From the NCBI GenBank assembly GCA_947470515.1, contig CANITF010000007.1, positions 1 to 64,000 of the forward strand: DNA of 64,000 bases, given 5' to 3'. The translations under genes were made by a program, and so were the position numbers. The stretch comes from Flavobacteriales bacterium (GTDB lineage Bacteria > Bacteroidota > Bacteroidia > Flavobacteriales_D > Crocinitomicaceae). Position 1 is the first letter of the stretch. Every line of letters starts with the position of its first letter. The notes under the pieces are model-generated. The model was not told the DNA's origin and made no database searches. It worked only from the letters and a program-made list of their open reading frames with translations. Shown here in pieces: positions 1 to 64,000 of the stretch.

Positions 1-401
1 AGAATTTCTCAAAAACTGTGACAAGCCCGCAGCCTGAGCGATTTAGCAGGCGAGCCTAACACAAGCAGCGGTGACACCCCAGAAAAAAATAATGAGTGAA
101 AGCGAAGAGAGAGGGAGGTTTGGCGGAACGGAGCCGAACGAATACCTTACTGGGGTCTGGGGTGGCAGAGAGCTGCGACTGACGACGAAGAATGAACAGG
201 CGAAGTTTTTTAGAGAACAGCAATGGAGAGAATTCTGAACGACTGGCTAAGTGAACGGTGTTTGCAAGGGCAAGGACGTTAGGACGATGCTTGTATTACC
301 CTTGCAAACAAAAAAGCTGAAGCTGTGAAGACAAGGAGGAAGACGATTTTTCCAATAAGCTATTCAGAATTCCTTTAGATTTTAACCCGTACCTTTATTC
401 A
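1..401. other. GC-richer non-genic stretch with inverted repeats
   Basis: No convincing gene lies in the first 401 bases. The stretch is visibly richer in G and C than the rest of the window. It has three inverted-repeat pairs: GTTTGCAAGGG (260-270) with CCCTTGCAAAC (299-309), CACCCCAG (75-82) with CTGGGGTG (157-164), and GAATTCTGAA (230-239) with TTCAGAATTC (363-372). The composition changes to the AT-rich host style near 340, just before the response regulator. It could be the edge of a mobile element or a structured non-coding region; the cut at base 1 prevents a decision. Confidence 0.5.
92..238 (+). CDS. doubtful small ORF, 48 aa
   Basis: An ATG at 92 opens a 48-codon frame ending in TGA at 236-238. 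It reads MSESEERGRFGG at the start and FFREQQWREF at the end, so it is polar and rich in Arg, Glu and Gly, with no signal peptide or membrane segment. The frame is open upstream back to a stop at 44-46, so a GTG start at 71 is also possible. I recognise no family. The inverted repeats around it are equally compatible with a non-coding role, and the frame may be chance. Confidence 0.2.
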   Translation: MSESEERGRFGGTEPNEYLTGVWGGRELRLTTKNEQAKFFREQQWREF

Positions 402-1082
402 ATGAAAATTCTACTAATAGAAGATGAACAATCATTGAGAGAATCAATCGAGTTCTATTTGAAAACTGAAGGTTATCTTATTGAAACAGCGATGGATTTC
501 ATTTCAGCCTCCCAAAAGTTGGCTGATTACCGATATGACTGTGTTTTAGTGGATATTACATTACCTTATGGAAATGGTTTAGATTTGATTCGTCAAGTAA
601 AAGCGAATCAACTAAATGTTGGAATTATCATTATTTCTGCAAAAAATTCAATTGATGATAAAATCAATGGACTTGATTTAGGAGCTGATGATTACTTATC
701 AAAGCCTTTCAGTTTGGCCGAATTAAATTCGCGCATAAAAGCTGTGATTCGACGAAACAACTTTAAAGGAAATAAGTCGATTCAACTAAATGAAATTACG
801 ATTACACCAGAAGAACGGATAGTTAAAATTAACAATGAAGCTGTTTCACTGACAGGAAAAGAATTCGATCTATTATTATTTTTTATCATGAATAAAAATC
901 GGGTCGTTTCTAAAAATACTATTGCTGAACATTTATGGGGCGATGAAAGTGATCAAATGGATAGCCATGATTTTATCTATGTACATCTTAGAAATTTAAA
1001 AAAGAAATTAGCAGAAAAGCACTGTAACGATTACATTCAAAATATCTATGGAATCGGTTATAAATTCAATTTAGACGCATGA
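402..1082 (+). CDS. OmpR/PhoB-type response regulator
   Basis: A 226-residue two-component regulator. The receiver domain (about 1-115) has the acidic pocket E7-D8, phospho-acceptor D51 in the VDITLP context, switch Ser79 and conserved Lys101 in LSKPF. The C-terminal winged-helix domain (about 125-224) carries the family signature LTGKEFDLLLFF and ends in the GIGYKF hairpin. Length is normal for the family. The stop codon overlaps the start of the sensor kinase by 4 bp, so the two are translationally coupled. Likely targets are the receptor and PepSY-like lipoprotein genes downstream; that is inferred from position only. Confidence 0.93.
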   Translation: MKILLIEDEQSLRESIEFYLKTEGYLIETAMDFISASQKLADYRYDCVLVDITLPYGNGLDLIRQVKANQLNVGIIIISAKNSIDDKINGLDLGADDYLSKPFSLAELNSRIKAVIRRNNFKGNKSIQLNEITITPEERIVKINNEAVSLTGKEFDLLLFFIMNKNRVVSKNTIAEHLWGDESDQMDSHDFIYVHLRNLKKKLAEKHCNDYIQNIYGIGYKFNLDA

Positions 1083-2335
1083 AATTACTTCAGAAAACAA
1101 CTCTTTATTATCTAATAATTAGCATTCCTCTAATCGGTTTTGCTACCCTGCTGTCTTATTTTGTAATCAAAGCTGAACTTAAAAATGGTTCAAAAGAAAT
1201 TTTATACACCAATTTTTACAATGCGAAAAAAATAATCCAATCTAATGACTTTTCGCAATCCATCGTTTTAAGTTCAGATGGTTATTCTAAAATCAAATTA
1301 GTCAATACTGTTCCAAAAAAAACACTCATTAAAGACACGCTAATTTATGATCCAATTGAAAAAGAACAAGTAGAATATACTATTTTAAGAGGATTCTATC
1401 GATTTAATAAACATAACTATCAAATCGATATTTTCGAAAGTAACATAGAAGAAGAAGAACTGTTAGAAGGACTTTGGGCAGGTTTTGGAATTCTATTATT
1501 GTTTCTTGGAATTGGATTTCTCGTCGTTAATTGGATCATTTCAAAAACATTATGGAAACCTTTTTACTCCACAATCCAACAACTATCAAACTATCAAATT
1601 CAGGAACACAAGCAGTTTCAGCTAAATTCTGCAACTACCTTGGAATTTGAGCAGCTAAATACGGCACTGAATGCAATGACAAATAAACTATATTCAGATT
1701 TCATACAGCACAAAGAGTTTGCTGAAAATGCCTCGCATGAAATGCAAACACCACTGGCTATTATTAAGGCAAATTTGTCTGTGTTAATGCAAGCGCAAAA
1801 TCTTACAGAAAACGAAATGAATGCAATTGAGTCGATAGAAAATACTGTCAAAAAATTGTCTTCATTGAACAGAACACTGTTATTACTGACTAAAATAGAA
1901 AACAAGCAATTTACAGAACAAAAATCAATCAACTTAGCTGATTTAATCAAGCATCAATTAGCGAATTATAGCGAACAAATCGATGCGAAAGACATCACAC
2001 TTCACATCGATATTCAGAACTCATTCTACCGAGAAATGAATCCTACTTTGGCGGATATATTAGTAAGCAATTTAATTCATAACGCCATTCGACATAATGT
2101 AATTGGAGGACAACTTTCAATCGTCAGTGACGCAAATGGCTTTAGCATTTCCAATACAGGGGATCCATTGCCCTTTCCTTCTTCCGAAATGTTCTTGCGA
2201 TTTCGTAAAAGCACTTCGTCCTCAGAATCAATAGGACTTGGCTTATCGTTAGTTAAAAGCATTGCAGAAACCTACAACATGAACATACACTATGCATTTA
2301 CAGATCAAGTACACATGTTTAAACTAACATTCTAA
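1079..2335 (+). CDS. membrane sensor histidine kinase
   Basis: A 418-residue kinase, partner of the preceding regulator (ATGA overlap). Membrane segments lie at about 8-30 and 134-156 and enclose a roughly 100-residue periplasmic sensor region of no recognised fold. The HisKA helix has phospho-acceptor His220 in ENASHEMQTPLA. The ATPase domain shows the N box NLIHNAIRHN (331-340), a G1-like NTGDP (359-363) and G2 SIGLGLSL (384-391). All catalytic landmarks are present, so it should be active. The input signal cannot be read from the sequence. The next gene starts 3 bp after its stop, suggesting a three-gene transcript. Confidence 0.92.
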   Translation: MKLLQKTTLYYLIISIPLIGFATLLSYFVIKAELKNGSKEILYTNFYNAKKIIQSNDFSQSIVLSSDGYSKIKLVNTVPKKTLIKDTLIYDPIEKEQVEYTILRGFYRFNKHNYQIDIFESNIEEEELLEGLWAGFGILLLFLGIGFLVVNWIISKTLWKPFYSTIQQLSNYQIQEHKQFQLNSATTLEFEQLNTALNAMTNKLYSDFIQHKEFAENASHEMQTPLAIIKANLSVLMQAQNLTENEMNAIESIENTVKKLSSLNRTLLLLTKIENKQFTEQKSINLADLIKHQLANYSEQIDAKDITLHIDIQNSFYREMNPTLADILVSNLIHNAIRHNVIGGQLSIVSDANGFSISNTGDPLPFPSSEMFLRFRKSTSSSESIGLGLSLVKSIAETYNMNIHYAFTDQVHMFKLTF

Positions 2336-2338
2336 GGT

Positions 2339-4765
2339 ATGAAATACTCTAAAAATTGGGCAATGAATCGAATTCTAGTTCTGGTATTCATTTGCTCTTC
2401 ACATTTACTTTTTGCTCAGTTTTCATCTATCAATATTTCTGGAAAGTTAGTCGATAAATCAACCAAACAACCTTTGCTATATACCAATGTGATTTTAAAA
2501 CTAGCAACTGATAGTAGCTTTGTTTCCGGTTCAATCAGCAATGAAGAAGGATTATTTCTTCTGAGTAATGTAAAACCAGGAAATTACTTGATTGATATAA
2601 AATCTAATGGCTACAATTCACTATTAATGAGCTACTATGTTGGTGCTTTATCTGAATTTCTTGATGCTGGAACATTTGAACTTGAACCACTTGTAAAAGA
2701 ATTTAAAGAAATTACGGTTATTGGAAAGCAAGAAGAAATCAACTCGAAAATGGACAAAAAATCGTACTCTGTTGAAGATAATGTGAGCCAAAATGGAGGT
2801 TCTGTTTTACAAACGATGCAAAATCTTCCTGGTGTTACTGTTCAAGATGGAAAAATTAATTTGCGTGGAAACGATAAAGTAACCGTATTAATCGACGGAA
2901 AGCAAACTGCCTTGACAGGTTTTGGCAATCAGGCTGGATTAGACAATATTCCAGCATCGGCAATCGAACGCATTGAAATCATCAACAATCCTTCAGCAAA
3001 GTATGATGCTAACGGAAATGCGGGTATCATTAACATCATTTACAAAAAAAGTAAGCAGGAAGGGTTCAATGGAAAGGTCGGTTTAACGGGTGGTTTAGGA
3101 GCACTTTGGATTAAAAAAGCTAATTTACCCACTGTCCGAGATCAGTATCAATTTACCCCTAAAATTAATCCTTCAGTCTCTCTAAATTACCGCAAAAAAG
3201 ACATTAACCTCTTTTTTCAGGGTGACTACCTTTATACACAAACGCTGAATAAAAATGAATTCACAACTCGAACGTACAACGATGGAACTGTTCTACATCA
3301 ACAATTGAAGCGCAACCGAAATACACATTTTGCGACAGTAAAGACAGGTTTTGATTGGACCTTGAATGCGAAAAATAGCTTAACCATATCAGCCTTATTC
3401 GGTACAGAAAAAATTCTCGACAATGGAGATGAAGCATTTTTCAATAATGACTATACAGTTCGCAATCGTATGTGGCAATTTCTTGAAGATGAATTGAAAA
3501 CAACCATTATGGGAACTGCTAGTTTTCAGCACAAATTCAAACAAGTTGGTCATGTGTTTAATGCTGGAATAAATTATACATTTCATCGTGAAAATGAAAA
3601 ATATTTTTTCGATAATATCATGCCGACCTATACTGGCCATGATGCCTTCAAGTTGTTGTCTGATGAACAAGTAATTGACATCAATGCAGATTACATCAAA
3701 CCCTTAAAATATGGTCGATTTGAAACTGGATTAAAATTTAGACAACGCGGAATTCCTACCAATATGCAATTTTATCCAGGTTTGAATTCTCCATTGGATA
3801 CGAATGCTGGTGGTTGGGCAACGTACAAAGAAATAATACCAGCTGTTTACGGTAATTACATTTTTGAAAGTAAAAAAATAGAAGCTGAAATTGGTTTGAG
3901 AGTTGAATATGTAAAACTGCAATACGATGTGAATCCAGACCATTCAACCTATAAAAGCAATGGATACAATTACACCCAACCTTTTCCAACGGTGCGTTTT
4001 GCCTATAAAATTAATGAAGCAAGCAAGTTGTCTTTGTTTTACAATCGTCGCGTAGACCGACCAAATGAAGTTGATATTCGCATTTTTCCGAAATATGATG
4101 ATGCTGAAATTATTAAAGTTGGTAATCCAGCACTTCGTCCACAATTCACAAACACGTTCGAATTGGGTTTTAAAACAAAATGGAAAAACGGTAATTTCTA
4201 CGGTTCTGTATACCACAAAATATCTGACGCAACAATTACACGAATTTCAAGTGCTGTGCCGGGAAGTTATCTAATCTATGCCATCTTCCAGAATGTTAAT
4301 AAGAGTTTCAATACAGGGTTTGAAATCGTTGTAAGCCAAAAAATGAATCCATGGTTAACCATCAATTTTAATATGAACGCTTACCATAATCAAATCAATG
4401 CTTTTACAGTTGTTAACTTATACCCTGTTCAAAATACATTTTCTGCTGATAGGCAAGAGATTTATTCAGGAAATGCTAAGTTTAATGGTGTATTCCATTT
4501 TAAAAATAAAATTGATGCTCAATTAACAGCTGTTTATTTGGCTCCTGACTTAATCCCTCAAGGAAAGATTGCAGCGCGTTTTTCCTTGGATCTTGGTATC
4601 AAAAAATTAATTCAAAAAGACAAAGGAGAACTATTTGTTAATGCTTCTGACTTGTTAAATACAATGGTGAATAAACGAACAATTCAAGGAAGTGATTTTT
4701 CATATGTTAGCACTGACTACTATGAAACCCAGGTAATTCGTTTAGGATATAGTTATAAGTTTTAA
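2339..4765 (+). CDS. TonB-receptor-like outer-membrane beta-barrel protein
   Basis: An 808-residue outer-membrane protein. A signal peptide ends near residue 26 (LLFAQ). A carboxypeptidase-regulatory-like beta-sandwich follows at about 31-115 (SGKLVDKSTKQPL), then a plug-like domain at about 140-240 containing LRGNDKVTVLIDGK and the ERIEIINNPSAKYDANG segment. The rest is a barrel ending in the aromatic C-terminus YSYKF. This order matches the Bacteroidota outer-membrane beta-barrel family related to TonB receptors; no TonB box is obvious. It starts 3 bp after the kinase stop, so it is probably co-transcribed with the two-component system. The substrate is unknown. Confidence 0.88.
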   Translation: MKYSKNWAMNRILVLVFICSSHLLFAQFSSINISGKLVDKSTKQPLLYTNVILKLATDSSFVSGSISNEEGLFLLSNVKPGNYLIDIKSNGYNSLLMSYYVGALSEFLDAGTFELEPLVKEFKEITVIGKQEEINSKMDKKSYSVEDNVSQNGGSVLQTMQNLPGVTVQDGKINLRGNDKVTVLIDGKQTALTGFGNQAGLDNIPASAIERIEIINNPSAKYDANGNAGIINIIYKKSKQEGFNGKVGLTGGLGALWIKKANLPTVRDQYQFTPKINPSVSLNYRKKDINLFFQGDYLYTQTLNKNEFTTRTYNDGTVLHQQLKRNRNTHFATVKTGFDWTLNAKNSLTISALFGTEKILDNGDEAFFNNDYTVRNRMWQFLEDELKTTIMGTASFQHKFKQVGHVFNAGINYTFHRENEKYFFDNIMPTYTGHDAFKLLSDEQVIDINADYIKPLKYGRFETGLKFRQRGIPTNMQFYPGLNSPLDTNAGGWATYKEIIPAVYGNYIFESKKIEAEIGLRVEYVKLQYDVNPDHSTYKSNGYNYTQPFPTVRFAYKINEASKLSLFYNRRVDRPNEVDIRIFPKYDDAEIIKVGNPALRPQFTNTFELGFKTKWKNGNFYGSVYHKISDATITRISSAVPGSYLIYAIFQNVNKSFNTGFEIVVSQKMNPWLTINFNMNAYHNQINAFTVVNLYPVQNTFSADRQEIYSGNAKFNGVFHFKNKIDAQLTAVYLAPDLIPQGKIAARFSLDLGIKKLIQKDKGELFVNASDLLNTMVNKRTIQGSDFSYVSTDYYETQVIRLGYSYKF

Positions 4766-4792
4766 AAATGGTTTCTTATATTCTCTAAAGAA

Positions 4793-4819
4793 TTGCTTTA
4801 GAATCAGTTCCTAGATTTG
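4793..4819 (+). promoter_or_regulatory. putative promoter of the PepSY-like genes
   Basis: TAGATTTG at 4812-4819 matches the Bacteroidota -7 consensus TAnnTTTG. A TTG lies 16 bp upstream at 4793-4795. The ATG follows 23 bp downstream at 4843. This suggests the lipoprotein pair can be transcribed apart from the receptor gene. Confidence 0.45.
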
Positions 4820-4842
4820 TTTAAACTTTAAAAATAGAGATT

Positions 4843-5202
4843 ATGAAAAAAATGATTGTTTTAGCAGGTTTAATGATTGGATTTGCGTCTTGTGAAAAAA
4901 TGGATTTATTCCACAAAGACAAAGAGTGTCCAACAATATCAAGAGATGCTTTGCCATCTGGATTGGCTGCAAAATTTGAAACTGCCTACCCCAATGCTAC
5001 TGCTACCATTTGGTTTGACCAAGATGGTGAAAACTTTGTTGCTGTTTTTATGAATAATGGTGTTGAAACAGATGCAGTTTATGACAGATCAGGAAATTTT
5101 GTTTCGCAAGAAGTTGAATCCAATGACGATGCTGCTGGTGAAAACGAAGATGAAAATGAACAAGGTTGCGATTGTGATCTTGAAACAGAGGATGGCGAAT
5201 AA
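4843..5202 (+). CDS. PepSY-like (BLIP-like) lipoprotein, one repeat
   Basis: A 119-residue exported protein with a lipoprotein signal: hydrophobic residues 4-14, then FASC with lipid-acceptor Cys17. The body (about 30-90) has one unit of the PepSY-like/BLIP-like fold typical of Bacteroidota, with the pattern KFETAYPNA..IWFDQDG.NFVAVF and YDRSGNFV. The C-terminal tail is strongly acidic with a CDCD motif, which could bind metal; that is inference. It lies downstream of a two-component system, a common setting for this family. The molecular role of such proteins is poorly known. Confidence 0.78.
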   Translation: MKKMIVLAGLMIGFASCEKMDLFHKDKECPTISRDALPSGLAAKFETAYPNATATIWFDQDGENFVAVFMNNGVETDAVYDRSGNFVSQEVESNDDAAGENEDENEQGCDCDLETEDGE

Positions 5203-5223
5203 TTTAATTTAAAAAACAGAAAA

Positions 5224-5691
5224 ATGAAAACAATACTTCTTGTAGGAATCATCGGGTTTACGATAGGTTGCTCGAATGCACAAAAATCGACAGAAAACAA
5301 AACGCCTGAGGCTGTTACAACTGCCTTTGCTAAAAAATACCCTTCTGTAAAAAAAGTAGCTTGGGAAGATGAGGGTAAGACCTACGAAGCTGAATTTACA
5401 ATGAATAAAATTGAATATTCAGCAGTGTTTGATGCCAGTGGTGATTTCCAAGAAGAAGAAGCTGAAATTAAAGTGTCTGAACTTCCTGCAGCAGTTACCG
5501 ATTATTGCAAAAAAAAATATGCAGATCATAAATTAACCGAGGCTGCGAAAATTATCAATTCAGCAGGTGTTGTAACGTACGAAGCTGAAATGTCTAAAGA
5601 CAAGATGCACTTTGACGTTATTTTTGATGCTTCAGGAAATTTCATTTCTAAGGGCGCACCTGTTTCTGAAGAGGAAGAAGACGAAGATTAA
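5224..5691 (+). CDS. PepSY-like (BLIP-like) lipoprotein, two repeats
   Basis: A 155-residue lipoprotein with a signal ending in TIGC (Cys16). It contains two tandem PepSY-like units: the first at about 27-75 (AFAKKYPSVKKVAWEDEGKT, then FDASGDF), the second at about 85-145 (CKKKYADHKLTEA, then FDASGNF). The tail is acidic (EEEEDED). It starts 21 bp after the one-unit paralogue and ends before a hairpin terminator at 5711-5742, so the two form a short operon. It probably arose by unit duplication from the same ancestor as its neighbour. Confidence 0.8.
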   Translation: MKTILLVGIIGFTIGCSNAQKSTENKTPEAVTTAFAKKYPSVKKVAWEDEGKTYEAEFTMNKIEYSAVFDASGDFQEEEAEIKVSELPAAVTDYCKKKYADHKLTEAAKIINSAGVVTYEAEMSKDKMHFDVIFDASGNFISKGAPVSEEEEDED

Positions 5692-5710
5692 TAGTTGGTT
5701 TGGTTTTAGA

Positions 5711-5742
5711 AAAAGCTCATGATGTGTTCATGGGCTTTTTTT
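5711..5742 (+). terminator. rho-independent terminator after the PepSY-like pair
   Basis: AAGCTCATGA pairs with TTCATGGGCTT, allowing G-U pairs, around a short loop and runs into seven T residues. It follows the last stop by about 20 bp on the plus strand. Confidence 0.7.
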
Positions 5743-5829
5743 GGTTTAAAATGCTGTAAGTCATGTAAAAAGATAGGTGATAGAATTATTATTGACATGT
5801 AGTTCGGTGATTAAAAGCGTACAATTTAA

Positions 5830-6456
5830 TCATCTCCTCTTATCCATCGACCCTTCCGGAAACGAAATCAAATTAAACATACTCCTGAATCTCGACCTCA
5901 CCCTAATCCCATAAATATCCTCCAATTCATCTGCATTTAAGTTTGTTGTTGCATGAGTAATGATTCCTTGGCTCACTTGCAATTCATAGCGCTGAAGCAT
6001 GATTTCACCAATTGTGTTGCATTCATTTCCGAAATGCTTAATGTTGTGCTCAACACCTAAATCATCGATGCAAAATGGTTTTTCGCGATAACCATAACGT
6101 TGAATAATTTCATAACCCTCTTTGTGGAATTCTGAAGCGATATCACTTGTATTTTTGATTAGGTATTTTTGCTTCGCATACATGAAATTTGGAAGCAAGG
6201 AGATTAATGATGTTTTCCCGCTACCCACTGGACCAGTAAGTAGAATTCCTTTATCGAGATCAATTCCGTAATTAGAACAAAGTTCTTCTTCACCAATTGC
6301 ATAGGCAATGAGCTTATGGATGAGGTAAAGGTCTTCTTTACGAATCGAGAATTTCGAACCGTATTTTTGCTTACCCAAGTGATTGAGAAATTGGACGCAA
6401 GTAATGAAGTTGAAATTTCTGTATCCGTTGGAAATGGTGTAGCATTTATGAAGCAT
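5830..6456 (-). CDS. DnaC-like helicase-loader ATPase
   Basis: A 208-residue AAA+ ATPase of the DnaC/IstB type. Walker A is GPVGSGKT (75-82), Walker B is CIDDLG (129-134), sensor 1 lies in ITHATTNLN (166-174), and arginine-finger candidates sit in RVRSRFR (185-191). In phages and integrative elements this family loads the replicative helicase at the element's origin. It lies 22 bp downstream of the replisome-organiser-like gene in the same direction, the usual pairing. No transposase is adjacent, which argues against an IS21 IstB. It is the leftmost gene of the island. Confidence 0.75.
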   Translation of the reverse strand: MLHKCYTISNGYRNFNFITCVQFLNHLGKQKYGSKFSIRKEDLYLIHKLIAYAIGEEELCSNYGIDLDKGILLTGPVGSGKTSLISLLPNFMYAKQKYLIKNTSDIASEFHKEGYEIIQRYGYREKPFCIDDLGVEHNIKHFGNECNTIGEIMLQRYELQVSQGIITHATTNLNADELEDIYGIRVRSRFRSMFNLISFPEGSMDKRR

Positions 6457-6477
6457 AATATTGACTTTAGGACTGGA

Positions 6478-7200
6478 TTAAAGTGGAACAGAGTAATCTT
6501 TATTCTGATTGACATTAAGATTTCCAGGCGTTGGTTGTTTTTTCTGAGTTTGAAATTTTTCCGAATTCAACATCCAATTTCGCGCTGCAGCTTGCCAGTT
6601 TTTCATTTTTGATTTTCCACCTACAAGCCAACCATTGGATTCATAATGATTGAAGAATTTTTCTGCTTCGAGATCTGTTTTATTCTTTTCCTTAAAAAAC
6701 AAGATTGCTTCTTTTAAAGAAGGAGAAATAAAAATCTCTCTTTTCGATTTTGTTGGCTGGTCGATTTCTGAATCGACCCTATCCTTGTTTATAATGTTTA
6801 TATGTTTCTTTTTGTTTATAGTGTTTATAGAAGGTCGCACAGCTATTACAGGAGTTGTATCATTACCTTTATCACAACTATTATCACAACTATTATCAGT
6901 ACTTGTATCAAATCTGTACAAGTTGACCAATGAACCTCGACAAGGATTATTTGAAGGTTTGTAATCAATATATCCCCAATCATTTAATTCGCGCAAACAA
7001 CGAGTATATGTATTCGCTGAACCCACTTTTGACGTTTTCATGAGCTCTGACCTACAAATGGAAATCGGGTTTTGGAACTTTGCCAAATTCCACTGGTGAA
7101 AAAGGCTATAGTATAAGCCTAGATGAACGGTAGAAAGACGATCATCCAGGCTTATTTTAGCGAAGACATTTTCCAAGTGTTTGATATAGTTAACGCTCAT
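6478..7200 (-). CDS. replication initiator / replisome-organiser-like protein
   Basis: A 240-residue protein with a winged-helix-like N-terminal half (about 10-98). A low-complexity linker (about 102-150) contains tandem DNSC and INTINK/INIINK repeats. The C-terminal helical motif (about 180-212) has HYESNGW and WQAAARNWM, a pattern known from phage replisome organisers and DnaD-like proteins. With the DnaC-like gene just downstream it probably forms an initiator-loader pair for the island. The linker-coding DNA (6786-6902) holds 9-bp and 12-bp direct repeats that could be origin iterons, as in lambda-type initiators whose origin lies inside the gene. Confidence 0.6.
   Translation of the reverse strand: MSVNYIKHLENVFAKISLDDRLSTVHLGLYYSLFHQWNLAKFQNPISICRSELMKTSKVGSANTYTRCLRELNDWGYIDYKPSNNPCRGSLVNLYRFDTSTDNSCDNSCDKGNDTTPVIAVRPSINTINKKKHINIINKDRVDSEIDQPTKSKREIFISPSLKEAILFFKEKNKTDLEAEKFFNHYESNGWLVGGKSKMKNWQAAARNWMLNSEKFQTQKKQPTPGNLNVNQNKDYSVPL
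6786..6902. repeat. iteron-like repeats inside the initiator gene (possible origin)
   Basis: TGTTTATA occurs exactly at 6786, 6795, 6813 and 6822, in 9-bp register, with a degenerate unit in the gap. Further on, TTATCACAACTA occurs at 6869 and 6881 with a partial third copy at 6893 (12-bp period). TTATCACAA resembles the DnaA box TTATNCACA with one base shifted. Both arrays lie in the linker-coding part of the initiator-like gene. The alternative is simple slippage in a low-complexity linker. Confidence 0.4.
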
Positions 7201-7301
7201 TGAGTAATTATTTTAGTGAATTTCTGTTCTTTACTTTTTTGATGATCCAAAGCGTAAATAGCGTGATTGCTGTCATTGATTTTTGAGTTTAGAATGAATA
7301 A

Positions 7302-7589
7302 TTATTTGTTGCAACAACACGTGCATTTTGGTGTTTCGATTCGGTAATTTTTTTCGAGTAAATCGCGGATATCTGTTTTCTTGTAATAGATCTTTCCACG
7401 TACCTTACTGTATGGAAGTCTTCCAGATTTACGGTGGCGGTACAATGTTCTTTCTGAAATGAACAGCGTTGATTGAACTTCAATTCCACCGATCCAAATT
7501 TCTTTAACTGGTTCAATTGGAGTTAGGTCTTTTTTAATGGTTTTGATTTCTTCGAGGATTTGTTGCATTTGTTGAACTGATTTTTTCAT
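7302..7589 (-). CDS. helix-turn-helix excisionase-like protein
   Basis: A 95-residue protein of the HTH_17/MerR-like excisionase group. An N-terminal helix (about 5-25, possible coiled coil) is followed by a winged-helix unit at about 40-85 reading LFISERTLYRHRKSGRLPYSKVRGKIYYKKTD, with the last part as the wing and DIRDLL after it. The C-terminus has a CTCCC cluster of unknown meaning. Such proteins bend DNA at attachment sites or act as small regulators on Bacteroidota elements. It is one of two related HTH genes in a row, between the initiator gene and its paralogue. Confidence 0.75.
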   Translation of the reverse strand: MKKSVQQMQQILEEIKTIKKDLTPIEPVKEIWIGGIEVQSTLFISERTLYRHRKSGRLPYSKVRGKIYYKKTDIRDLLEKNYRIETPKCTCCCNK

Positions 7590-7615
7590 TTTGTTAGTTT
7601 TTAAATAGTTAGTAA

Positions 7616-7912
7616 TTAGTCAATGATTTTATTCCTCATGTTATTCTCCATGATTTGTTGGATGTCTTTCTTGTCGTAAAAGATGATTCCACCGACCTTT
7701 GTGTAAGGAATTGTTCCATTGATGCGAAGTGTTTGTAATGTTCCTGGAGAGATGCCAAGCATGCGTTGTACTTGATGTGATTTTAACCACTGTCTTTCCT
7801 CGATTACTGTTGGGACTTTCCCAAGGCGCATGTCAATGTGTTCTTTGATTAGTTCCAAGAATTCCCATTTGAATTGCTCTAGATCTTCGCTTGTGATGAT
7901 GTTTGTTGCCAT
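7616..7912 (-). CDS. helix-turn-helix excisionase-like protein, second copy
   Basis: A 98-residue HTH_17-type protein, paralogue of the next gene downstream. The HTH reads QVQRMLGISPGTLQTLRINGTIPYTKVGG, followed by IIFYDKKDIQQIM. I chose the ATG at 7912 (MATNIIT); the frame extends to a TTG at 7939, but the ATG gives a normal length. As the first gene of the leftward group it may regulate the replication genes. The upstream 330 bp carry two hairpins and no gene. Confidence 0.72.
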   Translation of the reverse strand: MATNIITSEDLEQFKWEFLELIKEHIDMRLGKVPTVIEERQWLKSHQVQRMLGISPGTLQTLRINGTIPYTKVGGIIFYDKKDIQQIMENNMRNKIID

Positions 7913-8268
7913 ATGATTTGTTTTAAGTGTTCTTGGCAAAATTCAGCAGGTTTGATGGAGATTATTCACAGCTTGGGAAGAGGTTGGGAAAGATTTTTAT
8001 CTTCGACAGTCTCAGATACCTTGGTTTTGTTGGGAAAAGGAAATAAGAAAAATTTGTTGGTAGGTTTTGAAGGTGTTGTGGTTTGTTTTAGTTATCGTTT
8101 TGGGGTTGAGAATGAGAGGAATTTCCAGTTGAAATGACCGAAAAATGATACTTGTAATTAGATTGGAATGTTTTCACAGCTTGTGAAGAAGCTGTGAAGT
8201 TTTTTTGATTTGGTAGTTGGGGTTGGAATGGGTATTATTGTTGAGTTATATGAATTGGAAGTAATAAA
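7913..8268. other. intergenic region with two related hairpins
   Basis: About 350 bp between divergent genes, without a supported ORF. It contains two related stem-loops: 7965-7990 (TTCACAGCTT, loop GGGAAG, AGGTTGGGAA) and 8173-8198 (TTCACAGCTT, loop GTGAAG, AAGCTGTGAA). The second is a perfect 10-bp stem followed by G and seven T. The first has base changes that mostly keep RNA pairing through G-U. The region must also hold the promoters of the two divergent gene groups, but no clear TAnnTTTG box with a partner was found. Confidence 0.55.
8173..8206 (+). terminator. perfect hairpin with T-run
   Basis: TTCACAGCTT and AAGCTGTGAA pair perfectly around GTGAAG and are followed by G plus seven T. 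It looks like a rho-independent terminator on the plus strand, yet no plus-strand gene precedes it, so a small RNA end or an attenuator is possible. Confidence 0.45.
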
Positions 8269-9222
8269 TTGAAGTATATTTTATCCATATTGACAATAAT
8301 TGTTTACTCATCATTGATGGGACAATTAGGATATATAGAACCTTTTCCTAATCTAAATTCAATGAATCTAAAAGGAAAAGTAAAATCAATTTCTGATGAA
8401 TATTATAATGGAAAAAGCGAAGGAGGAACTTATTTCATTGTAGGACCAAAACTAAATTCTAGACTTAAAACAGATACTAAATTCATATTTGATTCCACTG
8501 GTAATTTAATTCAAAAGAATATTCTTTCTATTAATGGAGAATCTATAATTCAAGATTATTTCATTTATAAAGATTCCAAACCGACAGAGGTTAAAACTAA
8601 ATACTTTCACAGGTTCTATACTTATGATTCAATAGGCCGCATTGAGAAAGAAACAATTTACACTCAACGCGTTGGACATATAAAACTTAACGGATTAGAA
8701 CTTAAAAATGATAGTATTAGACAATCTGTAATAAATTACATTTACAATTCAAAAAATCAATTATATCAAAAAATTGAAAATGGGAAAGAAAGTGTTCCTG
8801 CTTATTTGGCTCAATTTACATATGATAATTCAGGAAATTTAATTGAAGAAAGAGTAAAGCAGGATGGATTTCCTACGGAATTTTTTAAATACATGCTTGA
8901 TTCAAATAATAATCTGATTCGTTCCGTTTGGAGTACAAAAGAAGAAGGAATATTTGAACAGATATCATATGTTTACCAGAAGGACAAATTAGTTTTACAA
9001 ACTTGGGAAAACTTTGAAGAAGGACATCTTGAAGGTAAAATAACTTATGAATATGAAAATTCTCTTGAAACTGAAGTTATTGAATATGATTCTGATGGTT
9101 CGATTAGAGAAAAGGAAATATTGATTTATGAGTTTGATCAGAATAGCAATTGGATTAAGAAAATAAGCGTGACTAATGGTGATAAAATTACCATCGTATC
9201 TAGAACCATTGAATATTATTGA
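8269..9222 (+). CDS. exported protein with YD/RHS-like repeats
   Basis: A 317-residue protein starting at TTG (8269). The start is chosen because KYILSILTIIVYSSLMGQ directly follows and forms a signal peptide. The body has degenerate YD-type repeats: FDSTGNLIQ, YDSIGRIEKE, YDNSGNLIEE, YDSDGSIREKE and FDQNSNWIKK. Similar repeats form beta-shell or sheet structures in RHS and wall-associated proteins, but this protein is far too short to be a full RHS toxin and has no toxin tip. The function is unknown. It is the first cargo gene of the island. Confidence 0.6.
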   Translation: MKYILSILTIIVYSSLMGQLGYIEPFPNLNSMNLKGKVKSISDEYYNGKSEGGTYFIVGPKLNSRLKTDTKFIFDSTGNLIQKNILSINGESIIQDYFIYKDSKPTEVKTKYFHRFYTYDSIGRIEKETIYTQRVGHIKLNGLELKNDSIRQSVINYIYNSKNQLYQKIENGKESVPAYLAQFTYDNSGNLIEERVKQDGFPTEFFKYMLDSNNNLIRSVWSTKEEGIFEQISYVYQKDKLVLQTWENFEEGHLEGKITYEYENSLETEVIEYDSDGSIREKEILIYEFDQNSNWIKKISVTNGDKITIVSRTIEYY

Positions 9223-9247
9223 AACATGAATTTCAAACAGTAATCAT

Positions 9248-9901
9248 ATGGTAAAATTTCTTTCACTTTTATTGTTGTTCTCCTTATTCGGTTGCCAAAA
9301 TCAGAATGAGCAAAATACTGTTGAAAATCCAAAAGATGAATCTTCGAAGGAATTAGTAAAAGATACAACATGGGATAAGTCAAAATATTTTAGCGAAGAA
9401 TTGGTCGGAGATAGTATGCTTTGTTCAAAATATTGGCAATTAGCTCCCCTGAATAGAATCGTATTGGACACTTTGGATAAAAATCCACTAAAGAATATCA
9501 AAATAACTAATCAAATCAATTTCGAAAGAAATATAGAAGAATGCTTGAGGGGTTACGAAGATGTTTATTCAATAAAATTGAAATTGGAAAACGGAATTGA
9601 AATTGAATTTATTCAAGATAACACTGACTCAAAAAGCACTTTAATAACCGTTGTAAATGATAAATTGTTCTCGGTGAGAAAGCTGTTTAGTGAAATGTTT
9701 AGTAAAGAGTCCGAAATTTATTTTCATTATGACTCAGGGGATTTTTACAAACTTTCTAATGGAAACATCCTTTTTGTTGAACAACCGGCATCATGGTGCG
9801 GAACGGCAAACGTTTTTGATTGTTATCAGTATTTTGACGTACAGAAGAAAGAGATTATTCAATTTATTGAGAAAGATGAGTTTATTAAGACTTTAAAATA
9901 A
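9248..9901 (+). CDS. lipoprotein of unknown function
   Basis: A 217-residue protein with a clear lipoprotein signal: hydrophobic residues 4-14, then LFGC with Cys16. No domain is recognised. The segment after the signal is rich in Asn, Glu and Lys. Two further cysteines near the C-terminus (SWCGTANVFDCY) could form a disulfide after export. It starts 25 bp after the YD-repeat protein gene and may share its transcript. An envelope location is likely; the role is unknown. Confidence 0.6.
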   Translation: MVKFLSLLLLFSLFGCQNQNEQNTVENPKDESSKELVKDTTWDKSKYFSEELVGDSMLCSKYWQLAPLNRIVLDTLDKNPLKNIKITNQINFERNIEECLRGYEDVYSIKLKLENGIEIEFIQDNTDSKSTLITVVNDKLFSVRKLFSEMFSKESEIYFHYDSGDFYKLSNGNILFVEQPASWCGTANVFDCYQYFDVQKKEIIQFIEKDEFIKTLK

Positions 9902-10001
9902 AGCACCCATAACAGCTTTCAGCTCGTTCTCATTATCCTAACACCAACTGTTTATTAATTTTAAGTATAATTGTAAGACAATTAAACGATTATCTCTTTT
10001 T

Positions 10002-10601
10002 ATGCTAAACGAACTAATTAATATTGGATTTGTCAAAATTGGATCTTGGAATTACAAAGATGGAAATCTCCAGTTCTCAAATGACATTGGCTTAAATTCT
10101 CAAAATGCATTGTATTCTTTTGCAATTGGAAATACGGTGAAGTATGTTGGCAAAACAACCAATTCAATTGAGAAAAGACTCAGCCAATACGCAAAGCCTC
10201 ATTCTACACAACGAACAAATCAACGAGTAAAGGTAAGTCTAATTAGCGAGCTTACTAAAGGGAATTCTGTTGAAATTTACGTATTTGTAAGAAATGAAAA
10301 AGTAGGAGATTTCGGTATTTTTGAATTAAATGTTTCTGCAGGGCTGGAAGATTCAATTATCAATATATTGAATCCGGAATGGAACATGAATGGAAGCCAT
10401 AAAGAAAAAATGAATGATATTGATTCAAATGGTTCATGTGATGAAGAAACACGTGAACAGTATGTATATTCAATGTGGCAAACAGTTTTAGATCATCGAA
10501 AATTGAATTATTCACGAGCAAAAAGTTGTGAGATTTTTTGCATTTCAGATGAAGAGTTAACGGAAATTGAAGTAGAGTATAATGAATTGACAGGCAATTA
10601 A
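10002..10601 (+). CDS. GIY-YIG nuclease-like protein
   Basis: A 199-residue protein with a GIY-YIG fold at about 35-130. It has ALYSF (36-40, the GIY position), KYVGKT (47-52, the YIG position), helix Arg59 in IEKRLSQY, the catalytic-type Glu116 in AGLEDSII and the Asn in ILNPEWN. This gives the usual Tyr-Tyr-Arg-Glu-Asn set. The C-terminal 60 residues are acidic and unassigned. Family members include restriction and repair nucleases, but no methylase is nearby, so I do not call a restriction system. It sits in island cargo. Confidence 0.62.
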   Translation: MLNELINIGFVKIGSWNYKDGNLQFSNDIGLNSQNALYSFAIGNTVKYVGKTTNSIEKRLSQYAKPHSTQRTNQRVKVSLISELTKGNSVEIYVFVRNEKVGDFGIFELNVSAGLEDSIINILNPEWNMNGSHKEKMNDIDSNGSCDEETREQYVYSMWQTVLDHRKLNYSRAKSCEIFCISDEELTEIEVEYNELTGN

Positions 10602-10622
10602 TTATACGATATTGTGCCGGAA

Positions 10623-11285
10623 ATGAGACAAGCTTTTAAAAATACACTGAGATTAATCTTAATTGCCATTTTCATATATAGCTGTAATCATTCCAATGAT
10701 TTGAATGAAGATAATTTTAGTAAAGAAAAAATTGAAGAAGAGTTTGATTTAATGTCTAAAATAATTCAATGTGATTCTGTTTATCCTGGTAAAAATATCC
10801 GCATCGAATATTTGGAACATGAATTCGAAAATAATGAGTTGACAGCCACTTTTGCCATAATTAAAAACGGAAAGAATCTGATATTTGACAGTTTAAGTAC
10901 AGGGATATATGCTGTAAAATTTAGTGACTTTAACGGAGATGGAATCAAGGATGTTTTAGCACATAATAGTTCCGATGCCAGAAGTAATTGGACTTGGTAT
11001 TTATACATCGCAAGTAGCGATCTAAATTCATTCAAAAGAATTAAAGGATTTGAAGAAATCAAAAACCCTAACTACCTCAAAAAGTATGATTTAATAGATT
11101 GCTTAGTGATGTCGGGGAATAATTGGACCAGCTTTTACGCCATTGATAATGATACGATAATTGATTTCGGCTATATCGTGAATATGGGTTTCAATAATGA
11201 AAAGCAGGAATATTATAATTATGATAAGGATTATATCACTTCACTCAAAAGAGTAATGAAATTAAAAGCGAATTTAAGGAACTAG
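10623..11285 (+). CDS. lipoprotein with a calcium-loop (FG-GAP-like) motif
   Basis: The frame opens with GTG at 10614, but the ATG at 10623 gives a proper lipoprotein signal (RLILIAIFIYSC) and is preferred, for 220 residues. The only motif is FSDFNGDGIKDVL, near residue 100. This Asp-rich loop is the calcium-binding pattern of FG-GAP/VCBS repeats and of XAC2610-like proteins. A single loop does not make a propeller. It follows the GIY-YIG gene by 21 bp but shares no evident function with it. Confidence 0.55.
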   Translation: MRQAFKNTLRLILIAIFIYSCNHSNDLNEDNFSKEKIEEEFDLMSKIIQCDSVYPGKNIRIEYLEHEFENNELTATFAIIKNGKNLIFDSLSTGIYAVKFSDFNGDGIKDVLAHNSSDARSNWTWYLYIASSDLNSFKRIKGFEEIKNPNYLKKYDLIDCLVMSGNNWTSFYAIDNDTIIDFGYIVNMGFNNEKQEYYNYDKDYITSLKRVMKLKANLRN

Positions 11286-11326
11286 ATGTCGCAAATTAAT
11301 TCATCTCATAACACAAATCATTATCA

Positions 11327-12127
11327 TCAGAAATGCACGCCAACACGGATACCAAGATTTAAATCAGCATGTGTCAAGAACTTCTTTGGTGAAGTGGTAT
11401 AGAAATTATCCGGATCAAATCGAGTTTCTGAATCCATTAAAAATGCAAAACTCAAATTGAACAATCCCATATTTAGTCCTAATGAAATATGTAAATCATT
11501 TAAAGTGGCAACCCAATCGAATCCGAACGAAGACCCAAAACCAATTCTCAAATACTCAGATGTCCTTTCTCCCTGGATAGGCAGTTTTTGATAGTCTTTA
11601 TCAATATAATTGAAAAACTCACCATCAGTCGTGCCTCCTATAGATTGTTGAGTATGCACATATTGATCAATTTGTTTTGTGTATCCTATTATTCCAAAAC
11701 ATAAAACATTTGCTTGCAATCCACCAATACTAAAAAGAGATGGCATAATTCGTTGTTGACGTTCAATCCCGAATTTTAAATTGTGGAAACTGGAGGCGCT
11801 TCCGAATGACCTTTGAGTTATCATAGAATCACTAATTTCCATTAACTGATGTTTATCAAAATTCACACTTGGTTTGCTAAAACCTGATAAATCAAGGGAA
11901 ACATAATAGTAACTGTTATTCGCAAATGTTCCATCGACTTCCGAATCTCTTAGTCTTAAATAATTCAACTGGAGAATTGGCCCATTCCGGTCATTCATTC
12001 TAATATTGGTTACTATTGATATTTGATTTTTCGGGAAAGTCTTATTAATGACATTGTTCAACGAATCATCTTGAGAAAATATATTCCCAACCAAAAAAAG
12101 TGGAATGATTAATAAAATATACCTCAT
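11327..12127 (-). CDS. exported protein, probable small outer-membrane barrel
   Basis: A 266-residue protein with a signal peptide (MRYILLIIPLFLVGNIFSQ). The body alternates hydrophobic and polar residues with many Gly and aromatic residues (LRIGFGSSFGFDWV, LNLGIRVGVHF) and ends in an aromatic residue. This fits a small beta-barrel or an outer-membrane-associated protein, but no family is recognised. It faces the plus-strand cargo genes and converges with the lipoprotein gene at 10623. Its upstream neighbour rteC is separated by a terminator. Confidence 0.5.
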   Translation of the reverse strand: MRYILLIIPLFLVGNIFSQDDSLNNVINKTFPKNQISIVTNIRMNDRNGPILQLNYLRLRDSEVDGTFANNSYYYVSLDLSGFSKPSVNFDKHQLMEISDSMITQRSFGSASSFHNLKFGIERQQRIMPSLFSIGGLQANVLCFGIIGYTKQIDQYVHTQQSIGGTTDGEFFNYIDKDYQKLPIQGERTSEYLRIGFGSSFGFDWVATLNDLHISLGLNMGLFNLSFAFLMDSETRFDPDNFYTTSPKKFLTHADLNLGIRVGVHF

Positions 12128-12176
12128 TTAGTTTTTTGTGAAATAACGTATCAGACATGAAAAAATTGTTTTATAA

Positions 12177-12204
12177 AACGCCCTAGTTGACAAACCAGGG
12201 CGTT
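12177..12204 (-). terminator. terminator downstream of rteC
   Basis: AACGCCCT and AGGGCGTT form an 8-bp stem around a 12-nt loop, 8 bp after the rteC stop. The flanks are AT-rich but there is no strong T-run on the minus strand, so the call rests mostly on position and stem. Confidence 0.5.
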
Positions 12205-12211
12205 AATAATT

Positions 12212-13036
12212 TTAGTTCATCCCATCCACCTCATCAACTTTCCTCAAAAATCCTTCTTCCAACTTTGGAATAAATTTCAATGGTGCCGTTTTTCTGTTAG
12301 CCAAATCGATGAAAATCCTATACGGATCTTCAATGTTCACTTGAAATACAGATTGCAAAGCTGAGCAGATTTCCTTGATTTCATTTTCACCGTAATTGAT
12401 TGCCGTTGTAGCTTGTAAGGCATAGACCAATTCGATAAAATCAGATTTACTGGCTGTCCATTTTAATTTTGGTGCAGGTGGACCAAAAGTAGGTTGTAAT
12501 GCTGGTTTTGGAGAAAGGTGTTTTTGAAACAAATCAAACGCCATAATATTGGCTGCAACTAAATCATGTGAAACATTGAATTCGGGATCAGTTAATTGAT
12601 GCGCACTATTTTTTGACATGGAAAGAAGATTTGCTTCTCGAACAAAATAGATTTTATCTAAATGGCATAAACCTGCACGATAGTATTGGACAAAATCGAT
12701 ATTCTCGCGCATGATGTGGCGAAACATGCGTTCTTTTTTGTCAATGAACAGTTTTAGTTCGTCAGCATTCAAGGTGATTTTACTTGTTTCAATTTCAGCC
12801 AATACAGAATAATAGATGAGGTAGGAACTAATCTTAGGCTTCACATATTTGAAAAAATGAATTTCGTCTTCTGTTGAACGGAATCCTTCTTTTCGAATCT
12901 TTGTTCTAAAATTTTCAAGTGTTTTCTTGATCAATTTCGCTGCCTTTATTGCTCTGTTGTTGATATCAGGTTCGCTTGAATTCAACTGCTCTAATTCATC
13001 ACAAAAGCTTTTAGCAGTAGCAATATAGTATTCCAT
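12212..13036 (-). CDS. rteC: RteC-like element regulator
   Basis: A 274-residue protein matching the RteC family of Bacteroidota integrative elements. RteC of CTnDOT activates expression of the excision genes. Family-like segments are the N-terminal YIATAKSFCDELEQL helix, FRTKIRKEGFRSTEDEIHFFKYVKPKI near 45-70, FYRAG/YYRAG-type RENIDFVQYYRAGL near 115-130, and a C-terminal helical domain with LQATTAINYGENEIKEI, a DNA-binding candidate. It lies upstream of, and in line with, the cargo barrel gene and next to the integrase. It supports the view that this is an integrative element with regulated excision. Two dyads lie upstream. Confidence 0.78.
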   Translation of the reverse strand: MEYYIATAKSFCDELEQLNSSEPDINNRAIKAAKLIKKTLENFRTKIRKEGFRSTEDEIHFFKYVKPKISSYLIYYSVLAEIETSKITLNADELKLFIDKKERMFRHIMRENIDFVQYYRAGLCHLDKIYFVREANLLSMSKNSAHQLTDPEFNVSHDLVAANIMAFDLFQKHLSPKPALQPTFGPPAPKLKWTASKSDFIELVYALQATTAINYGENEIKEICSALQSVFQVNIEDPYRIFIDLANRKTAPLKFIPKLEEGFLRKVDEVDGMN

Positions 13037-13067
13037 AGTTATAATTTAGTGTTTAAATAATGGTTGA

Positions 13068-13123
13068 TGTTTCATTTTGTATGAAACAAAATTAGATGTG
13101 ATGAACGTATTTTTTTTACGTTC
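13068..13123. promoter_or_regulatory. two dyads upstream of rteC
   Basis: TGTTTCAT (13068-13075) is repeated inverted as ATGAAACA (13081-13088) with a 5-bp spacer. GAACGTA (13103-13109) is repeated inverted as TACGTTC (13117-13123) around seven T. A minus-strand TAATTTTG (-7 type) overlaps the first dyad at 13087-13094. These could be operator sites for RteC or another element regulator. Confidence 0.35.
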
Positions 13124-13157
13124 TACATTTAAATTTGAATTATTGGAAATAAAAAAA

Positions 13158-13177
13158 AGCGACCGAGGCCGCTTTTT
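13158..13177 (-). terminator. integrase terminator
   Basis: On the minus strand AGCGGC pairs with GUCGCU around a CUCG tetraloop, followed by an eight-residue T-run (A-run at 13151-13158 on plus). It lies a few bases after the integrase stop. Confidence 0.75.
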
Positions 13178-13179
13178 AT

Positions 13180-14433
13180 TTATCCAACTTTCTTGTCCTT
13201 TTTACCGACAGCAAAGAGCTTAGATTTAAGGATTTCCATGTCTTCGCTCATCTTCTTTTCAACCACTTTCGCATAAATCTGAGTAGTTCGAATGTTGGTA
13301 TGGCCAAGCATTGCACTTACGGTTTCAATCGGAACACCATTCGCCAAAGTTACCGTTGTAGCAAAGGTATGCCGAGCAATATGTGTAGTCAAATGTTTGT
13401 TGATGTTGCACGCATCTGCGAGCTCCTTCAAGTAAGAATTATACCGCTGATTACTGTTCACTGGTAGCAATTTATTTTGCTCCACACAATAAGGGTGGTT
13501 CTTGTACCGCTCGATGATTTCCAATGCAATTGGAAGCAAAGGAACTTTTTCTTTCGTTCCGGTTTTCTGACGATTGGTAGAAAGCCAGTAATTCCCATCT
13601 AAACCTATCATGACGGCGTTCTGATTGAATTTAAACACATCCGCATAAGCAAAACCAGTGTAACAACAAAAAACGAATACATCGCGGACCTCTTTGAGTC
13701 GTTCAATTTCAAATTCCTTGTTCATGATGTTGTCAAGATCCTCTTGTGTAAGAATATCACGATCAGGACTCGTGTAAGAACATCTGAAATTTGCAAATGG
13801 GTTGGATGGAATCCAATCAAGTCCAACGGACATTGTGACAATTTTCTTTAGGTTCTTGATGTATTTGTATGCCGTATTGGATTGTAAATTATCGACTGTG
13901 AGCAAATAATGCTCGAATTCAGTAACAAACATTAGGCGCATTTCAGGAAGCGGTTTGTCCGCAATTTTATAATGATGCTTCATAAACGCCTCCACTTTGT
14001 TCTTGGTAATCTTGTAACGTGCTAATGTTTTGGCAACAACCTTCCCAATCTTAACCATTTCACCCATTTTGAGATTGTGGTAATCAAATGCTTCAAGGAT
14101 CGTTTTAACATTTGCATTCTCCTTGATCCCGAGAAACTTGTTTTTGAGATCGTTTGGAGTACATACAATACCACGCGCCTGGCGTTCAAGGAAATCTTGA
14201 ATGATGGAATTCTTTGCTCGATCGAGATAGGCATTGATCAATTGGGCATTCTCTGCAGTTTGCCTTACTCGTAAAATTTTGGGATCCCATTGAGTTGTTT
14301 TCACACAATGAGTGGTGCCGATTTCAGTCTTCAATCCATCGACAAAAATGCGGATGAAAATTTGCGCTTTCCCTTCTTTCATGCGTTGTTCGTTGATACG
14401 AATTCGCACATTCAATTTTTGATTTTGTTTCAT
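13180..14433 (-). CDS. tyrosine recombinase (integrase), Bacteroidota type
   Basis: A 417-residue site-specific recombinase. An arm-binding domain (about 1-95) contains RIFVDGLKTEIGT, a SAM-like core-binding domain spans about 105-215, and the catalytic domain follows. The catalytic set is His351 and Arg354 in HIARHTF, His378 in LGHTN and the nucleophile Tyr387 in TQIYAK. The first box reads TGFAYADVF without the usual Arg, as is known for IntDOT-like enzymes. Length is typical of integrases of Bacteroidota elements. The gene points away from tRNA-Lys, and its upstream region holds four copies of a TTGTCAACA motif, probable arm sites. Confidence 0.92.
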   Translation of the reverse strand: MKQNQKLNVRIRINEQRMKEGKAQIFIRIFVDGLKTEIGTTHCVKTTQWDPKILRVRQTAENAQLINAYLDRAKNSIIQDFLERQARGIVCTPNDLKNKFLGIKENANVKTILEAFDYHNLKMGEMVKIGKVVAKTLARYKITKNKVEAFMKHHYKIADKPLPEMRLMFVTEFEHYLLTVDNLQSNTAYKYIKNLKKIVTMSVGLDWIPSNPFANFRCSYTSPDRDILTQEDLDNIMNKEFEIERLKEVRDVFVFCCYTGFAYADVFKFNQNAVMIGLDGNYWLSTNRQKTGTKEKVPLLPIALEIIERYKNHPYCVEQNKLLPVNSNQRYNSYLKELADACNINKHLTTHIARHTFATTVTLANGVPIETVSAMLGHTNIRTTQIYAKVVEKKMSEDMEILKSKLFAVGKKDKKVG

Positions 14434-14622
14434 GATTCACATGTTTTTAAAAAATGAGTTGTGAATCGTTTCTTTCATAGCGGTAAAATCCTTGTCAACA
14501 AGGACTAAATTGCGTTAAAACCGACAAAACAGAAAGCTCTGAATCGTAGTCACCATATGTGATTCACGTAATTCTTGTCAACAAAAATGAAGAAAAAAAT
14601 CTGTTGACAGCTATGTTGACAA
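14434..14622. repeat. integrase arm-type site array (putative att region)
   Basis: TTGTCAACA occurs at 14492-14500 and 14575-14583. Its reverse complement TGTTGACAA occurs at 14614-14622, and TGTTGACAG at 14602-14610. A second short motif GATTCAC lies at 14434-14440 and 14561-14567, with its inverse GTGAATC at 14461-14467. Oriented repeats between a tyrosine integrase and the element end are what arm-binding sites look like. The core crossover site was not identified. Confidence 0.55.
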
Positions 14623-14703
14623 ATTGGTTGTTTTTGATTGATTTTGTTTGTTATCAAAGTCAAGTCGTCAAGCATTAAATTCCGTGTGTTTTGGGGCTAA
14701 ATG

Positions 14704-14730
14704 AAAAAAGCCTCCTTAAAAAGGAGGCTT
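14704..14730 (-). terminator. tRNA-Lys terminator
   Basis: AAGCCTCCTT and AAGGAGGCTT pair perfectly around AAA, with a six-T run on the minus strand. It lies 5 bp beyond the tRNA-Lys 3' end. Its presence shows that the tRNA keeps a proper end and that the element boundary lies at or beyond it. Confidence 0.8.
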
Positions 14731-14735
14731 TCTTG

Positions 14736-14808
14736 TGATCCCGCTGGGATTCGAACCCAGGGCCCATACATTAAAAGTGTATTGCTCTACCAGCTGAGCT
14801 ACGGAATC
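14736..14808 (-). tRNA. tRNA-Lys (anticodon TTT)
   Basis: A 73-nt cloverleaf on the minus strand. The acceptor GATTCCG pairs with CGGGATC (one G-U pair), with discriminator A. The D arm has AGCTCAGCTGGTAGAGC, the anticodon loop CTTTTAA gives TTT (14773-14775), and the T arm has GGTTCGAATCC. CCA is not encoded. Its 3' end faces the integrase, the usual orientation for a tRNA-linked integration site, but I see no duplicated 3' fragment at the other island end. Confidence 0.95.
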
Positions 14809-15007
14809 TTGCTTTTGCGATTTAGACGGTTTAAAGCCTCATTCAACGCTAACGCGGGTGCAAAGATATTAGTTTTATTTTGTTTAACAAGTTGATTTTG
14901 ATTTTTTTTGTAAAATTCTAATCTTGAATTTCTAACTATCTGGATATTAAGACCTATTCTGTATCCCCATTTCCTCATAATTCAAGCATTTTGCTTTACT
15001 TTGTATC

Positions 15008-15523
15008 ATGAAAACTATTTTTCTAATCGGGTTCATGGGTGCTGGAAAATCGACGCTCGGAAAGAAATTAGCCAAAGCCATTGGTTATCAATTCGTTGAT
15101 AGTGATAAAGAAATTTCAAATCAGCAAGGCGTCACTATTTCTGTCTTATTTGATACAAAAGGTGAAGCTTATTTTCGTCAGTTAGAGAAAGAATTTATCG
15201 AGCAATTAGACAGTAATGAAAATTACATTGTTGCAACTGGCGGCGGACTTCCTATCTACAATGATTTAATGAATACACTCAATGAAAAAGGGATTACGCT
15301 TTACTTACGTGTAAAACCTTCAACTCTGCTGCTGCGTTTAAAAGAAGGTCAAAAAAAGCGTCCATTAATTGCAAATTTAAATGAAGAGCAATTACACGCT
15401 TTTATTTCTGAGAAACTTGTGGAACGAGAAAGTACCTATTTAAAAGCACAATTAATTGTAGATGAACCTGATCAAAAAATTGAAAAACTCATTCATCTTC
15501 TTCATCTTCACCAAAAAAACTGA
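15008..15523 (+). CDS. aroK: shikimate kinase
   Basis: A 171-residue kinase that phosphorylates shikimate with ATP in the chorismate pathway. Walker A is GFMGAGKST (8-16). The shikimate-binding residues are Asp33 in DSDKEI and Arg57 in AYFRQLE, with the ATGGGLP loop near 77-83 and the lid Arg in KKRPLI near 119-124. Length is normal. It is monocistronic on the plus strand, and its last 35 bp overlap convergently with the stop of the next minus-strand gene. Chorismate made here would feed the menaquinone genes at the right end of the window. Confidence 0.93.
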   Translation: MKTIFLIGFMGAGKSTLGKKLAKAIGYQFVDSDKEISNQQGVTISVLFDTKGEAYFRQLEKEFIEQLDSNENYIVATGGGLPIYNDLMNTLNEKGITLYLRVKPSTLLLRLKEGQKKRPLIANLNEEQLHAFISEKLVERESTYLKAQLIVDEPDQKIEKLIHLLHLHQKN

Positions 15524-16076
15524 GTGAACCTCCTTTTTTTTCCTTGCGTAAAAGGAAGAAATACATGAGTACATTCGCATTCATCGCTAATAAAATGATT
15601 TTATCAAAAGTAGTTGTGTCTTCTAAAAAATAGTCGAAATTCAAATAAAAAATAAGCATCAACGCATAGACCAACATACCTCCAAAGAAAAAGTAAGTAA
15701 ATTTTTCATTCTTCCTCCAAATTAAAACAAGTCCAATAAAAACAAGCATCCAACAAATATGGCTGAATAAATGAAAAGTCAATAAACGGTTCAGGAAATC
15801 AGTAGAATCAAAACCAAGTACTTCTCCCCTCGCTTTAATAATCAATTCAACTGGAATTTTCTTCTGTTCAAAAATTAAATGACGGCAAGAAATAGTAAGG
15901 TAACTCGCAAAACTCCAAATAAAAAAGATCATCAAAAAAAAGAAATTCAGATAGAAGGTAACTTGGGTATAATTATCAGGTTTTTCAGTGCCAAAGACTT
16001 TTACTTTTAAACGAGCAAGCATCGGATAAGGACTTTTGTATAAAGATTCGCTATTTTCAGTTTGCCGAGTATTCAT
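15489..16076 (-). CDS. integral membrane protein of unknown function
   Basis: The chosen start is the ATG at 16076 (MNTRQTEN), for 195 residues. The open frame runs back to 16163, but that would overlap the divergent transglutaminase-like gene. About four membrane segments are seen (for example YLNFFFLMIFFIWSFASYL, LTFHLFSHICWMLVFIGLVLI, YFFFGGMLVYALMLIFYL and ILLAMNANVLMYFFLL). The C-terminus is acidic. No family is recognised. Its 3' end overlaps aroK by 35 bp, tail to tail. Confidence 0.65.
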   Translation of the reverse strand: MNTRQTENSESLYKSPYPMLARLKVKVFGTEKPDNYTQVTFYLNFFFLMIFFIWSFASYLTISCRHLIFEQKKIPVELIIKARGEVLGFDSTDFLNRLLTFHLFSHICWMLVFIGLVLIWRKNEKFTYFFFGGMLVYALMLIFYLNFDYFLEDTTTFDKIILLAMNANVLMYFFLLRKEKKGGSLSFFGEDEEDE

Positions 16077-16122
16077 AAAATGCTTAAAATTGCGAAACAA
16101 ATAAAGTGAATTATAAGCTATA

Positions 16123-16785
16123 ATGGAAGAATATTTAAAGGATACATGCTTTTTAGATTTCAATCATCCAAATTTTGATGAATTCACTCAAAATATTAAT
16201 TCTCGACAAGATCAGAAAGAATTAGCGATTCAGCTTTATTTCCTTGTGAGAGATAGTTTTCTATATGATCCATATCACCTTGATTTAACAGAAAATGGTT
16301 TGAAGGCTTCGAATGTAATTTTAAAAAAAAGAGCATGGTGCGTTGAAAAATCGACTGTTTTGGCTGCTTGCGCTAGAAAGTTTGGTATTCCTTCTCGATT
16401 GGGTTATGCAATCGTAACCAACCACATTGGAGTTGAAAAGCTGACTCATTACTTGAGAAGAGACGAAATAGTCTTTCACGGATTTGTTGAACTTTACATC
16501 AATGACCAGTGGGTAAAATGTACTCCGGCATTTGATCAAAGAATATGTAAAATTTCAAACGTAACTCCACTTGATTGGGATGGAGAAAATGATTCTCTTT
16601 TTCAGGAATTTGAGAATGGAAAGCGATTCATGGAATATAAATTCAACTATGGAACTTTCGATGATGTGCCAGTCACGTTAATGAATACAGAAATGCAAAA
16701 ATATTACCCGCATCTTTTTGAAGAATCCCACAACACCAAAGAATTTTCCTTCAAGTATCAATCCCGAATCATAAATCCCAAATAA
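16123..16785 (+). CDS. transglutaminase-like protease-fold protein
   Basis: A 220-residue cytoplasmic protein with the transglutaminase-like triad: Cys73 in RAWCVEKST, His119 in FHGFVELY and Asp138 in PAFDQR. The RAWCVEKS..LAACARKFGIPSRLGYA segment is the typical core. Microbial members are mostly peptidases or amidases; the substrate is unknown. No signal peptide is present. It is divergent from the membrane protein to its left and ends 9 bp before the stop of the convergent OmpA-family gene. Confidence 0.82.
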   Translation: MEEYLKDTCFLDFNHPNFDEFTQNINSRQDQKELAIQLYFLVRDSFLYDPYHLDLTENGLKASNVILKKRAWCVEKSTVLAACARKFGIPSRLGYAIVTNHIGVEKLTHYLRRDEIVFHGFVELYINDQWVKCTPAFDQRICKISNVTPLDWDGENDSLFQEFENGKRFMEYKFNYGTFDDVPVTLMNTEMQKYYPHLFEESHNTKEFSFKYQSRIINPK

Positions 16786-16793
16786 CGAATCCT

Positions 16794-18977
16794 TTAAAGC
16801 GTTTCAATCACAAAATCGGTTCTTCTGTTTTTTGCTCTATTTGATTCTGACGTATTCTCCAATTTCGGTTGTGTCTCACCCAATCCTTTTGCTGATAAAC
16901 GTTTATTATCAATGCCCAACAAAACCAAATACTCTTTCACTCCTTTTGCTCTGTTTTCAGATAACACTAAATTTTGTTTATCATCACCAACATCATCTGT
17001 ATGACCTTGAATTGAAACTGTAATCGATGGGTTTTCTGTCAAAAAACGACTAAATCCACGTAAAATAAATTTTGCTTTTTCACTTAAGCCAGCAGAGTTG
17101 GTAGTATATAAAATGTCGTTAATCGTATAAGATTCACCTATTTTCAATTCTTTCACTGTAAGATCTTTGTCGCGAATTGTAACAACATCAGGTTTAAATT
17201 CCTCTTTGGCAATTAATTTTGAATCAAACGCATGACCTTCTTTTTTCACCGTTACCATCACATCTTGTTTCGTATCCAACTTCACAACAGTAGCATACTT
17301 CCCATCGTCACCATTCACTTTAACTTGTGTTACCGCATCTGAACCAGCATACGTGATTTCAATCGTTGCATCCTTCACTGGATCTCCCGATTCATCTTTT
17401 AATTCACCTTTTAAAATAGCAACAGCCTTTGGACGCGCTTCTTCGTATAATTCAAATGAATAAATGTTCCAATTTCCACCAATACGAGAAGAGTAATAAG
17501 CGATTTTTCCATCTGTTGAAACAAATAAACCTAACTCATCTTCTTTTGAATTAATCGGATAACCAATATTTTTTGGTTCAGACCAACCTTCACTTGATTC
17601 TCTGATATAAAATATATCTAAACCTCCAACGCCTTTGCGCGAATCGGTGCAGGAAGATACAAAATACAAGGTCTCACTGTCTTGGTGCAAGAATGGACTT
17701 TTATCTTTACCATCTGTGTTTATTTCATCAAATGGTCGAGCTGCTCCCCATGTTCCATCTTCTTTTCTTTTTGCAATAAAGATATCATTGTCACGTGTTG
17801 TTGGTCGAGCAGCAGTATAAAACAAGGTGTTTCCATCAGCAGAAAGTGAAGGTTGTGCTTCCCAGCCATCTTTGGTATTTATATCTGCTCCCATATTTTT
17901 CAACGTAGACCATGTAAAATCATTTCCTCCAGTTCCAGAGCGTTCATAAGTTGTCGTGTATAAATCACAATTCAAATAATCCTGTCCATAAACTTGTTCC
18001 TTTTTACATGCACAAATAATCATTTCCTTGTTATCCACGGATAATGTTGCAGCTCCATAATTTGTAAATGTTCCGTCGTTAAATGGTGGTTTCAAGAATT
18101 CACCTGAGCTGAATGGAGATTTGATGTCAGATCGTTGTGAAAAGGTAAATTTTTCAACCCATTTCGATACTAAATCACCCAATTGGGCATCATCCACTTT
18201 ACGGGTATAAAAAATCAACTCATTATCAGGAGAAATCATTGGAAAATATTCATCCTTGTCTGCCGTACTCACATTCTTCACAATTGAAGGCGCAAACGGA
18301 ACTTCATTGGTTAATAAATCTTGTTCAGACTCAAGTTCTTTTAGTACCTCATTGACATCATTCATTTTCTGATTAAAATCATCTGGGTAACGCGAATTAT
18401 CTGAATTTTTAAATTTTTTGAATGCTTTAAACCATTTAATAGCTTCTGGCTTTTGTTGCTGCGTGTAATTGATTACTCCTAAATAATAGGAACAATTTGC
18501 ATGATAATCTGAACAATATTCTAATGCTTTGATAAACATTTCTTCAGCTTTTTGAAAACTTTTATCCCCCATTGCTGGATTCGGTTGTTTATCGTAATAA
18601 TCTAATCCAGAAAAATAGGCGTACATTCCGTATTCGTAGTAAACCATTGCATTATCTGGAACCGCCTCAATTGCAGCGTTAAAATTATCAACGGCTGTTT
18701 TTGCATCGGCTGCAGCACTAGCAGTTTCAATCAATTTCATCACTTTTTTGTTCGGTGGTAAACACGACTCATCTTCCTCTTGTGCAGAAGAATTAAGAAA
18801 CAAACCCGAGAAGACAACGAAGAGGTAATACCGATTAGCAATTGCTAAAACTGGATCAAAAATCCAGCATAACCAATTCCAGATCGGCATTATACTAAAA
18901 TTAAGCTTAGGAAAATTTAAAGTATAAATATGCTTCATATTATAAGAAAAATCAAATTTTGAAATGGGCAAAATCAA
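16794..18977 (-). CDS. OmpA-family protein with TPR and PD40/WD40-like propeller
   Basis: A 727-residue exported protein. After the N-terminus (likely signal near NRYYLFVVFSGLFLNSSAQ, about 47-65) come TPR-like helices (about 75-205), a TolB-like PD40 propeller (about 230-510; repeats such as FPMISPDNELIFYTRK and QPSLSADGNTLFYTAARP), a carboxypeptidase-regulatory-like sandwich (about 515-595) and a C-terminal OmpA peptidoglycan-binding domain (about 615-727: GHTDDVGDDKQNLVLSENRA, NRRTDFVIE). This order is common in Bacteroidota, including proteins of gliding and type IX secretion systems such as PorE-like members. The start is uncertain: 46 residues precede the signal, and the Met at 18890 is another candidate. 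Confidence 0.85.
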   Translation of the reverse strand: MILPISKFDFSYNMKHIYTLNFPKLNFSIMPIWNWLCWIFDPVLAIANRYYLFVVFSGLFLNSSAQEEDESCLPPNKKVMKLIETASAAADAKTAVDNFNAAIEAVPDNAMVYYEYGMYAYFSGLDYYDKQPNPAMGDKSFQKAEEMFIKALEYCSDYHANCSYYLGVINYTQQQKPEAIKWFKAFKKFKNSDNSRYPDDFNQKMNDVNEVLKELESEQDLLTNEVPFAPSIVKNVSTADKDEYFPMISPDNELIFYTRKVDDAQLGDLVSKWVEKFTFSQRSDIKSPFSSGEFLKPPFNDGTFTNYGAATLSVDNKEMIICACKKEQVYGQDYLNCDLYTTTYERSGTGGNDFTWSTLKNMGADINTKDGWEAQPSLSADGNTLFYTAARPTTRDNDIFIAKRKEDGTWGAARPFDEINTDGKDKSPFLHQDSETLYFVSSCTDSRKGVGGLDIFYIRESSEGWSEPKNIGYPINSKEDELGLFVSTDGKIAYYSSRIGGNWNIYSFELYEEARPKAVAILKGELKDESGDPVKDATIEITYAGSDAVTQVKVNGDDGKYATVVKLDTKQDVMVTVKKEGHAFDSKLIAKEEFKPDVVTIRDKDLTVKELKIGESYTINDILYTTNSAGLSEKAKFILRGFSRFLTENPSITVSIQGHTDDVGDDKQNLVLSENRAKGVKEYLVLLGIDNKRLSAKGLGETQPKLENTSESNRAKNRRTDFVIETL

Positions 18978-19090
18978 ATTTCATACCCAAATGGGTATAT
19001 CGAAAATTGGAGAGAAAGGTTACAGTAAAAACGCAGTTTCGTGGAATCATTTATTCAACAAATAATATCTTTTAACACCTTCAATAATCT

Positions 19091-19116
19091 TTTCCTCACT
19101 CAATCGAACAATTCTC
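19091..19116 (+). repeat. 26-bp direct repeat, left copy
   Basis: TTTCCTCACTCAATCGAACA plus ATTCTC. It matches 19975-20000 with a single mismatch (T to A). The pair encloses the whole DUF559 repeat cluster. Confidence 0.75.
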
Positions 19117-19155
19117 ATAGTAGAATATAAATTGATATTATTAGGCGAATCCATG

Positions 19156-19732
19156 TTTCCCCCTTTAGAGGGGGACTAAGGGGGAGGAAGTAATATAATT
19201 AATTTCTAAAATCAAATATTATTCTTAACTTCAAGTAAAGACATAGTAATGAATAATTTTTACAATAAAAACTTAAAAATATTTGCTCGTGAATTACGAA
19301 CGGAATCTGTTTCTAAAGCAGAAAAATTTTTATGGAAATCTATTTTGAAAAGTAATAAAATAGGTGTTAAATTTAATAGACAAAGACCTATTGATAATTT
19401 CATTGTTGATTTTTTCAGCAAAGAATTAGGTCTTATAATTGAAATTGATGGAAATTCCCATTTCAATAAGCCAGAATATGATCGCTTTCGACAAGACAAA
19501 CTATCAAATTTGGGATTTACTATATTACGGTTTCAAGAAGGTGAAGTATTAAATCAAATTGACCAAGTTGCAGAGCAAATAATCCATGCGGTTCATTGTT
19601 TAAGAAATAATTAGTGTTTACAAACCTTAAATATTTTCAATTATTTGGTATTGACAAAAGAAAATATTCTCTTTATTATTAAGTGTAAATTAAGAGTGTC
19701 CTCCCCCTTCATCCCCCTCCAAAGGGGGAGAT
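19156..19732 (+). mobile_element. DUF559 element bounded by inverted G/C-rich repeats
   Basis: The left end (19156-19187) reads CCCCCTTTAGAGGGGGACTA then AGGGGGAGG. The right end (19700-19730) is its inverted counterpart, CCTCCCCCTTCATCCCCCTC then CAAAGGGGG. The DUF559 nuclease gene lies between them. A tail of about 75 bp between the gene and the right end is repeated almost exactly in the neighbouring shorter element. Each end is itself partly palindromic (CCCCCTTT.GAGGGGG). This layout, one gene between inverted ends plus a gene-less copy beside it, resembles an autonomous and non-autonomous pair, though no transposase is present. Confidence 0.55.
19249..19614 (+). CDS. DUF559 endonuclease-domain protein
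   Basis: A 121-residue protein of the DUF559/Vsr-like PD-(D/E)XK group. The core motif set is FNRQRPIDNFIVDFF (42-56, with Asp54), IIEIDGNSH (63-71, with Glu65, Asp67 and His71) and GFTILRF (89-95). N-terminal ARELRTESVSKAEKFLWK is the family's usual lead-in. Length is normal, so the gene looks intact. The cellular role of DUF559 proteins is not established. Here the gene sits alone between inverted G/C-rich repeats, which makes it a candidate mobility or repeat-processing factor; this is inference. Confidence 0.85.
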   Translation: MNNFYNKNLKIFARELRTESVSKAEKFLWKSILKSNKIGVKFNRQRPIDNFIVDFFSKELGLIIEIDGNSHFNKPEYDRFRQDKLSNLGFTILRFQEGEVLNQIDQVAEQIIHAVHCLRNN

Positions 19733-19780
19733 TTAAATTCTCATTCTAGAATTGTCTTTGATGCTTTTAGTAGGTTTCGT

Positions 19781-19934
19781 TTTCCCCCTTTCGGAGGGGG
19801 ACTAAGGGGGAGGATTTTTTTGCCAAACTTTACATTTTTCAATTATTTGGTAGTGACTAAAGAAAATATTCTCTTTATTTTTAATACTAAATTCAGTGTA
19901 TCCTCCCCCTTTATCCCCCTCCAAAGGGGGAGAT
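19781..19934 (+). mobile_element. short gene-less derivative of the DUF559 element
   Basis: The left end at 19781-19813 (CCCCCTTTCGGAGGGGGACT then AAGGGGGAGG) and the right end at 19902-19932 match the ends of the preceding element. Between them is only a copy of that element's tail (about 19823-19900: CAATTATTTGGTAGTGACTA, AAAGAAAATATTCTCTTTAT). It therefore looks like an internal deletion that removed the nuclease gene, in the manner of a MITE. Confidence 0.6.
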
Positions 19935-19974
19935 TAAATCTTGAATCGAAGTTTTTTGTTGTAGGGATTTCTAA

Positions 19975-20000
19975 TTTCCTCACTCAAACGAACAATTCTC
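19975..20000 (+). repeat. 26-bp direct repeat, right copy
   Basis: TTTCCTCACTCAAACGAACA plus ATTCTC, one mismatch from 19091-19116. It lies 37 bp before the start of the BNR-repeat gene, so it is probably part of that gene's original upstream region. Confidence 0.75.
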
Positions 20001-20037
20001 TTTTTGAAATGTCTATTTTTAAACTCAAATTGCTAAA

Positions 20038-23000
20038 ATGAAAAAACAACTTTATATTTCCATTCTTGCTTTAACACTTGGTCTTCCAAGTATAGCACAA
20101 AAGAAAGATACCAAGAAAACAACACCAACCCCGCTTTTCGATGAATCTACAGTTGGAGGTTTAAATTTTAGATTAGTTGGTCCTGCTTTAACTTCAGGTC
20201 GAGTTATCGATCTTGCAATCCATCAAAAAAATGCAGACAAATGGTATGTTGCAGCTGCTTGCGGTGGTGTTTGGTTAACAACAAATCATGGAACTACGTT
20301 TTCACCAATTTTTGATAATTATGGTTCGTACTCGATTGGATGTGTTGAATTAGCTCCTTCAAATCCAAATACAGTTTGGGTCGGAACAGGTGAAAATAAT
20401 AATCAACGTTCTGTTGGATATGGCGATGGAGTTTACAAATCATTAGATGGAGGAAAATCCTTTACGAACATGGGATTAAAAACTTCCGAACACATTGGGA
20501 ACATCATCATTCATCCAACAAATGAAAATATCATTTGGGTAGCAGCTTATGGTCCAGTTTGGAGCGCAGGTGGTGAAAGAGGCGTTTACAAATCAATGGA
20601 CGGAGGAACAACTTGGGAACGTACTCTTTTTGTATCTGATGAAACGGGAATTTCTGAAATTGCTATTGACCCAACAAATCCAGATATTTTATATGCTGCG
20701 GCGCATCAACGAAGAAGAAGTGAATGGACATATATTGGTGGAGGACCAGAATCTAATCTTTATAAATCAACTGATGGTGGTAAAACATGGAAAGAAATAA
20801 ATTCAGGATTACCAAAAGGACAAATGGGAAGAATTGGAATAGCTGTTTCACCCGTAGATGCGAATTATGTATATGCTATGTTGGAAGGTAGAGATGACAA
20901 AGGTGGTTTTTATCGTTCAACGAATAAAGGTGAAAGCTGGACAAAAATGTCAGGCTATAATACTGGTGGAAATTATTACCAAGAAATTATGTGTGACAAC
21001 CAAAACAAAGACAAGATTTTTGCGATGGACTCCTATTTACACCATACAATAGATGGAGGAAAGAATTTCGTAAGCACTGGCGAGAGCAATAAACACGTCG
21101 ATAATCATGCTATTTGGATTGACCCAAACAACTCAGAACATTGGTTAGTTGGCTGTGATGGTGGTTTATATGAAACGTATAATCACGCTGCACAATGGAA
21201 GTATTATGCGAATCTGCCAATCATTCAATTTTACAAAGTTGCAACCGATAATTCAACACCGTTTTACAACATTTACGGTGGAACGCAAGATAACAATTCG
21301 ATGGGAGGAGCATCTGGAACAACGAATGTTACGGGCATTTTAAATTCAGATTGGTTTATCACGAATGGTGGAGATGGATTTGAATCAGCTTGTGATCCAG
21401 TTGACCCAAACATTGCTTATGCGCAAGCTCAATATGGTTGGATTGTGCGTTATGATAAAGCTTCTGGTGAAAAAGTTCCGATTCAACCAATGCCAGGAAA
21501 AGGCGAAGCAGCTTACCGTTGGAATTGGGATTCACCGTTATTAGTTTCACCACACGATCATAAAACATTGTATTTTGCTGCGAATAAAGTCTTCAAAACG
21601 ACGAATCGTGGCGATGATTGGACAACAGTTTCACCTGATCTTTCTCAACAAATTGATCGTAACAAATTAGCGGTAATGGGACAAGTTTGGTCGATTGATG
21701 CCGTTGCGAAAAATACGTCCACCTCCATTTATGGAAATATCATTGCATTGGACGAGTCGCCAAAGAAAAAAGGGTTGTTGTATGCCGGAACAGATGACGG
21801 ATTGATACAGGTTTCTGAAAATGACGGAACAACTTGGACGAAAATTTCAACGTTTACAGGAATTCCAGCAAACACAAGAGTGAACATGCTAACAAGTTCA
21901 ATGCATGCAGAAAATGAAGTGTTTGCTGTATTCAACAACCAACGTTCAGGTGATTTTAAACCGTATGTTATGAAAAGTTCGGACAAAGGAAAAACATGGG
22001 TTTCAATCAGTTCAAATTTACCAGAAAGAGGAACAGTATATTGTATCAAACAAGATCATGTTGATCCAAATTTATTGTTTGTTGGAACAGAATTCGGAGC
22101 CTATTTTTCAAACGATGGCGGTAAAGTATGGACGAAACTTGCTGGTTTACCAACCATTGCCGTGTATGATTTAGACATTCAAAAAAGAGAAAATGATTTA
22201 GTTGCTGCAACATTTGGAAGAGGATTTTATGTTTTGGACAACTATACTCCTTTGCGTTCATTGAAGAAAGAGAATTTTGACATGAAAGCGTATTTATTTC
22301 CAATTAAAGATGCATTGTTGTATGTTCCAGCTGACCCATTAGGGCTTGAAGGAACAGGATTTCAAGGAGCAAATATGTGGTCCGCTTCCAATTCAGAATT
22401 TGGAGCAATTTTCACTTTAAATATCAAGGATGAATACAAAACCTTGAAATCTATTCGTCAAGAAAAGGAAAAGGCCTTGGAAAAAGACAAAAAAGAGGTT
22501 GTTTATCCAACGTTTGATGAATTAAGAAAAGAACAGCAAGAAGAAAGTGTTCAATTGATTTACGTTATTCGTGATTCGAAAGGAAAAGAAGTTAGACGAT
22601 TAATTTCAACACCTTCAAAAGGAATTTCAAGAATTGCTTGGAACTTGCGTCAAGAATCAACTGAGCCAGTCAATGTCAATGGAACACTCAATAAGAATAA
22701 TGGATTCTTAGTTCAAGCTGGGGTTTATTCAGTTGAAGTTTTGTTGTTGAATAACGGAGTCATCGAAACCTTGACTGAAAAAGTAAACTTCACGGTTAAA
22801 GCATTGAACAATCAAACGTTGGTTGCGTCTAATACGGAAGAACTTGACAATTTCCGTAAAGAAGTTGCGGAATTAAATAGAAGCATTAATGGTTCTTCGA
22901 ATTTATTGGGTGAATCAAAAGAAAAATTGGATGCGTTGAACCGTGCTTTATTGACGTATCCAAATACAGATCTTAAATTGATGGAAGAAACACGCGCATT

Positions 23001-23304
23001 GCGTTTGATCTACGATGAATGTGCACTTTCTCTTTGGGGAGATGAATTAAAGAAATCGAAGGAATTTGAAGCTGTACCGAGTATTACTGAACGTTTAGGA
23101 ATGGTTGCATACATGTTGTGGGATAATACAACAGGCGTAACAAAAACACAACAAACCAATAAAGCAATCGCACAGGAAGAATATGCGGATTTCAGAAAGA
23201 AATTGGATGGAATGATTGTACGCATCAATGCTTTAGAAACAACTCTTGAAAAACAAGGGATTCCTTATATCAAAGGGAAAGACGAAAGTTGGAAGAAGGA
23301 TTGA
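20038..23304 (+). CDS. exported BNR/VPS10-like multi-propeller protein
   Basis: A 1088-residue secreted protein with a signal peptide ending near residue 20 (GLPSIAQ). Residues about 30-740 form sortilin/VPS10-type beta-propellers with many Asp-box (BNR) repeats such as SLDGGKSF, SMDGGTTW, STDGGKTW and SNDGGKVW. The C-terminal 300 residues contain a coiled region (SIRQEKEKALEKDKKEV), a beta-sandwich (IYVIRDSKGKEVRRLIS..ISRIAWNLR) and a helical end. This architecture is common in Bacteroidota as 'glycosyl hydrolase' or VPS10-domain proteins, often without proven activity. It has no type IX sorting domain at its end. A strong terminator follows. Confidence 0.82.
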   Translation: MKKQLYISILALTLGLPSIAQKKDTKKTTPTPLFDESTVGGLNFRLVGPALTSGRVIDLAIHQKNADKWYVAAACGGVWLTTNHGTTFSPIFDNYGSYSIGCVELAPSNPNTVWVGTGENNNQRSVGYGDGVYKSLDGGKSFTNMGLKTSEHIGNIIIHPTNENIIWVAAYGPVWSAGGERGVYKSMDGGTTWERTLFVSDETGISEIAIDPTNPDILYAAAHQRRRSEWTYIGGGPESNLYKSTDGGKTWKEINSGLPKGQMGRIGIAVSPVDANYVYAMLEGRDDKGGFYRSTNKGESWTKMSGYNTGGNYYQEIMCDNQNKDKIFAMDSYLHHTIDGGKNFVSTGESNKHVDNHAIWIDPNNSEHWLVGCDGGLYETYNHAAQWKYYANLPIIQFYKVATDNSTPFYNIYGGTQDNNSMGGASGTTNVTGILNSDWFITNGGDGFESACDPVDPNIAYAQAQYGWIVRYDKASGEKVPIQPMPGKGEAAYRWNWDSPLLVSPHDHKTLYFAANKVFKTTNRGDDWTTVSPDLSQQIDRNKLAVMGQVWSIDAVAKNTSTSIYGNIIALDESPKKKGLLYAGTDDGLIQVSENDGTTWTKISTFTGIPANTRVNMLTSSMHAENEVFAVFNNQRSGDFKPYVMKSSDKGKTWVSISSNLPERGTVYCIKQDHVDPNLLFVGTEFGAYFSNDGGKVWTKLAGLPTIAVYDLDIQKRENDLVAATFGRGFYVLDNYTPLRSLKKENFDMKAYLFPIKDALLYVPADPLGLEGTGFQGANMWSASNSEFGAIFTLNIKDEYKTLKSIRQEKEKALEKDKKEVVYPTFDELRKEQQEESVQLIYVIRDSKGKEVRRLISTPSKGISRIAWNLRQESTEPVNVNGTLNKNNGFLVQAGVYSVEVLLLNNGVIETLTEKVNFTVKALNNQTLVASNTEELDNFRKEVAELNRSINGSSNLLGESKEKLDALNRALLTYPNTDLKLMEETRALRLIYDECALSLWGDELKKSKEFEAVPSITERLGMVAYMLWDNTTGVTKTQQTNKAIAQEEYADFRKKLDGMIVRINALETTLEKQGIPYIKGKDESWKKD

Positions 23305-23323
23305 GAAAGTAACTTTTTAAAAC

Positions 23324-23359
23324 AAAAAATCCCGAGTCAAATTGACTCGGGATTTTTTT
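23324..23359 (+). terminator. strong terminator after the BNR-repeat gene
   Basis: ATCCCGAGTCAA pairs perfectly with TTGACTCGGGAT and is followed by seven T. An A-run precedes the stem, so it could act in both directions. Confidence 0.88.
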
Positions 23360-23367
23360 ACCCCGCT

Positions 23368-23499
23368 CCGCTGCAGTTGTACTGCTAAGGTATGAATCGT
23401 TTTAAAATTCTGAAAAAAATTCAAGTATTCAGAACTGAAATTTTTCTATGAAGTAATTATAAACTTATAAAAAAGGCCGCAGCAGTGCAACTGCAGCGG
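23368..23499. repeat. inverted pair of a 19-bp dispersed repeat
   Basis: CCGCTGCAGTTGTACTGCT (23368-23386) and AGCAGTGCAACTGCAGCGG (23481-23499) are inverted copies with one mismatch, 94 bp apart. A third, diverged copy occurs at 58169-58189. The interior is AT-rich with no gene. Confidence 0.65.
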
Positions 23500-23520
23500 C
23501 GCAAACAAGTTAGAAGAAAA

Positions 23521-23548
23521 AATGCCGAGTGCAGTGACTCGGCATTTT
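23521..23548 (-). terminator. terminator between the BNR gene and lon
   Basis: AATGCCGAGT and ACTCGGCATT pair perfectly around GCAGTG. T-runs lie on the plus side and A-runs on the other, so the hairpin can serve lon on the minus strand. Confidence 0.7.
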
Positions 23549-23589
23549 CTTTTTCCAATAAACCAGATACAATTGAATGTTTTTATTAA

Positions 23590-26037
23590 TTAGTTCACTT
23601 CAATCGCGTTCAATACTTTTTCTTTTGTCAATGCCAAGTCTAATACTTCCTTCATTTGAGTTACAAAATGGAAAGTCAATCCTTTCAAGTAATCTTGTTT
23701 GATTTCTTCAATGTCTTTTCTATTTTTCTCACACAATATTATTTCCTTGATTCCTGCTCGTTTTGCAGCCAGAATTTTCTCTTTAATTCCGCCAACTGGT
23801 AAAACTTCTCCACGCAATGTAATCTCACCTGTCATCGCAAGATTTTTCTTCACGCGTTTCTGTGTATATAACGAAGCTAGTGACGTTAACATGGTTATTC
23901 CAGCACTAGGTCCATCTTTTGGCGTTGCTCCTTCTGGAACGTGCACATGTACGTTGTGTTTATCGAATACTTCTTGATCCAAATTCAACCAACTGCTGTG
24001 AGCTTTCAAGAATTCCAATGCAATTACAGCTGATTCTTTCATTACATCTCCCAAATTTCCAGTCAAGGTTAATTTCCCTTTTCCTTTCGTGATCGATGAT
24101 TCAATGAATAATATATCTCCTCCAACGCTTGTCCAAGCTAAACCAGTTACAACTCCAGCGATTTCATTGCTTTCATATTTTGTCCTTCCTCTACCCGCTC
24201 CTAAAACAGTGAATAAATCCTCTACGCTAATTTTTGCGGTAAATTCTTCTTCCATTGCAATTTGACGGGCACGGTTACGAACTAATTTCGCAACCATTTT
24301 ATTCATTCCACGAACTCCAGATTCATTGGTATATTCTTCTACCAACTTCTCCATTACTTTGTTATCGATCGTAATATCTTTTTTTGTGATTCCATGTTCT
24401 TCAATTTGTTTCGGTAATAAATGGCGTTTTGCTATTTCAATCTTTTCTTCAATTGTATAACCGTTTACTTCGATAATTTCCATTCTATCGCGCAAAGGTC
24501 CTTGAACTTCTCCCAAATTATTCGCCGTTGCAATAAACATCACTTTTGAAAGGTCGAATTCAGTTTCAATATAATTATCGTAAAAAGAATTATTTTGCTC
24601 AGGATCTAAAACTTCCAATAATGCAGATGATGGATCTCCGTGATTACTTCTTCCTAACTTATCGATTTCATCCAAGACAAAAACTGGATTTGAGCTTTCA
24701 GCTTTTTTGATGTTTTGCATAATTCTCCCTGGCATTGCACCAATGTACGTTTTACGGTGACCACGAATTTCAGATTCATCGTGTAAACCGCCTAATGACA
24801 TGCGAATATATTTTCTTCCAAGTGCCTCAGCAATTGATTTTCCCAACGATGTTTTTCCAACTCCAGGAGGGCCATAAAAACACAATATTGGTGATTTCAT
24901 GTTTCCTTTTAATTTCAAAACAGCTAAATATTCTAAAATACGTTCTTTGACTTTTTCTAATCCGTAATGATCACGTTCCAAAATTTTCTTAGCCCGTTTC
25001 AAATCAAGGTTATCTTTCGAAAATTCTCCCCACGGTAAATCAAGCATTAAATCCAAGTAATTCGATTGTACATTGTACTCTGCTCCTTGCGGATTCATAC
25101 GTTGTAATTTGTCTAATTCCTTGTAAAATATTTTTGAAACACGTTCGTCCCATTTTTTAAATTCAGCTCTTGTACTGTAATCGCGTACATCAGTTTCCTG
25201 CGGATTATCTCCTAATTCATCTTGAATAGTGCGCATTTGTTGGTGAAGGAAATACTCGCGTTGTTGACGATCCATGTCTTTACGAACTTTGGATTGAATT
25301 TCATTGCGCATTTCCAACATTTGAATTTCTAAAGTCAAATGCTCCATCACCATCATCACCCGCTTTTTCATATCCAATTCTTCCAACATTTCCTGTTTTT
25401 TGGCAACGTCGGCATTCATATTGGATGAAATGAAATTCACTAGAAATGTTGGACTATCAATATTTCCAATAGCAAATGAGGCTTCTGAAGGAATATTTGG
25501 ACTGTCTTTTATAATTTGTAAAGCAAGATCTTTAATTGTCTTGAACATGATGTCCATTTCCTTATTTTTCTTGTCAAATGTCTTTTCTTTCAACATCTTA
25601 ACGTTCGCACGCATATACGGTTCAGTTTGATTTGGCTGAACAATTTCGAATCGACGCTTACCTTGAATTATTACCGTTGAACTACCATCAGGCATTTTCA
25701 ACAATCGAATAATTTGAGCAACAGTTCCAACTGTATGTAAATCAGAAAATTCAGGTGATTCCTCCTCTTGATTCTTTTGAGAAACAACCCCAATGATTTT
25801 CTTTCCTTTATTGGCGTCTTGAATTAGTTTGATTGATTTATCGCGTCCAACCGTAATTGGAATAACAACTCCTGGAAACAAGACATTGTTACGTAAAGGC
25901 AAAATAGCTAGATCTTCAGGAAATTTTTCCTTGTTCATGTTTTCCTCTTCTTCAGCTGTAATTAGTGGAATAAATTCAGCATCTGCCTCAATTGCTTGTG
26001 TTAAATTTAATATATCGTTGTCAAAAATATCGTTCAT
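23590..26037 (-). CDS. lon: ATP-dependent Lon protease
   Basis: An 815-residue cytoplasmic AAA+ protease for damaged and regulatory proteins. It has the N-terminal substrate-binding LON domain (about 42-235; LAILPLRNNVLFPGVVIP), a coiled linker, Walker A GPPGVGKTS (389-397), Walker B with VFVLDEIDKLG, and the Ser-Lys dyad Ser711 (PKDGPSAGI) and Lys754 (GGIKEK). Length is normal for bacterial LonA. It stands alone on the minus strand between a terminator and the GlmU-like gene. No HAIR/CIRCE-type site is seen upstream. Confidence 0.97.
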   Translation of the reverse strand: MNDIFDNDILNLTQAIEADAEFIPLITAEEEENMNKEKFPEDLAILPLRNNVLFPGVVIPITVGRDKSIKLIQDANKGKKIIGVVSQKNQEEESPEFSDLHTVGTVAQIIRLLKMPDGSSTVIIQGKRRFEIVQPNQTEPYMRANVKMLKEKTFDKKNKEMDIMFKTIKDLALQIIKDSPNIPSEASFAIGNIDSPTFLVNFISSNMNADVAKKQEMLEELDMKKRVMMVMEHLTLEIQMLEMRNEIQSKVRKDMDRQQREYFLHQQMRTIQDELGDNPQETDVRDYSTRAEFKKWDERVSKIFYKELDKLQRMNPQGAEYNVQSNYLDLMLDLPWGEFSKDNLDLKRAKKILERDHYGLEKVKERILEYLAVLKLKGNMKSPILCFYGPPGVGKTSLGKSIAEALGRKYIRMSLGGLHDESEIRGHRKTYIGAMPGRIMQNIKKAESSNPVFVLDEIDKLGRSNHGDPSSALLEVLDPEQNNSFYDNYIETEFDLSKVMFIATANNLGEVQGPLRDRMEIIEVNGYTIEEKIEIAKRHLLPKQIEEHGITKKDITIDNKVMEKLVEEYTNESGVRGMNKMVAKLVRNRARQIAMEEEFTAKISVEDLFTVLGAGRGRTKYESNEIAGVVTGLAWTSVGGDILFIESSITKGKGKLTLTGNLGDVMKESAVIALEFLKAHSSWLNLDQEVFDKHNVHVHVPEGATPKDGPSAGITMLTSLASLYTQKRVKKNLAMTGEITLRGEVLPVGGIKEKILAAKRAGIKEIILCEKNRKDIEEIKQDYLKGLTFHFVTQMKEVLDLALTKEKVLNAIEVN

Positions 26038-26207
26038 GCTTCTTGAAATTCGTAATTTTTTAGTTGGGATTTGAAATTGATTTAAAAACCCATTTTGTAA
26101 GTCAAAGTGTCAGTATAATTCAGTAGATTTTTCGTGAAACCTTGATTTTATAGGACACAGCTAATGAGTCAAATGATATGCCACTGGAAATTAACTGAAA
26201 TTTTGTC

Positions 26208-27344
26208 TTATTTATCCTCAGAAATGTGACGTAAAATAGCAATTTCACTCTGCGATAATTGCAAACCTCTGCGGTGCATCATATTATTCGCATATTCGAT
26301 TGCTTTTTCGAACCTAAATGGAACGATTTCATCTGCTCCACCCCAACTAAATGAAGGAATAAATTTGGATGGAAATCCTGCACCATAAATATTCGAAGAG
26401 ACGCCTACAACTGTTGCGGTGTTGAACATGGTATTGATCCCACATTTAGAATGGTCGCCCATGCAAACACCCATGAATTGCGTTTCTGTTTCTATTTCCC
26501 CTTTTTCTTCATAGGAATAGGTTGAAATGTTTCCGTAATTGTTTTTCAAGTTTGACGTATTTGTATCTGCGCCCAAATTGCACCATTCACCGATCAAAGC
26601 ATTCCCAAGAAAACCGTCATGACCCTTGTTGGAATACGCTTGAAAAACGACATTATTTACTTCACCACCCACTTTACAATGTGGTCCAAGTGTGGTTGGT
26701 CCGTAAACTTTTGCCCCCAATTTCAAAGCACTGTATTCACACATTGCCAAAGGTCCACGAACAATTGATCCTTCCATGATTTCTGCATGTTTCCCAATGT
26801 AAATCGGTCCTGAATGTGTGTTTAAAATAGCTGCTTCAATTGTTGCTCCTTCTTCAATGAAAATCATTGATTCGTCACCAATTACCGTATTCGTTTTTGA
26901 TATTTTTTCAGATGTTCTACCAGCTGTTATAAGTTCGAAATCAGAATAAATTGCATCCCCATTTTTTTGAAAAATATGCCATCTTTGAGAAATAACAACT
27001 GGAATCTCGCCAACATATTCGACTTTCACAGATGCATTTCCTTTTTTAGCGAACCAAATTTTACCCATCCATAACGCTTCATTTTCGCCAAGATTCACAA
27101 TAGCCACAGCCACTTCAACATTTGGAATCAATTCAGCATTCACAATTAAATCTGGGTTTTCTAATGAAGGAAACCTTTCTGCTAAATAAGCTTCCGTTTG
27201 ATAATAAATCTCAGCTTCGGGTAAGATAACCTTCCATCGTTCATCATTTGTAAAAATTCCAATGCGTAAATTTCCAATTGGTCGTGTTAATGACAAAGGG
27301 GCAAAACGCAAATGTAAACCGTTATCGTGTAAACTTATTTTCAT
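26208..27344 (-). CDS. GlmU-like sugar nucleotidyltransferase / left-handed beta-helix protein
   Basis: A 378-residue protein of the alternative Bacteroidota GlmU family, proposed as UDP-GlcNAc diphosphorylase and glucosamine-1-phosphate acetyltransferase. The N-terminal part starts with FAPLSLTRPIGNLRIGIFTNDERW, the short nucleotidyltransferase-like region. The C-terminal left-handed beta-helix (about 165-330) has hexapeptide-type turns (IYIGKHAEIMEGSIVRGP, LGAKVYGPTTLGPHCKVGGEV). Length fits this family and is shorter than E. coli GlmU. The product feeds lipid A and peptidoglycan synthesis. The symporter gene lies 20 bp upstream in the same direction, which may be chance. Confidence 0.8.
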   Translation of the reverse strand: MKISLHDNGLHLRFAPLSLTRPIGNLRIGIFTNDERWKVILPEAEIYYQTEAYLAERFPSLENPDLIVNAELIPNVEVAVAIVNLGENEALWMGKIWFAKKGNASVKVEYVGEIPVVISQRWHIFQKNGDAIYSDFELITAGRTSEKISKTNTVIGDESMIFIEEGATIEAAILNTHSGPIYIGKHAEIMEGSIVRGPLAMCEYSALKLGAKVYGPTTLGPHCKVGGEVNNVVFQAYSNKGHDGFLGNALIGEWCNLGADTNTSNLKNNYGNISTYSYEEKGEIETETQFMGVCMGDHSKCGINTMFNTATVVGVSSNIYGAGFPSKFIPSFSWGGADEIVPFRFEKAIEYANNMMHRRGLQLSQSEIAILRHISEDK

Positions 27345-27364
27345 ATCAAAAACTTAATTCGTTC

Positions 27365-28870
27365 TTATTTTGAAGACGTTAAATCAAATCCATTCTTTGC
27401 AATTTCGTCACTTAAATTTCCAGATTTTTTACTAAAAATATACAACATAAGAAATGTCAACGTTCCATTGATAATTAATATCTCGTTTCCAAATTTATAC
27501 TCACCAAAAAGTTGTGGTGAAAAATGATCAAGGACATAGCACATCAATGGAGCTAAAATACACACAATCGGAACAATTGGAATTTTTGCATTTAAAATAG
27601 ACCGTTTAGTTAGGATTCCGAATGAGAACAGACCAAGCAAAGGTCCATAGGTATATCCGGCAATGACAAAAATTAAATCAATAATGCTTTTATCATTTTT
27701 CCATTTGAAGAAAAACACCAATAGCATAAACAAAACAGCAAAACCAATGTGAATCTGTTTCCGCAAGCGTACTTTCTGTTCTTCATTCATATCTGTTCTT
27801 CGCTGAAAACCAAGAATATCAATACAGAATGAAGATGTCAAGGCGGTAATTGCGCCATCTACAGACGGGAAAAGTGCTGAAATTAATCCAATGATAAAAA
27901 TGAGGAAAATTCCTTTGGGTAAATGATCTCGAACAATTGAAGGAAACACATCATCTGGTGCATATTCCCAACCATTGTGTTGCGCATACAAATACAATAA
28001 ACCTCCCAAAAACAAGAACAAAGCATTTACCAGCAGCAAAACTAAACTGAATGATACAATGTTTTTTTGAGCGTCTTTCAAGGTTTTTACGCTGATGTTT
28101 TTTTGCATCATTTCTTGATCCATACCAGTCATCGTAATTGTAATGAACGCACCACCAATTATATGTTTCAGGAAATAATCTTTTTTCAATACGTCCGTTC
28201 CCCAAAGGCTTGTCATATTTTTATCTTGCATTTTATGCCAAATAGTTGTCCAATCCCAACCCAATGCTTGCTGAATTGAAATGATACATACAACAAGTGC
28301 TAATAACATGAATACCGTTTGCAAAGTATCCGTCCATACGATTGTTTTCACCCCACCTTTCAAGGTATAAACGACAATCATTACCATGATAATTAAGGTC
28401 GTTAACCAAAACGGAAAATCAATTTCGTCTAACACAAACAATTGCAACACGTTGATTACAAGATACAAACGAACTGTTGCACCCAAGGTTCTCGACAAAA
28501 TAAAATAACCTGCACCCCATTTATAAGCGTTAAAACCTAAACGATATTCTAAATAGCGATAAATTGAAGTTAAATTGTATTTATAATACAATGGCAAAAG
28601 AACATACGCCACGACAAAATAACCTATAAAAAATCCGAGTACCAATTGGTAATAATGCCACCCTCCTGCTCCAACTCCGCCTGGAACAGAAACAAAAGTT
28701 ACTCCTGAAAGTGATGTTCCAATCATGCCAAAAGCCACCAAATACCATGAACTTTTCTTATTTCCAGAGAAAAAAGATTCAGAATCAGCGTTTTTTGATG
28801 TCAAAACTGAAATCAAAATCAACACTGCAAAATAGGCAACTAATATCGAAACGACTAATGCTGTACTCAT
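27365..28870 (-). CDS. sodium:solute symporter family transporter
   Basis: A 501-residue inner-membrane protein of the SSS family. About 13 membrane segments are visible. The sodium-site region of the first helices carries GMIGTSLSGVTFVSVPGGVG, and a conserved DQEMMQKNISVKTLKDAQKN loop follows helix 6-7. GLISALFPSVDGAITALTSSFCIDI is the typical TM8 segment. The substrate cannot be assigned, since sugars, acids and proline are all used in this family. It starts just left of a divergent gene at 28974. Confidence 0.88.
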   Translation of the reverse strand: MSTALVVSILVAYFAVLILISVLTSKNADSESFFSGNKKSSWYLVAFGMIGTSLSGVTFVSVPGGVGAGGWHYYQLVLGFFIGYFVVAYVLLPLYYKYNLTSIYRYLEYRLGFNAYKWGAGYFILSRTLGATVRLYLVINVLQLFVLDEIDFPFWLTTLIIMVMIVVYTLKGGVKTIVWTDTLQTVFMLLALVVCIISIQQALGWDWTTIWHKMQDKNMTSLWGTDVLKKDYFLKHIIGGAFITITMTGMDQEMMQKNISVKTLKDAQKNIVSFSLVLLLVNALFLFLGGLLYLYAQHNGWEYAPDDVFPSIVRDHLPKGIFLIFIIGLISALFPSVDGAITALTSSFCIDILGFQRRTDMNEEQKVRLRKQIHIGFAVLFMLLVFFFKWKNDKSIIDLIFVIAGYTYGPLLGLFSFGILTKRSILNAKIPIVPIVCILAPLMCYVLDHFSPQLFGEYKFGNEILIINGTLTFLMLYIFSKKSGNLSDEIAKNGFDLTSSK

Positions 28871-28950
28871 ACTTAAATTTGAAGGTTGAAATTACTATAT
28901 ATTTGTTTAAAGATGAACATAATCCGTTACTTTAATCTCAAATTGAATTC

Positions 28951-28958
28951 TATCTTTG
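28951..28958 (+). promoter_or_regulatory. -7 box upstream of the 28974 gene
   Basis: TATCTTTG is a perfect match to the Bacteroidota -7 consensus, 15 bp before the ATG. No good -33 TTTG is found at the expected distance. Confidence 0.45.
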
Positions 28959-28973
28959 TAAAAAAAGAAAGCT

Positions 28974-29495
28974 ATGGAAGTTGTATTGCAAATTGCCTTG
29001 ATTATTTTTCCTGCGGGAGCTGTGTTATTGACAACGATATTCTTTTTAAGAAAGGAATCGTCTCAAGAATTGCGTTCGATGCAAATTGAAATGAAGAAAC
29101 AACGACAAGAATTCTTTTTACCGAATCGAGTTGAATCCTATCAAAGAGCAGTTTTGTTGATGGAGCGCATTCACCCAAATAGTTTGGTGATGCGTTTACA
29201 CAATCCAGGTTTACCAGCTAGAGCGCTACAAGCTGAATTCTTACAAGCTATAAGAGATGAATACGACCACAATGTTGCACAACAATTATTCGTTTCTATT
29301 CAAGGATGGCAAATGGTAAAAAATTCAAAAGAAGAGACTGTAAAAATTATCAATCTTGCTGGGAACCAACTATCAGCTGCAGCAACTGGAATGGATTTAT
29401 CTGCTAAAATATTTGAAATTGTTGCCGAAATTGGTGAATTACCTACTGAAATTACGGTTGATTATTTGAAAAGAGAATTGCAGGAGTTGTTTTAA
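28974..29495 (+). CDS. conserved Bacteroidota membrane-anchored protein
   Basis: A 173-residue protein. One N-terminal membrane segment (about 5-25; LQIALIIFPAGAVLLTTIFFL) is followed by a charged coiled stretch (SSQELRSMQIEMKKQRQEFFLPNR) and a helical domain with RVESYQRAVLLMERIHP. It resembles a conserved family of unknown function found near basic metabolism genes in Bacteroidota. No catalytic motif is visible. It is divergent from the symporter gene. Confidence 0.65.
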   Translation: MEVVLQIALIIFPAGAVLLTTIFFLRKESSQELRSMQIEMKKQRQEFFLPNRVESYQRAVLLMERIHPNSLVMRLHNPGLPARALQAEFLQAIRDEYDHNVAQQLFVSIQGWQMVKNSKEETVKIINLAGNQLSAAATGMDLSAKIFEIVAEIGELPTEITVDYLKRELQELF

Positions 29496-29496
29496 A

Positions 29497-29616
29497 AAAA
29501 TAATAAAGAAGGAAGAAGGTTTCAAAAAAGGAAAAAGGTAGAAGGAAAAAGTAATTTAATTCTTGGGAATCACACTTTTTACTTTTTACTTTTTACTTTT
29601 TACTTTTTACTTTTTG
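29497..29616. repeat. intergenic element: purine arm, 25-bp core, TTTTTAC tandem arm
   Basis: The left arm is purine-rich (GAAGGAAGAAGG..GGAAAAAGG). The core GTAATTTAATTCTTGGGAAT CACAC (29551-29575) recurs inverted at 63879-63903 with few mismatches. The right arm is about five tandem CTTTTTA units (29576-29612). The arms are complementary in base class. Confidence 0.6.
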
Positions 29617-29620
29617 TAAT

Positions 29621-29830
29621 CTATTCTAATATTATTCTTAAATCATCAATTTCGATAATATCTCCTGGAATAAGTTTCGCACGTTTTCGTGTTTCAAGTT
29701 CTCCGTTTCGAATTACTTCACCTTGTTCAACAATGTATTTTGCATGTCCACCAGTTTCAGCGATTCCAAGTGCTTTCAATAATTGAATCAGCTCAATGTA
29801 TTCCCCTTCTATTTTAAATTCTTGTTTCAT
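29621..29830 (-). CDS. S4-domain RNA-binding protein
   Basis: A 69-residue protein that is almost only an S4 RNA-binding fold: YIELIQLLKALGIAETGGHAK forms the two helices, and EQGEVIRNGELETRKRAKL with GDIIEID forms the hairpin. Such YbcJ/YaaA-type small proteins bind structured RNA, often with ribosome-related roles. Its start overlaps the stop of the MeaB-like gene by 4 bp, so translation is coupled. No link between the two functions is known. Confidence 0.82.
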   Translation of the reverse strand: MKQEFKIEGEYIELIQLLKALGIAETGGHAKYIVEQGEVIRNGELETRKRAKLIPGDIIEIDDLRIILE

Positions 29831-30861
29831 TTTTCTTTATTATAATACGCATACAAAATTTCTGCAGCATGAAATGAGCTTATTTCGCCAGAAAGAACTT
29901 TTTGTTCCATGTTTTTTAATTCATTCATGGACGTTTCATCTCCAAAAAAGTCATTTAAAATCAATTCTTTCAATGATTCTGACAACCAATATTTATCTTG
30001 AATTTTCCGATGTTTATCAAACCAACCATTGATTTTAGTTTGATTTGAAAAGGATTCAACGGTCGTCCAAACTTTATCTATGTTTTCATTGGTATATGCG
30101 CTGCAAGTATAGGATGGAGCAATCCAATCACTCGCCTTCGGAGGGAAAAGATGCATTGCGTTTGCATATTCGCGACTTGCCATTTGCGCTTTTTTCTCAT
30201 TATCGCCGTCCGCTTTTGTGATGACTAAGGCATCAGCCATTTCCATTATACCACGTTTGATACCTTGTAATTCATCTCCAGCTCCAGCCAACATCAATAG
30301 TAAAAAGAAATCAACCATGGAATGCACCATTGTTTCAGATTGCCCAACTCCAACGGTTTCAATTAGAATCACATCAAATCCAGCCATTTCACATAAGAAA
30401 ATACTTTCTCGTGTTTTTCGAGCAACGCCCCCCAGAGTTGAACCAGCAGCTGATGGACGAATAAAAACATTCTGCATTACTGACAAATCTTGCATGCGCG
30501 TTTTGTCACCTAAAATACTCCCTCCACTTTCACTGCTTGAAGGATCAATAGCCAAAACGGCAACTTTCATCCCTTTTTGAACGAGGATTTTACCGAAAGC
30601 TTCAATGAAGGTGCTTTTCCCAACGCCAGGAACACCTGTAATTCCAATGCGGATTGATTTCCCAGCATGCGGTAAACTTAACTGAATCAGATCATTGGCC
30701 ATTTCTTTATCAGCCGGCAATGTACTTTCCAATAAGGTAATGCAAGAACTTAATGCAACAAGGTCGCCTTTCAGTAATTTATCAAATAAACTTGCTACAG
30801 AGCGAGATGTTCGTCTGAGTTTACGTTTATTCAACCAATTTTCTATATGTTGCTGATCCAT
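29827..30861 (-). CDS. meaB: MeaB/ArgK-type GTPase (methylmalonyl-CoA mutase chaperone)
   Basis: A 344-residue G3E GTPase. Walker A is GVPGVGKST (76-84). The family loop AIDPSSSESGGSILGDKTRM follows, then the switch region PSAAGSTLGGVARKTRE, Walker B in DVILIETVGVGQSE, and the base-recognition motif ITKADG. MeaB protects and reloads adenosylcobalamin-dependent methylmalonyl-CoA mutase. Length is normal. No mutase gene is in this window, so its partner must be elsewhere. Confidence 0.92.
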   Translation of the reverse strand: MDQQHIENWLNKRKLRRTSRSVASLFDKLLKGDLVALSSCITLLESTLPADKEMANDLIQLSLPHAGKSIRIGITGVPGVGKSTFIEAFGKILVQKGMKVAVLAIDPSSSESGGSILGDKTRMQDLSVMQNVFIRPSAAGSTLGGVARKTRESIFLCEMAGFDVILIETVGVGQSETMVHSMVDFFLLLMLAGAGDELQGIKRGIMEMADALVITKADGDNEKKAQMASREYANAMHLFPPKASDWIAPSYTCSAYTNENIDKVWTTVESFSNQTKINGWFDKHRKIQDKYWLSESLKELILNDFFGDETSMNELKNMEQKVLSGEISSFHAAEILYAYYNKEK

Positions 30862-31046
30862 TAAAACAAATGTAGAAAAAAATAAAGGACAACAGACAAA
30901 GGAAATTTTGACAAAAGACCGCTGCGCTTAAAGACTTAATCATTTAAACCAAATTAATACCAATTCTGAAAATTATGTTGTTTCAATGAGTGCAAGTCTA
31001 TTGTCTTTCTGTCCTTTGTCTAAAACTCTTTCACTAACTTTACCCC

Positions 31047-31544
31047 ATGAAACGAATTGGCTTGATGTCAGACACACATGGATACATAGATCCTAAAATC
31101 TACGAATACTTCAAAGGTGTAGATGAAATTTGGCATGCAGGTGATGTTGGTACAATAGACGTAATAGATGAATTAAGAAAATTTAAACCGTTACGTGGCG
31201 TTTATGGAAATATTGATGATTATAATATTAGAAAAGAACTTCCTGAATTTAATCGGTTTAAGTGTGAAGATGTGGAAGTATTAATAACACATATTGGAGG
31301 AAAACCAGGCAATTTTTCTATTCCAGCAACAACAGAATTGAATAAAAAAGCTCCCAAATTATTTATTTGTGGCCATTCACATATCTTACTAGTTAAAATG
31401 GATCCACGGTATAAAATGTTATGTATGAATCCAGGTGCATGCGGTTTTAAAGGTTTTCATTCAGTAAAAACAATTTTACGTTTTTCAATAACGGGAGACC
31501 GAATACATGATTTGGAAGCAATTGAAATAGGAAAAAGAGTATAG
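31047..31544 (+). CDS. YfcE/MJ0936-type metallophosphoesterase
   Basis: A 165-residue calcineurin-like phosphodiesterase. The metal-binding motifs are DTHG (9-12), GDVG near residue 34, GNIDD near 56, THIGG near 79 and GHSH near 107. All ligands of the two-metal centre are present. Small enzymes of this type hydrolyse phosphodiesters such as bis-pNPP in vitro; the natural substrate is not known. It stands 40 bp before porQ, possibly in one transcript. Confidence 0.88.
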   Translation: MKRIGLMSDTHGYIDPKIYEYFKGVDEIWHAGDVGTIDVIDELRKFKPLRGVYGNIDDYNIRKELPEFNRFKCEDVEVLITHIGGKPGNFSIPATTELNKKAPKLFICGHSHILLVKMDPRYKMLCMNPGACGFKGFHSVKTILRFSITGDRIHDLEAIEIGKRV

Positions 31545-31583
31545 AATAAAATTTTTAGCTTTTCTTTGCGTTAATTATCCCGT

Positions 31584-32615
31584 ATGAAATTTATATTTTC
31601 TTTTTTCTTCCTCCTTTTAGGTTTTAGTTCGGTTTCTCAAACTGGCGGAACTACAAGTTTTGCTCTTTTAGACCTTACCTTTAATGCTCGTGCTGCAGGA
31701 CTCGGAAATGATTTCATTTCGGCTAAAGATCAAGATATTAATTTGGGAGTTGCCAATCCTTCTTTGTATAATGATAAAATGCACAATACCTTAAGTGTCA
31801 ATCAAGCATTATTATCTGGAGGAATAAATTATGGTCAGGTTGTTTATGGCAAGAAGCTAAAAGCGGGTTTTTTAGGCACATCTATTCGTTATGTTAACTA
31901 CGGAGAATTTAGAAGAACAGATATCAACGGTACTGATCAAGGAGCTTTTAATCCTTTTGAATGTATTATAGGTGCTGGATATGGAAAGCAATTAAATCCA
32001 AGAATATCAGTTGGTACCAATTTAAATCTCATTTATTCTCAATTGGAAAGTTATAGTGCTTTTGGTGCAGCTATTGATCTAGCAGGAACATATACGAATA
32101 AAAATGAGGATTTTCTTGTTACTGCAATGGTTAAAAATGCAGGATTACAGTTTAAAAGTTATTATAACAAACAAAAAGCTCCTCTTCCAGCAGAGTTTCA
32201 AATTGCTGCAGCATATAAGTTAAGTCACGCCCCGTTTCGTTTTTCAATCTTAGCGCATCATCTAAATAAGTGGAACATTACATATGTTGACCCAAATTTA
32301 AAACCAACCGTTGATGCATTAACAGGAGATTCTATTCCAGTCAAATATGCAGGATTTGGAGAAAAACTAGCAAGACATTTCACTTATTCAGTTGAGATAT
32401 TGGCTTCAAAAAACATTCACTTACGATTTGGATTTGATTATCAAAAACGGCAAGAAATGAAGCTTGAAGCAAGACCAGGTATTGCAGGAATATCTTTTGG
32501 ACTTGGGTTATATTTCAAGAAAATATCTATTGACTACGGTTTTTCCGTTTATTCGAGAGCCGGTTTTAACAATATGTTGACTCTTTCCACTAATTTATCA
32601 AGGTGGAAAAAATAA
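31584..32615 (+). CDS. porQ: PorQ, type IX secretion system protein
   Basis: A 343-residue outer-membrane protein with a signal peptide ending near residue 19 (SSVSQ). The mature start TGGTTSFALLDLTFNARAAG and the GVANPSLYN segment are typical of the PorQ family in the FadL-like barrel group. PorQ takes part in the attachment complex of the type IX secretion system, which adds A-LPS to cargo proteins. It shows that the organism has this Bacteroidota-only system. No other por gene is adjacent. Confidence 0.88.
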   Translation: MKFIFSFFFLLLGFSSVSQTGGTTSFALLDLTFNARAAGLGNDFISAKDQDINLGVANPSLYNDKMHNTLSVNQALLSGGINYGQVVYGKKLKAGFLGTSIRYVNYGEFRRTDINGTDQGAFNPFECIIGAGYGKQLNPRISVGTNLNLIYSQLESYSAFGAAIDLAGTYTNKNEDFLVTAMVKNAGLQFKSYYNKQKAPLPAEFQIAAAYKLSHAPFRFSILAHHLNKWNITYVDPNLKPTVDALTGDSIPVKYAGFGEKLARHFTYSVEILASKNIHLRFGFDYQKRQEMKLEARPGIAGISFGLGLYFKKISIDYGFSVYSRAGFNNMLTLSTNLSRWKK

Positions 32616-32811
32616 TGTTTTCATTTTTTTCCATGTACAATTTCACACTAAACAGATTTATTCGCGGTTTTAAGACATTCATTGATTATTAAATAACAAA
32701 TGTTCATTTATTTTGTAACCTTTTAATAGAAACTTAGGTAAATTAGTGCAATTAAAAAAATATAATTCATAAATAAAACGTAATTTTGTATAAACCAAAT
32801 TTATTTTAAAC

Positions 32812-33330
32812 ATGAAAAAAAATCTATTATTTCTAGCCTTAGCAGTTATTGCTAGCTCTACATTATTATCTAGTTGTAAGAAAGGAGAAAATGATCCATT
32901 TCTATCTCTGAAAAGTCGTGATTCAAGAATTACAGCCCTATGGATGTTAACAAGTGCTGAAAGTTCAGTTAATAATGACGGAAGTATTTTTACTACCAAT
33001 TTTGACGGTAGTATAATGACTAATTACTATCCAGGAGGTTTCACAGATAATTATTCCTATTCGTTAACAATTGAAATTAAAAAAGATGGTACTTACCAGA
33101 GTATAGAAACCAATGATGGGGACATTGAAACTATTGACGGAAAATGGTACTGGGTAAATTCAGCTAAAAACAAAACCTCCATTAGTTTAGACAATTTGGG
33201 AACATTTGAGGTAAACGGTTTGAGATCGAAGGAACTTATCCTAAAAATGTATGATAAAGAGGTTGCTGTTACAGGCGGATCATCAAGCAGCTACGAAAGT
33301 ATTGCAACTTGGACATTCGAGAAACAATAA
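32812..33330 (+). CDS. lipocalin-like lipoprotein
   Basis: A 172-residue lipoprotein with a clear lipobox (LLSSC, Cys22). The body has the pattern of small Bacteroidota lipocalin-like proteins: an opening ITALWMLTSAE strand, a central YSLTIEIKKDGTYQSIETNDG, DGKWYWVNSAKNKTSISLD, and a C-terminal WTFEKQ. These motifs (WxL, KxDGTY, G.W.W) fit the lipocalin-like domain, but the function is unknown. A TAATTTTG at 32781-32788 could be its -7 box. A strong terminator follows. Confidence 0.7.
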   Translation: MKKNLLFLALAVIASSTLLSSCKKGENDPFLSLKSRDSRITALWMLTSAESSVNNDGSIFTTNFDGSIMTNYYPGGFTDNYSYSLTIEIKKDGTYQSIETNDGDIETIDGKWYWVNSAKNKTSISLDNLGTFEVNGLRSKELILKMYDKEVAVTGGSSSSYESIATWTFEKQ

Positions 33331-33350
33331 TTTAAACTGATTTTAACATG

Positions 33351-33385
33351 AGAAGGCTGCCCGCAAGTGGGCAGCCTTCTTTATT
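33351..33385 (+). terminator. strong terminator after the lipocalin-like gene
   Basis: AGAAGGCTGCCC pairs with GGGCAGCCTTCT around GCAAGT and is followed by a T-rich tract. It is 20 bp after the stop. Confidence 0.9.
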
Positions 33386-33439
33386 TTATTTTTGCAGTAG
33401 GCTCTCTATTATTTACTATTTACAATGTATCTTCGTTTC

Positions 33440-34159
33440 ATGTATACAGATAAAAAAATAACTATAGCAATTGATGGCTATTCCTCTTGCGGAAAAAGTA
33501 CGCTAGCCAAAGCACTTGCTAAAAGACTAGGTTATATTTTTATTGATAGTGGCGCGATGTACAGAGGTGTTGCATTATACTGTATGCGGCATCAACTAAT
33601 TGTAGATGGAATACCATTAACGGATCAAATTGAAACCGCGCTATCACACATAAAACTTGCATTTATTTATAATGCTTCAACAGAGAAACACGATCTCTAT
33701 TTAAACGATGAAAATGTTGAAGAATTAATTCGAATGCCAGATGTCGCAGCGAATGTATCGCCTATTGCGACTGTTAAATGTGTTCGCGAAAAATTAGTGG
33801 CCGAACAACAAAAAATGGGTGAATTTGGAGGAATTGTAATGGACGGTAGAGACATTGGTTCAGTTGTTTTTCCAAATGCAGAATTAAAACTTTTTGTTAC
33901 TGCATCCCCCGAAATTCGAGCAGAAAGAAGGTTTAAGGAGCTTACTCAAAAAGGAGTCTCTGCTAATTTCAAAACCGTTCTTGCCAATTTAGTTGAAAGA
34001 GATTTAATTGATTCAACAAGGACAGAGAGTCCACTGATTCAAACAACGGATGCTATTTTTATTGATACTTCTCACCTTACGCCAACAGAACAACTCCAAC
34101 TTACATTAACGTTTGTTGATCAAGTTTTAGAAAACTGCAAAGATAAATCAAATTGTTAA
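33440..34159 (+). CDS. cmk: cytidylate kinase
   Basis: The chosen start is the ATG at 33440 (MYTDKKITIAIDG), for 239 residues; an upstream ATG at 33425 adds only five residues. The P-loop is GYSSCGKST (13-21). The substrate motifs are DSGAMYRG (about 37-44) and DGRDIGSVVFPNA (about 137-149). The large NMP-binding insert of bacterial Cmk is present, with KCVREKLVAEQQ. The enzyme phosphorylates CMP and dCMP for nucleotide synthesis. It stands alone between a terminator and the palindrome-controlled gene. Confidence 0.95.
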   Translation: MYTDKKITIAIDGYSSCGKSTLAKALAKRLGYIFIDSGAMYRGVALYCMRHQLIVDGIPLTDQIETALSHIKLAFIYNASTEKHDLYLNDENVEELIRMPDVAANVSPIATVKCVREKLVAEQQKMGEFGGIVMDGRDIGSVVFPNAELKLFVTASPEIRAERRFKELTQKGVSANFKTVLANLVERDLIDSTRTESPLIQTTDAIFIDTSHLTPTEQLQLTLTFVDQVLENCKDKSNC

Positions 34160-34205
34160 ATTTTTAAATTTTTCATTTAAAACACACATTTTTTTAGTAT
34201 TTTTA

Positions 34206-34225
34206 TGTATTATTTAAATAATACA
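34206..34225. promoter_or_regulatory. perfect 20-bp palindrome, probable operator
   Basis: TGTATTATTTAAATAATACA is its own reverse complement over all 20 bases and ends one base before the ATG at 34227. A dimeric regulator bound here would block translation start or transcription. The adjacent gene encodes a protein with a possible winged helix, so autoregulation is the simplest idea. Confidence 0.55.
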
Positions 34226-34226
34226 C

Positions 34227-34889
34227 ATGAGCTCAATTGGCAAAATCACCGAAGATTTAATAAATAGAAGTCCCTTTTTAAGAGAAGCAATGACAGATGA
34301 TTTAATCAATGTTTCTGCTTTGGCTCGCAAATTAAAGACCGAAATAGAAGACTTGGTTGGGAAAGAAGTGAACGAGGGAGCAATTGTAATGGCTATTAAA
34401 AGAATGACTCCCGGTTTATACCACCGATTGAATATTAAAATTACAAATGTTATGGGTGAATTAGGTGATTTCCTAGTTCGAAGTAATTTAGAAGATTTCA
34501 CATTCGAAAATTCGGATGCATTCAAAGCAAAACAGACTGAATTAATAGAGGAGATAAATAAAGACAATGATACTTTTTTCACACTTTGTAAAGGCGTAAC
34601 GGAAACAACATTTATTGTTAGTTCGCAGCATTCTGATACAGTAAGTAGACTTTTCAAGAATGCCAAGTTAAAATCTCACACAAAAGATCTTGCATCTGTT
34701 ACCGTAAAACTTCCATCAATTAATACTGAGATTTATGGTATTTACTATTACATTTTGAAGCATTTGGCATGGGAAGGAATCAATATAAATGAGATTGTTT
34801 CAACATCAAATGAATTCACAGTCGTTGTAAAACAAGACGATGTTGACAAAGCGTTTAAAATCTTGATGCAATTAAAAAGAGGAAAATAA
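34227..34889 (+). CDS. putative winged-helix/ACT-like regulator
   Basis: A 220-residue protein of unknown family. The N-terminal part (about 1-65) has LINVSALARKLKTEIEDLVG and KEVNEGAIVMAIKRM, which looks like a winged-helix fold. The C-terminal 80 residues look like an aspartokinase-type ACT domain: a NTEIYGIYYYILKHLAWEGI helix, NINEIVSTSNEFTVVVKQDDVDKAF and a terminal helix. No kinase core is present. ACT domains often bind amino acids, so an amino-acid-sensing regulator is plausible but not shown. It is monocistronic with a perfect palindrome at its start. Confidence 0.5.
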   Translation: MSSIGKITEDLINRSPFLREAMTDDLINVSALARKLKTEIEDLVGKEVNEGAIVMAIKRMTPGLYHRLNIKITNVMGELGDFLVRSNLEDFTFENSDAFKAKQTELIEEINKDNDTFFTLCKGVTETTFIVSSQHSDTVSRLFKNAKLKSHTKDLASVTVKLPSINTEIYGIYYYILKHLAWEGININEIVSTSNEFTVVVKQDDVDKAFKILMQLKRGK

Positions 34890-34895
34890 AACGAA

Positions 34896-35636
34896 TCAAT
34901 TCGCGTCTATTAAATCTCCTTTTCCATATCGATTAAATATAATTAAAGATGGGATTCCTTTATAATAAATATCGCCATCTAAATCTGTTTCAGATTTGAA
35001 TTTTACATTATTAGCATTTACTTTAACGTATCCCTGCGTGTTGGATATCACTGTTAAAGAATCAATAATCTTAAGTCCATAAGTATTACAAAAACCATTA
35101 CTTCGCACATTCAAATTAGCATAATTAACGGTTCCATTGAAGGTAAAATCTCCCCATCCATGACTCACAGTTGCATAAATTGCATTAGCATTAAAATTCA
35201 AAGTAACCGGACCTGCACCATCTCTTATTAAAAAAGTCATCCAATTAAATTGCAGTGTATCCTTATTTGTAAGTGATTCAGTTCCTTCAAAATGGATGTT
35301 AATTAATTCAATAAAATGAATTTCAACTTTGACTTTCTTCTTGTAGGATCTTAGAAAATTACACTTATTAGTATTACTAATATCCAATAGCCCGCCATTA
35401 ACATCAATTAGAACAAAATTCAGTAAGTTTTTTCCACCTGTAAGTACAACTTTCTCAATCGTATCTTGCACTAAGACATATTCTAAATGTTCATGCAAAA
35501 ATAATTGATCAATTTGAGGTGTTAATACTTCTAAAACTGCGTCTTGTCCTGCCGATTTTACACACGCTCTATCTTCTGGTTTTGCGCACGAAAACAGCAA
35601 TAAAATACCACAAATAATACAAATCACGTGTTTCAT
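34896..35636 (-). CDS. lipoprotein with a head-GIN/DUF2807-like beta-helix
   Basis: A 246-residue lipoprotein: hydrophobic start, then LLFSC (Cys17). The body has strand repeats of the DUF2807 type: KVVLTGGKNLLNFVLID, INIHFEGTESLTNKD, VSHGWGDFTFNGTVNYANLNVRSNG and SLTVISNTQGYVKVNANNV. In Bacteroidota such proteins are envelope-attached with no known activity. Its start overlaps the stop of the deacylase gene by 4 bp, so the two are co-translated and may work in the same place. Confidence 0.65.
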   Translation of the reverse strand: MKHVICIICGILLLFSCAKPEDRACVKSAGQDAVLEVLTPQIDQLFLHEHLEYVLVQDTIEKVVLTGGKNLLNFVLIDVNGGLLDISNTNKCNFLRSYKKKVKVEIHFIELINIHFEGTESLTNKDTLQFNWMTFLIRDGAGPVTLNFNANAIYATVSHGWGDFTFNGTVNYANLNVRSNGFCNTYGLKIIDSLTVISNTQGYVKVNANNVKFKSETDLDGDIYYKGIPSLIIFNRYGKGDLIDAN

Positions 35637-36718
35637 TTCTTTGACCTATAATTAAATGTATAACCAAATCCCCATTCAACATAATCCGCTCTTGCCCAAT
35701 GCGATTTCAATACAACTTGAGCATTCAGACCATTCTTGAAATAATAGCGCATTCCAACTCGATGGTAGAAATAATCTTCAGGTTGATATTTATCCTTAAT
35801 ATAAACTCCCATTCCAATTGTCAAATGAAATTGATCTAATGGCAAAAGATATCCAGTGTATAAGCCCAATTGCAAAATATCCCATTGGCTTTTAGTGATT
35901 TCCGATTTATATTTCATAATAATTTGTTTCGATATAATATCAAAAGCTCCTTCAAATCCTACTTTTGGTTTATCAAACCACCTAACATGAGCACTTAATG
36001 CAAATACTGGGTATTTTTTTTGTCCTGTTGGAAAGATTTCTTTTACAGAACCTATAGCCGTGACTCCGAACAACCATTCCTTAAAAGGAACAGCATTTGG
36101 TCGGAGAATTGAATCAAACTGTATCTTTCTAATCGTTCTTGCATAACCTAAAGATAGGTAGGGTAAATTGACTCCTAGATTAGGAACTTTAATTGCTCCA
36201 TTACTAAAATGCGTTAAATCTAGTCCAAGTGAAACTTTATTTCTATTAAAAATAAAATAACTCTTCAAACCAAAACAAATAATTGTATTAAAATGTGTAC
36301 TCATCGCCACATTTTTAGGATTTAATAGTGGGTCATACACTTTTGTACCATAGCCCAGTCCTGAACCTAATTTACCAACGAATTCATAATGTTTAGTTTT
36401 GATAAAAGGAAATTCTATAAAACTATAAGCGCCCCAAAAAGTTCCTAATATTTCATTATTTCCGACTGAACCTCCAAATAAAGTTGCTCCAACAATTGGA
36501 TAACGACATGCTTTATGCCATTTTTTTCGACCTTTCGTTTGAAAAAACACTGATAATTCACTAGCATAAGATTGATTTTGAGCTAAATGCCCCATGACAC
36601 CTCGATGAGCAGCCAGAAAACCAACTTTTTGTCTATAATCAAGCCCCCACTCTATCTTAGATTGAGACAAAGAGCTAAATGCAACAAACAGTGCTATGAA
36701 AAGAAATACTTTTTTCAT
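35633..36718 (-). CDS. PagL-like lipid A deacylase / acyloxyacyl hydrolase family
   Basis: A 361-residue outer-membrane protein with a signal peptide ending near residue 19 (SSLSQ). The catalytic motif of the PagL-type deacylase fold is visible as THFSNGAIKVPN (His and Ser), preceded by GLDLTHFSNG strands and followed by NLGVNLPYLSLGYAR. The rest is a barrel with aromatic strands. PagL removes the 3-O-acyl chain of lipid A; here the extra length suggests a wider barrel. It is transcribed away from mazG and coupled to the lipoprotein gene. Confidence 0.75.
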   Translation of the reverse strand: MKKVFLFIALFVAFSSLSQSKIEWGLDYRQKVGFLAAHRGVMGHLAQNQSYASELSVFFQTKGRKKWHKACRYPIVGATLFGGSVGNNEILGTFWGAYSFIEFPFIKTKHYEFVGKLGSGLGYGTKVYDPLLNPKNVAMSTHFNTIICFGLKSYFIFNRNKVSLGLDLTHFSNGAIKVPNLGVNLPYLSLGYARTIRKIQFDSILRPNAVPFKEWLFGVTAIGSVKEIFPTGQKKYPVFALSAHVRWFDKPKVGFEGAFDIISKQIIMKYKSEITKSQWDILQLGLYTGYLLPLDQFHLTIGMGVYIKDKYQPEDYFYHRVGMRYYFKNGLNAQVVLKSHWARADYVEWGFGYTFNYRSKK

Positions 36719-36743
36719 TCAGTTACAAAAGTAATCAAATGAC

Positions 36744-36771
36744 TTTGACAAATAAAAAAATTCTACTTTTG
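36744..36771 (+). promoter_or_regulatory. mazG promoter
   Basis: TTTG at 36744-36747 and TACTTTTG at 36764-36771, 16 bp apart, match the Bacteroidota TTTG/TAnnTTTG pattern. The ATG follows 11 bp later at 36783. The spacing is somewhat short. Confidence 0.5.
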
Positions 36772-36782
36772 ATAAAAAAAGA

Positions 36783-37553
36783 ATGGACGAAAGACTTATT
36801 GCATTTGAACGCTTATTGAACATCATGGATGAATTGCGTGAGAAGTGTCCATGGGATAAAAAGCAAACATTTGAGACACTTCGTCCATTGACAATTGAAG
36901 AAACCTATGAATTAGCTGATGCTATTACAGACAAAGACTTAGCGTCAATAAAAGGTGAAATCGGCGATTTGTTTTTACACATGGTTTTTTATTGCAAATT
37001 AGGCGAGGAACAAAAAGTTTTTGATGTCACGTCTGTTTTAAATGCTATTTGCGAAAAATTAATCACGCGTCACCCACATATTTATGGTGATGTTGTTGCT
37101 GAATCTGAGGAAGAAGTTAAGAATAATTGGGAAAAAATAAAATTAAAGGAAGGCAGAAAATCTGTTTTGGAAGGCGTCCCCTCATCACTTCCAGCAATGG
37201 TGAAAGCGAGTAGAATTCAAGAAAAAGTCAAAGGAATAGGTTTTGAGTGGGACAACAAAGAGGAAGTTTGGGATAAAGTGAAGGAAGAATTAGAGGAGTT
37301 TTACCAAGAACAACAAAAGAATTCTAAAGAGATGGAAGATGAATTCGGCGATGTTCTTTTTTCGTTAATTAATTACGCTCGCTTCGTAAATATTAATCCT
37401 GAAAATGCTTTAGCCAAGACGAATACAAAATTTATAAATCGCTTCAAGTTAATGGAAGAACTAATTTTAAAAGATCAAAAAGGAATAGAGAATTTGACTC
37501 TTTCAGAAATGGATGTCTATTGGGATATAGCAAAAAAACAACTTCGCAAATAA
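36783..37553 (+). CDS. mazG: MazG nucleoside triphosphate pyrophosphohydrolase
   Basis: A 256-residue all-alpha NTP pyrophosphohydrolase with two MazG repeats. The first (about 17-105) opens with LREKCPWDKKQTFETLRPLTIEETYEL and carries the metal-binding Glu residues in EETYELADAI and EIGDLFLHMV. The second (about 160-245) has EEVWDKVKEELEEFYQEQ and DEFGDVLFSLINYARF. The enzyme converts NTPs to NMPs and lowers abnormal nucleotides and (p)ppGpp. Length is normal. Confidence 0.95.
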   Translation: MDERLIAFERLLNIMDELREKCPWDKKQTFETLRPLTIEETYELADAITDKDLASIKGEIGDLFLHMVFYCKLGEEQKVFDVTSVLNAICEKLITRHPHIYGDVVAESEEEVKNNWEKIKLKEGRKSVLEGVPSSLPAMVKASRIQEKVKGIGFEWDNKEEVWDKVKEELEEFYQEQQKNSKEMEDEFGDVLFSLINYARFVNINPENALAKTNTKFINRFKLMEELILKDQKGIENLTLSEMDVYWDIAKKQLRK

Positions 37554-37660
37554 AACCTTTCACTATATAATCCCTACCATTTAAATAGTTTTGCAGTCAA
37601 GTCTTCTTCAATTGGCAAGAAAGTTTTATCTTCGAGGACTAGAAATGAACTGTTAACTTT

Positions 37661-40009
37661 ATGAAATTATTTTACTTTCTCCTTTTCAACCTTTGCTTCG
37701 TCGGAATTGCTCACTCACAAGACTATACAGTAAGAGGGTTTATCCGCGATAAATCAAACAGCGAAGTTGTTGGCTTTCAAAAATTACGACTTTTAAAAAG
37801 TGCTGATAGTTCATTTGTGACTGGTGCTGTGACAGATGTTGACGGTTATTTTAGTTTTCCTAAATTGAATAAGGGATCGTATATTTTAAAGGCTGACAAT
37901 GCGGCTTATAAAAGTTTCATTCAAAATATTGAAATTACTGAGGTCAAAGGGATTTTGGATGTCAACATTTATTTTGAGAAAAAAAATAATGTCAAGGAAA
38001 TGGGTGAAGTTACCATTGTCGCTGAAGGAAATAACAAAAAGACTGAGGTATTGATTTCACAAATCAAACTGGATAAAAAGGGATTAGAAAGAATTCCAAG
38101 TATGGGTGCTGAAAATGATATTGTAGGTGCTTTATCCGTGACTCCTGGAATTATTACAACTGGTGATCAAGGAGGTCAGTTATACGTTCGAGGAGGAACA
38201 CCAATTCAAAATAAGGTATTGCTTGATGGAATGACGATCTACAATCCGTTTCACTCAATAGGATTTTTCTCAGTTTTTGAAACTGAATTGGTTAAAAATG
38301 TAGATGTTTATACGGGAGGATTTGACGCGAAATATGGAGGGAGAATTTCATCTGTTATGGACATTTCTTATAGAGATGGTAACCGTAATGATTTTGGTGG
38401 AAAAGTTTCTGTGTCTCCTTTTTTAGCGAAATTGGTTTTGGAAGGACCGATCGGAAGCAGAAAAGGAAAAGATAGTATTCCTAGTCCTGTTTCCTATGTA
38501 TTATCAGCAAAGCATAGTTTATTGGATTACACTTCAAAAACAGTGTATCCGTCAATTAATGATGGAAATGGCCTACCATTTAATTTTACTGATTTATATG
38601 GTAAAGTAACTGTCAATAGCAAAGGGGGATCAAAATTTAGTGTTTTTGGTTTCCATAATCAAGATTCTGTGAATTATAATGTTGCGGATTTGGATTGGAA
38701 AGCTTCTGGAGGTGGAATGAATTTTTTATTAGTTCCGAGTAGCACTCCAATGATGATAAAAGGTCATGTTAATGGTAGTTCTTATGAAACAACGTTTGTC
38801 GAGGAGGCTACTGAACCAAGAACAAGTAAAATTGGTGGTTTTGATTTAGGTTTTGATTTTACACGTTTTTTGAGAAAAGAAAGTGAAATGAACTACGGTT
38901 TAAATTTTAGTGGATTTAATACGTCATTTGTTACCTATAATGAGGCAAAGCGTAAAATTGAAGCTACAAATTTCTCAACCGAAATAGGCGCTTATGCTAA
39001 TTGCCGCTTGGTTAGAAACAGATGGGTTATACAACCAAGCCTTAGAGCTCAAGTATATGCATCACTTGGAACAATTTCATTAGAACCTCGTTTTGGAGCG
39101 AAATACAATGCAACAGAAAAGTTGAGATTTAAATTATCTGGAGGCCGTTTTTCTCAAAACTTTACATCTGCTTCATCTGATAAAGATATTGTGAACTTAT
39201 TTAATGGGTTACTTTCAGCTCCAAGCAATGTGCAAACTTCATTTGTAAACCAATATCAAAATGAAAAAGTAATTAAGAATGGAATTCAATATGCTTGGCA
39301 TGCTATTATCGGTGCTGAATACGATTTAGCGAAAAATTTGATGATTAATGTCGAAGGATATTATAAATATTTCTCTCAATTAAGTAATATTAACCAAAAC
39401 AAGTTATATGAAGATGTAGCTCAATTCTCTCAAATTGATGACGTTTTCAAAAAAGATTTTATTATTGAGGATGGTGTTTCTTGGGGAGTTGATGTTTTGA
39501 TAAAATATAGTAAACAACGCTTGTTTTTATGGGGTGTTTATTCATACGGACATTCAACACGTTGGGATGGATTTACAATCTACAACCCTGTTTTTGATAG
39601 ACGACATAATGTCAATTTAGTTGGAACATATTTGTTTGGTGAGAAAAAAGACTTAGAACTTAGTGTCCGATGGAACTTAGGATCAGGGCTTCCATTCACC
39701 CCTACAGCAGGTTTTTACCAAGGGAATAATTTTGCTGGTGGAGTTACAACAGATTATACAACGGCAAATCCATCAACCGTATCGACTTTGTTAGGAAGTT
39801 TCAATAGTAATAGATTACCATATTATCACCGACTTGACATTACTGTTAAAAAACGATTTACGTTTAAAAACGAAGATGTAATTGAAATAATTGGGAGTAT
39901 TACGAATGTTTACGATAGACGCAATATCTTTTATGTGAACAGAATCACAAGTGAAAAAATATACCAATTTCCAATTTTACCAAGTTTAGGAATAAGTTAT
40001 AAGTTTTAA
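37661..40009 (+). CDS. TonB-dependent receptor
   Basis: A 782-residue outer-membrane receptor. A signal peptide ends near residue 20 (AHSQ). A carboxypeptidase-regulatory-like domain (about 21-110) is followed by the plug (about 125-235; GALSVTPGIITTGDQGGQLYVRGG, then NKVLLDGMTIYNP and VYTGGFDAKYGGRISSVMDI). A barrel of over 500 residues ends in LGISYKF. The plug is complete and typical. The ligand is unknown and no SusD-like partner follows, so carbohydrate uptake of the SusCD kind is unlikely. Confidence 0.92.
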   Translation: MKLFYFLLFNLCFVGIAHSQDYTVRGFIRDKSNSEVVGFQKLRLLKSADSSFVTGAVTDVDGYFSFPKLNKGSYILKADNAAYKSFIQNIEITEVKGILDVNIYFEKKNNVKEMGEVTIVAEGNNKKTEVLISQIKLDKKGLERIPSMGAENDIVGALSVTPGIITTGDQGGQLYVRGGTPIQNKVLLDGMTIYNPFHSIGFFSVFETELVKNVDVYTGGFDAKYGGRISSVMDISYRDGNRNDFGGKVSVSPFLAKLVLEGPIGSRKGKDSIPSPVSYVLSAKHSLLDYTSKTVYPSINDGNGLPFNFTDLYGKVTVNSKGGSKFSVFGFHNQDSVNYNVADLDWKASGGGMNFLLVPSSTPMMIKGHVNGSSYETTFVEEATEPRTSKIGGFDLGFDFTRFLRKESEMNYGLNFSGFNTSFVTYNEAKRKIEATNFSTEIGAYANCRLVRNRWVIQPSLRAQVYASLGTISLEPRFGAKYNATEKLRFKLSGGRFSQNFTSASSDKDIVNLFNGLLSAPSNVQTSFVNQYQNEKVIKNGIQYAWHAIIGAEYDLAKNLMINVEGYYKYFSQLSNINQNKLYEDVAQFSQIDDVFKKDFIIEDGVSWGVDVLIKYSKQRLFLWGVYSYGHSTRWDGFTIYNPVFDRRHNVNLVGTYLFGEKKDLELSVRWNLGSGLPFTPTAGFYQGNNFAGGVTTDYTTANPSTVSTLLGSFNSNRLPYYHRLDITVKKRFTFKNEDVIEIIGSITNVYDRRNIFYVNRITSEKIYQFPILPSLGISYKF

Positions 40010-40096
40010 AACAAAGGAAAAAGGACCTTCGACCCTTCGATAAACTCAGGAGAGTGCAGCTCAGGTACCTTTTTACTTTTTACTTATACCTTTTTG
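40010..40096. repeat. intergenic element with purine and TTTTTAC arms
   Basis: AAGGAAAAAGGACC and GGTACCTTTTTACTTTTTAC flank a centre with CTTCGATAAACTCAGG (40035-40050). It has the same arm layout as 29497-29616 but a different core. Confidence 0.5.
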
Positions 40097-40099
40097 AGC

Positions 40100-41809
40100 T
40101 TACTTCATCCAAGCATTCAATGCGCTTTTTTGAGAATTATTTGGCAATACAACTTCAGTGATTGTATATTCTGAATAGAAATTACGGTTTACTTCTGGGA
40201 GTGTTAATTCCATCAATTTCCCAGCACGAATAATTGAAATATTCTTCGGAGAATGATCAACAAATAGCAGCCATTTTTCCAATTCTCCTTGACACATAAA
40301 ACTATTTACAGCAATTATTTCATCCCCAATCATCATTCCACCAAGATCGGCTGGACCACCAGGATACATTGCTGAAACGAGAAAATTATTCCCGTTTTGC
40401 ACTACTTTAAACCCTAATCTACTAGCAGTATATGCTTTAGCTGGAACTTGTTTCATTTCCAATCCTAAATAGTCAAAACTTTGAGTCAAGATTGCTTCAT
40501 ACGGATTTGTACCGTGAACAAATTCTTTGAAAAAAGTACTAAATGAAATTCCTGATATATTTTCAAGTTCTTTCATATAAGCTTCTTCAGATACACCTTT
40601 TCCATTCAAAGCATATTGAAAATACAAGCTTTTCATTACATCATCCAAACTAGATTTGTTATTGGTAGCTCTAAGAATCATTACATCCGTTACAAAAGCT
40701 AACAAACACCCTTCTGTATAAATTGATACTTTTCTTCCAGGTGTTCCAGGGACATACCCGTCCAACCACGTATCAAATGATGAATCTCCAACAGAATAAT
40801 TGAAACGAGCATGGTTATCAAAATGCTTTTGCAATTGCGCATTCATTTCTAACAAGTAGTTAGGTAAATCAAAAAAAGCACTTTTCAATAAAAACAAATC
40901 ACCCATATAGGTTGTAATACCTTCGCAAATATATCCTAATCGTGAATAATTCTCTTTTGTATAGTCATACGGAAACATTTCAATTGGTCGGATTGCTTTA
41001 ACATTCCAAGTGTGGTATAACTCATGGGACGAAACACCCATTAATTCTTTATATAATGGTCCAAAAAGGTCGTAAGTTGGTCCAAGCGTAATAACTGTTG
41101 ATTTACAATGTTCAACACCGTGATAAGCCTTAATTGGAAGTATTTGAAAAAGAAAATGATACTCACTCACTGGAAACTCAGTAAATTTTTCAATTTGCTT
41201 ATCTGAGAATGCTTTAAAATCTTTTTTAATTCTATCCCAGTCAACCTCTACGGCGCCATTAAACCATAAATGGAACAGTGTTTCACCAGATGTGTATGTA
41301 TCATGTTGCAGATTTTCAGAGCAAATAAAAGGTGAATCAGCCAATTCATCAAAATTATCGGCCAACAATACGTCTCCTTTTAGCGTCATTGAACTTGCTA
41401 CTTTCCAATTTGCGGGGATATTCAATGCCAAAGCAGTTGGTTGATCTACATGAGATTCATCATAAACACAGCAATTTACCGGATTCACATACAGTTGCTC
41501 TTTCGACAGAAACGTTGAACCCGCATTTAAATCAAACGCATAATAACTGTATTCTACTCGAATCGATTTTGTGTCTTTTGTATCTATTTCCCAAGCGTCT
41601 TTAAGGATTTTAGGTGCGTCAATACGTTTGTTTTGATCATTGTAAACTTTGAACCCTTTGATGTTTTTTGCAAAATTCCCCAATTCATATCTTCCCGGTC
41701 TCCAGCTTGGTAAACGTATAATTGTTGTGTCACCTAGCTCTTCAAATGTTGCTTTAATTTGAATATATTGCTGATTAGGGTTTTCAATGCTAAAAGAATA
41801 ATTTACCAT
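40100..41809 (-). CDS. M61 family metallopeptidase with PDZ domain
   Basis: A 569-residue peptidase related to glycyl aminopeptidase. An N-terminal beta-sandwich (about 1-180) with RLPSWRPGRYELGNFAKNI is followed by the thermolysin-like domain: zinc motif HELYH (262-266; catalytic Glu263) and the third ligand in YICEGITTYMGD (Glu297). The C-terminal part has a PDZ-like domain (about 465-540; SAMYPGGPADLGGMMIGDEIIAVN). No signal peptide is visible, so it is probably cytoplasmic. All active-site residues are in place. Confidence 0.92.
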   Translation of the reverse strand: MVNYSFSIENPNQQYIQIKATFEELGDTTIIRLPSWRPGRYELGNFAKNIKGFKVYNDQNKRIDAPKILKDAWEIDTKDTKSIRVEYSYYAFDLNAGSTFLSKEQLYVNPVNCCVYDESHVDQPTALALNIPANWKVASSMTLKGDVLLADNFDELADSPFICSENLQHDTYTSGETLFHLWFNGAVEVDWDRIKKDFKAFSDKQIEKFTEFPVSEYHFLFQILPIKAYHGVEHCKSTVITLGPTYDLFGPLYKELMGVSSHELYHTWNVKAIRPIEMFPYDYTKENYSRLGYICEGITTYMGDLFLLKSAFFDLPNYLLEMNAQLQKHFDNHARFNYSVGDSSFDTWLDGYVPGTPGRKVSIYTEGCLLAFVTDVMILRATNNKSSLDDVMKSLYFQYALNGKGVSEEAYMKELENISGISFSTFFKEFVHGTNPYEAILTQSFDYLGLEMKQVPAKAYTASRLGFKVVQNGNNFLVSAMYPGGPADLGGMMIGDEIIAVNSFMCQGELEKWLLFVDHSPKNISIIRAGKLMELTLPEVNRNFYSEYTITEVVLPNNSQKSALNAWMK

Positions 41810-41929
41810 GGTGTTTGATTCAAAAATTATTTGCAGACAAAATTACGAATTACAAATGATTTTAAATTATAGAAACAAACCACAAAGGCACAAAGTCCGT
41901 TTTCCTTTCATTTATTTTAAAATCCCAAA

Positions 41930-42814
41930 TTATGAATTATGAATTTCTGACATACATATTACATTATCGTGCTGAGGAAGTTGATCATTGCTGAGAATTT
42001 CAACAAGCTTAGATTTTCGTTCTTTTCCACCTTTCAATTTATAAAAACGATAATTGCCTAATGACTTTATCATTTCAACAAGTTGAGCCCCATAATCATG
42101 CAAATTTTCCCTTATTTCAGAAAACTCAACAATAAGTATTGGCTGATATTTTTTAATAGTTTCACTCGCTCCTTCTAATACTTCCAATTCAAAACCTTCT
42201 ACATCAATTTTAATGACTTTTGGAATTAAATTACTAGGAATCTTATTATCTAATTGATGAATTTCAATATCAAAAGCAACTGAATCGTTTGTTTTCACAA
42301 TCAAAGAAGCTCCACCTCTATTGATTTGCCAATTGTCGTAAATTTTTGTTTGGCCTTCTTCTGAACCCAATGCATATTGACAAACTTGAATATTCATCAA
42401 TTGATTTAATTGAATATTCTCATTTAACAATTCAGCCGTCTTGGGATGCGCTTCATACGCTAAAACTTGACCTTCATTACCAACGCAATTCGAAGCAAAA
42501 ATTGACATAAGTCCTATATTAGCACCAACATCCACAAAACAATCTCCTTTTCTAAGATTCGCTTGTAAAAAGGCTAAAATTCCTTTTTCGTATGTTCCAG
42601 TTTCGTGCAAACTTAATTCTACACCAGAATCTTCGGACGGATTGATTCGCAACAAAAAATCATGGTTCGTTTTTAGGATATAAGATTCCGTTGTTTTAGG
42701 ATCAGAAAGCAACCATTTCGGAAGTAAAATAGATAATTTCCGAAATCCTTTAACATCAATATCTCGGATGAAGCTAATCAACCGATGACGCAAAGGAAAA
42801 CTCTTATAAATCAC
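41930..42814 (-). CDS. FkbM-family methyltransferase
   Basis: A 294-residue SAM-dependent methyltransferase. Motif I is FVDVGANIGLMSIFA near residues 93-107, the acidic strand end is AYEAHPKT, and the FkbM region has KVIKIDVEGFELEVLEGA. The family O-methylates sugars, polyketides and other small molecules; the substrate cannot be told. It lies 15 bp downstream of the ABC-F gene in the same direction, without functional link. Confidence 0.85.
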   Translation of the reverse strand: MIYKSFPLRHRLISFIRDIDVKGFRKLSILLPKWLLSDPKTTESYILKTNHDFLLRINPSEDSGVELSLHETGTYEKGILAFLQANLRKGDCFVDVGANIGLMSIFASNCVGNEGQVLAYEAHPKTAELLNENIQLNQLMNIQVCQYALGSEEGQTKIYDNWQINRGGASLIVKTNDSVAFDIEIHQLDNKIPSNLIPKVIKIDVEGFELEVLEGASETIKKYQPILIVEFSEIRENLHDYGAQLVEMIKSLGNYRFYKLKGGKERKSKLVEILSNDQLPQHDNVICMSEIHNS

Positions 42815-42828
42815 TAAAATTGGATTAA

Positions 42829-44454
<1,626 letters not shown>

Positions 44455-44471
44455 TCACTCGAAATTTGGCG

Positions 44472-44479
44472 CAAAGATA
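44472..44479 (-). promoter_or_regulatory. -7 box of the ABC-F gene
   Basis: CAAAGATA on plus reads TATCTTTG on minus, a perfect -7 box, 20 bp before the start at 44451. An inverted-repeat element begins within 3 bp upstream, and no -33 TTG is seen. Confidence 0.45.
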
Positions 44480-44481
44480 GG

Positions 44482-44653
44482 TAATAGTTGCGAATTACGA
44501 GTTAATAGTTGCTAGTTAAATAGTTGCAAATTACTAGTTAAAGAAGTTGATAGTTAAATGAATTGCTAGTTACTAGTTAAATAGTTGCTTGTTATAAATG
44601 AACGTTTGATTTTCTCAATAACTTGCAACTCGTAATTAGCAACTAATAACTAT
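44482..44653. repeat. inverted-repeat element of the TAGTTGC family (A)
   Basis: The left arm TAATAGTTGCGAATTACGAG (from 44482) is repeated inverted at the right end (44627-44650: AACTCGTAATTAGCAACTAA). The interior has several more TAGTTGCTAGTTA-like units. No gene is present. Confidence 0.6.
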
Positions 44654-45172
44654 TTAAGAAAGCCACTTTAAGTTTCTCGAATACATCAAGATGAAAATAC
44701 CTGATATTAGTAAATTGAAAATAACAATAAAAGAAGGGATATCCGCGGGTGAAACAAACATATATATCTGACCAATTGAAGCCAACGAATAAATAATGTA
44801 TAAATGAAACCCAATCTTATGACCTTGCATCATTTTAATTACACCAAATAATCCTGAACCAATAATAATCAATGAAAAAATACTATTTAAATAAAAATGA
44901 TTGTTAACTGAAACTGTCATTCTGCCAATTTGTTCCATCATCACTGCAAAACTTTCCATATCAAGAGAACGCATTTCATCAGCTGATTTTGTTAACTGCA
45001 CAGAATAATCTAGTAATTGTTCCTCGTTCATTGGGCCACCTGCAAGACCGATTAACCCAAACAATAATGAAAATCCAATAAAAACAAAACTTAACACACA
45101 TAGAACCGTCAAAAAGGCCGGACGTGGTTCTTTCATTGAAGGCTGTTTTTCGATAGATTCAATCGTTTCCAT
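44654..45172 (-). CDS. four-helix membrane protein of unknown function
   Basis: A 172-residue inner-membrane protein with about four segments: LTVLCVLSFVFIGFSLLFGL near 20-45, LNSIFSLIIIGSGLFGVI near 100-118, IGFHLYIIYSLASIGQIYMFV near 120-145 and FIVIFNLLISGIFILMY near 150-167. The loop after segment 1 is acidic. No family is recognised. It starts 1 bp after the hutH stop in the same direction, so it is probably co-transcribed, without obvious functional link. Confidence 0.65.
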   Translation of the reverse strand: METIESIEKQPSMKEPRPAFLTVLCVLSFVFIGFSLLFGLIGLAGGPMNEEQLLDYSVQLTKSADEMRSLDMESFAVMMEQIGRMTVSVNNHFYLNSIFSLIIIGSGLFGVIKMMQGHKIGFHLYIIYSLASIGQIYMFVSPADIPSFIVIFNLLISGIFILMYSRNLKWLS

Positions 45173-45173
45173 A

Positions 45174-46661
45174 CTATTTCATTTTTTGTTTCACAAATTT
45201 AACGCTTTCGGCAATTAACGGGTGTAAATACTCGTCATTATTAACAAATCTTACCGTTTGACGAAAATCAGAAACTGTTTTTTCAATAATAAGTGATGAT
45301 TTTAAAGGTCTTCTGAACTCAAAGGCTTGAGCTGCATTTAACAATTCGATTCCTTGTATTGTGAAACAATTTTCTACGACACGTAATAATTTTGTTGCTG
45401 CATTTGCGCCCATAGAAACATGATCTTCTTGACCGTTACTCGAATCAATTGTATCAACTGATGCTGGAGTGCATAATTGTTTATTTTGACTCACCACTGA
45501 CGCACAAGCGTATTGGGGAATCATAAATCCTGAATTTAATCCTGGATTTGCGACCAAAAATGCAGGAAGACCCCTTGTTCCAGATATCAATTTATACACT
45601 CTTCTTTCTGAAATACTTCCCATTTCTGCCAAAGCAATTGCCAAGAAATCCATTGTAATTGCCAATGGTTGTCCGTGAAAATTTCCTGCAGAAACGATAT
45701 CATCTTCATCTGGAAAAATCGTTGGATTATCAGTCACCGCATTTACCTCTCGTTCAATAATCATTGCAGCGTAATCCAATGCATCTTTTGAGGCACCATG
45801 AACTTGTGGAATACATCGGAAAGAATAAGGATCTTGAACATGCGCTTTTTCTTGAACGATAATTTCACTACCAGCTAATAAATCACGGAAGATTTTTGCC
45901 ACTTCAATTTGTCCTTGTTGCTTTCGAATTTCATTCACGTTCCCTTGAAATGGATTTAATCGTCCATCATATCCTTCTAATGATATTGCAGCAATTGTAT
46001 TCCATTGATTCCATAATTGATTTCCTTTTGAAACGCAATAGGACGCATACGAACTCATGAATTGTGTTCCGTTCAATAAAGCCAATCCTTCTTTTGATTG
46101 CAAAACAATTGGTTCAAGGTTCATTGCTTTTAACACTTCTGCCGATGCATGCTTTTTACCTTGAAAATAAACTTCACCTTCACCAATTAATGGCAAAGAC
46201 AAATGTGCTAAAGGAGCCAAATCTCCGGAAGCGCCCAAACTTCCTTGTTGATATACAACTGGTAAAATGTTGTTATTGAAAAAATAGATTAGGCGTTCAA
46301 CAGTTGCAACTTGCACCCCTGAATGACCGTGAGAAAGTCCTAAAACTTTCAAAAACAACATGCGTTTTACAATTTCTTGTGGCACTTCATCTCCAGTTCC
46401 ACATGCATGAGATAACACCAAATTTGTTTGTAATTGCTCTAAATCTTTTGTGTCAATTGCAGTATTACAAAGTGATCCAAATCCCGTATTAATACCATAA
46501 ATAAGTTTATCATGACGCTGAATCTTTTCATCCAAATATGTTCTGCATTTTTGAATCAGCCCTCGAGCATTTTCTCCTAATTCAAGTGTTACATGATTTT
46601 CAAGAATTTCATCTATTTGATGGAGAGAAATCCATTCGTTATTTATGGTGTAGTTTTTCAT
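45174..46661 (-). CDS. hutH: histidine ammonia-lyase
   Basis: A 495-residue lyase that converts histidine to urocanate and ammonia. The MIO cofactor forms from Ala144-Ser145-Gly146 in SLGASGDLAPLAHLSL. Active-site Tyr55 lies in YGINTGFG. The NGTQFMSSY segment and GNFHGQPLA region are conserved. Length is normal. No hutU, hutI or hutG is in the window, so histidine degradation would need genes elsewhere. Assignment as HAL rather than another aromatic lyase rests on overall likeness. Confidence 0.9.
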   Translation of the reverse strand: MKNYTINNEWISLHQIDEILENHVTLELGENARGLIQKCRTYLDEKIQRHDKLIYGINTGFGSLCNTAIDTKDLEQLQTNLVLSHACGTGDEVPQEIVKRMLFLKVLGLSHGHSGVQVATVERLIYFFNNNILPVVYQQGSLGASGDLAPLAHLSLPLIGEGEVYFQGKKHASAEVLKAMNLEPIVLQSKEGLALLNGTQFMSSYASYCVSKGNQLWNQWNTIAAISLEGYDGRLNPFQGNVNEIRKQQGQIEVAKIFRDLLAGSEIIVQEKAHVQDPYSFRCIPQVHGASKDALDYAAMIIEREVNAVTDNPTIFPDEDDIVSAGNFHGQPLAITMDFLAIALAEMGSISERRVYKLISGTRGLPAFLVANPGLNSGFMIPQYACASVVSQNKQLCTPASVDTIDSSNGQEDHVSMGANAATKLLRVVENCFTIQGIELLNAAQAFEFRRPLKSSLIIEKTVSDFRQTVRFVNNDEYLHPLIAESVKFVKQKMK

Positions 46662-46731
46662 TTTTATGTCTATTTCTTTAAGCCATATCGGCAGTCGAAT
46701 GCAATTCGACTTTACGAGTATGACTTGATAT

Positions 46732-48102
46732 CTATTGCTTCAACTTGAAAATCAATTCATCGATACTCATTTCTTCCTGATCTCCAGTTTCCATGTTTTT
46801 CAATTGAATTAATTCTTGATTCATTTCATTTTCGCCCACCAAAGCAACATATTGGACATTTCTGTCATTGGCATATTTCATTTGCTTTTGCATTTTAGCA
46901 GTTGAAGGATATAATTCACAATCGATATCATTTGCGCGAACTTCATGCACTAACTTCATGCAATGAGCTTGTTCTTTTTCTCCAAAATTCACGAATAATA
47001 ACGTTAATCCTTGATCCGTTTCTTTTGGAAATAATTCCAATTCTGTGATCACATCATAAATTCTATCTGCACCAAAAGAGATTCCAACTCCAGACATTCC
47101 TGGCATTCCAAATAATCCAGTTAAATCATCGTATCTTCCTCCTCCACAAATACTGCCCATTTTCACACCATTTGCTTTTACTTCGAAAATTGCTCCTGTG
47201 TAATAATTTAAACCTCTCGCTAACGTAATGTCGAATTCAATTTCTGCACGTTGAAGTCCCAGACGTTCCACATTATCAAACACAAATTGCAATTCCTCCA
47301 AACCTTTTAAGCCAATTTCACTTTTAACTAAAAAAGTACTCATTTTGGTCATTTTCTCTGAATTTGAACCTGAAAAAGAGAATAAAGGTTGAATTTTTTC
47401 AATTGCTGCTTCAGAAATTCCTTTTTCACGCAACTCTTTCACAACTCCTTCTTCTCCAATTTTATCTAATTTATCGATTGCTACAGTAATGTCGATAATT
47501 CTAGCAGTTTCACCACTCACTTCTGCAATTCCAGAAAGTATTTTACGGTTATTGACTTTGATTGTAAAACTTGGCAATTGCAAATTCGTTAAAACTTCGT
47601 CGATCATGAATGTAAAATCAACTTCATTCACCAAAGAATCACTTCCTACAACATCAGCATCACACTGAAAAAACTCTTGGTATCTGCCATGTTGTGGTCT
47701 ATCTGCTCTCCAAACAGGTTGAATTTGATAGCGTTTAAATGGAAAGGACAATTCATTTTGGTGCTGTACGACAAATCGTGCAAAAGGAACCGTTAAATCA
47801 TAACGCAATGCTTTTTCTGAAAGAGAATTTGCGAAACGTGGTAAATTATCTTGTACTAAAGCATCCAAATCTGCCTTTCGCACTTTTTCTCCAGAATTCA
47901 AGATTCTAAAAATCAATCGATCTCCTTCTTCCCCATATTTCCCCATCAAAGTTGAAGACAATTCGAATGAAGGTGTTTCAATTGGTGCAAAACCAAATTT
48001 TCTAAATGATTTTTTAATAGTATCGAAAATATAGGTTCTTCTAGCTACTTCTTTTGGAAGAAAATCACGCGTTCCTTTAGGAATTGAAGGTTTTTGAGCC
48101 AT
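46732..48102 (-). CDS. hisS: histidyl-tRNA synthetase
   Basis: A 456-residue class II synthetase. The motif 1 region follows [14 protein letters not shown]. Motif 2 is [24 protein letters not shown]. The histidine-specific segments are [14 protein letters not shown] and, near motif 3, [14 protein letters not shown]. The C-terminal anticodon domain (about 360-456) is complete. Length is normal. It is separated from hutH by a 70-bp spacer and from the next upstream gene by a repeat element. Confidence 0.97.
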
Positions 48103-48138
48103 TGTAAAATTGAATTTGGGTAAAGATAGAAAAAGAGT

Positions 48139-48264
48139 TCTTAGTTACTAGTTGCTAGTTATGAATTACAAGTTAAAATAATTAGAAGTTGCTAATTGGA
48201 ATCATGAAAAAACAATAAATCGTATTGGTTCAAAAACTAGTAATTTGTAACTAGCAACTAATCG
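48139..48264. repeat. inverted-repeat element of the TAGTTGC family (B)
   Basis: TTAGTTACTAGTTGCTAGTT at 48141 is answered by TAATTTGTAACTAGCAACTA at 48241-48260 in inverse. A TATCTTTA box of hisS (minus, 48121-48128) lies just before it. Confidence 0.58.
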
Positions 48265-48271
48265 ATTTTAC

Positions 48272-49312
48272 TTATAGTGCAGTTTTCCCGAGCCATCTCA
48301 AAACGTTATCACACCACATTGCATCGGATTCTTGTTGCGTAATGATATTGGATTCAACAGCAAAATCAATAACACGACCTGGGTATGAATTGGCAACACC
48401 CTCCATTTCCCCTAAAGGATAAGGATCATCTAATCCTGCAATTATTTGTGATGCACCTGCTCTCGTTTTTATTAATTGTAAGGTATATGAATCGTGCACT
48501 AAAGAATCAAAGAATAAATTTGGATGACCAAGAGCTTCTCTTGGATTGGTTGTGCCTTCAAATAAATCTGGTCGACCATCAAAACCTTGTAAACGACGGC
48601 CATAATTTGCTTGACCTAACATACAACCATGCGCAAAGCACGTTCTTACATTCGGAAATTTCTCTAAAAGATTGTTAAGCGCGAATAAGTGCAAGGTGTC
48701 AGCTGTTTGCGCCATCATCCAAACCAAATGAAACCGCCAATAGATATCTTTTAATTTCACCATTTTTTCAGCATCGTAAGGATGAATTTCAACAGCCAAA
48801 TTGTAATGATTTGCTAATTCATAAATGGGAAAAACACTTTCATCTGCTATGGATAGCCATTCTCCTTCTTTGTTTAAGAAATGAGTTGGTAGACAAAGTA
48901 AACTAAGCTTTAATTGGGTTACACAGCGTTCAATTTCTTTGAGCGCATCTTCCATGTAAAGCGGTTGCACAACAAAACCGCATGTAAATTTATCTGGTCT
49001 TCTTTGCTGAACACTTGCATTAAAATCGTTCTGCCATCGAATAGCATCATGCGCATCTTGTCGCTCCCAACCATTGCAATAAACTTGAGATAGGTTCAAC
49101 ATTACTCCATGATCGATATCGTATTTCGACATCCATTCTAATTTTTCATCAAAGAAAAAACTAGGGTCTGTTATTGGTCGCGACCAATCATCTTGGCGCA
49201 TGAATTTTTTATCCTCGTCAATCCAAAACAACTTTTTTTCCTTCATGAACTTTGGAATTTCACTTGGTTCAGGAAGAATGTGACCGTGTCCGTTGATTTT
49301 GAGTTTTTTCAT
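48272..49312 (-). CDS. ACMSD-like amidohydrolase
   Basis: The chosen start is the ATG at 49312 (MKKLKINGHGH), for 346 residues. It is an amidohydrolase-2 family enzyme closest in pattern to 2-amino-3-carboxymuconate semialdehyde decarboxylase: GHGHILPEP metal motif at the start, FVVQPLYMEDALKEIERCV, EIHPYDAEK, CFAHGCMLGQ, RRLQGFDGRPDLFEGTTNP and GLDDPYPLGE near the end. ACMSD works in kynurenine-pathway tryptophan breakdown. No other kynurenine gene is in the window. The gene follows ftsY by 18 bp. Confidence 0.75.
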   Translation of the reverse strand: MKKLKINGHGHILPEPSEIPKFMKEKKLFWIDEDKKFMRQDDWSRPITDPSFFFDEKLEWMSKYDIDHGVMLNLSQVYCNGWERQDAHDAIRWQNDFNASVQQRRPDKFTCGFVVQPLYMEDALKEIERCVTQLKLSLLCLPTHFLNKEGEWLSIADESVFPIYELANHYNLAVEIHPYDAEKMVKLKDIYWRFHLVWMMAQTADTLHLFALNNLLEKFPNVRTCFAHGCMLGQANYGRRLQGFDGRPDLFEGTTNPREALGHPNLFFDSLVHDSYTLQLIKTRAGASQIIAGLDDPYPLGEMEGVANSYPGRVIDFAVESNIITQQESDAMWCDNVLRWLGKTAL

Positions 49313-49330
49313 TATGAACACTTATTTGAC

Positions 49331-50284
49331 TTAAGAAAACAATGAATCTACAAATTCTGTTTTATTGAATAATTGTAAATCGTTTATTCCTTCTCCAACA
49401 CCAATATACTTAACTGGGATTTTCATTTGATCTGAAATACCAATTACAACGCCGCCTTTTGCTGTTCCGTCTAGTTTTGTAATCGCTAGGGCATTAATAT
49501 CTGTTGCTAAAGAAAACTGTTTTGCTTGTTCAAAGGCATTTTGACCAGTTGAACCATCCAATACCAATAAAATTTCGTGAGGAGCTCCTGGAATAACTTT
49601 TTCCATTACCCGTTTAATTTTACTCAACTCGGTCATCAAATTGATTTTGTTATGCAATCTTCCTGCAGTATCGATAATTACAACATCTGCATCCTGAGAT
49701 TTTGCGGATTGCAAGGTATCGAATGCAACAGAAGCGGGATCTGCGCCCATTCCTTGTTGTACGATTGGAACACCAACTCGTTCAGACCAAATAATTAATT
49801 GATCTACAGCAGCTGCACGAAAAGTATCTGCTGCTCCAAGAACAACTTTTTTGCCGGATGATTTGAATTGATGAGCAAGTTTACCGATTGTTGTTGTTTT
49901 TCCTACACCATTTACACCAACAACCATAATAACATATGGTTGGCCATCTTGTTTTTCAACTTCAAAACTACCTTGATTTGTTGAATTATTTTCTTCAAGA
50001 AGCGCTGCAATTTCTTCTTTTAAAATAGTATTTAATTCATTTGTGCCTAGAACTTTATCTCTCGAAACGCGTGCTTCTATTCTTTTGATGATTTTTAATG
50101 TTGTATCAACTCCAACATCTGAAGTTATTAGGACCTCTTCAAGATTATCCAATACTTCTTCATCAACCTTAGATTTACCAACGATTGTGCGCGCCAGTTT
50201 TGACAAAAAACTTTGTTTGGTTTTTTCTAGTCCTTTATCGAGACTTTCTTTTTTTTCTTTTGAGAATAATCCGAAAAATGCCAT
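49331..50284 (-). CDS. ftsY: signal recognition particle receptor FtsY
   Basis: A 317-residue SRP GTPase. The short N-terminal A region is followed by the N domain helices (about 20-100) and the G domain: GVNGVGKTTTIGKLA, DTFRAAAVDQL, VVIIDTAGRLHN and TKLDGTAKGG, ending in GVGEGINDLQLFN. FtsY docks the ribosome-SRP complex at the membrane. The short A domain is usual in Bacteroidota. A terminator (50310-50336) separates it from the upstream ribosomal-protein genes. Confidence 0.97.
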   Translation of the reverse strand: MAFFGLFSKEKKESLDKGLEKTKQSFLSKLARTIVGKSKVDEEVLDNLEEVLITSDVGVDTTLKIIKRIEARVSRDKVLGTNELNTILKEEIAALLEENNSTNQGSFEVEKQDGQPYVIMVVGVNGVGKTTTIGKLAHQFKSSGKKVVLGAADTFRAAAVDQLIIWSERVGVPIVQQGMGADPASVAFDTLQSAKSQDADVVIIDTAGRLHNKINLMTELSKIKRVMEKVIPGAPHEILLVLDGSTGQNAFEQAKQFSLATDINALAITKLDGTAKGGVVIGISDQMKIPVKYIGVGEGINDLQLFNKTEFVDSLFS

Positions 50285-50309
50285 AATCTTGTATTGAATA
50301 TGTAAAAAT

Positions 50310-50336
50310 AAGAAAAGCCCCGAATAATCGAGGCTT
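50310..50336 (-). terminator. terminator between DUF4295 gene and ftsY
   Basis: On the minus strand AAGCCTCG pairs with CGGGGCTT (one U-G) around ATTATT and runs into TTTTC. It lies 26 bp after the DUF4295 stop and 26 bp before the ftsY start. Confidence 0.75.
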
Positions 50337-50361
50337 AAATAGTTATAAAAAGAAAAGGTGA

Positions 50362-50517
50362 TCAGTTCTTAGAGAACCATTCTTTTACTTTATCGTTGTG
50401 AACAATTTCTTCTTTGAAGGTATATGACCCAGACTTTTCAGACTTTTGCATTTTAATAACCTTTGTATGTTCTTTTCCGCCACCTTTTTGTAACGATGCT
50501 ACTACTTTCTTTGCCAT
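50362..50517 (-). CDS. DUF4295 small protein, 51 aa
   Basis: A 51-residue basic protein: MAKKVVASLQKGGGKEHTKV at the start, EWFSKN at the end. It matches the DUF4295 family, which in Bacteroidota follows rpmG and rpmB. A ribosome-associated role is inferred from this constant position and from its basic charge. It starts 7 bp after the rpmG stop, and a terminator follows. Confidence 0.85.
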   Translation of the reverse strand: MAKKVVASLQKGGGKEHTKVIKMQKSEKSGSYTFKEEIVHNDKVKEWFSKN

Positions 50518-50524
50518 GATTCAA

Positions 50525-50713
50525 TTATTTAATCTCCTTATGAACCGTCATACGCTTCAAAATAGGATTGAATTTTTTAATTTCCATTCGATCAGGTGTG
50601 TTCTTTCTATTCTTCGTTGTTATGTAACGAGAAGTTCCTGGTTGACCTGATTCCTTGTGCTCGGTGCACTCAAGAATTACTTGAATTCTATTACCTTTTG
50701 CTTTCTTAGCCAT
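50525..50713 (-). CDS. rpmG: 50S ribosomal protein L33
   Basis: A 62-residue ribosomal protein of the large subunit. It has [36 protein letters not shown] and a C-terminal basic helix. Only one Cys is present (ECTEHK), so it is the zinc-free C-minus form. It is the middle gene of the rpmB-rpmG-DUF4295 group. Confidence 0.96.
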
Positions 50714-50758
50714 TTCTTTACTTTTTCAAGTCTACCGTTTCACAACGGGAGGACAAGA

Positions 50759-50995
50759 TTATTTTAAATATCCTTTCTCGCGTGCCTCTTTTATGACAGC
50801 AGAAATACCTTTTTTGTTAATATTTCTCAACGCTGACGTTGAAATTTTTAACGTTACAAAACGCTCTTCTTCAGGGAGAAAAAATTTCTTTGAAATTAAA
50901 TTCGGGTAGAATTTACGCTTCGTTCTGCGTTTTGAGTGAGAAACATTGTTTCCTACCATAACAGATTTACCCGTAAGTTGACAAATTCGTGACAT
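50759..50995 (-). CDS. rpmB: 50S ribosomal protein L28
   Basis: A 78-residue large-subunit protein: [29 protein letters not shown] at positions 1-29 is the family signature, and [26 protein letters not shown] forms the end. The N-terminal CQLTG lacks the second Cys pair, a zinc-free form. It opens the rpmB-rpmG-DUF4295 operon, with a promoter at 51030-51060. Confidence 0.96.
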
Positions 50996-51029
50996 CTATA
51001 GTTGTTTTATCCTTATTCTAAATGGGGTG

Positions 51030-51060
51030 CAAAGTAACTACTTTTTTCCTACATGAACAA
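51030..51060 (-). promoter_or_regulatory. promoter of the rpmB operon
   Basis: On the minus strand TTG (51058-51060) and TTACTTTG (51030-51037) are 20 bp apart, near the TTTG/TAnnTTTG consensus (one mismatch in the -7 box). The rpmB start is 34 bp downstream. Confidence 0.45.
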
Positions 51061-51067
51061 GGAAAGA

Positions 51068-52321
51068 TTAATTTTTTTCACTTAAAATTCCTAAAATTTT
51101 ACATCTCGCTAGATTTAAGGCAGTTAAAACAGCCATTTCGATGTTCCTTTCACGATTATTTCCAAAGTTAAATTGTTTCGAAAACACATTTTCCTTATTT
51201 GCAATCGCAATCCATATTGTGCCAACAGGTTTCTCATCGGTCCCACCGTCTGGGCCTGCAACTCCCGAAGTAGAAATACACCAATCAACACCAAGAATTT
51301 CTCTGCCATTAATTGCCATTTGCTCAATGACTTCTCGACTAACAGCTCCATAATTATCTAAACTTTCAGAAGTGACATTTACAAGTTTCTTTTTCAGTTC
51401 ATTGCTATAGGTTAGAAAACTTCCTTGAAAATAAGCAGAAGAACCAGCTACAGAAACAATACTTTTAGAAATAGCCCCTGCAGTGCAGCTTTCTACTGTT
51501 CCAATAGTGTTATTATTCGCAATCAACAATTTACCTAATACACTTGGCAAGGTATCACTTTCAGAACCATAAATATATTGTGGAAATCGATCTTCAAGAA
51601 CAGTGAAGTACGCATTAATTTCTTCCTTCCGAGCTTCACCTTGATAGGATGATAGTCGCAATTTCACCATTCCTGGAGAAGGTAAATAAGCCAATCCTAG
51701 TCCTGCTGCTCTCACTTCATTTTCCCAGTCTTTAATCGCTTCAGCCAAAAATGATTCACCAATTCCTTGTGTCAAAATAGTTTTGTGATACATCGCTTTC
51801 AGTTCGAACCTTGCTTTTATGCGAGGAAAAACCTCTTCCAACATGATTCCTTTCATTTCATAAGGTACACCAGGCATACTTATTAAGACTTTATCATTGT
51901 GTGTGAACCACATTCCGGCAGCTGTTCCGTATCTATTTTCGAGAATCTCACATTTCTTTGGCAATTCTGCTTGACGAATATTCACCTCCAACATTGGACG
52001 TTTTCGCTCTGCAAAATAGGTTTCTATCTTCGTTAAAGTTGGTAAATGAATTTCCAGTTCACTATCGAAATATTCACACAACGTATATTTCGTAATATCA
52101 TCTTTTGTTGGTCCCAAACCACCTGTTACCAAAACAATATCACTTCTTAAAAACGCAGCATCAATGGCTTCTTTAATCAGCTGTTTTTCATCCGAAATTG
52201 TGGTTACTTGAACAATTTGAATTCCAATTTTAGAACATTCTTGTCCGAGCCAAGATGCGTTTGTATTGATCGTTTGTCCAATTAACAATTCATCACCTAT
52301 TGATAGGATTTCAGCCCTCAT
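51068..52321 (-). CDS. cinA: CinA family (competence/damage-inducible, NMN deamidase) protein
   Basis: The chosen start is the ATG at 52321 (MRAEILSIGDELLIGQ), for 417 residues, overlapping the rlmD end by 11 bp; the frame extends to 52345. The N-terminal MoCF-like domain has IGDELLIGQTINTNA, VTGGLGPTKDDITK and SMPGVPYEMKGI. The C-terminal CinA domain has TVESCTAGAISKSIVSVAGSS, SYFQGSFLTYSNELK and STSGVAGPDGGTDEKPVGT. Members hydrolyse ADP-ribose and deamidate nicotinamide mononucleotide. Both domains look complete. Confidence 0.93.
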   Translation of the reverse strand: MRAEILSIGDELLIGQTINTNASWLGQECSKIGIQIVQVTTISDEKQLIKEAIDAAFLRSDIVLVTGGLGPTKDDITKYTLCEYFDSELEIHLPTLTKIETYFAERKRPMLEVNIRQAELPKKCEILENRYGTAAGMWFTHNDKVLISMPGVPYEMKGIMLEEVFPRIKARFELKAMYHKTILTQGIGESFLAEAIKDWENEVRAAGLGLAYLPSPGMVKLRLSSYQGEARKEEINAYFTVLEDRFPQYIYGSESDTLPSVLGKLLIANNNTIGTVESCTAGAISKSIVSVAGSSAYFQGSFLTYSNELKKKLVNVTSESLDNYGAVSREVIEQMAINGREILGVDWCISTSGVAGPDGGTDEKPVGTIWIAIANKENVFSKQFNFGNNRERNIEMAVLTALNLARCKILGILSEKN

Positions 52322-53753
52322 TTTTTCTTCTTTTAAATTTGGCAATCGATTCGATGTGACCTGTATGTGGAAATTGATCTACCAGCGAAATCTTCTCAAG
52401 CTCATAGCCAGCTTTTGATAGCGTTTCAGCATCTCTAGCTTGGGTAGATGGGTTACACGAGATATAAACGATATTTTCAGCTCCTAAATCAATTGTTTTT
52501 AAGAGTGTTTTTGGTGCAATACCTGCTCTCGGTGGATCTAAGATTATAGTGGAAATATTCCCAATATATTCAGGGTGTTCTTTTAGGAATTTCCCTACAT
52601 CTGCAGCGTAGAAATTAATTCCTTTTATACCATTTCGTTTACAATTTCGTTTGGCATCTTCTATTGCTTCAGCCACAATATCCACTCCAACGATTTCAAC
52701 ATCACCTTTTCGTGTAGATAATATTTGTCCAATCGTTCCTGTTCCACAAAATAAATCCATCACGACTTTTCCTGTTGGAATTTCCTCTTCAAAAACATAA
52801 TCCAATGCTTTGGTGTATAATTTTTCAGCACTCTTTGGATTCGTTTGAAAGAAACTTTCCATGGAAATTTCAAAATTCAAACCCAATAATTTTTCAATGA
52901 CAATTGGTTCACCATAGACTAACTTCCATTGACCATTTTCAATTTTCGCTCTATCGGCAACGTTATCGTTAACTGTATGTTGAAACCCAGCTAAGCGATT
53001 TCCTAATTTTTCTTTTAGAAACGATGCAAATGCTTCTACGTCAAAATCTTCCAATCCTACTGAAGAAGTCACTAAATTCAGCAGTAACTGATCTTGTTCA
53101 AATGATTTCCTAACTACAATGTGCCTAAAGAAACCTTCTTTTTTTGGTGGATGCCATGCTGGTAATCCCGTATTTTGAAGAAATATTCGAATATCTTTTA
53201 GTATCGTCTCCCATTGCTCGTCGAACATACCACTTGGTTTGTTCAAACTTTCTACCTTCCACCATGTTCCGCGACGTTTAAATCCTAATGCAAATGCTTC
53301 GTCTTTCTCTTCGCCTGTTTCCAAATCATGTTCAATAGTCGAAAAACTATATTCCATTTTATTGCGGTAATAATAATGGTTTGGAGAAGATATGAATTCG
53401 TCAAAACGATCATTTAAATCTCGAATATTAGAAATTCTACTAAATACTTCTAAGGTTGATTTTTTCTTGTGTTCTTCTTGCAATGCAATTGGAACGTATA
53501 TATATGGTCCGCCTGAAATCTCTTGAAAAGAAGATATTACCTCATCTTTCGACCTACGAATTACATCTTGGAATTTTGCTTCAGCGTGACGCTTGCGTTT
53601 TTTTTCAATTTTTGCTTTTACTAATTGACCAGGAAACGTATTGTCGACAAAAACTATATAATGACCATCTTCCGTTTCAACTTTTGCAATTCCTCTACCT
53701 CCAAAAGCATAGTCGGAAATTTCTAATTCAACAATATCACCTCTTTGAAACAC
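52311..53753 (-). CDS. rlmD: 23S rRNA (uracil-5-)-methyltransferase RlmD-like
   Basis: A 480-residue SAM-dependent m5U methyltransferase. An N-terminal TRAM domain (about 1-60) has DYAFGGRGIAKVE. The catalytic domain has FQTNPKSAEKLY, VMDLFCGTGTIGQI, DPPRAGIAPKTL and the nucleophile Cys in YISCNPSTQARD, with a C-terminal DQFPHTGHIE. No cysteine occurs before MDLFC, so the 4Fe-4S cluster of E. coli RlmD is absent, as in many Bacteroidota members. The TrmA/RlmC/RlmD specificity cannot be settled from sequence. Confidence 0.9.
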   Translation of the reverse strand: MFQRGDIVELEISDYAFGGRGIAKVETEDGHYIVFVDNTFPGQLVKAKIEKKRKRHAEAKFQDVIRRSKDEVISSFQEISGGPYIYVPIALQEEHKKKSTLEVFSRISNIRDLNDRFDEFISSPNHYYYRNKMEYSFSTIEHDLETGEEKDEAFALGFKRRGTWWKVESLNKPSGMFDEQWETILKDIRIFLQNTGLPAWHPPKKEGFFRHIVVRKSFEQDQLLLNLVTSSVGLEDFDVEAFASFLKEKLGNRLAGFQHTVNDNVADRAKIENGQWKLVYGEPIVIEKLLGLNFEISMESFFQTNPKSAEKLYTKALDYVFEEEIPTGKVVMDLFCGTGTIGQILSTRKGDVEIVGVDIVAEAIEDAKRNCKRNGIKGINFYAADVGKFLKEHPEYIGNISTIILDPPRAGIAPKTLLKTIDLGAENIVYISCNPSTQARDAETLSKAGYELEKISLVDQFPHTGHIESIAKFKRRKNEG

Positions 53754-53772
53754 GCGCGTTTATTTTGAGTGA

Positions 53773-53780
53773 CAAAGTTA
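53773..53780 (-). promoter_or_regulatory. -7 box of rlmD
   Basis: CAAAGTTA on plus reads TAACTTTG on minus, a perfect -7 match, 20 bp before the gene start at 53753. A TAGTTGC-type repeat begins at the next base. Confidence 0.4.
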
Positions 53781-54002
53781 GTTATTAGTTGCGAGTTGCG
53801 AATTAATCAAATCAAAAACGTTTCACAATTTGGGAATCAATTTGAAACACATAGAAACATAGGGCACATAGGTGGATTGATTTGGGATTGGCACTTCGAT
53901 AAACTCAGTGACCAAAATAATTTGGGATTTGCAACTTCGACAAGCTCAGCGTCCACATTAATTTGGAATTTGCAACTTGTAATTAGCAATTAATAACTTT
54001 TA
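53781..54002. repeat. inverted-repeat element of the TAGTTGC family (C) with internal tandem units
   Basis: The left end GTTATTAGTTGCGAGTTGCG has its inverted counterpart at the right end (TAATTAGCAATTAATAAC). The interior holds three tandem units of about 40 bp starting at 53881, 53921 and 53962 (TTTGGGATTGGCACTTCGAT and variants), two of which include CTTCGAYAARCTCAG. No gene is present. Confidence 0.58.
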
Positions 54003-54007
54003 ACTCC

Positions 54008-54784
54008 TTAAACCATTCCACGAATAATTCCTTTATCGGAACCTTCAACGAAATTTAGAATCAATTTACGAATTGCTGTATCAGCCATATTCTCTTTAAT
54101 TGCTTCGATTCCTTTTGAGATATTGTTATTTTGGATGTATAACATGCGGTAGATATCTTCAATTTCCTTTACTTGTTCATCAGAATATCCTCTTCGACGC
54201 AATCCAACGGCATTTACACCAATAAATGTAAGTGGCTCTCTTGCTGCTTTAATAAACGGCGGAATATCTTTTCTTACAAGAGAAGCACCACCAATAAAGG
54301 TATGACTTCCTATGTGAACAAATTGTTGAGCAACAACTGTTCCTTCTAAAATTGCAAAATCATCAATTTGAACATGCCCAGAAAGACCAACATAGCTAGC
54401 AAGAATGACATTGTTTCCGATTTGACAATCATGCGCTACATGCACGTATGTCATTAAAAGACAATTGTTACCAATACTTGTTTTCCATTTGTCCTTGGTG
54501 CCGCGATGAATCGTAACGCATTCTCTGATTACAGTATTATTTCCAATTTCAACAGTTGTATATTCTCCTTCAAATTTTAAATCTTGGGGAATAACACCAA
54601 TAACTGCTCCTGGAAAAATTTCACAATCTTCACCAATACGGGTTCCTGGGTAAATAGAAACATTCGGATGAATTTTTGTCCTAGCACCGATTACAACATC
54701 TTCATAAATTGTGGAAAACGGTTCAACAATTACGTTTTCTCCTATAGATGCTTCTGCTGATACGAATGCTAATTTACTGATCAT
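54008..54784 (-). CDS. lpxA: UDP-N-acetylglucosamine acyltransferase
   Basis: A 258-residue acyltransferase, first step of lipid A synthesis. The left-handed beta-helix (about 1-185) is built from hexapeptide turns (IGENVIVEPFSTI, IGARTKIHPNVSI). The catalytic His lies in YVHVAHDCQIG, and the C-terminal helical bundle has GVNAVGLRRRGYSDEQ. Length is normal. It is the last gene of the lpxD-lpxC/fabZ-lpxA operon, 1 bp after the previous stop. Confidence 0.96.
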   Translation of the reverse strand: MISKLAFVSAEASIGENVIVEPFSTIYEDVVIGARTKIHPNVSIYPGTRIGEDCEIFPGAVIGVIPQDLKFEGEYTTVEIGNNTVIRECVTIHRGTKDKWKTSIGNNCLLMTYVHVAHDCQIGNNVILASYVGLSGHVQIDDFAILEGTVVAQQFVHIGSHTFIGGASLVRKDIPPFIKAAREPLTFIGVNAVGLRRRGYSDEQVKEIEDIYRMLYIQNNNISKGIEAIKENMADTAIRKLILNFVEGSDKGIIRGMV

Positions 54785-54785
54785 T

Positions 54786-56186
54786 TTATACTTTATCTTT
54801 TGCTATTTGGGCTAGCATTTCTGCTTCCATGACCATTTTACCGTTCACATAAGCTTTCCCTCCCATTTCAACTAATCCTCTTCTGATTGGTGAAAGTAAA
54901 TATAATTCAAATACGATTGTATCTCCAGGTATTACTTTTTGTTTGAATTTCACTTTATCTATTTTCATAAAGTAAGTGGTATACAAATGTGGGTCTTCAA
55001 CTTTACTTAAGGCGAAGATACCACCAACTTGTGCCATGGCTTCAATTTGCAAAACACCCGGAAAAATAGGATTACCAGGGAAATGACCTGTAAAAATCGG
55101 TTCATTCATTGTGATGTTTTTCACTCCAATGATTGATTCCTCGTTGATTTCCATTATTTTATCAACCATTAAGAACGGAAAACGGTGAGGCAACATTTTT
55201 TCAATATCATTGATATTATATAACGGTTCTTTCGTTAAATCAAATGTTCTTCCTTGACTTTCTTGCTTTTTGATTTGGTCTTTCAAGACCTTCGCAAAAC
55301 GCACATTTCCTGAATGTCCTGGTCGAGCGCCTAAAATATGTGCTTTAATCGGCTTACCAACTAACGCTAAATCACCAACAATATCTAGTAATTTATGTCG
55401 AGCTGGCTCATTTTCGTATTGCAATTTTGAACTATTTAAAACGCCAATTCCGTCTATTGTAATTTTTAAATCTTCCTTGCCAAGTAATTTAGCCAAACGA
55501 TTTAGTTCTTCAGGACTTACATCCATGCGATCAACTAAAACGATTGCATTATCCAAATCACCACCTTTGATAAGGTTATTAGTTGCAAGAAATTCCAATT
55601 CTCTTAAAAACACAAATGTTCTACAAGAAGCAATTTCCTTTTTAAATTCGCCAATATTATACATTGTCGCGTGCTGCGTACCCAAAACCGGCGACTTGTA
55701 ATCCACCATTACGGTAATTCGGTAATTTTCATCTGGAATAGCCAAAAATTCGATTCCTTTATCGGTGTCTTCCCACGGAATATTTTCCGTCAAAACAAAA
55801 TAATCTCTTTCAGCTTCTTGGTCTTGGTAACCAACTTTTTCAATCTCATTGACGAAAAGTAACGAACTACCATCCATAATTGGAACTTCTGGTCCATCAA
55901 TTTTAATCAAGGCATTGTCCACTTGGCAACCATATAACGCTGCTAAAACATGTTCAGTTGTGTAAACACGAGCACCTTTATATTCAAGGGTTGTACCTCT
56001 ATCCGTTGCGACAACTAAATCAACATCAGCTTTAATAATCGGCTGACCATCGAGATCTGTTCGTTGGAATTTATAACCATGATTATCTGGAGCAGGGCAA
56101 ATTTCTAAATTTACTTTTTCTCCAGTGTGCAATCCCACTCCTTGCAAGCGAATAGAATTTAAAATGGTACGTTGCTTTTCAGCCAT
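54786..56186 (-). CDS. lpxC/fabZ: bifunctional LpxC deacetylase / FabZ dehydratase
   Basis: A 466-residue fusion known from Bacteroidota. The N-terminal LpxC part (about 1-300) opens with LNSIRLQGVGLHTGEKV and carries zinc ligands His in TTEHVLAALYG and His/Asp in ARHKLLDIVGD. The C-terminal FabZ part (about 318-466) has MLPHRFPFLMVDKI and the catalytic GHFPGNPIFPGVLQIEAMAQ. LpxC deacetylates UDP-3-O-acyl-GlcNAc; FabZ supplies unsaturated acyl chains for fatty acids. The gene abuts lpxD (0 bp) and precedes lpxA by 1 bp, so the three form one operon. Confidence 0.96.
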   Translation of the reverse strand: MAEKQRTILNSIRLQGVGLHTGEKVNLEICPAPDNHGYKFQRTDLDGQPIIKADVDLVVATDRGTTLEYKGARVYTTEHVLAALYGCQVDNALIKIDGPEVPIMDGSSLLFVNEIEKVGYQDQEAERDYFVLTENIPWEDTDKGIEFLAIPDENYRITVMVDYKSPVLGTQHATMYNIGEFKKEIASCRTFVFLRELEFLATNNLIKGGDLDNAIVLVDRMDVSPEELNRLAKLLGKEDLKITIDGIGVLNSSKLQYENEPARHKLLDIVGDLALVGKPIKAHILGARPGHSGNVRFAKVLKDQIKKQESQGRTFDLTKEPLYNINDIEKMLPHRFPFLMVDKIMEINEESIIGVKNITMNEPIFTGHFPGNPIFPGVLQIEAMAQVGGIFALSKVEDPHLYTTYFMKIDKVKFKQKVIPGDTIVFELYLLSPIRRGLVEMGGKAYVNGKMVMEAEMLAQIAKDKV

Positions 56187-57230
56187 TTAATCTATTTTAG
56201 TTAATTCTTTTATTTTCTTATCCATTTCATTGATTTTATTCAAAATAAATGGCAACTTTCTAAATCCGTAATATGATTTTTTGAAATCCTCTAAAGGAAT
56301 TCCGGGCGAACCCATTAAAGTATCAGCTTTTTTAACCGATGATGGTATTCCAGATTGAGCAACTATTTTCGCTCCATCAGCAATGAACAAATGTCCACTG
56401 ATTCCAGCTTGTCCACCAATCATTACATTCTCACCTATTTTGGCCGAACCAGCTATTCCGACTTGCGCTGCCATGGCTGTATTCTTACCAATTTCAACAT
56501 TGTGCGCAATTTGACACAAGTTATCTATTTTCACTCCTTTTCGGATAATTGTAGAACCCATTGTTGCTCTGTCAATTGTAGAATTAGATCCTACTTCAAC
56601 GTTATCTTCTAAGATGACATTTCCTATTTGAGGAACTTTTTGATATTCACCATTCGCATCTGGAACAAATCCAAAACCATCAGCACCAATAATTACACCT
56701 GCGTGAATGATACAATTTTTACCAATTTTGCAATCTGTGTAAATACTCGCTCCTGGATGAATAATAGAACCTTCGCCTATTTCAACATTATCGCCAATGT
56801 ATGCATTTGGATAAATTGAAACATTGTTCCCGATTTTCGCATTTTCACCGATATACGCAAAAGCACCTAAATAAAGCCCTTCACCAACACTAGCTGTATC
56901 AGAAATGAAAGATGGATTTTCAATTTTCGGTGATTTCTTGCTCATTTGGCTGTAAACTTCCAATAATTTTGCAAAACAAGCGTATGCGTCATCTACCTTA
57001 ATCAAGGTTAACGTTTTTGGAATTTCTTTGGTTGGCACAAACGTTTTATTAACGATGCAAATACTTGAAAGCGTTACGTATATATATTCTTCGTATTTAG
57101 GATTGGATAAAAATGACAAAGCACCAGGTTGACCTTCCTCAATTTTTGCTAAACCATTTACGGTAGCTTGAGGATTACCCCCAACTATTCCGCCTAATAT
57201 ACCCGCAATTTGCTCCGCTGTAAATTCCAT
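56187..57230 (-). CDS. lpxD: UDP-3-O-(acyl)glucosamine N-acyltransferase
   Basis: A 347-residue acyltransferase for the third step of lipid A synthesis. The N-terminal uridine-binding domain (about 1-105) has [20 protein letters not shown]. The left-handed beta-helix (about 108-310) has hexapeptides such as [16 protein letters not shown], and the catalytic His region is [15 protein letters not shown]-terminal helix closes the trimer. Length is normal. It is the first gene of the lpx operon here. Confidence 0.96.
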
Positions 57231-57304
57231 TCTTCAAAATTAAAAAAACATCCACTTTGTAAAATACTAAAACGTTTGTTTTATTAACACCGTTGGTTTA
57301 ATAG

Positions 57305-58006
57305 TTACTTACACTCAATCTTAAAAGGGGTTTCAAAAACCGTAATATTGATTTTATTCTTGTACCATATTGATTTAGTACCAATTACCCTATTCTTTTT
57401 ATCTGTAAACTCCAAATATTGTTCTGCTTTTGGATACTTATTATAAGTCGTTTTGGAAAAATCAACTCTTCCACTCTTTTTCAAAAGCTTGTAAATGTCT
57501 AACGGATTCAATAAACCTAGCTCATTTTGCTGACATGTTACCAATTTTGTGGTATCCACATACACCAAATTATCATCTTTTGGAAAATGAATGATGTCGC
57601 CATAACCCGTTGTCGTATTTCTCACTTTTGACGCTGACGGAGCAGACATCATGACTTCGGAAATAAAGCTTTCTCGTGGCAAGGTAAAATAGAAACGGAT
57701 TACCCCTTTTCCATCGAACTCTTTTTCCAACAAATACACTTTTGTTTTTCCTTGTTTGATACTCTTTTCAAAGTTCACGTCACCATCATTCAAGACATTG
57801 ATAATATCTTTTTCAGTCAGGTTTTTCGACAACATTAACGCTTTTTGACTCTCTGGCAAGACAATCAAACGTTCTAAAAAACTATTCTTCACACGATTGG
57901 AAGGAAGCCAAGAACAACCTCTATTTTGAAAGAAGACAACAACAAAAACGAGTCCGATACCAAACCCAAAACCGTAGTATTTTAAACGGCGCCAAATAGA
58001 ATCCAT
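57305..58006 (-). CDS. membrane-anchored protein of unknown function (DUF4258-like)
   Basis: A 233-residue protein with one N-terminal membrane segment (about 9-26; YYGFGFGIGLVFVVVFF) followed by a GCSWLPSNRVKNSF stretch. The rest is soluble and probably lies outside the membrane. The segment after the anchor and NDGDVNFEKSIKQGKTKVYLLEKEF resemble a Bacteroidota DUF4258-type protein; no activity is known. It lies upstream of the lpx genes in the same direction but with a 75-bp gap. Confidence 0.6.
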   Translation of the reverse strand: MDSIWRRLKYYGFGFGIGLVFVVVFFQNRGCSWLPSNRVKNSFLERLIVLPESQKALMLSKNLTEKDIINVLNDGDVNFEKSIKQGKTKVYLLEKEFDGKGVIRFYFTLPRESFISEVMMSAPSASKVRNTTTGYGDIIHFPKDDNLVYVDTTKLVTCQQNELGLLNPLDIYKLLKKSGRVDFSKTTYNKYPKAEQYLEFTDKKNRVIGTKSIWYKNKINITVFETPFKIECK

Positions 58007-58020
58007 TCGAATATTTTTGA

Positions 58021-58070
58021 CAAAGATAGTAATTGAATTATGAGTTATGAATTATGAATTGGGAAATCTG
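58021..58070. promoter_or_regulatory. -7 box followed by low-complexity repeat
   Basis: CAAAGATA (58021-58028; TATCTTTG on minus) is a perfect -7 box 15 bp before the gene at 58006. It is followed at once by repeats of TTATGAATTATGA, in the same way as elements A to C. Confidence 0.4.
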
Positions 58071-58168
58071 CGTGAATAATGTGAATTATGTACAAATTCT
58101 CCTGCTATCTATGGAATGCTAGCATTTTTATTCCAGTTTATGGAAAATTGGAAATGAATTTAATGACC

Positions 58169-58189
58169 GCAGTAGTGAAACTGCAGCGG
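58169..58189. repeat. third copy of the CTGCAGCGG dispersed repeat
   Basis: GCAGTAGTGAAACTGCAGCGG is a diverged copy of the repeat at 23481-23499 (AGCAGTGCAACTGCAGCGG). Confidence 0.45.
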
Positions 58190-58212
58190 AGCTTGAGCTT
58201 TTATTCACAAAA

Positions 58213-58240
58213 AAACCGTTCGTCAGCTGACGAACGGTTT
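58213..58240 (-). terminator. thioredoxin terminator, perfect palindrome
   Basis: AAACCGTTCGTCAG and CTGACGAACGGTTT form a perfect 28-bp palindrome with A and T flanks, 25 bp after the trxA stop. It can stop transcription in either direction. Confidence 0.85.
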
Positions 58241-58265
58241 CATATACTCTTTTGAAATAAAGTAA

Positions 58266-58583
58266 TTACATTATTGCGTCTAATTTCGCTACTAATTGTG
58301 CTTTTGGAACTGCGCCAACTGATTTGTCTGCAACTTCACCATTTTTGATGAATAAGATTGTTGGAATGTTTCTTACACCAAATTGTGCTGAAACACCTGG
58401 ATTTAAATCAACATTTACTTTTCCAATGATTGCTTTACCTTCATATTCAGTATGCATTTCTTCTACGATTGGTCCGATCATGCGACATGGTCCGCACCAT
58501 TCCGCCCAAAAATCTACTAATACTGGTTTGTTTGATTTTAATACTACTTCTTCGAAGTTTGCATCTGTTATTTCTATAGCCAT
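58266..58583 (-). CDS. trxA: thioredoxin
   Basis: A 105-residue thioredoxin. The active site is WCGPC at 29-33 in FWAEWCGPCRMIGP. The cis-Pro lies in VRNIPTILF, and the buried Asp is in VLVDFWAE. Length is normal and no signal peptide is present, so it is the cytoplasmic reductant for disulfides. It is monocistronic with a strong terminator. Confidence 0.97.
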   Translation of the reverse strand: MAIEITDANFEEVVLKSNKPVLVDFWAEWCGPCRMIGPIVEEMHTEYEGKAIIGKVNVDLNPGVSAQFGVRNIPTILFIKNGEVADKSVGAVPKAQLVAKLDAIM

Positions 58584-58688
58584 AATTTGTTGTTTTAAAT
58601 ATGTTTGTCTTTCAACGGTGATAAAATTAATTCAAATATCTTTTTCTCAACTATTTTGCCAATTTTTTTTTTCTGTCAACTTGGCATC

Positions 58689-59090
58689 CTAATCGTTTTG
58701 AACATGCATTTTTTTCATTGTTTTTTGATTGTCAGACCGCAAACAATAGAAGTAATTTCCATTTGGCAAGCTTGTGGAGTCAAAACGAATAATGTGTCCA
58801 CCTTCGCTGTATTCTTTCTCTATGATTAATGTATTTAAAGATAAATCATCGTTTAAAATTTCAATTGCCACCGTTCTTGGAATTACAGACGTAAAATATA
58901 TTTCTAATTCACCTTTTGCTGGTTCAATTTCCAAGGAATATAATACACAATAATCATTCGGAGAAGGAGTTCCTTTCCCTAAATAAGCAAGTAGTTTTTT
59001 GTATGCTATGTAAATTAAAATCAAGGCTAAAGACACGCATAAGATGCCAATTAGAACTTTAGAAATCGAGAAACCCATTAATATCATCAT
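58689..59090 (-). CDS. single-span membrane protein, 133 aa
   Basis: A 133-residue protein with one N-terminal membrane segment (about 8-28; ISKVLIGILCVSLALILIYIA). The rest is a short beta-rich domain (LEIEPAKGELEIYFTSVIPRTVAIEILND, then GGHIIRFDSTSLPNGNYFYCL), whose last part resembles the folding motif of C-terminal beta-sandwiches. No family is recognised. Its start overlaps the stop of the next gene by 4 bp. Confidence 0.6.
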   Translation of the reverse strand: MMILMGFSISKVLIGILCVSLALILIYIAYKKLLAYLGKGTPSPNDYCVLYSLEIEPAKGELEIYFTSVIPRTVAIEILNDDLSLNTLIIEKEYSEGGHIIRFDSTSLPNGNYFYCLRSDNQKTMKKMHVQND

Positions 59091-59353
59091 AGCGCAATTA
59101 AACCTTTAATTTTTGAAGCATTTTCATATTTTTCGATGATGGAATCCACATCCAACATTAATTCTTTCGCACTGACACTCATATACGATCCATTTTTTGA
59201 TGGGTGCATCACGATGTCGCTACTGTCATTAAACAAGGCTGTAACATGTGCAATTTTCTCTGGTTCATTTGGAATAATAAATTTGAACAAATAGATATTT
59301 GGCCATTCTTCCTTTTCCAATTGAATTTTCAAATTTACTAAGACTTCATCCAT
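59087..59353 (-). CDS. small protein of unknown function, 88 aa
   Basis: An 88-residue soluble protein with a beta-alpha-beta-beta-alpha look: IQLEKEEWPNIYLFKFIIPN, HVTALFNDSSDIVMHPSKNGSYMSVS and MLDVDSIIEKYENASKI. The pattern recalls small DUF493-type proteins, but this is weak. It overlaps its neighbours by 4 and 8 bp, so it is translated with them. Confidence 0.6.
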   Translation of the reverse strand: MDEVLVNLKIQLEKEEWPNIYLFKFIIPNEPEKIAHVTALFNDSSDIVMHPSKNGSYMSVSAKELMLDVDSIIEKYENASKIKGLIAL

Positions 59354-59927
59354 TCTTTTCCTTTTGATATAATAAAAATAAACGCATCGACTCTTTTCTT
59401 AAAATACTGTTTGGTTCCGTCAATTCTTTTGCCAAATCGTCAAATGTCATAATTCCATTCACTTTCATCCTTTTGATGTCAGCTAAAAGCTCCATTGGAT
59501 CTACTTCTTTTGACAAAATGACAGCAGACTCGTTTAAATTTGTATTCGGCCACAAACGAATATAATCACTGTTTAATTGCAATAAATCTTCAACGCATTG
59601 TTGTAATTCTAAAGGAGCACGAATAATTTGAATTCTTTGAAATAAAATACTTTTGAGAATCTGGTAACACTGAAATGCTTCCTCTATATTTTCAAATCCC
59701 CCAAATGATTCTGTTTCATAAACGAGTGAATCTCTATGTTCTATCTCAAAAAAACATGCTGCTTCGTCAAGTTTTTTTAATTTTTCAAGCTTTGATTTAA
59801 AGGTAGACTGAATGATTGGTCGACTCGTGAAAAACTGTTTAAATTGAAATAGTTGTTCTTCTAATGCTTCTTGCAAATCTCCCCCATTTTCAAGTCCTAG
59901 AAAAATTCGAGCTTCAGCTTCAGTCAT
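59346..59927 (-). CDS. cytoplasmic helical protein of unknown function, 193 aa
   Basis: A 193-residue soluble protein, mostly helical (LGLENGGDLQEALEEQLFQFKQFF, KLEKLKKLDEAACFFEIEH, LQQCVEDLLQLNSDYIRLW). No motif or domain is recognised. Its ATG overlaps the stop of terC (TAATG) and its end overlaps the 88-residue protein by 8 bp, making a tight cluster of four genes. Confidence 0.6.
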   Translation of the reverse strand: MTEAEARIFLGLENGGDLQEALEEQLFQFKQFFTSRPIIQSTFKSKLEKLKKLDEAACFFEIEHRDSLVYETESFGGFENIEEAFQCYQILKSILFQRIQIIRAPLELQQCVEDLLQLNSDYIRLWPNTNLNESAVILSKEVDPMELLADIKRMKVNGIMTFDDLAKELTEPNSILRKESMRLFLLYQKEKNG

Positions 59928-60685
59928 TATTCCAGACCTTTGTTTTTTCGCATTCTAATATTCAGAAATTCAACAATTAGCGAAAATACCATTGCGAAAT
60001 AGATATAACCTTTTGGAACATGTTGACCAAATGCTTCTGCAACCAAGATAACACCAATCGTCACAAGGAAACTTAAAGCAATCATTTTGATAGTTGGACG
60101 GTTATTGATGAAATCACTGATTTGTTTTGCAAAAGTTAACATTACAATCATTGAAATTATTACAGCAACATAGATAATTGCAATTGGATTCCCACCAATT
60201 TCAGCCTTAATTCCATTCGTCATACCAATTGCAGTAATGATTGAATCGAAACTAAAAACGATGTCAATCAAAACAATTTGAATAATAACAGCTCTTAAAC
60301 CTCCGCTTTTTGGTGCATGCACATCTTCATGTCCTTTTACACTGCTGTGCATTTCAAGTGTGCTTTTATAGATCAGGAATAATCCTCCAACCAATAAAAC
60401 GATACTTTGACCTGAAAATTCTTTAAGCCATTCGTATGGAGCAGTAGGAAAAAATGGTTTCGTCATTCCCATTATCCAAGCTACAACACTCAATAAAACC
60501 AAACGAACTACCAAGGCTAATATAAGTCCTATATTTCTCGCTTTTCGTTTCTTTTCTTTTGGTAATTTATCTGTAACGATACTGATAAAAATAATATTAT
60601 CAATCCCTAAAACTATTTCTAAAAGCGAGAGGATTACTAAATAAACTAAAGCATCCCAGGAAAATAATATTGAAAAATCTATCAT
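59927..60685 (-). CDS. TerC family integral membrane protein
   Basis: A 252-residue inner-membrane protein with seven segments. The family motif EIVLGIDNIIFISI in segment 1 carries the conserved Glu and Asp residues, and the second half has VLIDIVFSFDSIITAIGMT with the paired acidic residues. TerC-type proteins export Mn2+ or help metal loading during secretion. Length is typical of the short form. It heads the four-gene cluster with three small unknown genes. Confidence 0.92.
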   Translation of the reverse strand: MIDFSILFSWDALVYLVILSLLEIVLGIDNIIFISIVTDKLPKEKKRKARNIGLILALVVRLVLLSVVAWIMGMTKPFFPTAPYEWLKEFSGQSIVLLVGGLFLIYKSTLEMHSSVKGHEDVHAPKSGGLRAVIIQIVLIDIVFSFDSIITAIGMTNGIKAEIGGNPIAIIYVAVIISMIVMLTFAKQISDFINNRPTIKMIALSFLVTIGVILVAEAFGQHVPKGYIYFAMVFSLIVEFLNIRMRKNKGLE

Positions 60686-60718
60686 TTTTTTGTGTAAAAT
60701 TAAAGTTTATTCACAGCT

Positions 60719-62410
60719 TTACTTCATGCTTTGGAAAAATTCTTCCAATTTATTATGATTATCACTTGTTGAAGTATTGATCTCTAATAATTTTGGTCGA
60801 CCAGTTTCATCGTAACTAAAAAAAGTTTCCATTTGATCTTCAATTAATTGGGTTGTATCCGCAAAAAAGTATTCCAATTTAAACGCCTTCGAAATATTTT
60901 CAGCATCCATTGTATGTTTTGCTTCAAAATACTTTTCCAATTGATTGGAAGATGCAGGACCAGGAATAATTTTAAAGATTCCTCCTCCTCCGTTATTGAT
61001 TAGTACAATTCGAAGGTTTGGTTGTAAATAGTGATTCCAAAAGGCATTGCTATCATATAAAAAAGAAACATCTCCTGTTATCAATAAATGCAAATCGTCT
61101 TTCTTAATTACGGACGCACCGCACGCTGTACTTGAACTTCCATCAATGCCACTTGTTCCTCTATTACTCCAATATTGAATTGATTTAATCGGATCGAACA
61201 ATTGACAGTAGCGCACAACAGAACTATTCGCCATGTGTAAATGCGACATTTCTGGAAGGTAGTCCAAAATTGTTTCGAACGCTTTGAGATCCGAGAATTC
61301 AACGTGACTAAAGAAATCAGCCATCTTATCTTGAATAATAAAATCTCTTTGCTTCCAATTGGAACCGTAATTCGAAGTGTTTTTCTCGTTGTTTAAGGTA
61401 TTAATTTCTCTGAAAAAGGATGTCGCATCCGTTTGAAATGACTTCGATAAACATTGATACGTATCCATGTATGGAAACTCATAGCCAACTTTCCAATGTT
61501 CTGTTGGACTATATTTTCGTAAATAGGCTTTGATTTTTTTAGAAACAACTGCTCCACCGATGGTAATTAATAAGTCTGGAGCCAAATCTTTCAATTCTTC
61601 TTCCGAAATACTATTCAATGTTCGATCAATGCAATGAATAAAACACATATCCACCAAGTTGGATGTATTTTCTACCAATACCACGACCGATGTATCTTCA
61701 GCGAATAATTTCAATTGTTCCAACAATACTTTATCCGGATTCAATTGTCCACAAATAATCATTATTTTGGGAACATTGAGCGATTTTGTAAGTTCGATTG
61801 CTTGTGCTGAATTGAATTGAAAAAAACCACGAATAATTTCAATTTTCCGCGTCTTAGAAACTTCAATTTCACTTGTCCCATAAAGAGGTTCGTTTAATGC
61901 AACATTAAAATGAATTGGGCCTTTCCAAATGGTATTCCCTTCTGAAAAAGCAATTGCAATTTCTCTTTGTAAATACCATTGTTCATCCTCCGAATTGATT
62001 TTCTCAGAAAACTGACAACTATAACGAATATGATTTTTAAATACTTCATTTTGAACAATTGTTTGTCCGTCACCTTGATTTACCCATTCTATTGGTCGAT
62101 CTGCAGTAATAACAACTAAAGGAATGCATTGATAAAAAGCTTCAGCTATTGCTGGATAATAATTTAAACTAGCTGATCCAGAAGTACAGACAATTCCAAC
62201 AGGTTCGTTTAATTGTTGTGCGATTCCCATTGCAAAAAAAGCAGCACTACGTTCATCATGAACGACATAACAATTTATTTCTGGGTGTTCATCAAACGCT
62301 ATTACGAAAGGGGCATTGCGCGAACCTGGTGAACAAACAACGTGTTTCATTCCATGCGCGACACATTCTTCGACAATTATTTGAACACCTATTTTATTAC
62401 TTGAAATCAT
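60719..62410 (-). CDS. menD: SEPHCHC synthase MenD
   Basis: A 563-residue thiamine-diphosphate enzyme that adds 2-oxoglutarate to isochorismate in menaquinone synthesis. Early motifs are HVVCSPGSRNAPFVIAF and TSGSASLNYYPAIAEAFYQ. The ThDP-binding region is DGSSSTACGAS and LLITGDVSFLYDSNAFWN, with LINNGGGGIF. Length is normal. It follows menF in the same direction by 12 bp, as expected for the pathway order. Confidence 0.95.
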   Translation of the reverse strand: MISSNKIGVQIIVEECVAHGMKHVVCSPGSRNAPFVIAFDEHPEINCYVVHDERSAAFFAMGIAQQLNEPVGIVCTSGSASLNYYPAIAEAFYQCIPLVVITADRPIEWVNQGDGQTIVQNEVFKNHIRYSCQFSEKINSEDEQWYLQREIAIAFSEGNTIWKGPIHFNVALNEPLYGTSEIEVSKTRKIEIIRGFFQFNSAQAIELTKSLNVPKIMIICGQLNPDKVLLEQLKLFAEDTSVVVLVENTSNLVDMCFIHCIDRTLNSISEEELKDLAPDLLITIGGAVVSKKIKAYLRKYSPTEHWKVGYEFPYMDTYQCLSKSFQTDATSFFREINTLNNEKNTSNYGSNWKQRDFIIQDKMADFFSHVEFSDLKAFETILDYLPEMSHLHMANSSVVRYCQLFDPIKSIQYWSNRGTSGIDGSSSTACGASVIKKDDLHLLITGDVSFLYDSNAFWNHYLQPNLRIVLINNGGGGIFKIIPGPASSNQLEKYFEAKHTMDAENISKAFKLEYFFADTTQLIEDQMETFFSYDETGRPKLLEINTSTSDNHNKLEEFFQSMK

Positions 62411-62422
62411 TTGAATCCAAAG

Positions 62423-63385
62423 CTACAGTTTTTGTAGAATGTTTAATAAGGTTTTGCTTTTATTTTCTGTTTCTTGCCATTCTAATTCTGGAATGGAATC
62501 TTTGGTAAATCCACCACCTAAATACAAATAAGCAGCACCTTTTTGAATTTGACAGCATCTTAAATTCACATAGATTTGATTCTTATTCTGATTCATTAAC
62601 CCAATAAAACCTGTATAAAATACTCTTTCGTGTTTTTCGATTTCCAAAATTAGACTAATTGCTTCTTTCTGTGGAAGTCCGCTAATAGCAGGAGTTGGAT
62701 GCAATGTTCGAATTGTTTTAAGTGCATTTCCACTTTCAAAATCGAATGATACGTCGGTGCGTAAATGTTTTATAGGACCAGCAATCGTTTCAAATGGACC
62801 ACTTAAATCTACATGCTTGTAATTGTTCTCAATGAGTTTACTTTGAATAAAATCAGTCACAAATTGTTGTTCTTCCTTTTCTTTAGATTCCCATTCAGAA
62901 GAATCATCTGCTTTTTTCGTACCGGCAAGTGCCATTGTAAATCCTGAATGTAAGGCAGTAACTAAAAGAATTTCAGGTGTAGCTCCAATCCAGGTGCCGA
63001 ACAATTTGCTTGAAATAAGATATACAAAAGCATTAGGATACGAAATAACAAGTTCATTAAATAATAACTCCGATTTCGATTCATCAAAATCAACTTTTTT
63101 AATACGCGACAAGACAACTTTTTGAAGTTCTGTTGAATCGAAAGCATTTAAAACTGTATCTGCATCATTTAAATATTCTTCTTTCGAGATGATATAAGGT
63201 TCTTCTGTTTGAAAAGATAATAATTCGCCTTTTACAATTCCTTCTTGAAAAGAATAAATTGCGTTGGAGACAAATTCACTCACAACAAAACCTTTTGGCT
63301 CTTCGGTGTCATAATCGATACAGAATTCACCGTATTTCTCAACAACAGCTTCACCCGGAATTCTATATTTTAAACTATCAGTCAA
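62423..63385 (-). CDS. menF: isochorismate synthase
   Basis: An isochorismate synthase converting chorismate to isochorismate for menaquinone. Core motifs are LQKVVLSRIKKVDFD, LAGTKKADDSSEW, GPIKHLRTDV, LHPTPAISGLPQKEAI and ILEIEKHERVFYTGFIGL, with YLGGGFTKDSIPE at the end. No ATG exists in the first 130 codons. TTG at 63385 (2 bp after the upstream stop) gives 320 residues and is preferred; a TTG at 63430 would overlap the thioesterase gene by 43 bp. Both are weak starts, so the N-terminus is uncertain. Confidence 0.88.
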   Translation of the reverse strand: MTDSLKYRIPGEAVVEKYGEFCIDYDTEEPKGFVVSEFVSNAIYSFQEGIVKGELLSFQTEEPYIISKEEYLNDADTVLNAFDSTELQKVVLSRIKKVDFDESKSELLFNELVISYPNAFVYLISSKLFGTWIGATPEILLVTALHSGFTMALAGTKKADDSSEWESKEKEEQQFVTDFIQSKLIENNYKHVDLSGPFETIAGPIKHLRTDVSFDFESGNALKTIRTLHPTPAISGLPQKEAISLILEIEKHERVFYTGFIGLMNQNKNQIYVNLRCCQIQKGAAYLYLGGGFTKDSIPELEWQETENKSKTLLNILQKL

Positions 63386-63387
63386 AA

Positions 63388-63810
63388 TTAAGCACGTTGA
63401 ATCACCATTATTGTTAGTCGACCTGTGCAAATCAATTTATTCGTTTCTTCATCAAAAATATCCACTTGCCATAAATGGGTGCTTCTTCCAGCATGGACAA
63501 TTTTACCAATCGCTTTTACTTTTCCTGATTTAATTGAACCAACATGATTGGCATTTACTTCCAAACCTACTGGGTATTCTTTTGAAAGATCAAGCAATAA
63601 TGTTGAACCCATTGAACCAACGCTTTCAATCAATGCGACACTGGCTCCACCGTGCAATAGTCCCATGGGTTGGTGGGTTCTATGATCAACAGGCATGGTT
63701 GAAACAATATAATCGGAACCAATTTCCACACATTCAATACCTAAAAAACCCATCATGGTATTTTCATTAAAGGAATTGATTTCTTCTAAGCTGATTTTTT
63801 TGAATTGCAT
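63388..63810 (-). CDS. hotdog-fold thioesterase, probably DHNA-CoA hydrolase
   Basis: A 140-residue PaaI-type thioesterase. The active-site region is QPMGLLHGGASVALIESVGSMGS with the catalytic Glu in ALIES, and the fold continues with GLEVNANHVGSIKSGKVKAIG. Its position directly before menF and menD points to hydrolysis of 1,4-dihydroxy-2-naphthoyl-CoA (MenI), but the sequence alone does not exclude other acyl-CoA substrates. It is the first gene of the menaquinone group in the window. Confidence 0.82.
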   Translation of the reverse strand: MQFKKISLEEINSFNENTMMGFLGIECVEIGSDYIVSTMPVDHRTHQPMGLLHGGASVALIESVGSMGSTLLLDLSKEYPVGLEVNANHVGSIKSGKVKAIGKIVHAGRSTHLWQVDIFDEETNKLICTGRLTIMVIQRA

Positions 63811-63811
63811 T

Positions 63812-63940
63812 TTGTAAAAATAATGAAAAAGTGAAAGGTAAAAGTATAAAGGGAAAAGTTAGAAGTAAAAAGGAATAAGTGTGATTCACAAGATCTAAAT
63901 TACTTTTTACTTTTCCCCTATTACTTTTTAATCTCTATAA
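63812..63940. repeat. intergenic element with purine arm, 25-bp core and TTTTTAC arm (second copy)
   Basis: A purine-rich arm (AATGAAAAAGTGAAAGG, then GGGAAAAG, AGTAAAAAGG) is followed by the core GTGTGATTCACAAGATCTAA ATTAC (63879-63903) and TTTTTACTTTTCCCC. The core is the reverse complement of 29551-29575 with a few mismatches. Confidence 0.6.
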
Positions 63941-64000
63941 TATCAATTTTTAAGAAAAAGAGTAACTCAATACGCCATATACCGTATGTTAAGCAAATAT

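Follow-up and report, generated by a model that had tools for sequence, protein, structure and literature searches.

A DUF559 nuclease gene bracketed by intrastrand-triplex motifs: anatomy, linkage and probable mobility of a bacterial repeat system

Why does a small nuclease gene lie between inverted copies of a G-rich semi-palindrome, and why does a second, gene-less pair of the same repeats lie next to it? The question is posed by positions 19156-19934 of a 64-kb stretch of DNA from a member of the Flavobacteriales (the window, meaning the whole stretch analyzed). A sequence-only reading had described four such repeats in alternating orientation, the first pair enclosing an intact DUF559 gene and the second only the tail of the same element, and had proposed an autonomous element beside a MITE-like derivative. 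The anatomy was read correctly. Matches to the consensus AGGGGGAYNNAGGGGGAGG occur only at the four repeat places in the 64 kb (chance expectation 0.01), and a position-blind detector built from the triplex rule alone (see below) returns exactly four motifs, at 19158-19186, 19701-19729, 19783-19813 and 19903-19931, oriented +, -, +, -. Motif 1 (about 19158-19188, plus strand) and motif 2 (about 19699-19729, minus strand) form the left and right brackets, each with its third arm toward the gene, a plus-strand open reading frame of 121 amino acids at 19249-19614. The gene is followed by a tail (19617-19698, plus strand). This tail and its right repeat (19617-19736) recur at 19819-19938 with 85% identity. 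Therefore, the second pair, motif 3 (about 19783-19814, plus strand) and motif 4 (about 19901-19931, minus strand), brackets just a gene-less copy of the tail (19819-19900, plus strand) and the right repeat of the first unit. Motifs 2 and 3 are joined head to head by a loop of 52 nt (19731-19782, plus strand). The left flank (19110-19157, plus strand) is homologous to this loop and amounts to half of a head-to-head unit; the match, direct repeat D2, extends over 79 nt with the repeat included, at 73%. A 90-nt, CTTTTTA-rich inverted repeat at 29525-29614 and 63840-63929 (34 kb apart, 82% complementary) represents another dispersed repeat family of the genome.

The protein is a member of the DUF559/YcjD family by sequence and by fold. 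It matches PF04480 above the Pfam cut-off (E = 3e-30), and its structure model (pLDDT 87) matches a DUF559 protein of Neisseria (3hrl), the catalytic domain of the EDxHD homing endonuclease I-Bth0305I (3r3p) and, more weakly, Vsr. A profile search also finds 3hrl and 3r3p, and the invariant residues include E25, D54, E65, D67, H71 and D78. To our knowledge no function had been assigned to the family before, and we know of no DUF559 protein for which cleavage or transposition has been shown. That a YcjD profile detects Vsr was reported in 2005 (PMC1189080). What is added here is the association with repeats; no report of a DUF559-repeat link was found in the open-access literature, with subscription papers and preprints outside the scope of that search.

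The repeat unit is laid out as S, loop, S', spacer and S'', where S' is the reverse complement of S. The final arm, S'', does not duplicate S'; it repeats the sequence of S' backwards on the same strand, as a mirror image in which T may stand for A. Examples of S', spacer and S'' are TCCCTCCTTGAGGAGGGA-TTA-AGGGAGGTG, TCCTCCCTTGAGGGAGGA-CTA-AGGAGGGTG, TCTCCCCTTGAGGGGAGA-TCA-AGAGGGGTG and TCCCCCTTTGGAGGGGGA-CTA-AGGGGGAGG. When elements are chosen with no regard to a mirror, S'' is closer to the mirror image in 170 cases and to the direct copy in 37; with one count per S' class, the excess is just 22 versus 12 (p = 0.06). The two arms also covary, with a mirror fit of 0.82 compared with at most 0.74 in 300 permutations of S'' among elements. 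G.GC, A.AT and T.AT are the triplets of the antiparallel purine-motif triple helix. Since S'' mirrors S' with exactly these triplets, folding of the G-rich strand can place a third strand in the groove of its own hairpin. The window repeats thus have the sequence pattern of a class II purine-motif intrastrand triplex, an S-S' hairpin with a mirroring S''. Such repeats entered the literature in the 1990s as BoxC of E. coli and were later named PIT/TM. They have been described in more than 260 genomes, tied to genome instability, and CD and NMR have demonstrated a physical triplex in vitro, for no sequence but that of E. coli; footprinting in vivo, also in E. coli, detected no stable triplex (Holder et al., 2015; PMC4666352). 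In the DUF559-linked genomes, triplex formation would be expected from the arms. A G-quadruplex was considered as the conserved fold. It suits GGGAGAGGGTTAGGGTGAGGG but fails for classes with two G-tracts such as TCTCCCCTTGAGGGGAGA...AGAGGGGTG, which the mirror rule fits, and for the E. coli sequence the published NMR also favors the triplex (PMC4666352).

Two smaller observations concern the repeats themselves. A short repeat, CGCCTTGAGTTTATCGAAAG, is nested in the S' region of triplex motifs at two loci (L013, about 1500-1560; L014, about 1465-1520), and the L013 site in genome G116 has an uninterrupted motif without it. Judged by eye, paired motifs in genomes of genus g2 often combine a TTA-like spacer with a CCG-like one; the E. 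coli repeats likewise form pairs of type A and type B (PMC4666352), hinting at distinct left and right ends kept across phyla.

Do the repeats and the gene belong together, as the earlier reading supposed? In relatives they do. A scan of the collection yielded 78 DUF559 genes in records of Bacteroidota, Cyanobacteria, Nitrospirota, Desulfobacterota, Chloroflexota, Calditrichota, Spirochaetota, Patescibacteria and Bacillota. An inward-facing motif lies within 400 bp of 63 of the 78, on both sides of 31, and about one gene in five has no detectable inward motif. Motif density per 250 bp is 0.93 upstream and 0.62 downstream of a DUF559 gene and about 0.02 beyond 1 kb, and 160 motifs in real DUF559 flanks compare with 0.2 in shuffled ones. 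Neighboring open reading frames have matching inverted flanks in only 2/280 cases versus 23/75 for DUF559. Within the family, an inward motif accompanies 39/47 DUF559 genes and 0/30 GIY-YIG control genes of the same genomes. The association is a strong one. The second DUF559 gene of the genome is also bracketed, by a different repeat with a hairpin in the spacer. Here the brackets are CCCCTCCACCGGAGGGGTGTCAGCC...GGCTGACGGGGTGG (L002/L051, G000:C35, about 17360-18050), on the same plan plus the second hairpin, and the same type occurs in G074 and G098 (L053, L059). Moreover, the two ends of one element may differ in sequence class and yet both obey the triplex rule (L047, L058, L060), which suggests that shape is what is recognized. 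In several proteins (e.g., L026, L044, L058, L062) the downstream repeat enters the DUF559 reading frame and is translated into C-terminal tails such as NPPPSPLQRG and LNPPPKGE.

Within the family, the nuclease and its repeat ends are also coupled. The residue x of an F-x-RQ motif predicts the third-arm end type in 36/36 loci (p = 1e-10, a value inflated by the shared ancestry of the loci). K or N before RQ goes with AGG-type ends (17/17 loci), and L with T-type, TGAC/TGGC-like ends (19/19 loci). Perhaps this only reflects genome background? Genomes G063 and G098 argue against it, because each has both nuclease types and each type has its own end class (L041/L050 and L021/L065). The coupling is hard to explain other than by an interaction between protein and repeat.

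E. coli offers a related case. Its DUF559 gene, ycjD, lies between sapF and fabI. Downstream is a good repeat copy, CCCCTCGCCCCTCTGGGGAGAGGGTTAGGGTGAGGGG, followed by two decayed copies; no motif was seen upstream, so that good repeats stand on one side only. The repeat downstream of ycjD is of the same sequence class as BoxC/PIT/TM and occurs at a median of 18 places per E. coli genome, and the ycjD region is present in 3362/5426 genomes. Strain MG1655 has 23 BoxC/PIT/TM copies, and the account of them reports no associated transposase, integrase or other mobility gene, leaves their origin unanswered and attributes their variability to triplex-induced instability; its text mentions neither DUF559, ycjD nor endonuclease (PMC4666352). 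The DUF559 repeats share with BoxC/PIT/TM the hairpin and mirror third arm, intergenic position, inverted pairs and variability between strains, and differ in the tie to DUF559 across phyla. Strains of E. coli lacking ycjD were tried as empty sites, but a TetR/RND-efflux segment adjoins fabI and there is no clean boundary. In two of them, genes for a TetR regulator and an RND efflux adaptor take the place beside fabI in the sapF-fabI interval (L147, L148). The ypfG-tkt site was likewise rejected as a clean insertion, since the motif replaces a REP/BIME-like block in some strains; it is a polymorphism only.

Does repeat number follow the nuclease from genome to genome? For 100 genomes of the family, copies of two exact repeat patterns were tallied. 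Copies beyond the four in the window are present elsewhere in the genome. Carriers of stand-alone DUF559 have a median of 8 copies (36/39 with any) versus a median of 0 in genomes without it (42/61 with none; Fisher p = 5.5e-10), nineteen of the 61 still holding some. The contrast is reached in 0/5000 permutations of labels within genera, and it remains significant when two or four bracket copies are removed per gene (p = 2e-7 and 4e-4, respectively). Gene-less copies arranged as inverted pairs outnumber the gene, as in REP/RAYT systems, and the earlier expectation that gene-less copies are more numerous than gene-bearing ones is supported.

Is there evidence for movement? The sister genome G074 is without the whole composite, with 99% identity at the flanking 1088-aa protein, and G101, G105, G037 and others are also without any motif at this site. 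Therefore, the site is polymorphic among relatives rather than occupied in every strain. Window segments 19000-19116 and 19975-20100 map onto the empty site (L153) as two BLAST pieces that overlap by 26 bases, 1438-1463 of L153 corresponding to both 19091-19116 and 19975-20000. These direct repeats are the left and right copies of a 26-bp target site duplication around the composite, with one mismatch between them and a single copy in the sister genome. This is one gain with target duplication, and the only clean occupied/empty pair found; the gene-less sites of the same genome are too diverged from their sisters to give boundaries. Outside bracketing pairs, direct repeats of variable length occur in 27% of loci versus 1% for mismatched pairs, so that either the target duplications are long or the units extend beyond motif-to-motif.

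The nearest relatives of the DUF559 gene (78-80% identity) are at a different place, beside hisH. Elsewhere in G074 and G101 the head-to-head pair (19699-19814) and its loop have a dispersed relative that contains no gene (86-87% identity of the loop to L200), and isolated head-to-head pairs are common. This corrects the earlier view that the MITE-like unit is the tail-containing pair: the gene-less unit that has dispersed is instead the -/+ pair with the 52-nt loop. The tilS-side intergenic interval varies as well (G000:C9, L007; orthologues L197, L198, L194). In G000 it is occupied by a gene-less pair; G074 and G116 have a different DUF559 element there, and G101 lacks a motif.

How does all this compare with known systems? 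As in insertion sequences and MITEs, there are gene-bearing and gene-less copies with inverted ends, and a target duplication at one site. However, no DDE or HUH transposase is present, only DUF559 lies inside, the ends are structural motifs whose sequences need not match, and the 26-bp duplication is long. The DUF559 element is not a classical insertion sequence. Of the earlier proposal of an autonomous element with a MITE-like derivative, the gene-less copies and the polymorphic site stand, and the classical terminal inverted repeats give way to BoxC/PIT/TM motifs whose two ends may differ in class. The analogy drawn with REP elements and their RAYT (TnpA-REP) proteins proves to be the right one. 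Both systems have short palindromic intergenic repeats, inverted gene-less pairs (REPINs in the REP case) and a single dedicated small nuclease gene flanked by repeats. In contrast, RAYTs are Y1/HUH tyrosine transposases and DUF559 has a metal-dependent PD-(D/E)XK/EDxHD-type fold, and the GTAG/CGTC tag at the foot of REP palindromes, absent on reading from the four window repeats and the bracket pairs inspected, is replaced by the third mirror arm. The DUF559 system works like REP/RAYT and is not a member of it. With I-Bth0305I and Vsr the protein shares the fold and the conserved E/D/H/D residue set. Its gene is intergenic and lies at different sites in relatives. The differences are that no intron or intein context was seen and that the gene is bracketed by triplex repeats. 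Finally, the consensus of the Rfam whalefall-1 RNA (RF01762) shows the same hairpin followed downstream by a AGGGUGAGGAC arm. Each of the four window repeats matches it at 24.8-31.4 bits, under the gathering score of 37, as do most repeat copies in the genome, just under cut-off; an Rfam search of loci with spacer-hairpin repeats gave no whalefall-1 match. What is catalogued as whalefall-1 RNA may really represent DNA triplex repeats whose spacer is long.

We consider it probable, with room for doubt, that the locus is a DUF559 element. Such an element would consist of a small nuclease gene of EDxHD/Vsr fold between intrastrand-triplex motifs, plus gene-less copies on which the encoded nuclease can also act in trans. 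The nuclease probably copies or moves the repeats. A possible scheme would start when the motif becomes single-stranded, on the lagging strand, during repair or through supercoiling. The S-S' hairpin and the mirror arm S'' would then fold into a purine-motif triple helix, and the nuclease would read the folded shape plus a short end signature and nick beside the motif. A released or copied segment would be inserted at another, staggered target and thereby produce a long target duplication, of 26 bp in this case. Gene-less units, single motifs and head-to-head pairs alike, would be the non-autonomous majority moved in trans, a relation like that of REPINs to RAYTs. Conjectural parts of the scheme are the triplex folding in these genomes, the cleavage by DUF559 and the sequence of steps.

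What if DUF559 is instead a guardian against the repeats? A Vsr-like DUF559 might resolve or remove harmful triplex or hairpin DNA and be kept and co-transferred where repeats are common, the repeats spreading by other means. The Vsr-like fold suits such a role, and co-occurrence and specificity would be expected from it too. However, it does not explain why inward third arms bracket the nuclease gene itself, nor why gene and repeats were inserted together with a target duplication, and we regard it as unlikely. Close behind it, and also unlikely, is a homing-like parasite, a selfish DUF559 gene that inserts between or beside older, independent repeats as its target. The fold match to I-Bth0305I, the mixed-class brackets and the abundance of isolated head-to-head pairs all fit. 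Nevertheless, repeat number rises with the nuclease even within genera, which a mere parasite would not cause, and the empty site of the sister genome has no repeat that could have served as target. Both of these alternatives predict the association, and they fit the brackets, the empty site and the rise in copy number less well than the DUF559 element does.

Could a RAYT-type or other Y1/HUH transposase move the repeats, with DUF559 as a passenger? The family has many Y1 genes, and overall their presence shows a weak association with repeat number (p = 0.006). However, repeats are found in 6/7 genomes that have DUF559 without Y1 and in 12/37 that have Y1 without DUF559, and no triplex motif was found near the Y1 genes at the eight loci examined. 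Y1/HUH transposases do not explain the repeat counts, and this possibility is very improbable. Just as improbable are ordinary terminators or regulatory hairpins that chance to flank many short intergenic genes, for which the stable GC-rich hairpins in intergenic DNA and the sub-threshold whalefall-1 matches speak, but which leave the third mirror arm, the inward orientation and the near-absence of such flanks from neighboring and GIY-YIG genes unexplained and sit poorly with the lack of promoter or terminator activity in published work on the E. coli motif (cited in PMC4666352).

The DUF559 element therefore remains the preferred reading, and a wider one can be built on it. There may be an unrecognized, cross-phylum kind of mobile DNA whose ends are read as three-stranded structures by a dedicated DUF559 (EDxHD-fold) nuclease, with BoxC as its non-autonomous offspring and ycjD as the E. 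coli nuclease; we hold this to be as apt to fail as to succeed. The repeats were already known, and the partner nuclease, its specificity and the cross-phylum element are new as far as the open-access literature shows. Two problems are thereby joined: triplex repeats gain a nuclease, and a widespread DUF559 nuclease gains a likely substrate. The question is testable in E. coli K-12, which carries ycjD together with some 23 repeats. Should the enzyme indeed read the folded triplex, nature would offer a case of triple-stranded DNA recognized by an enzyme.
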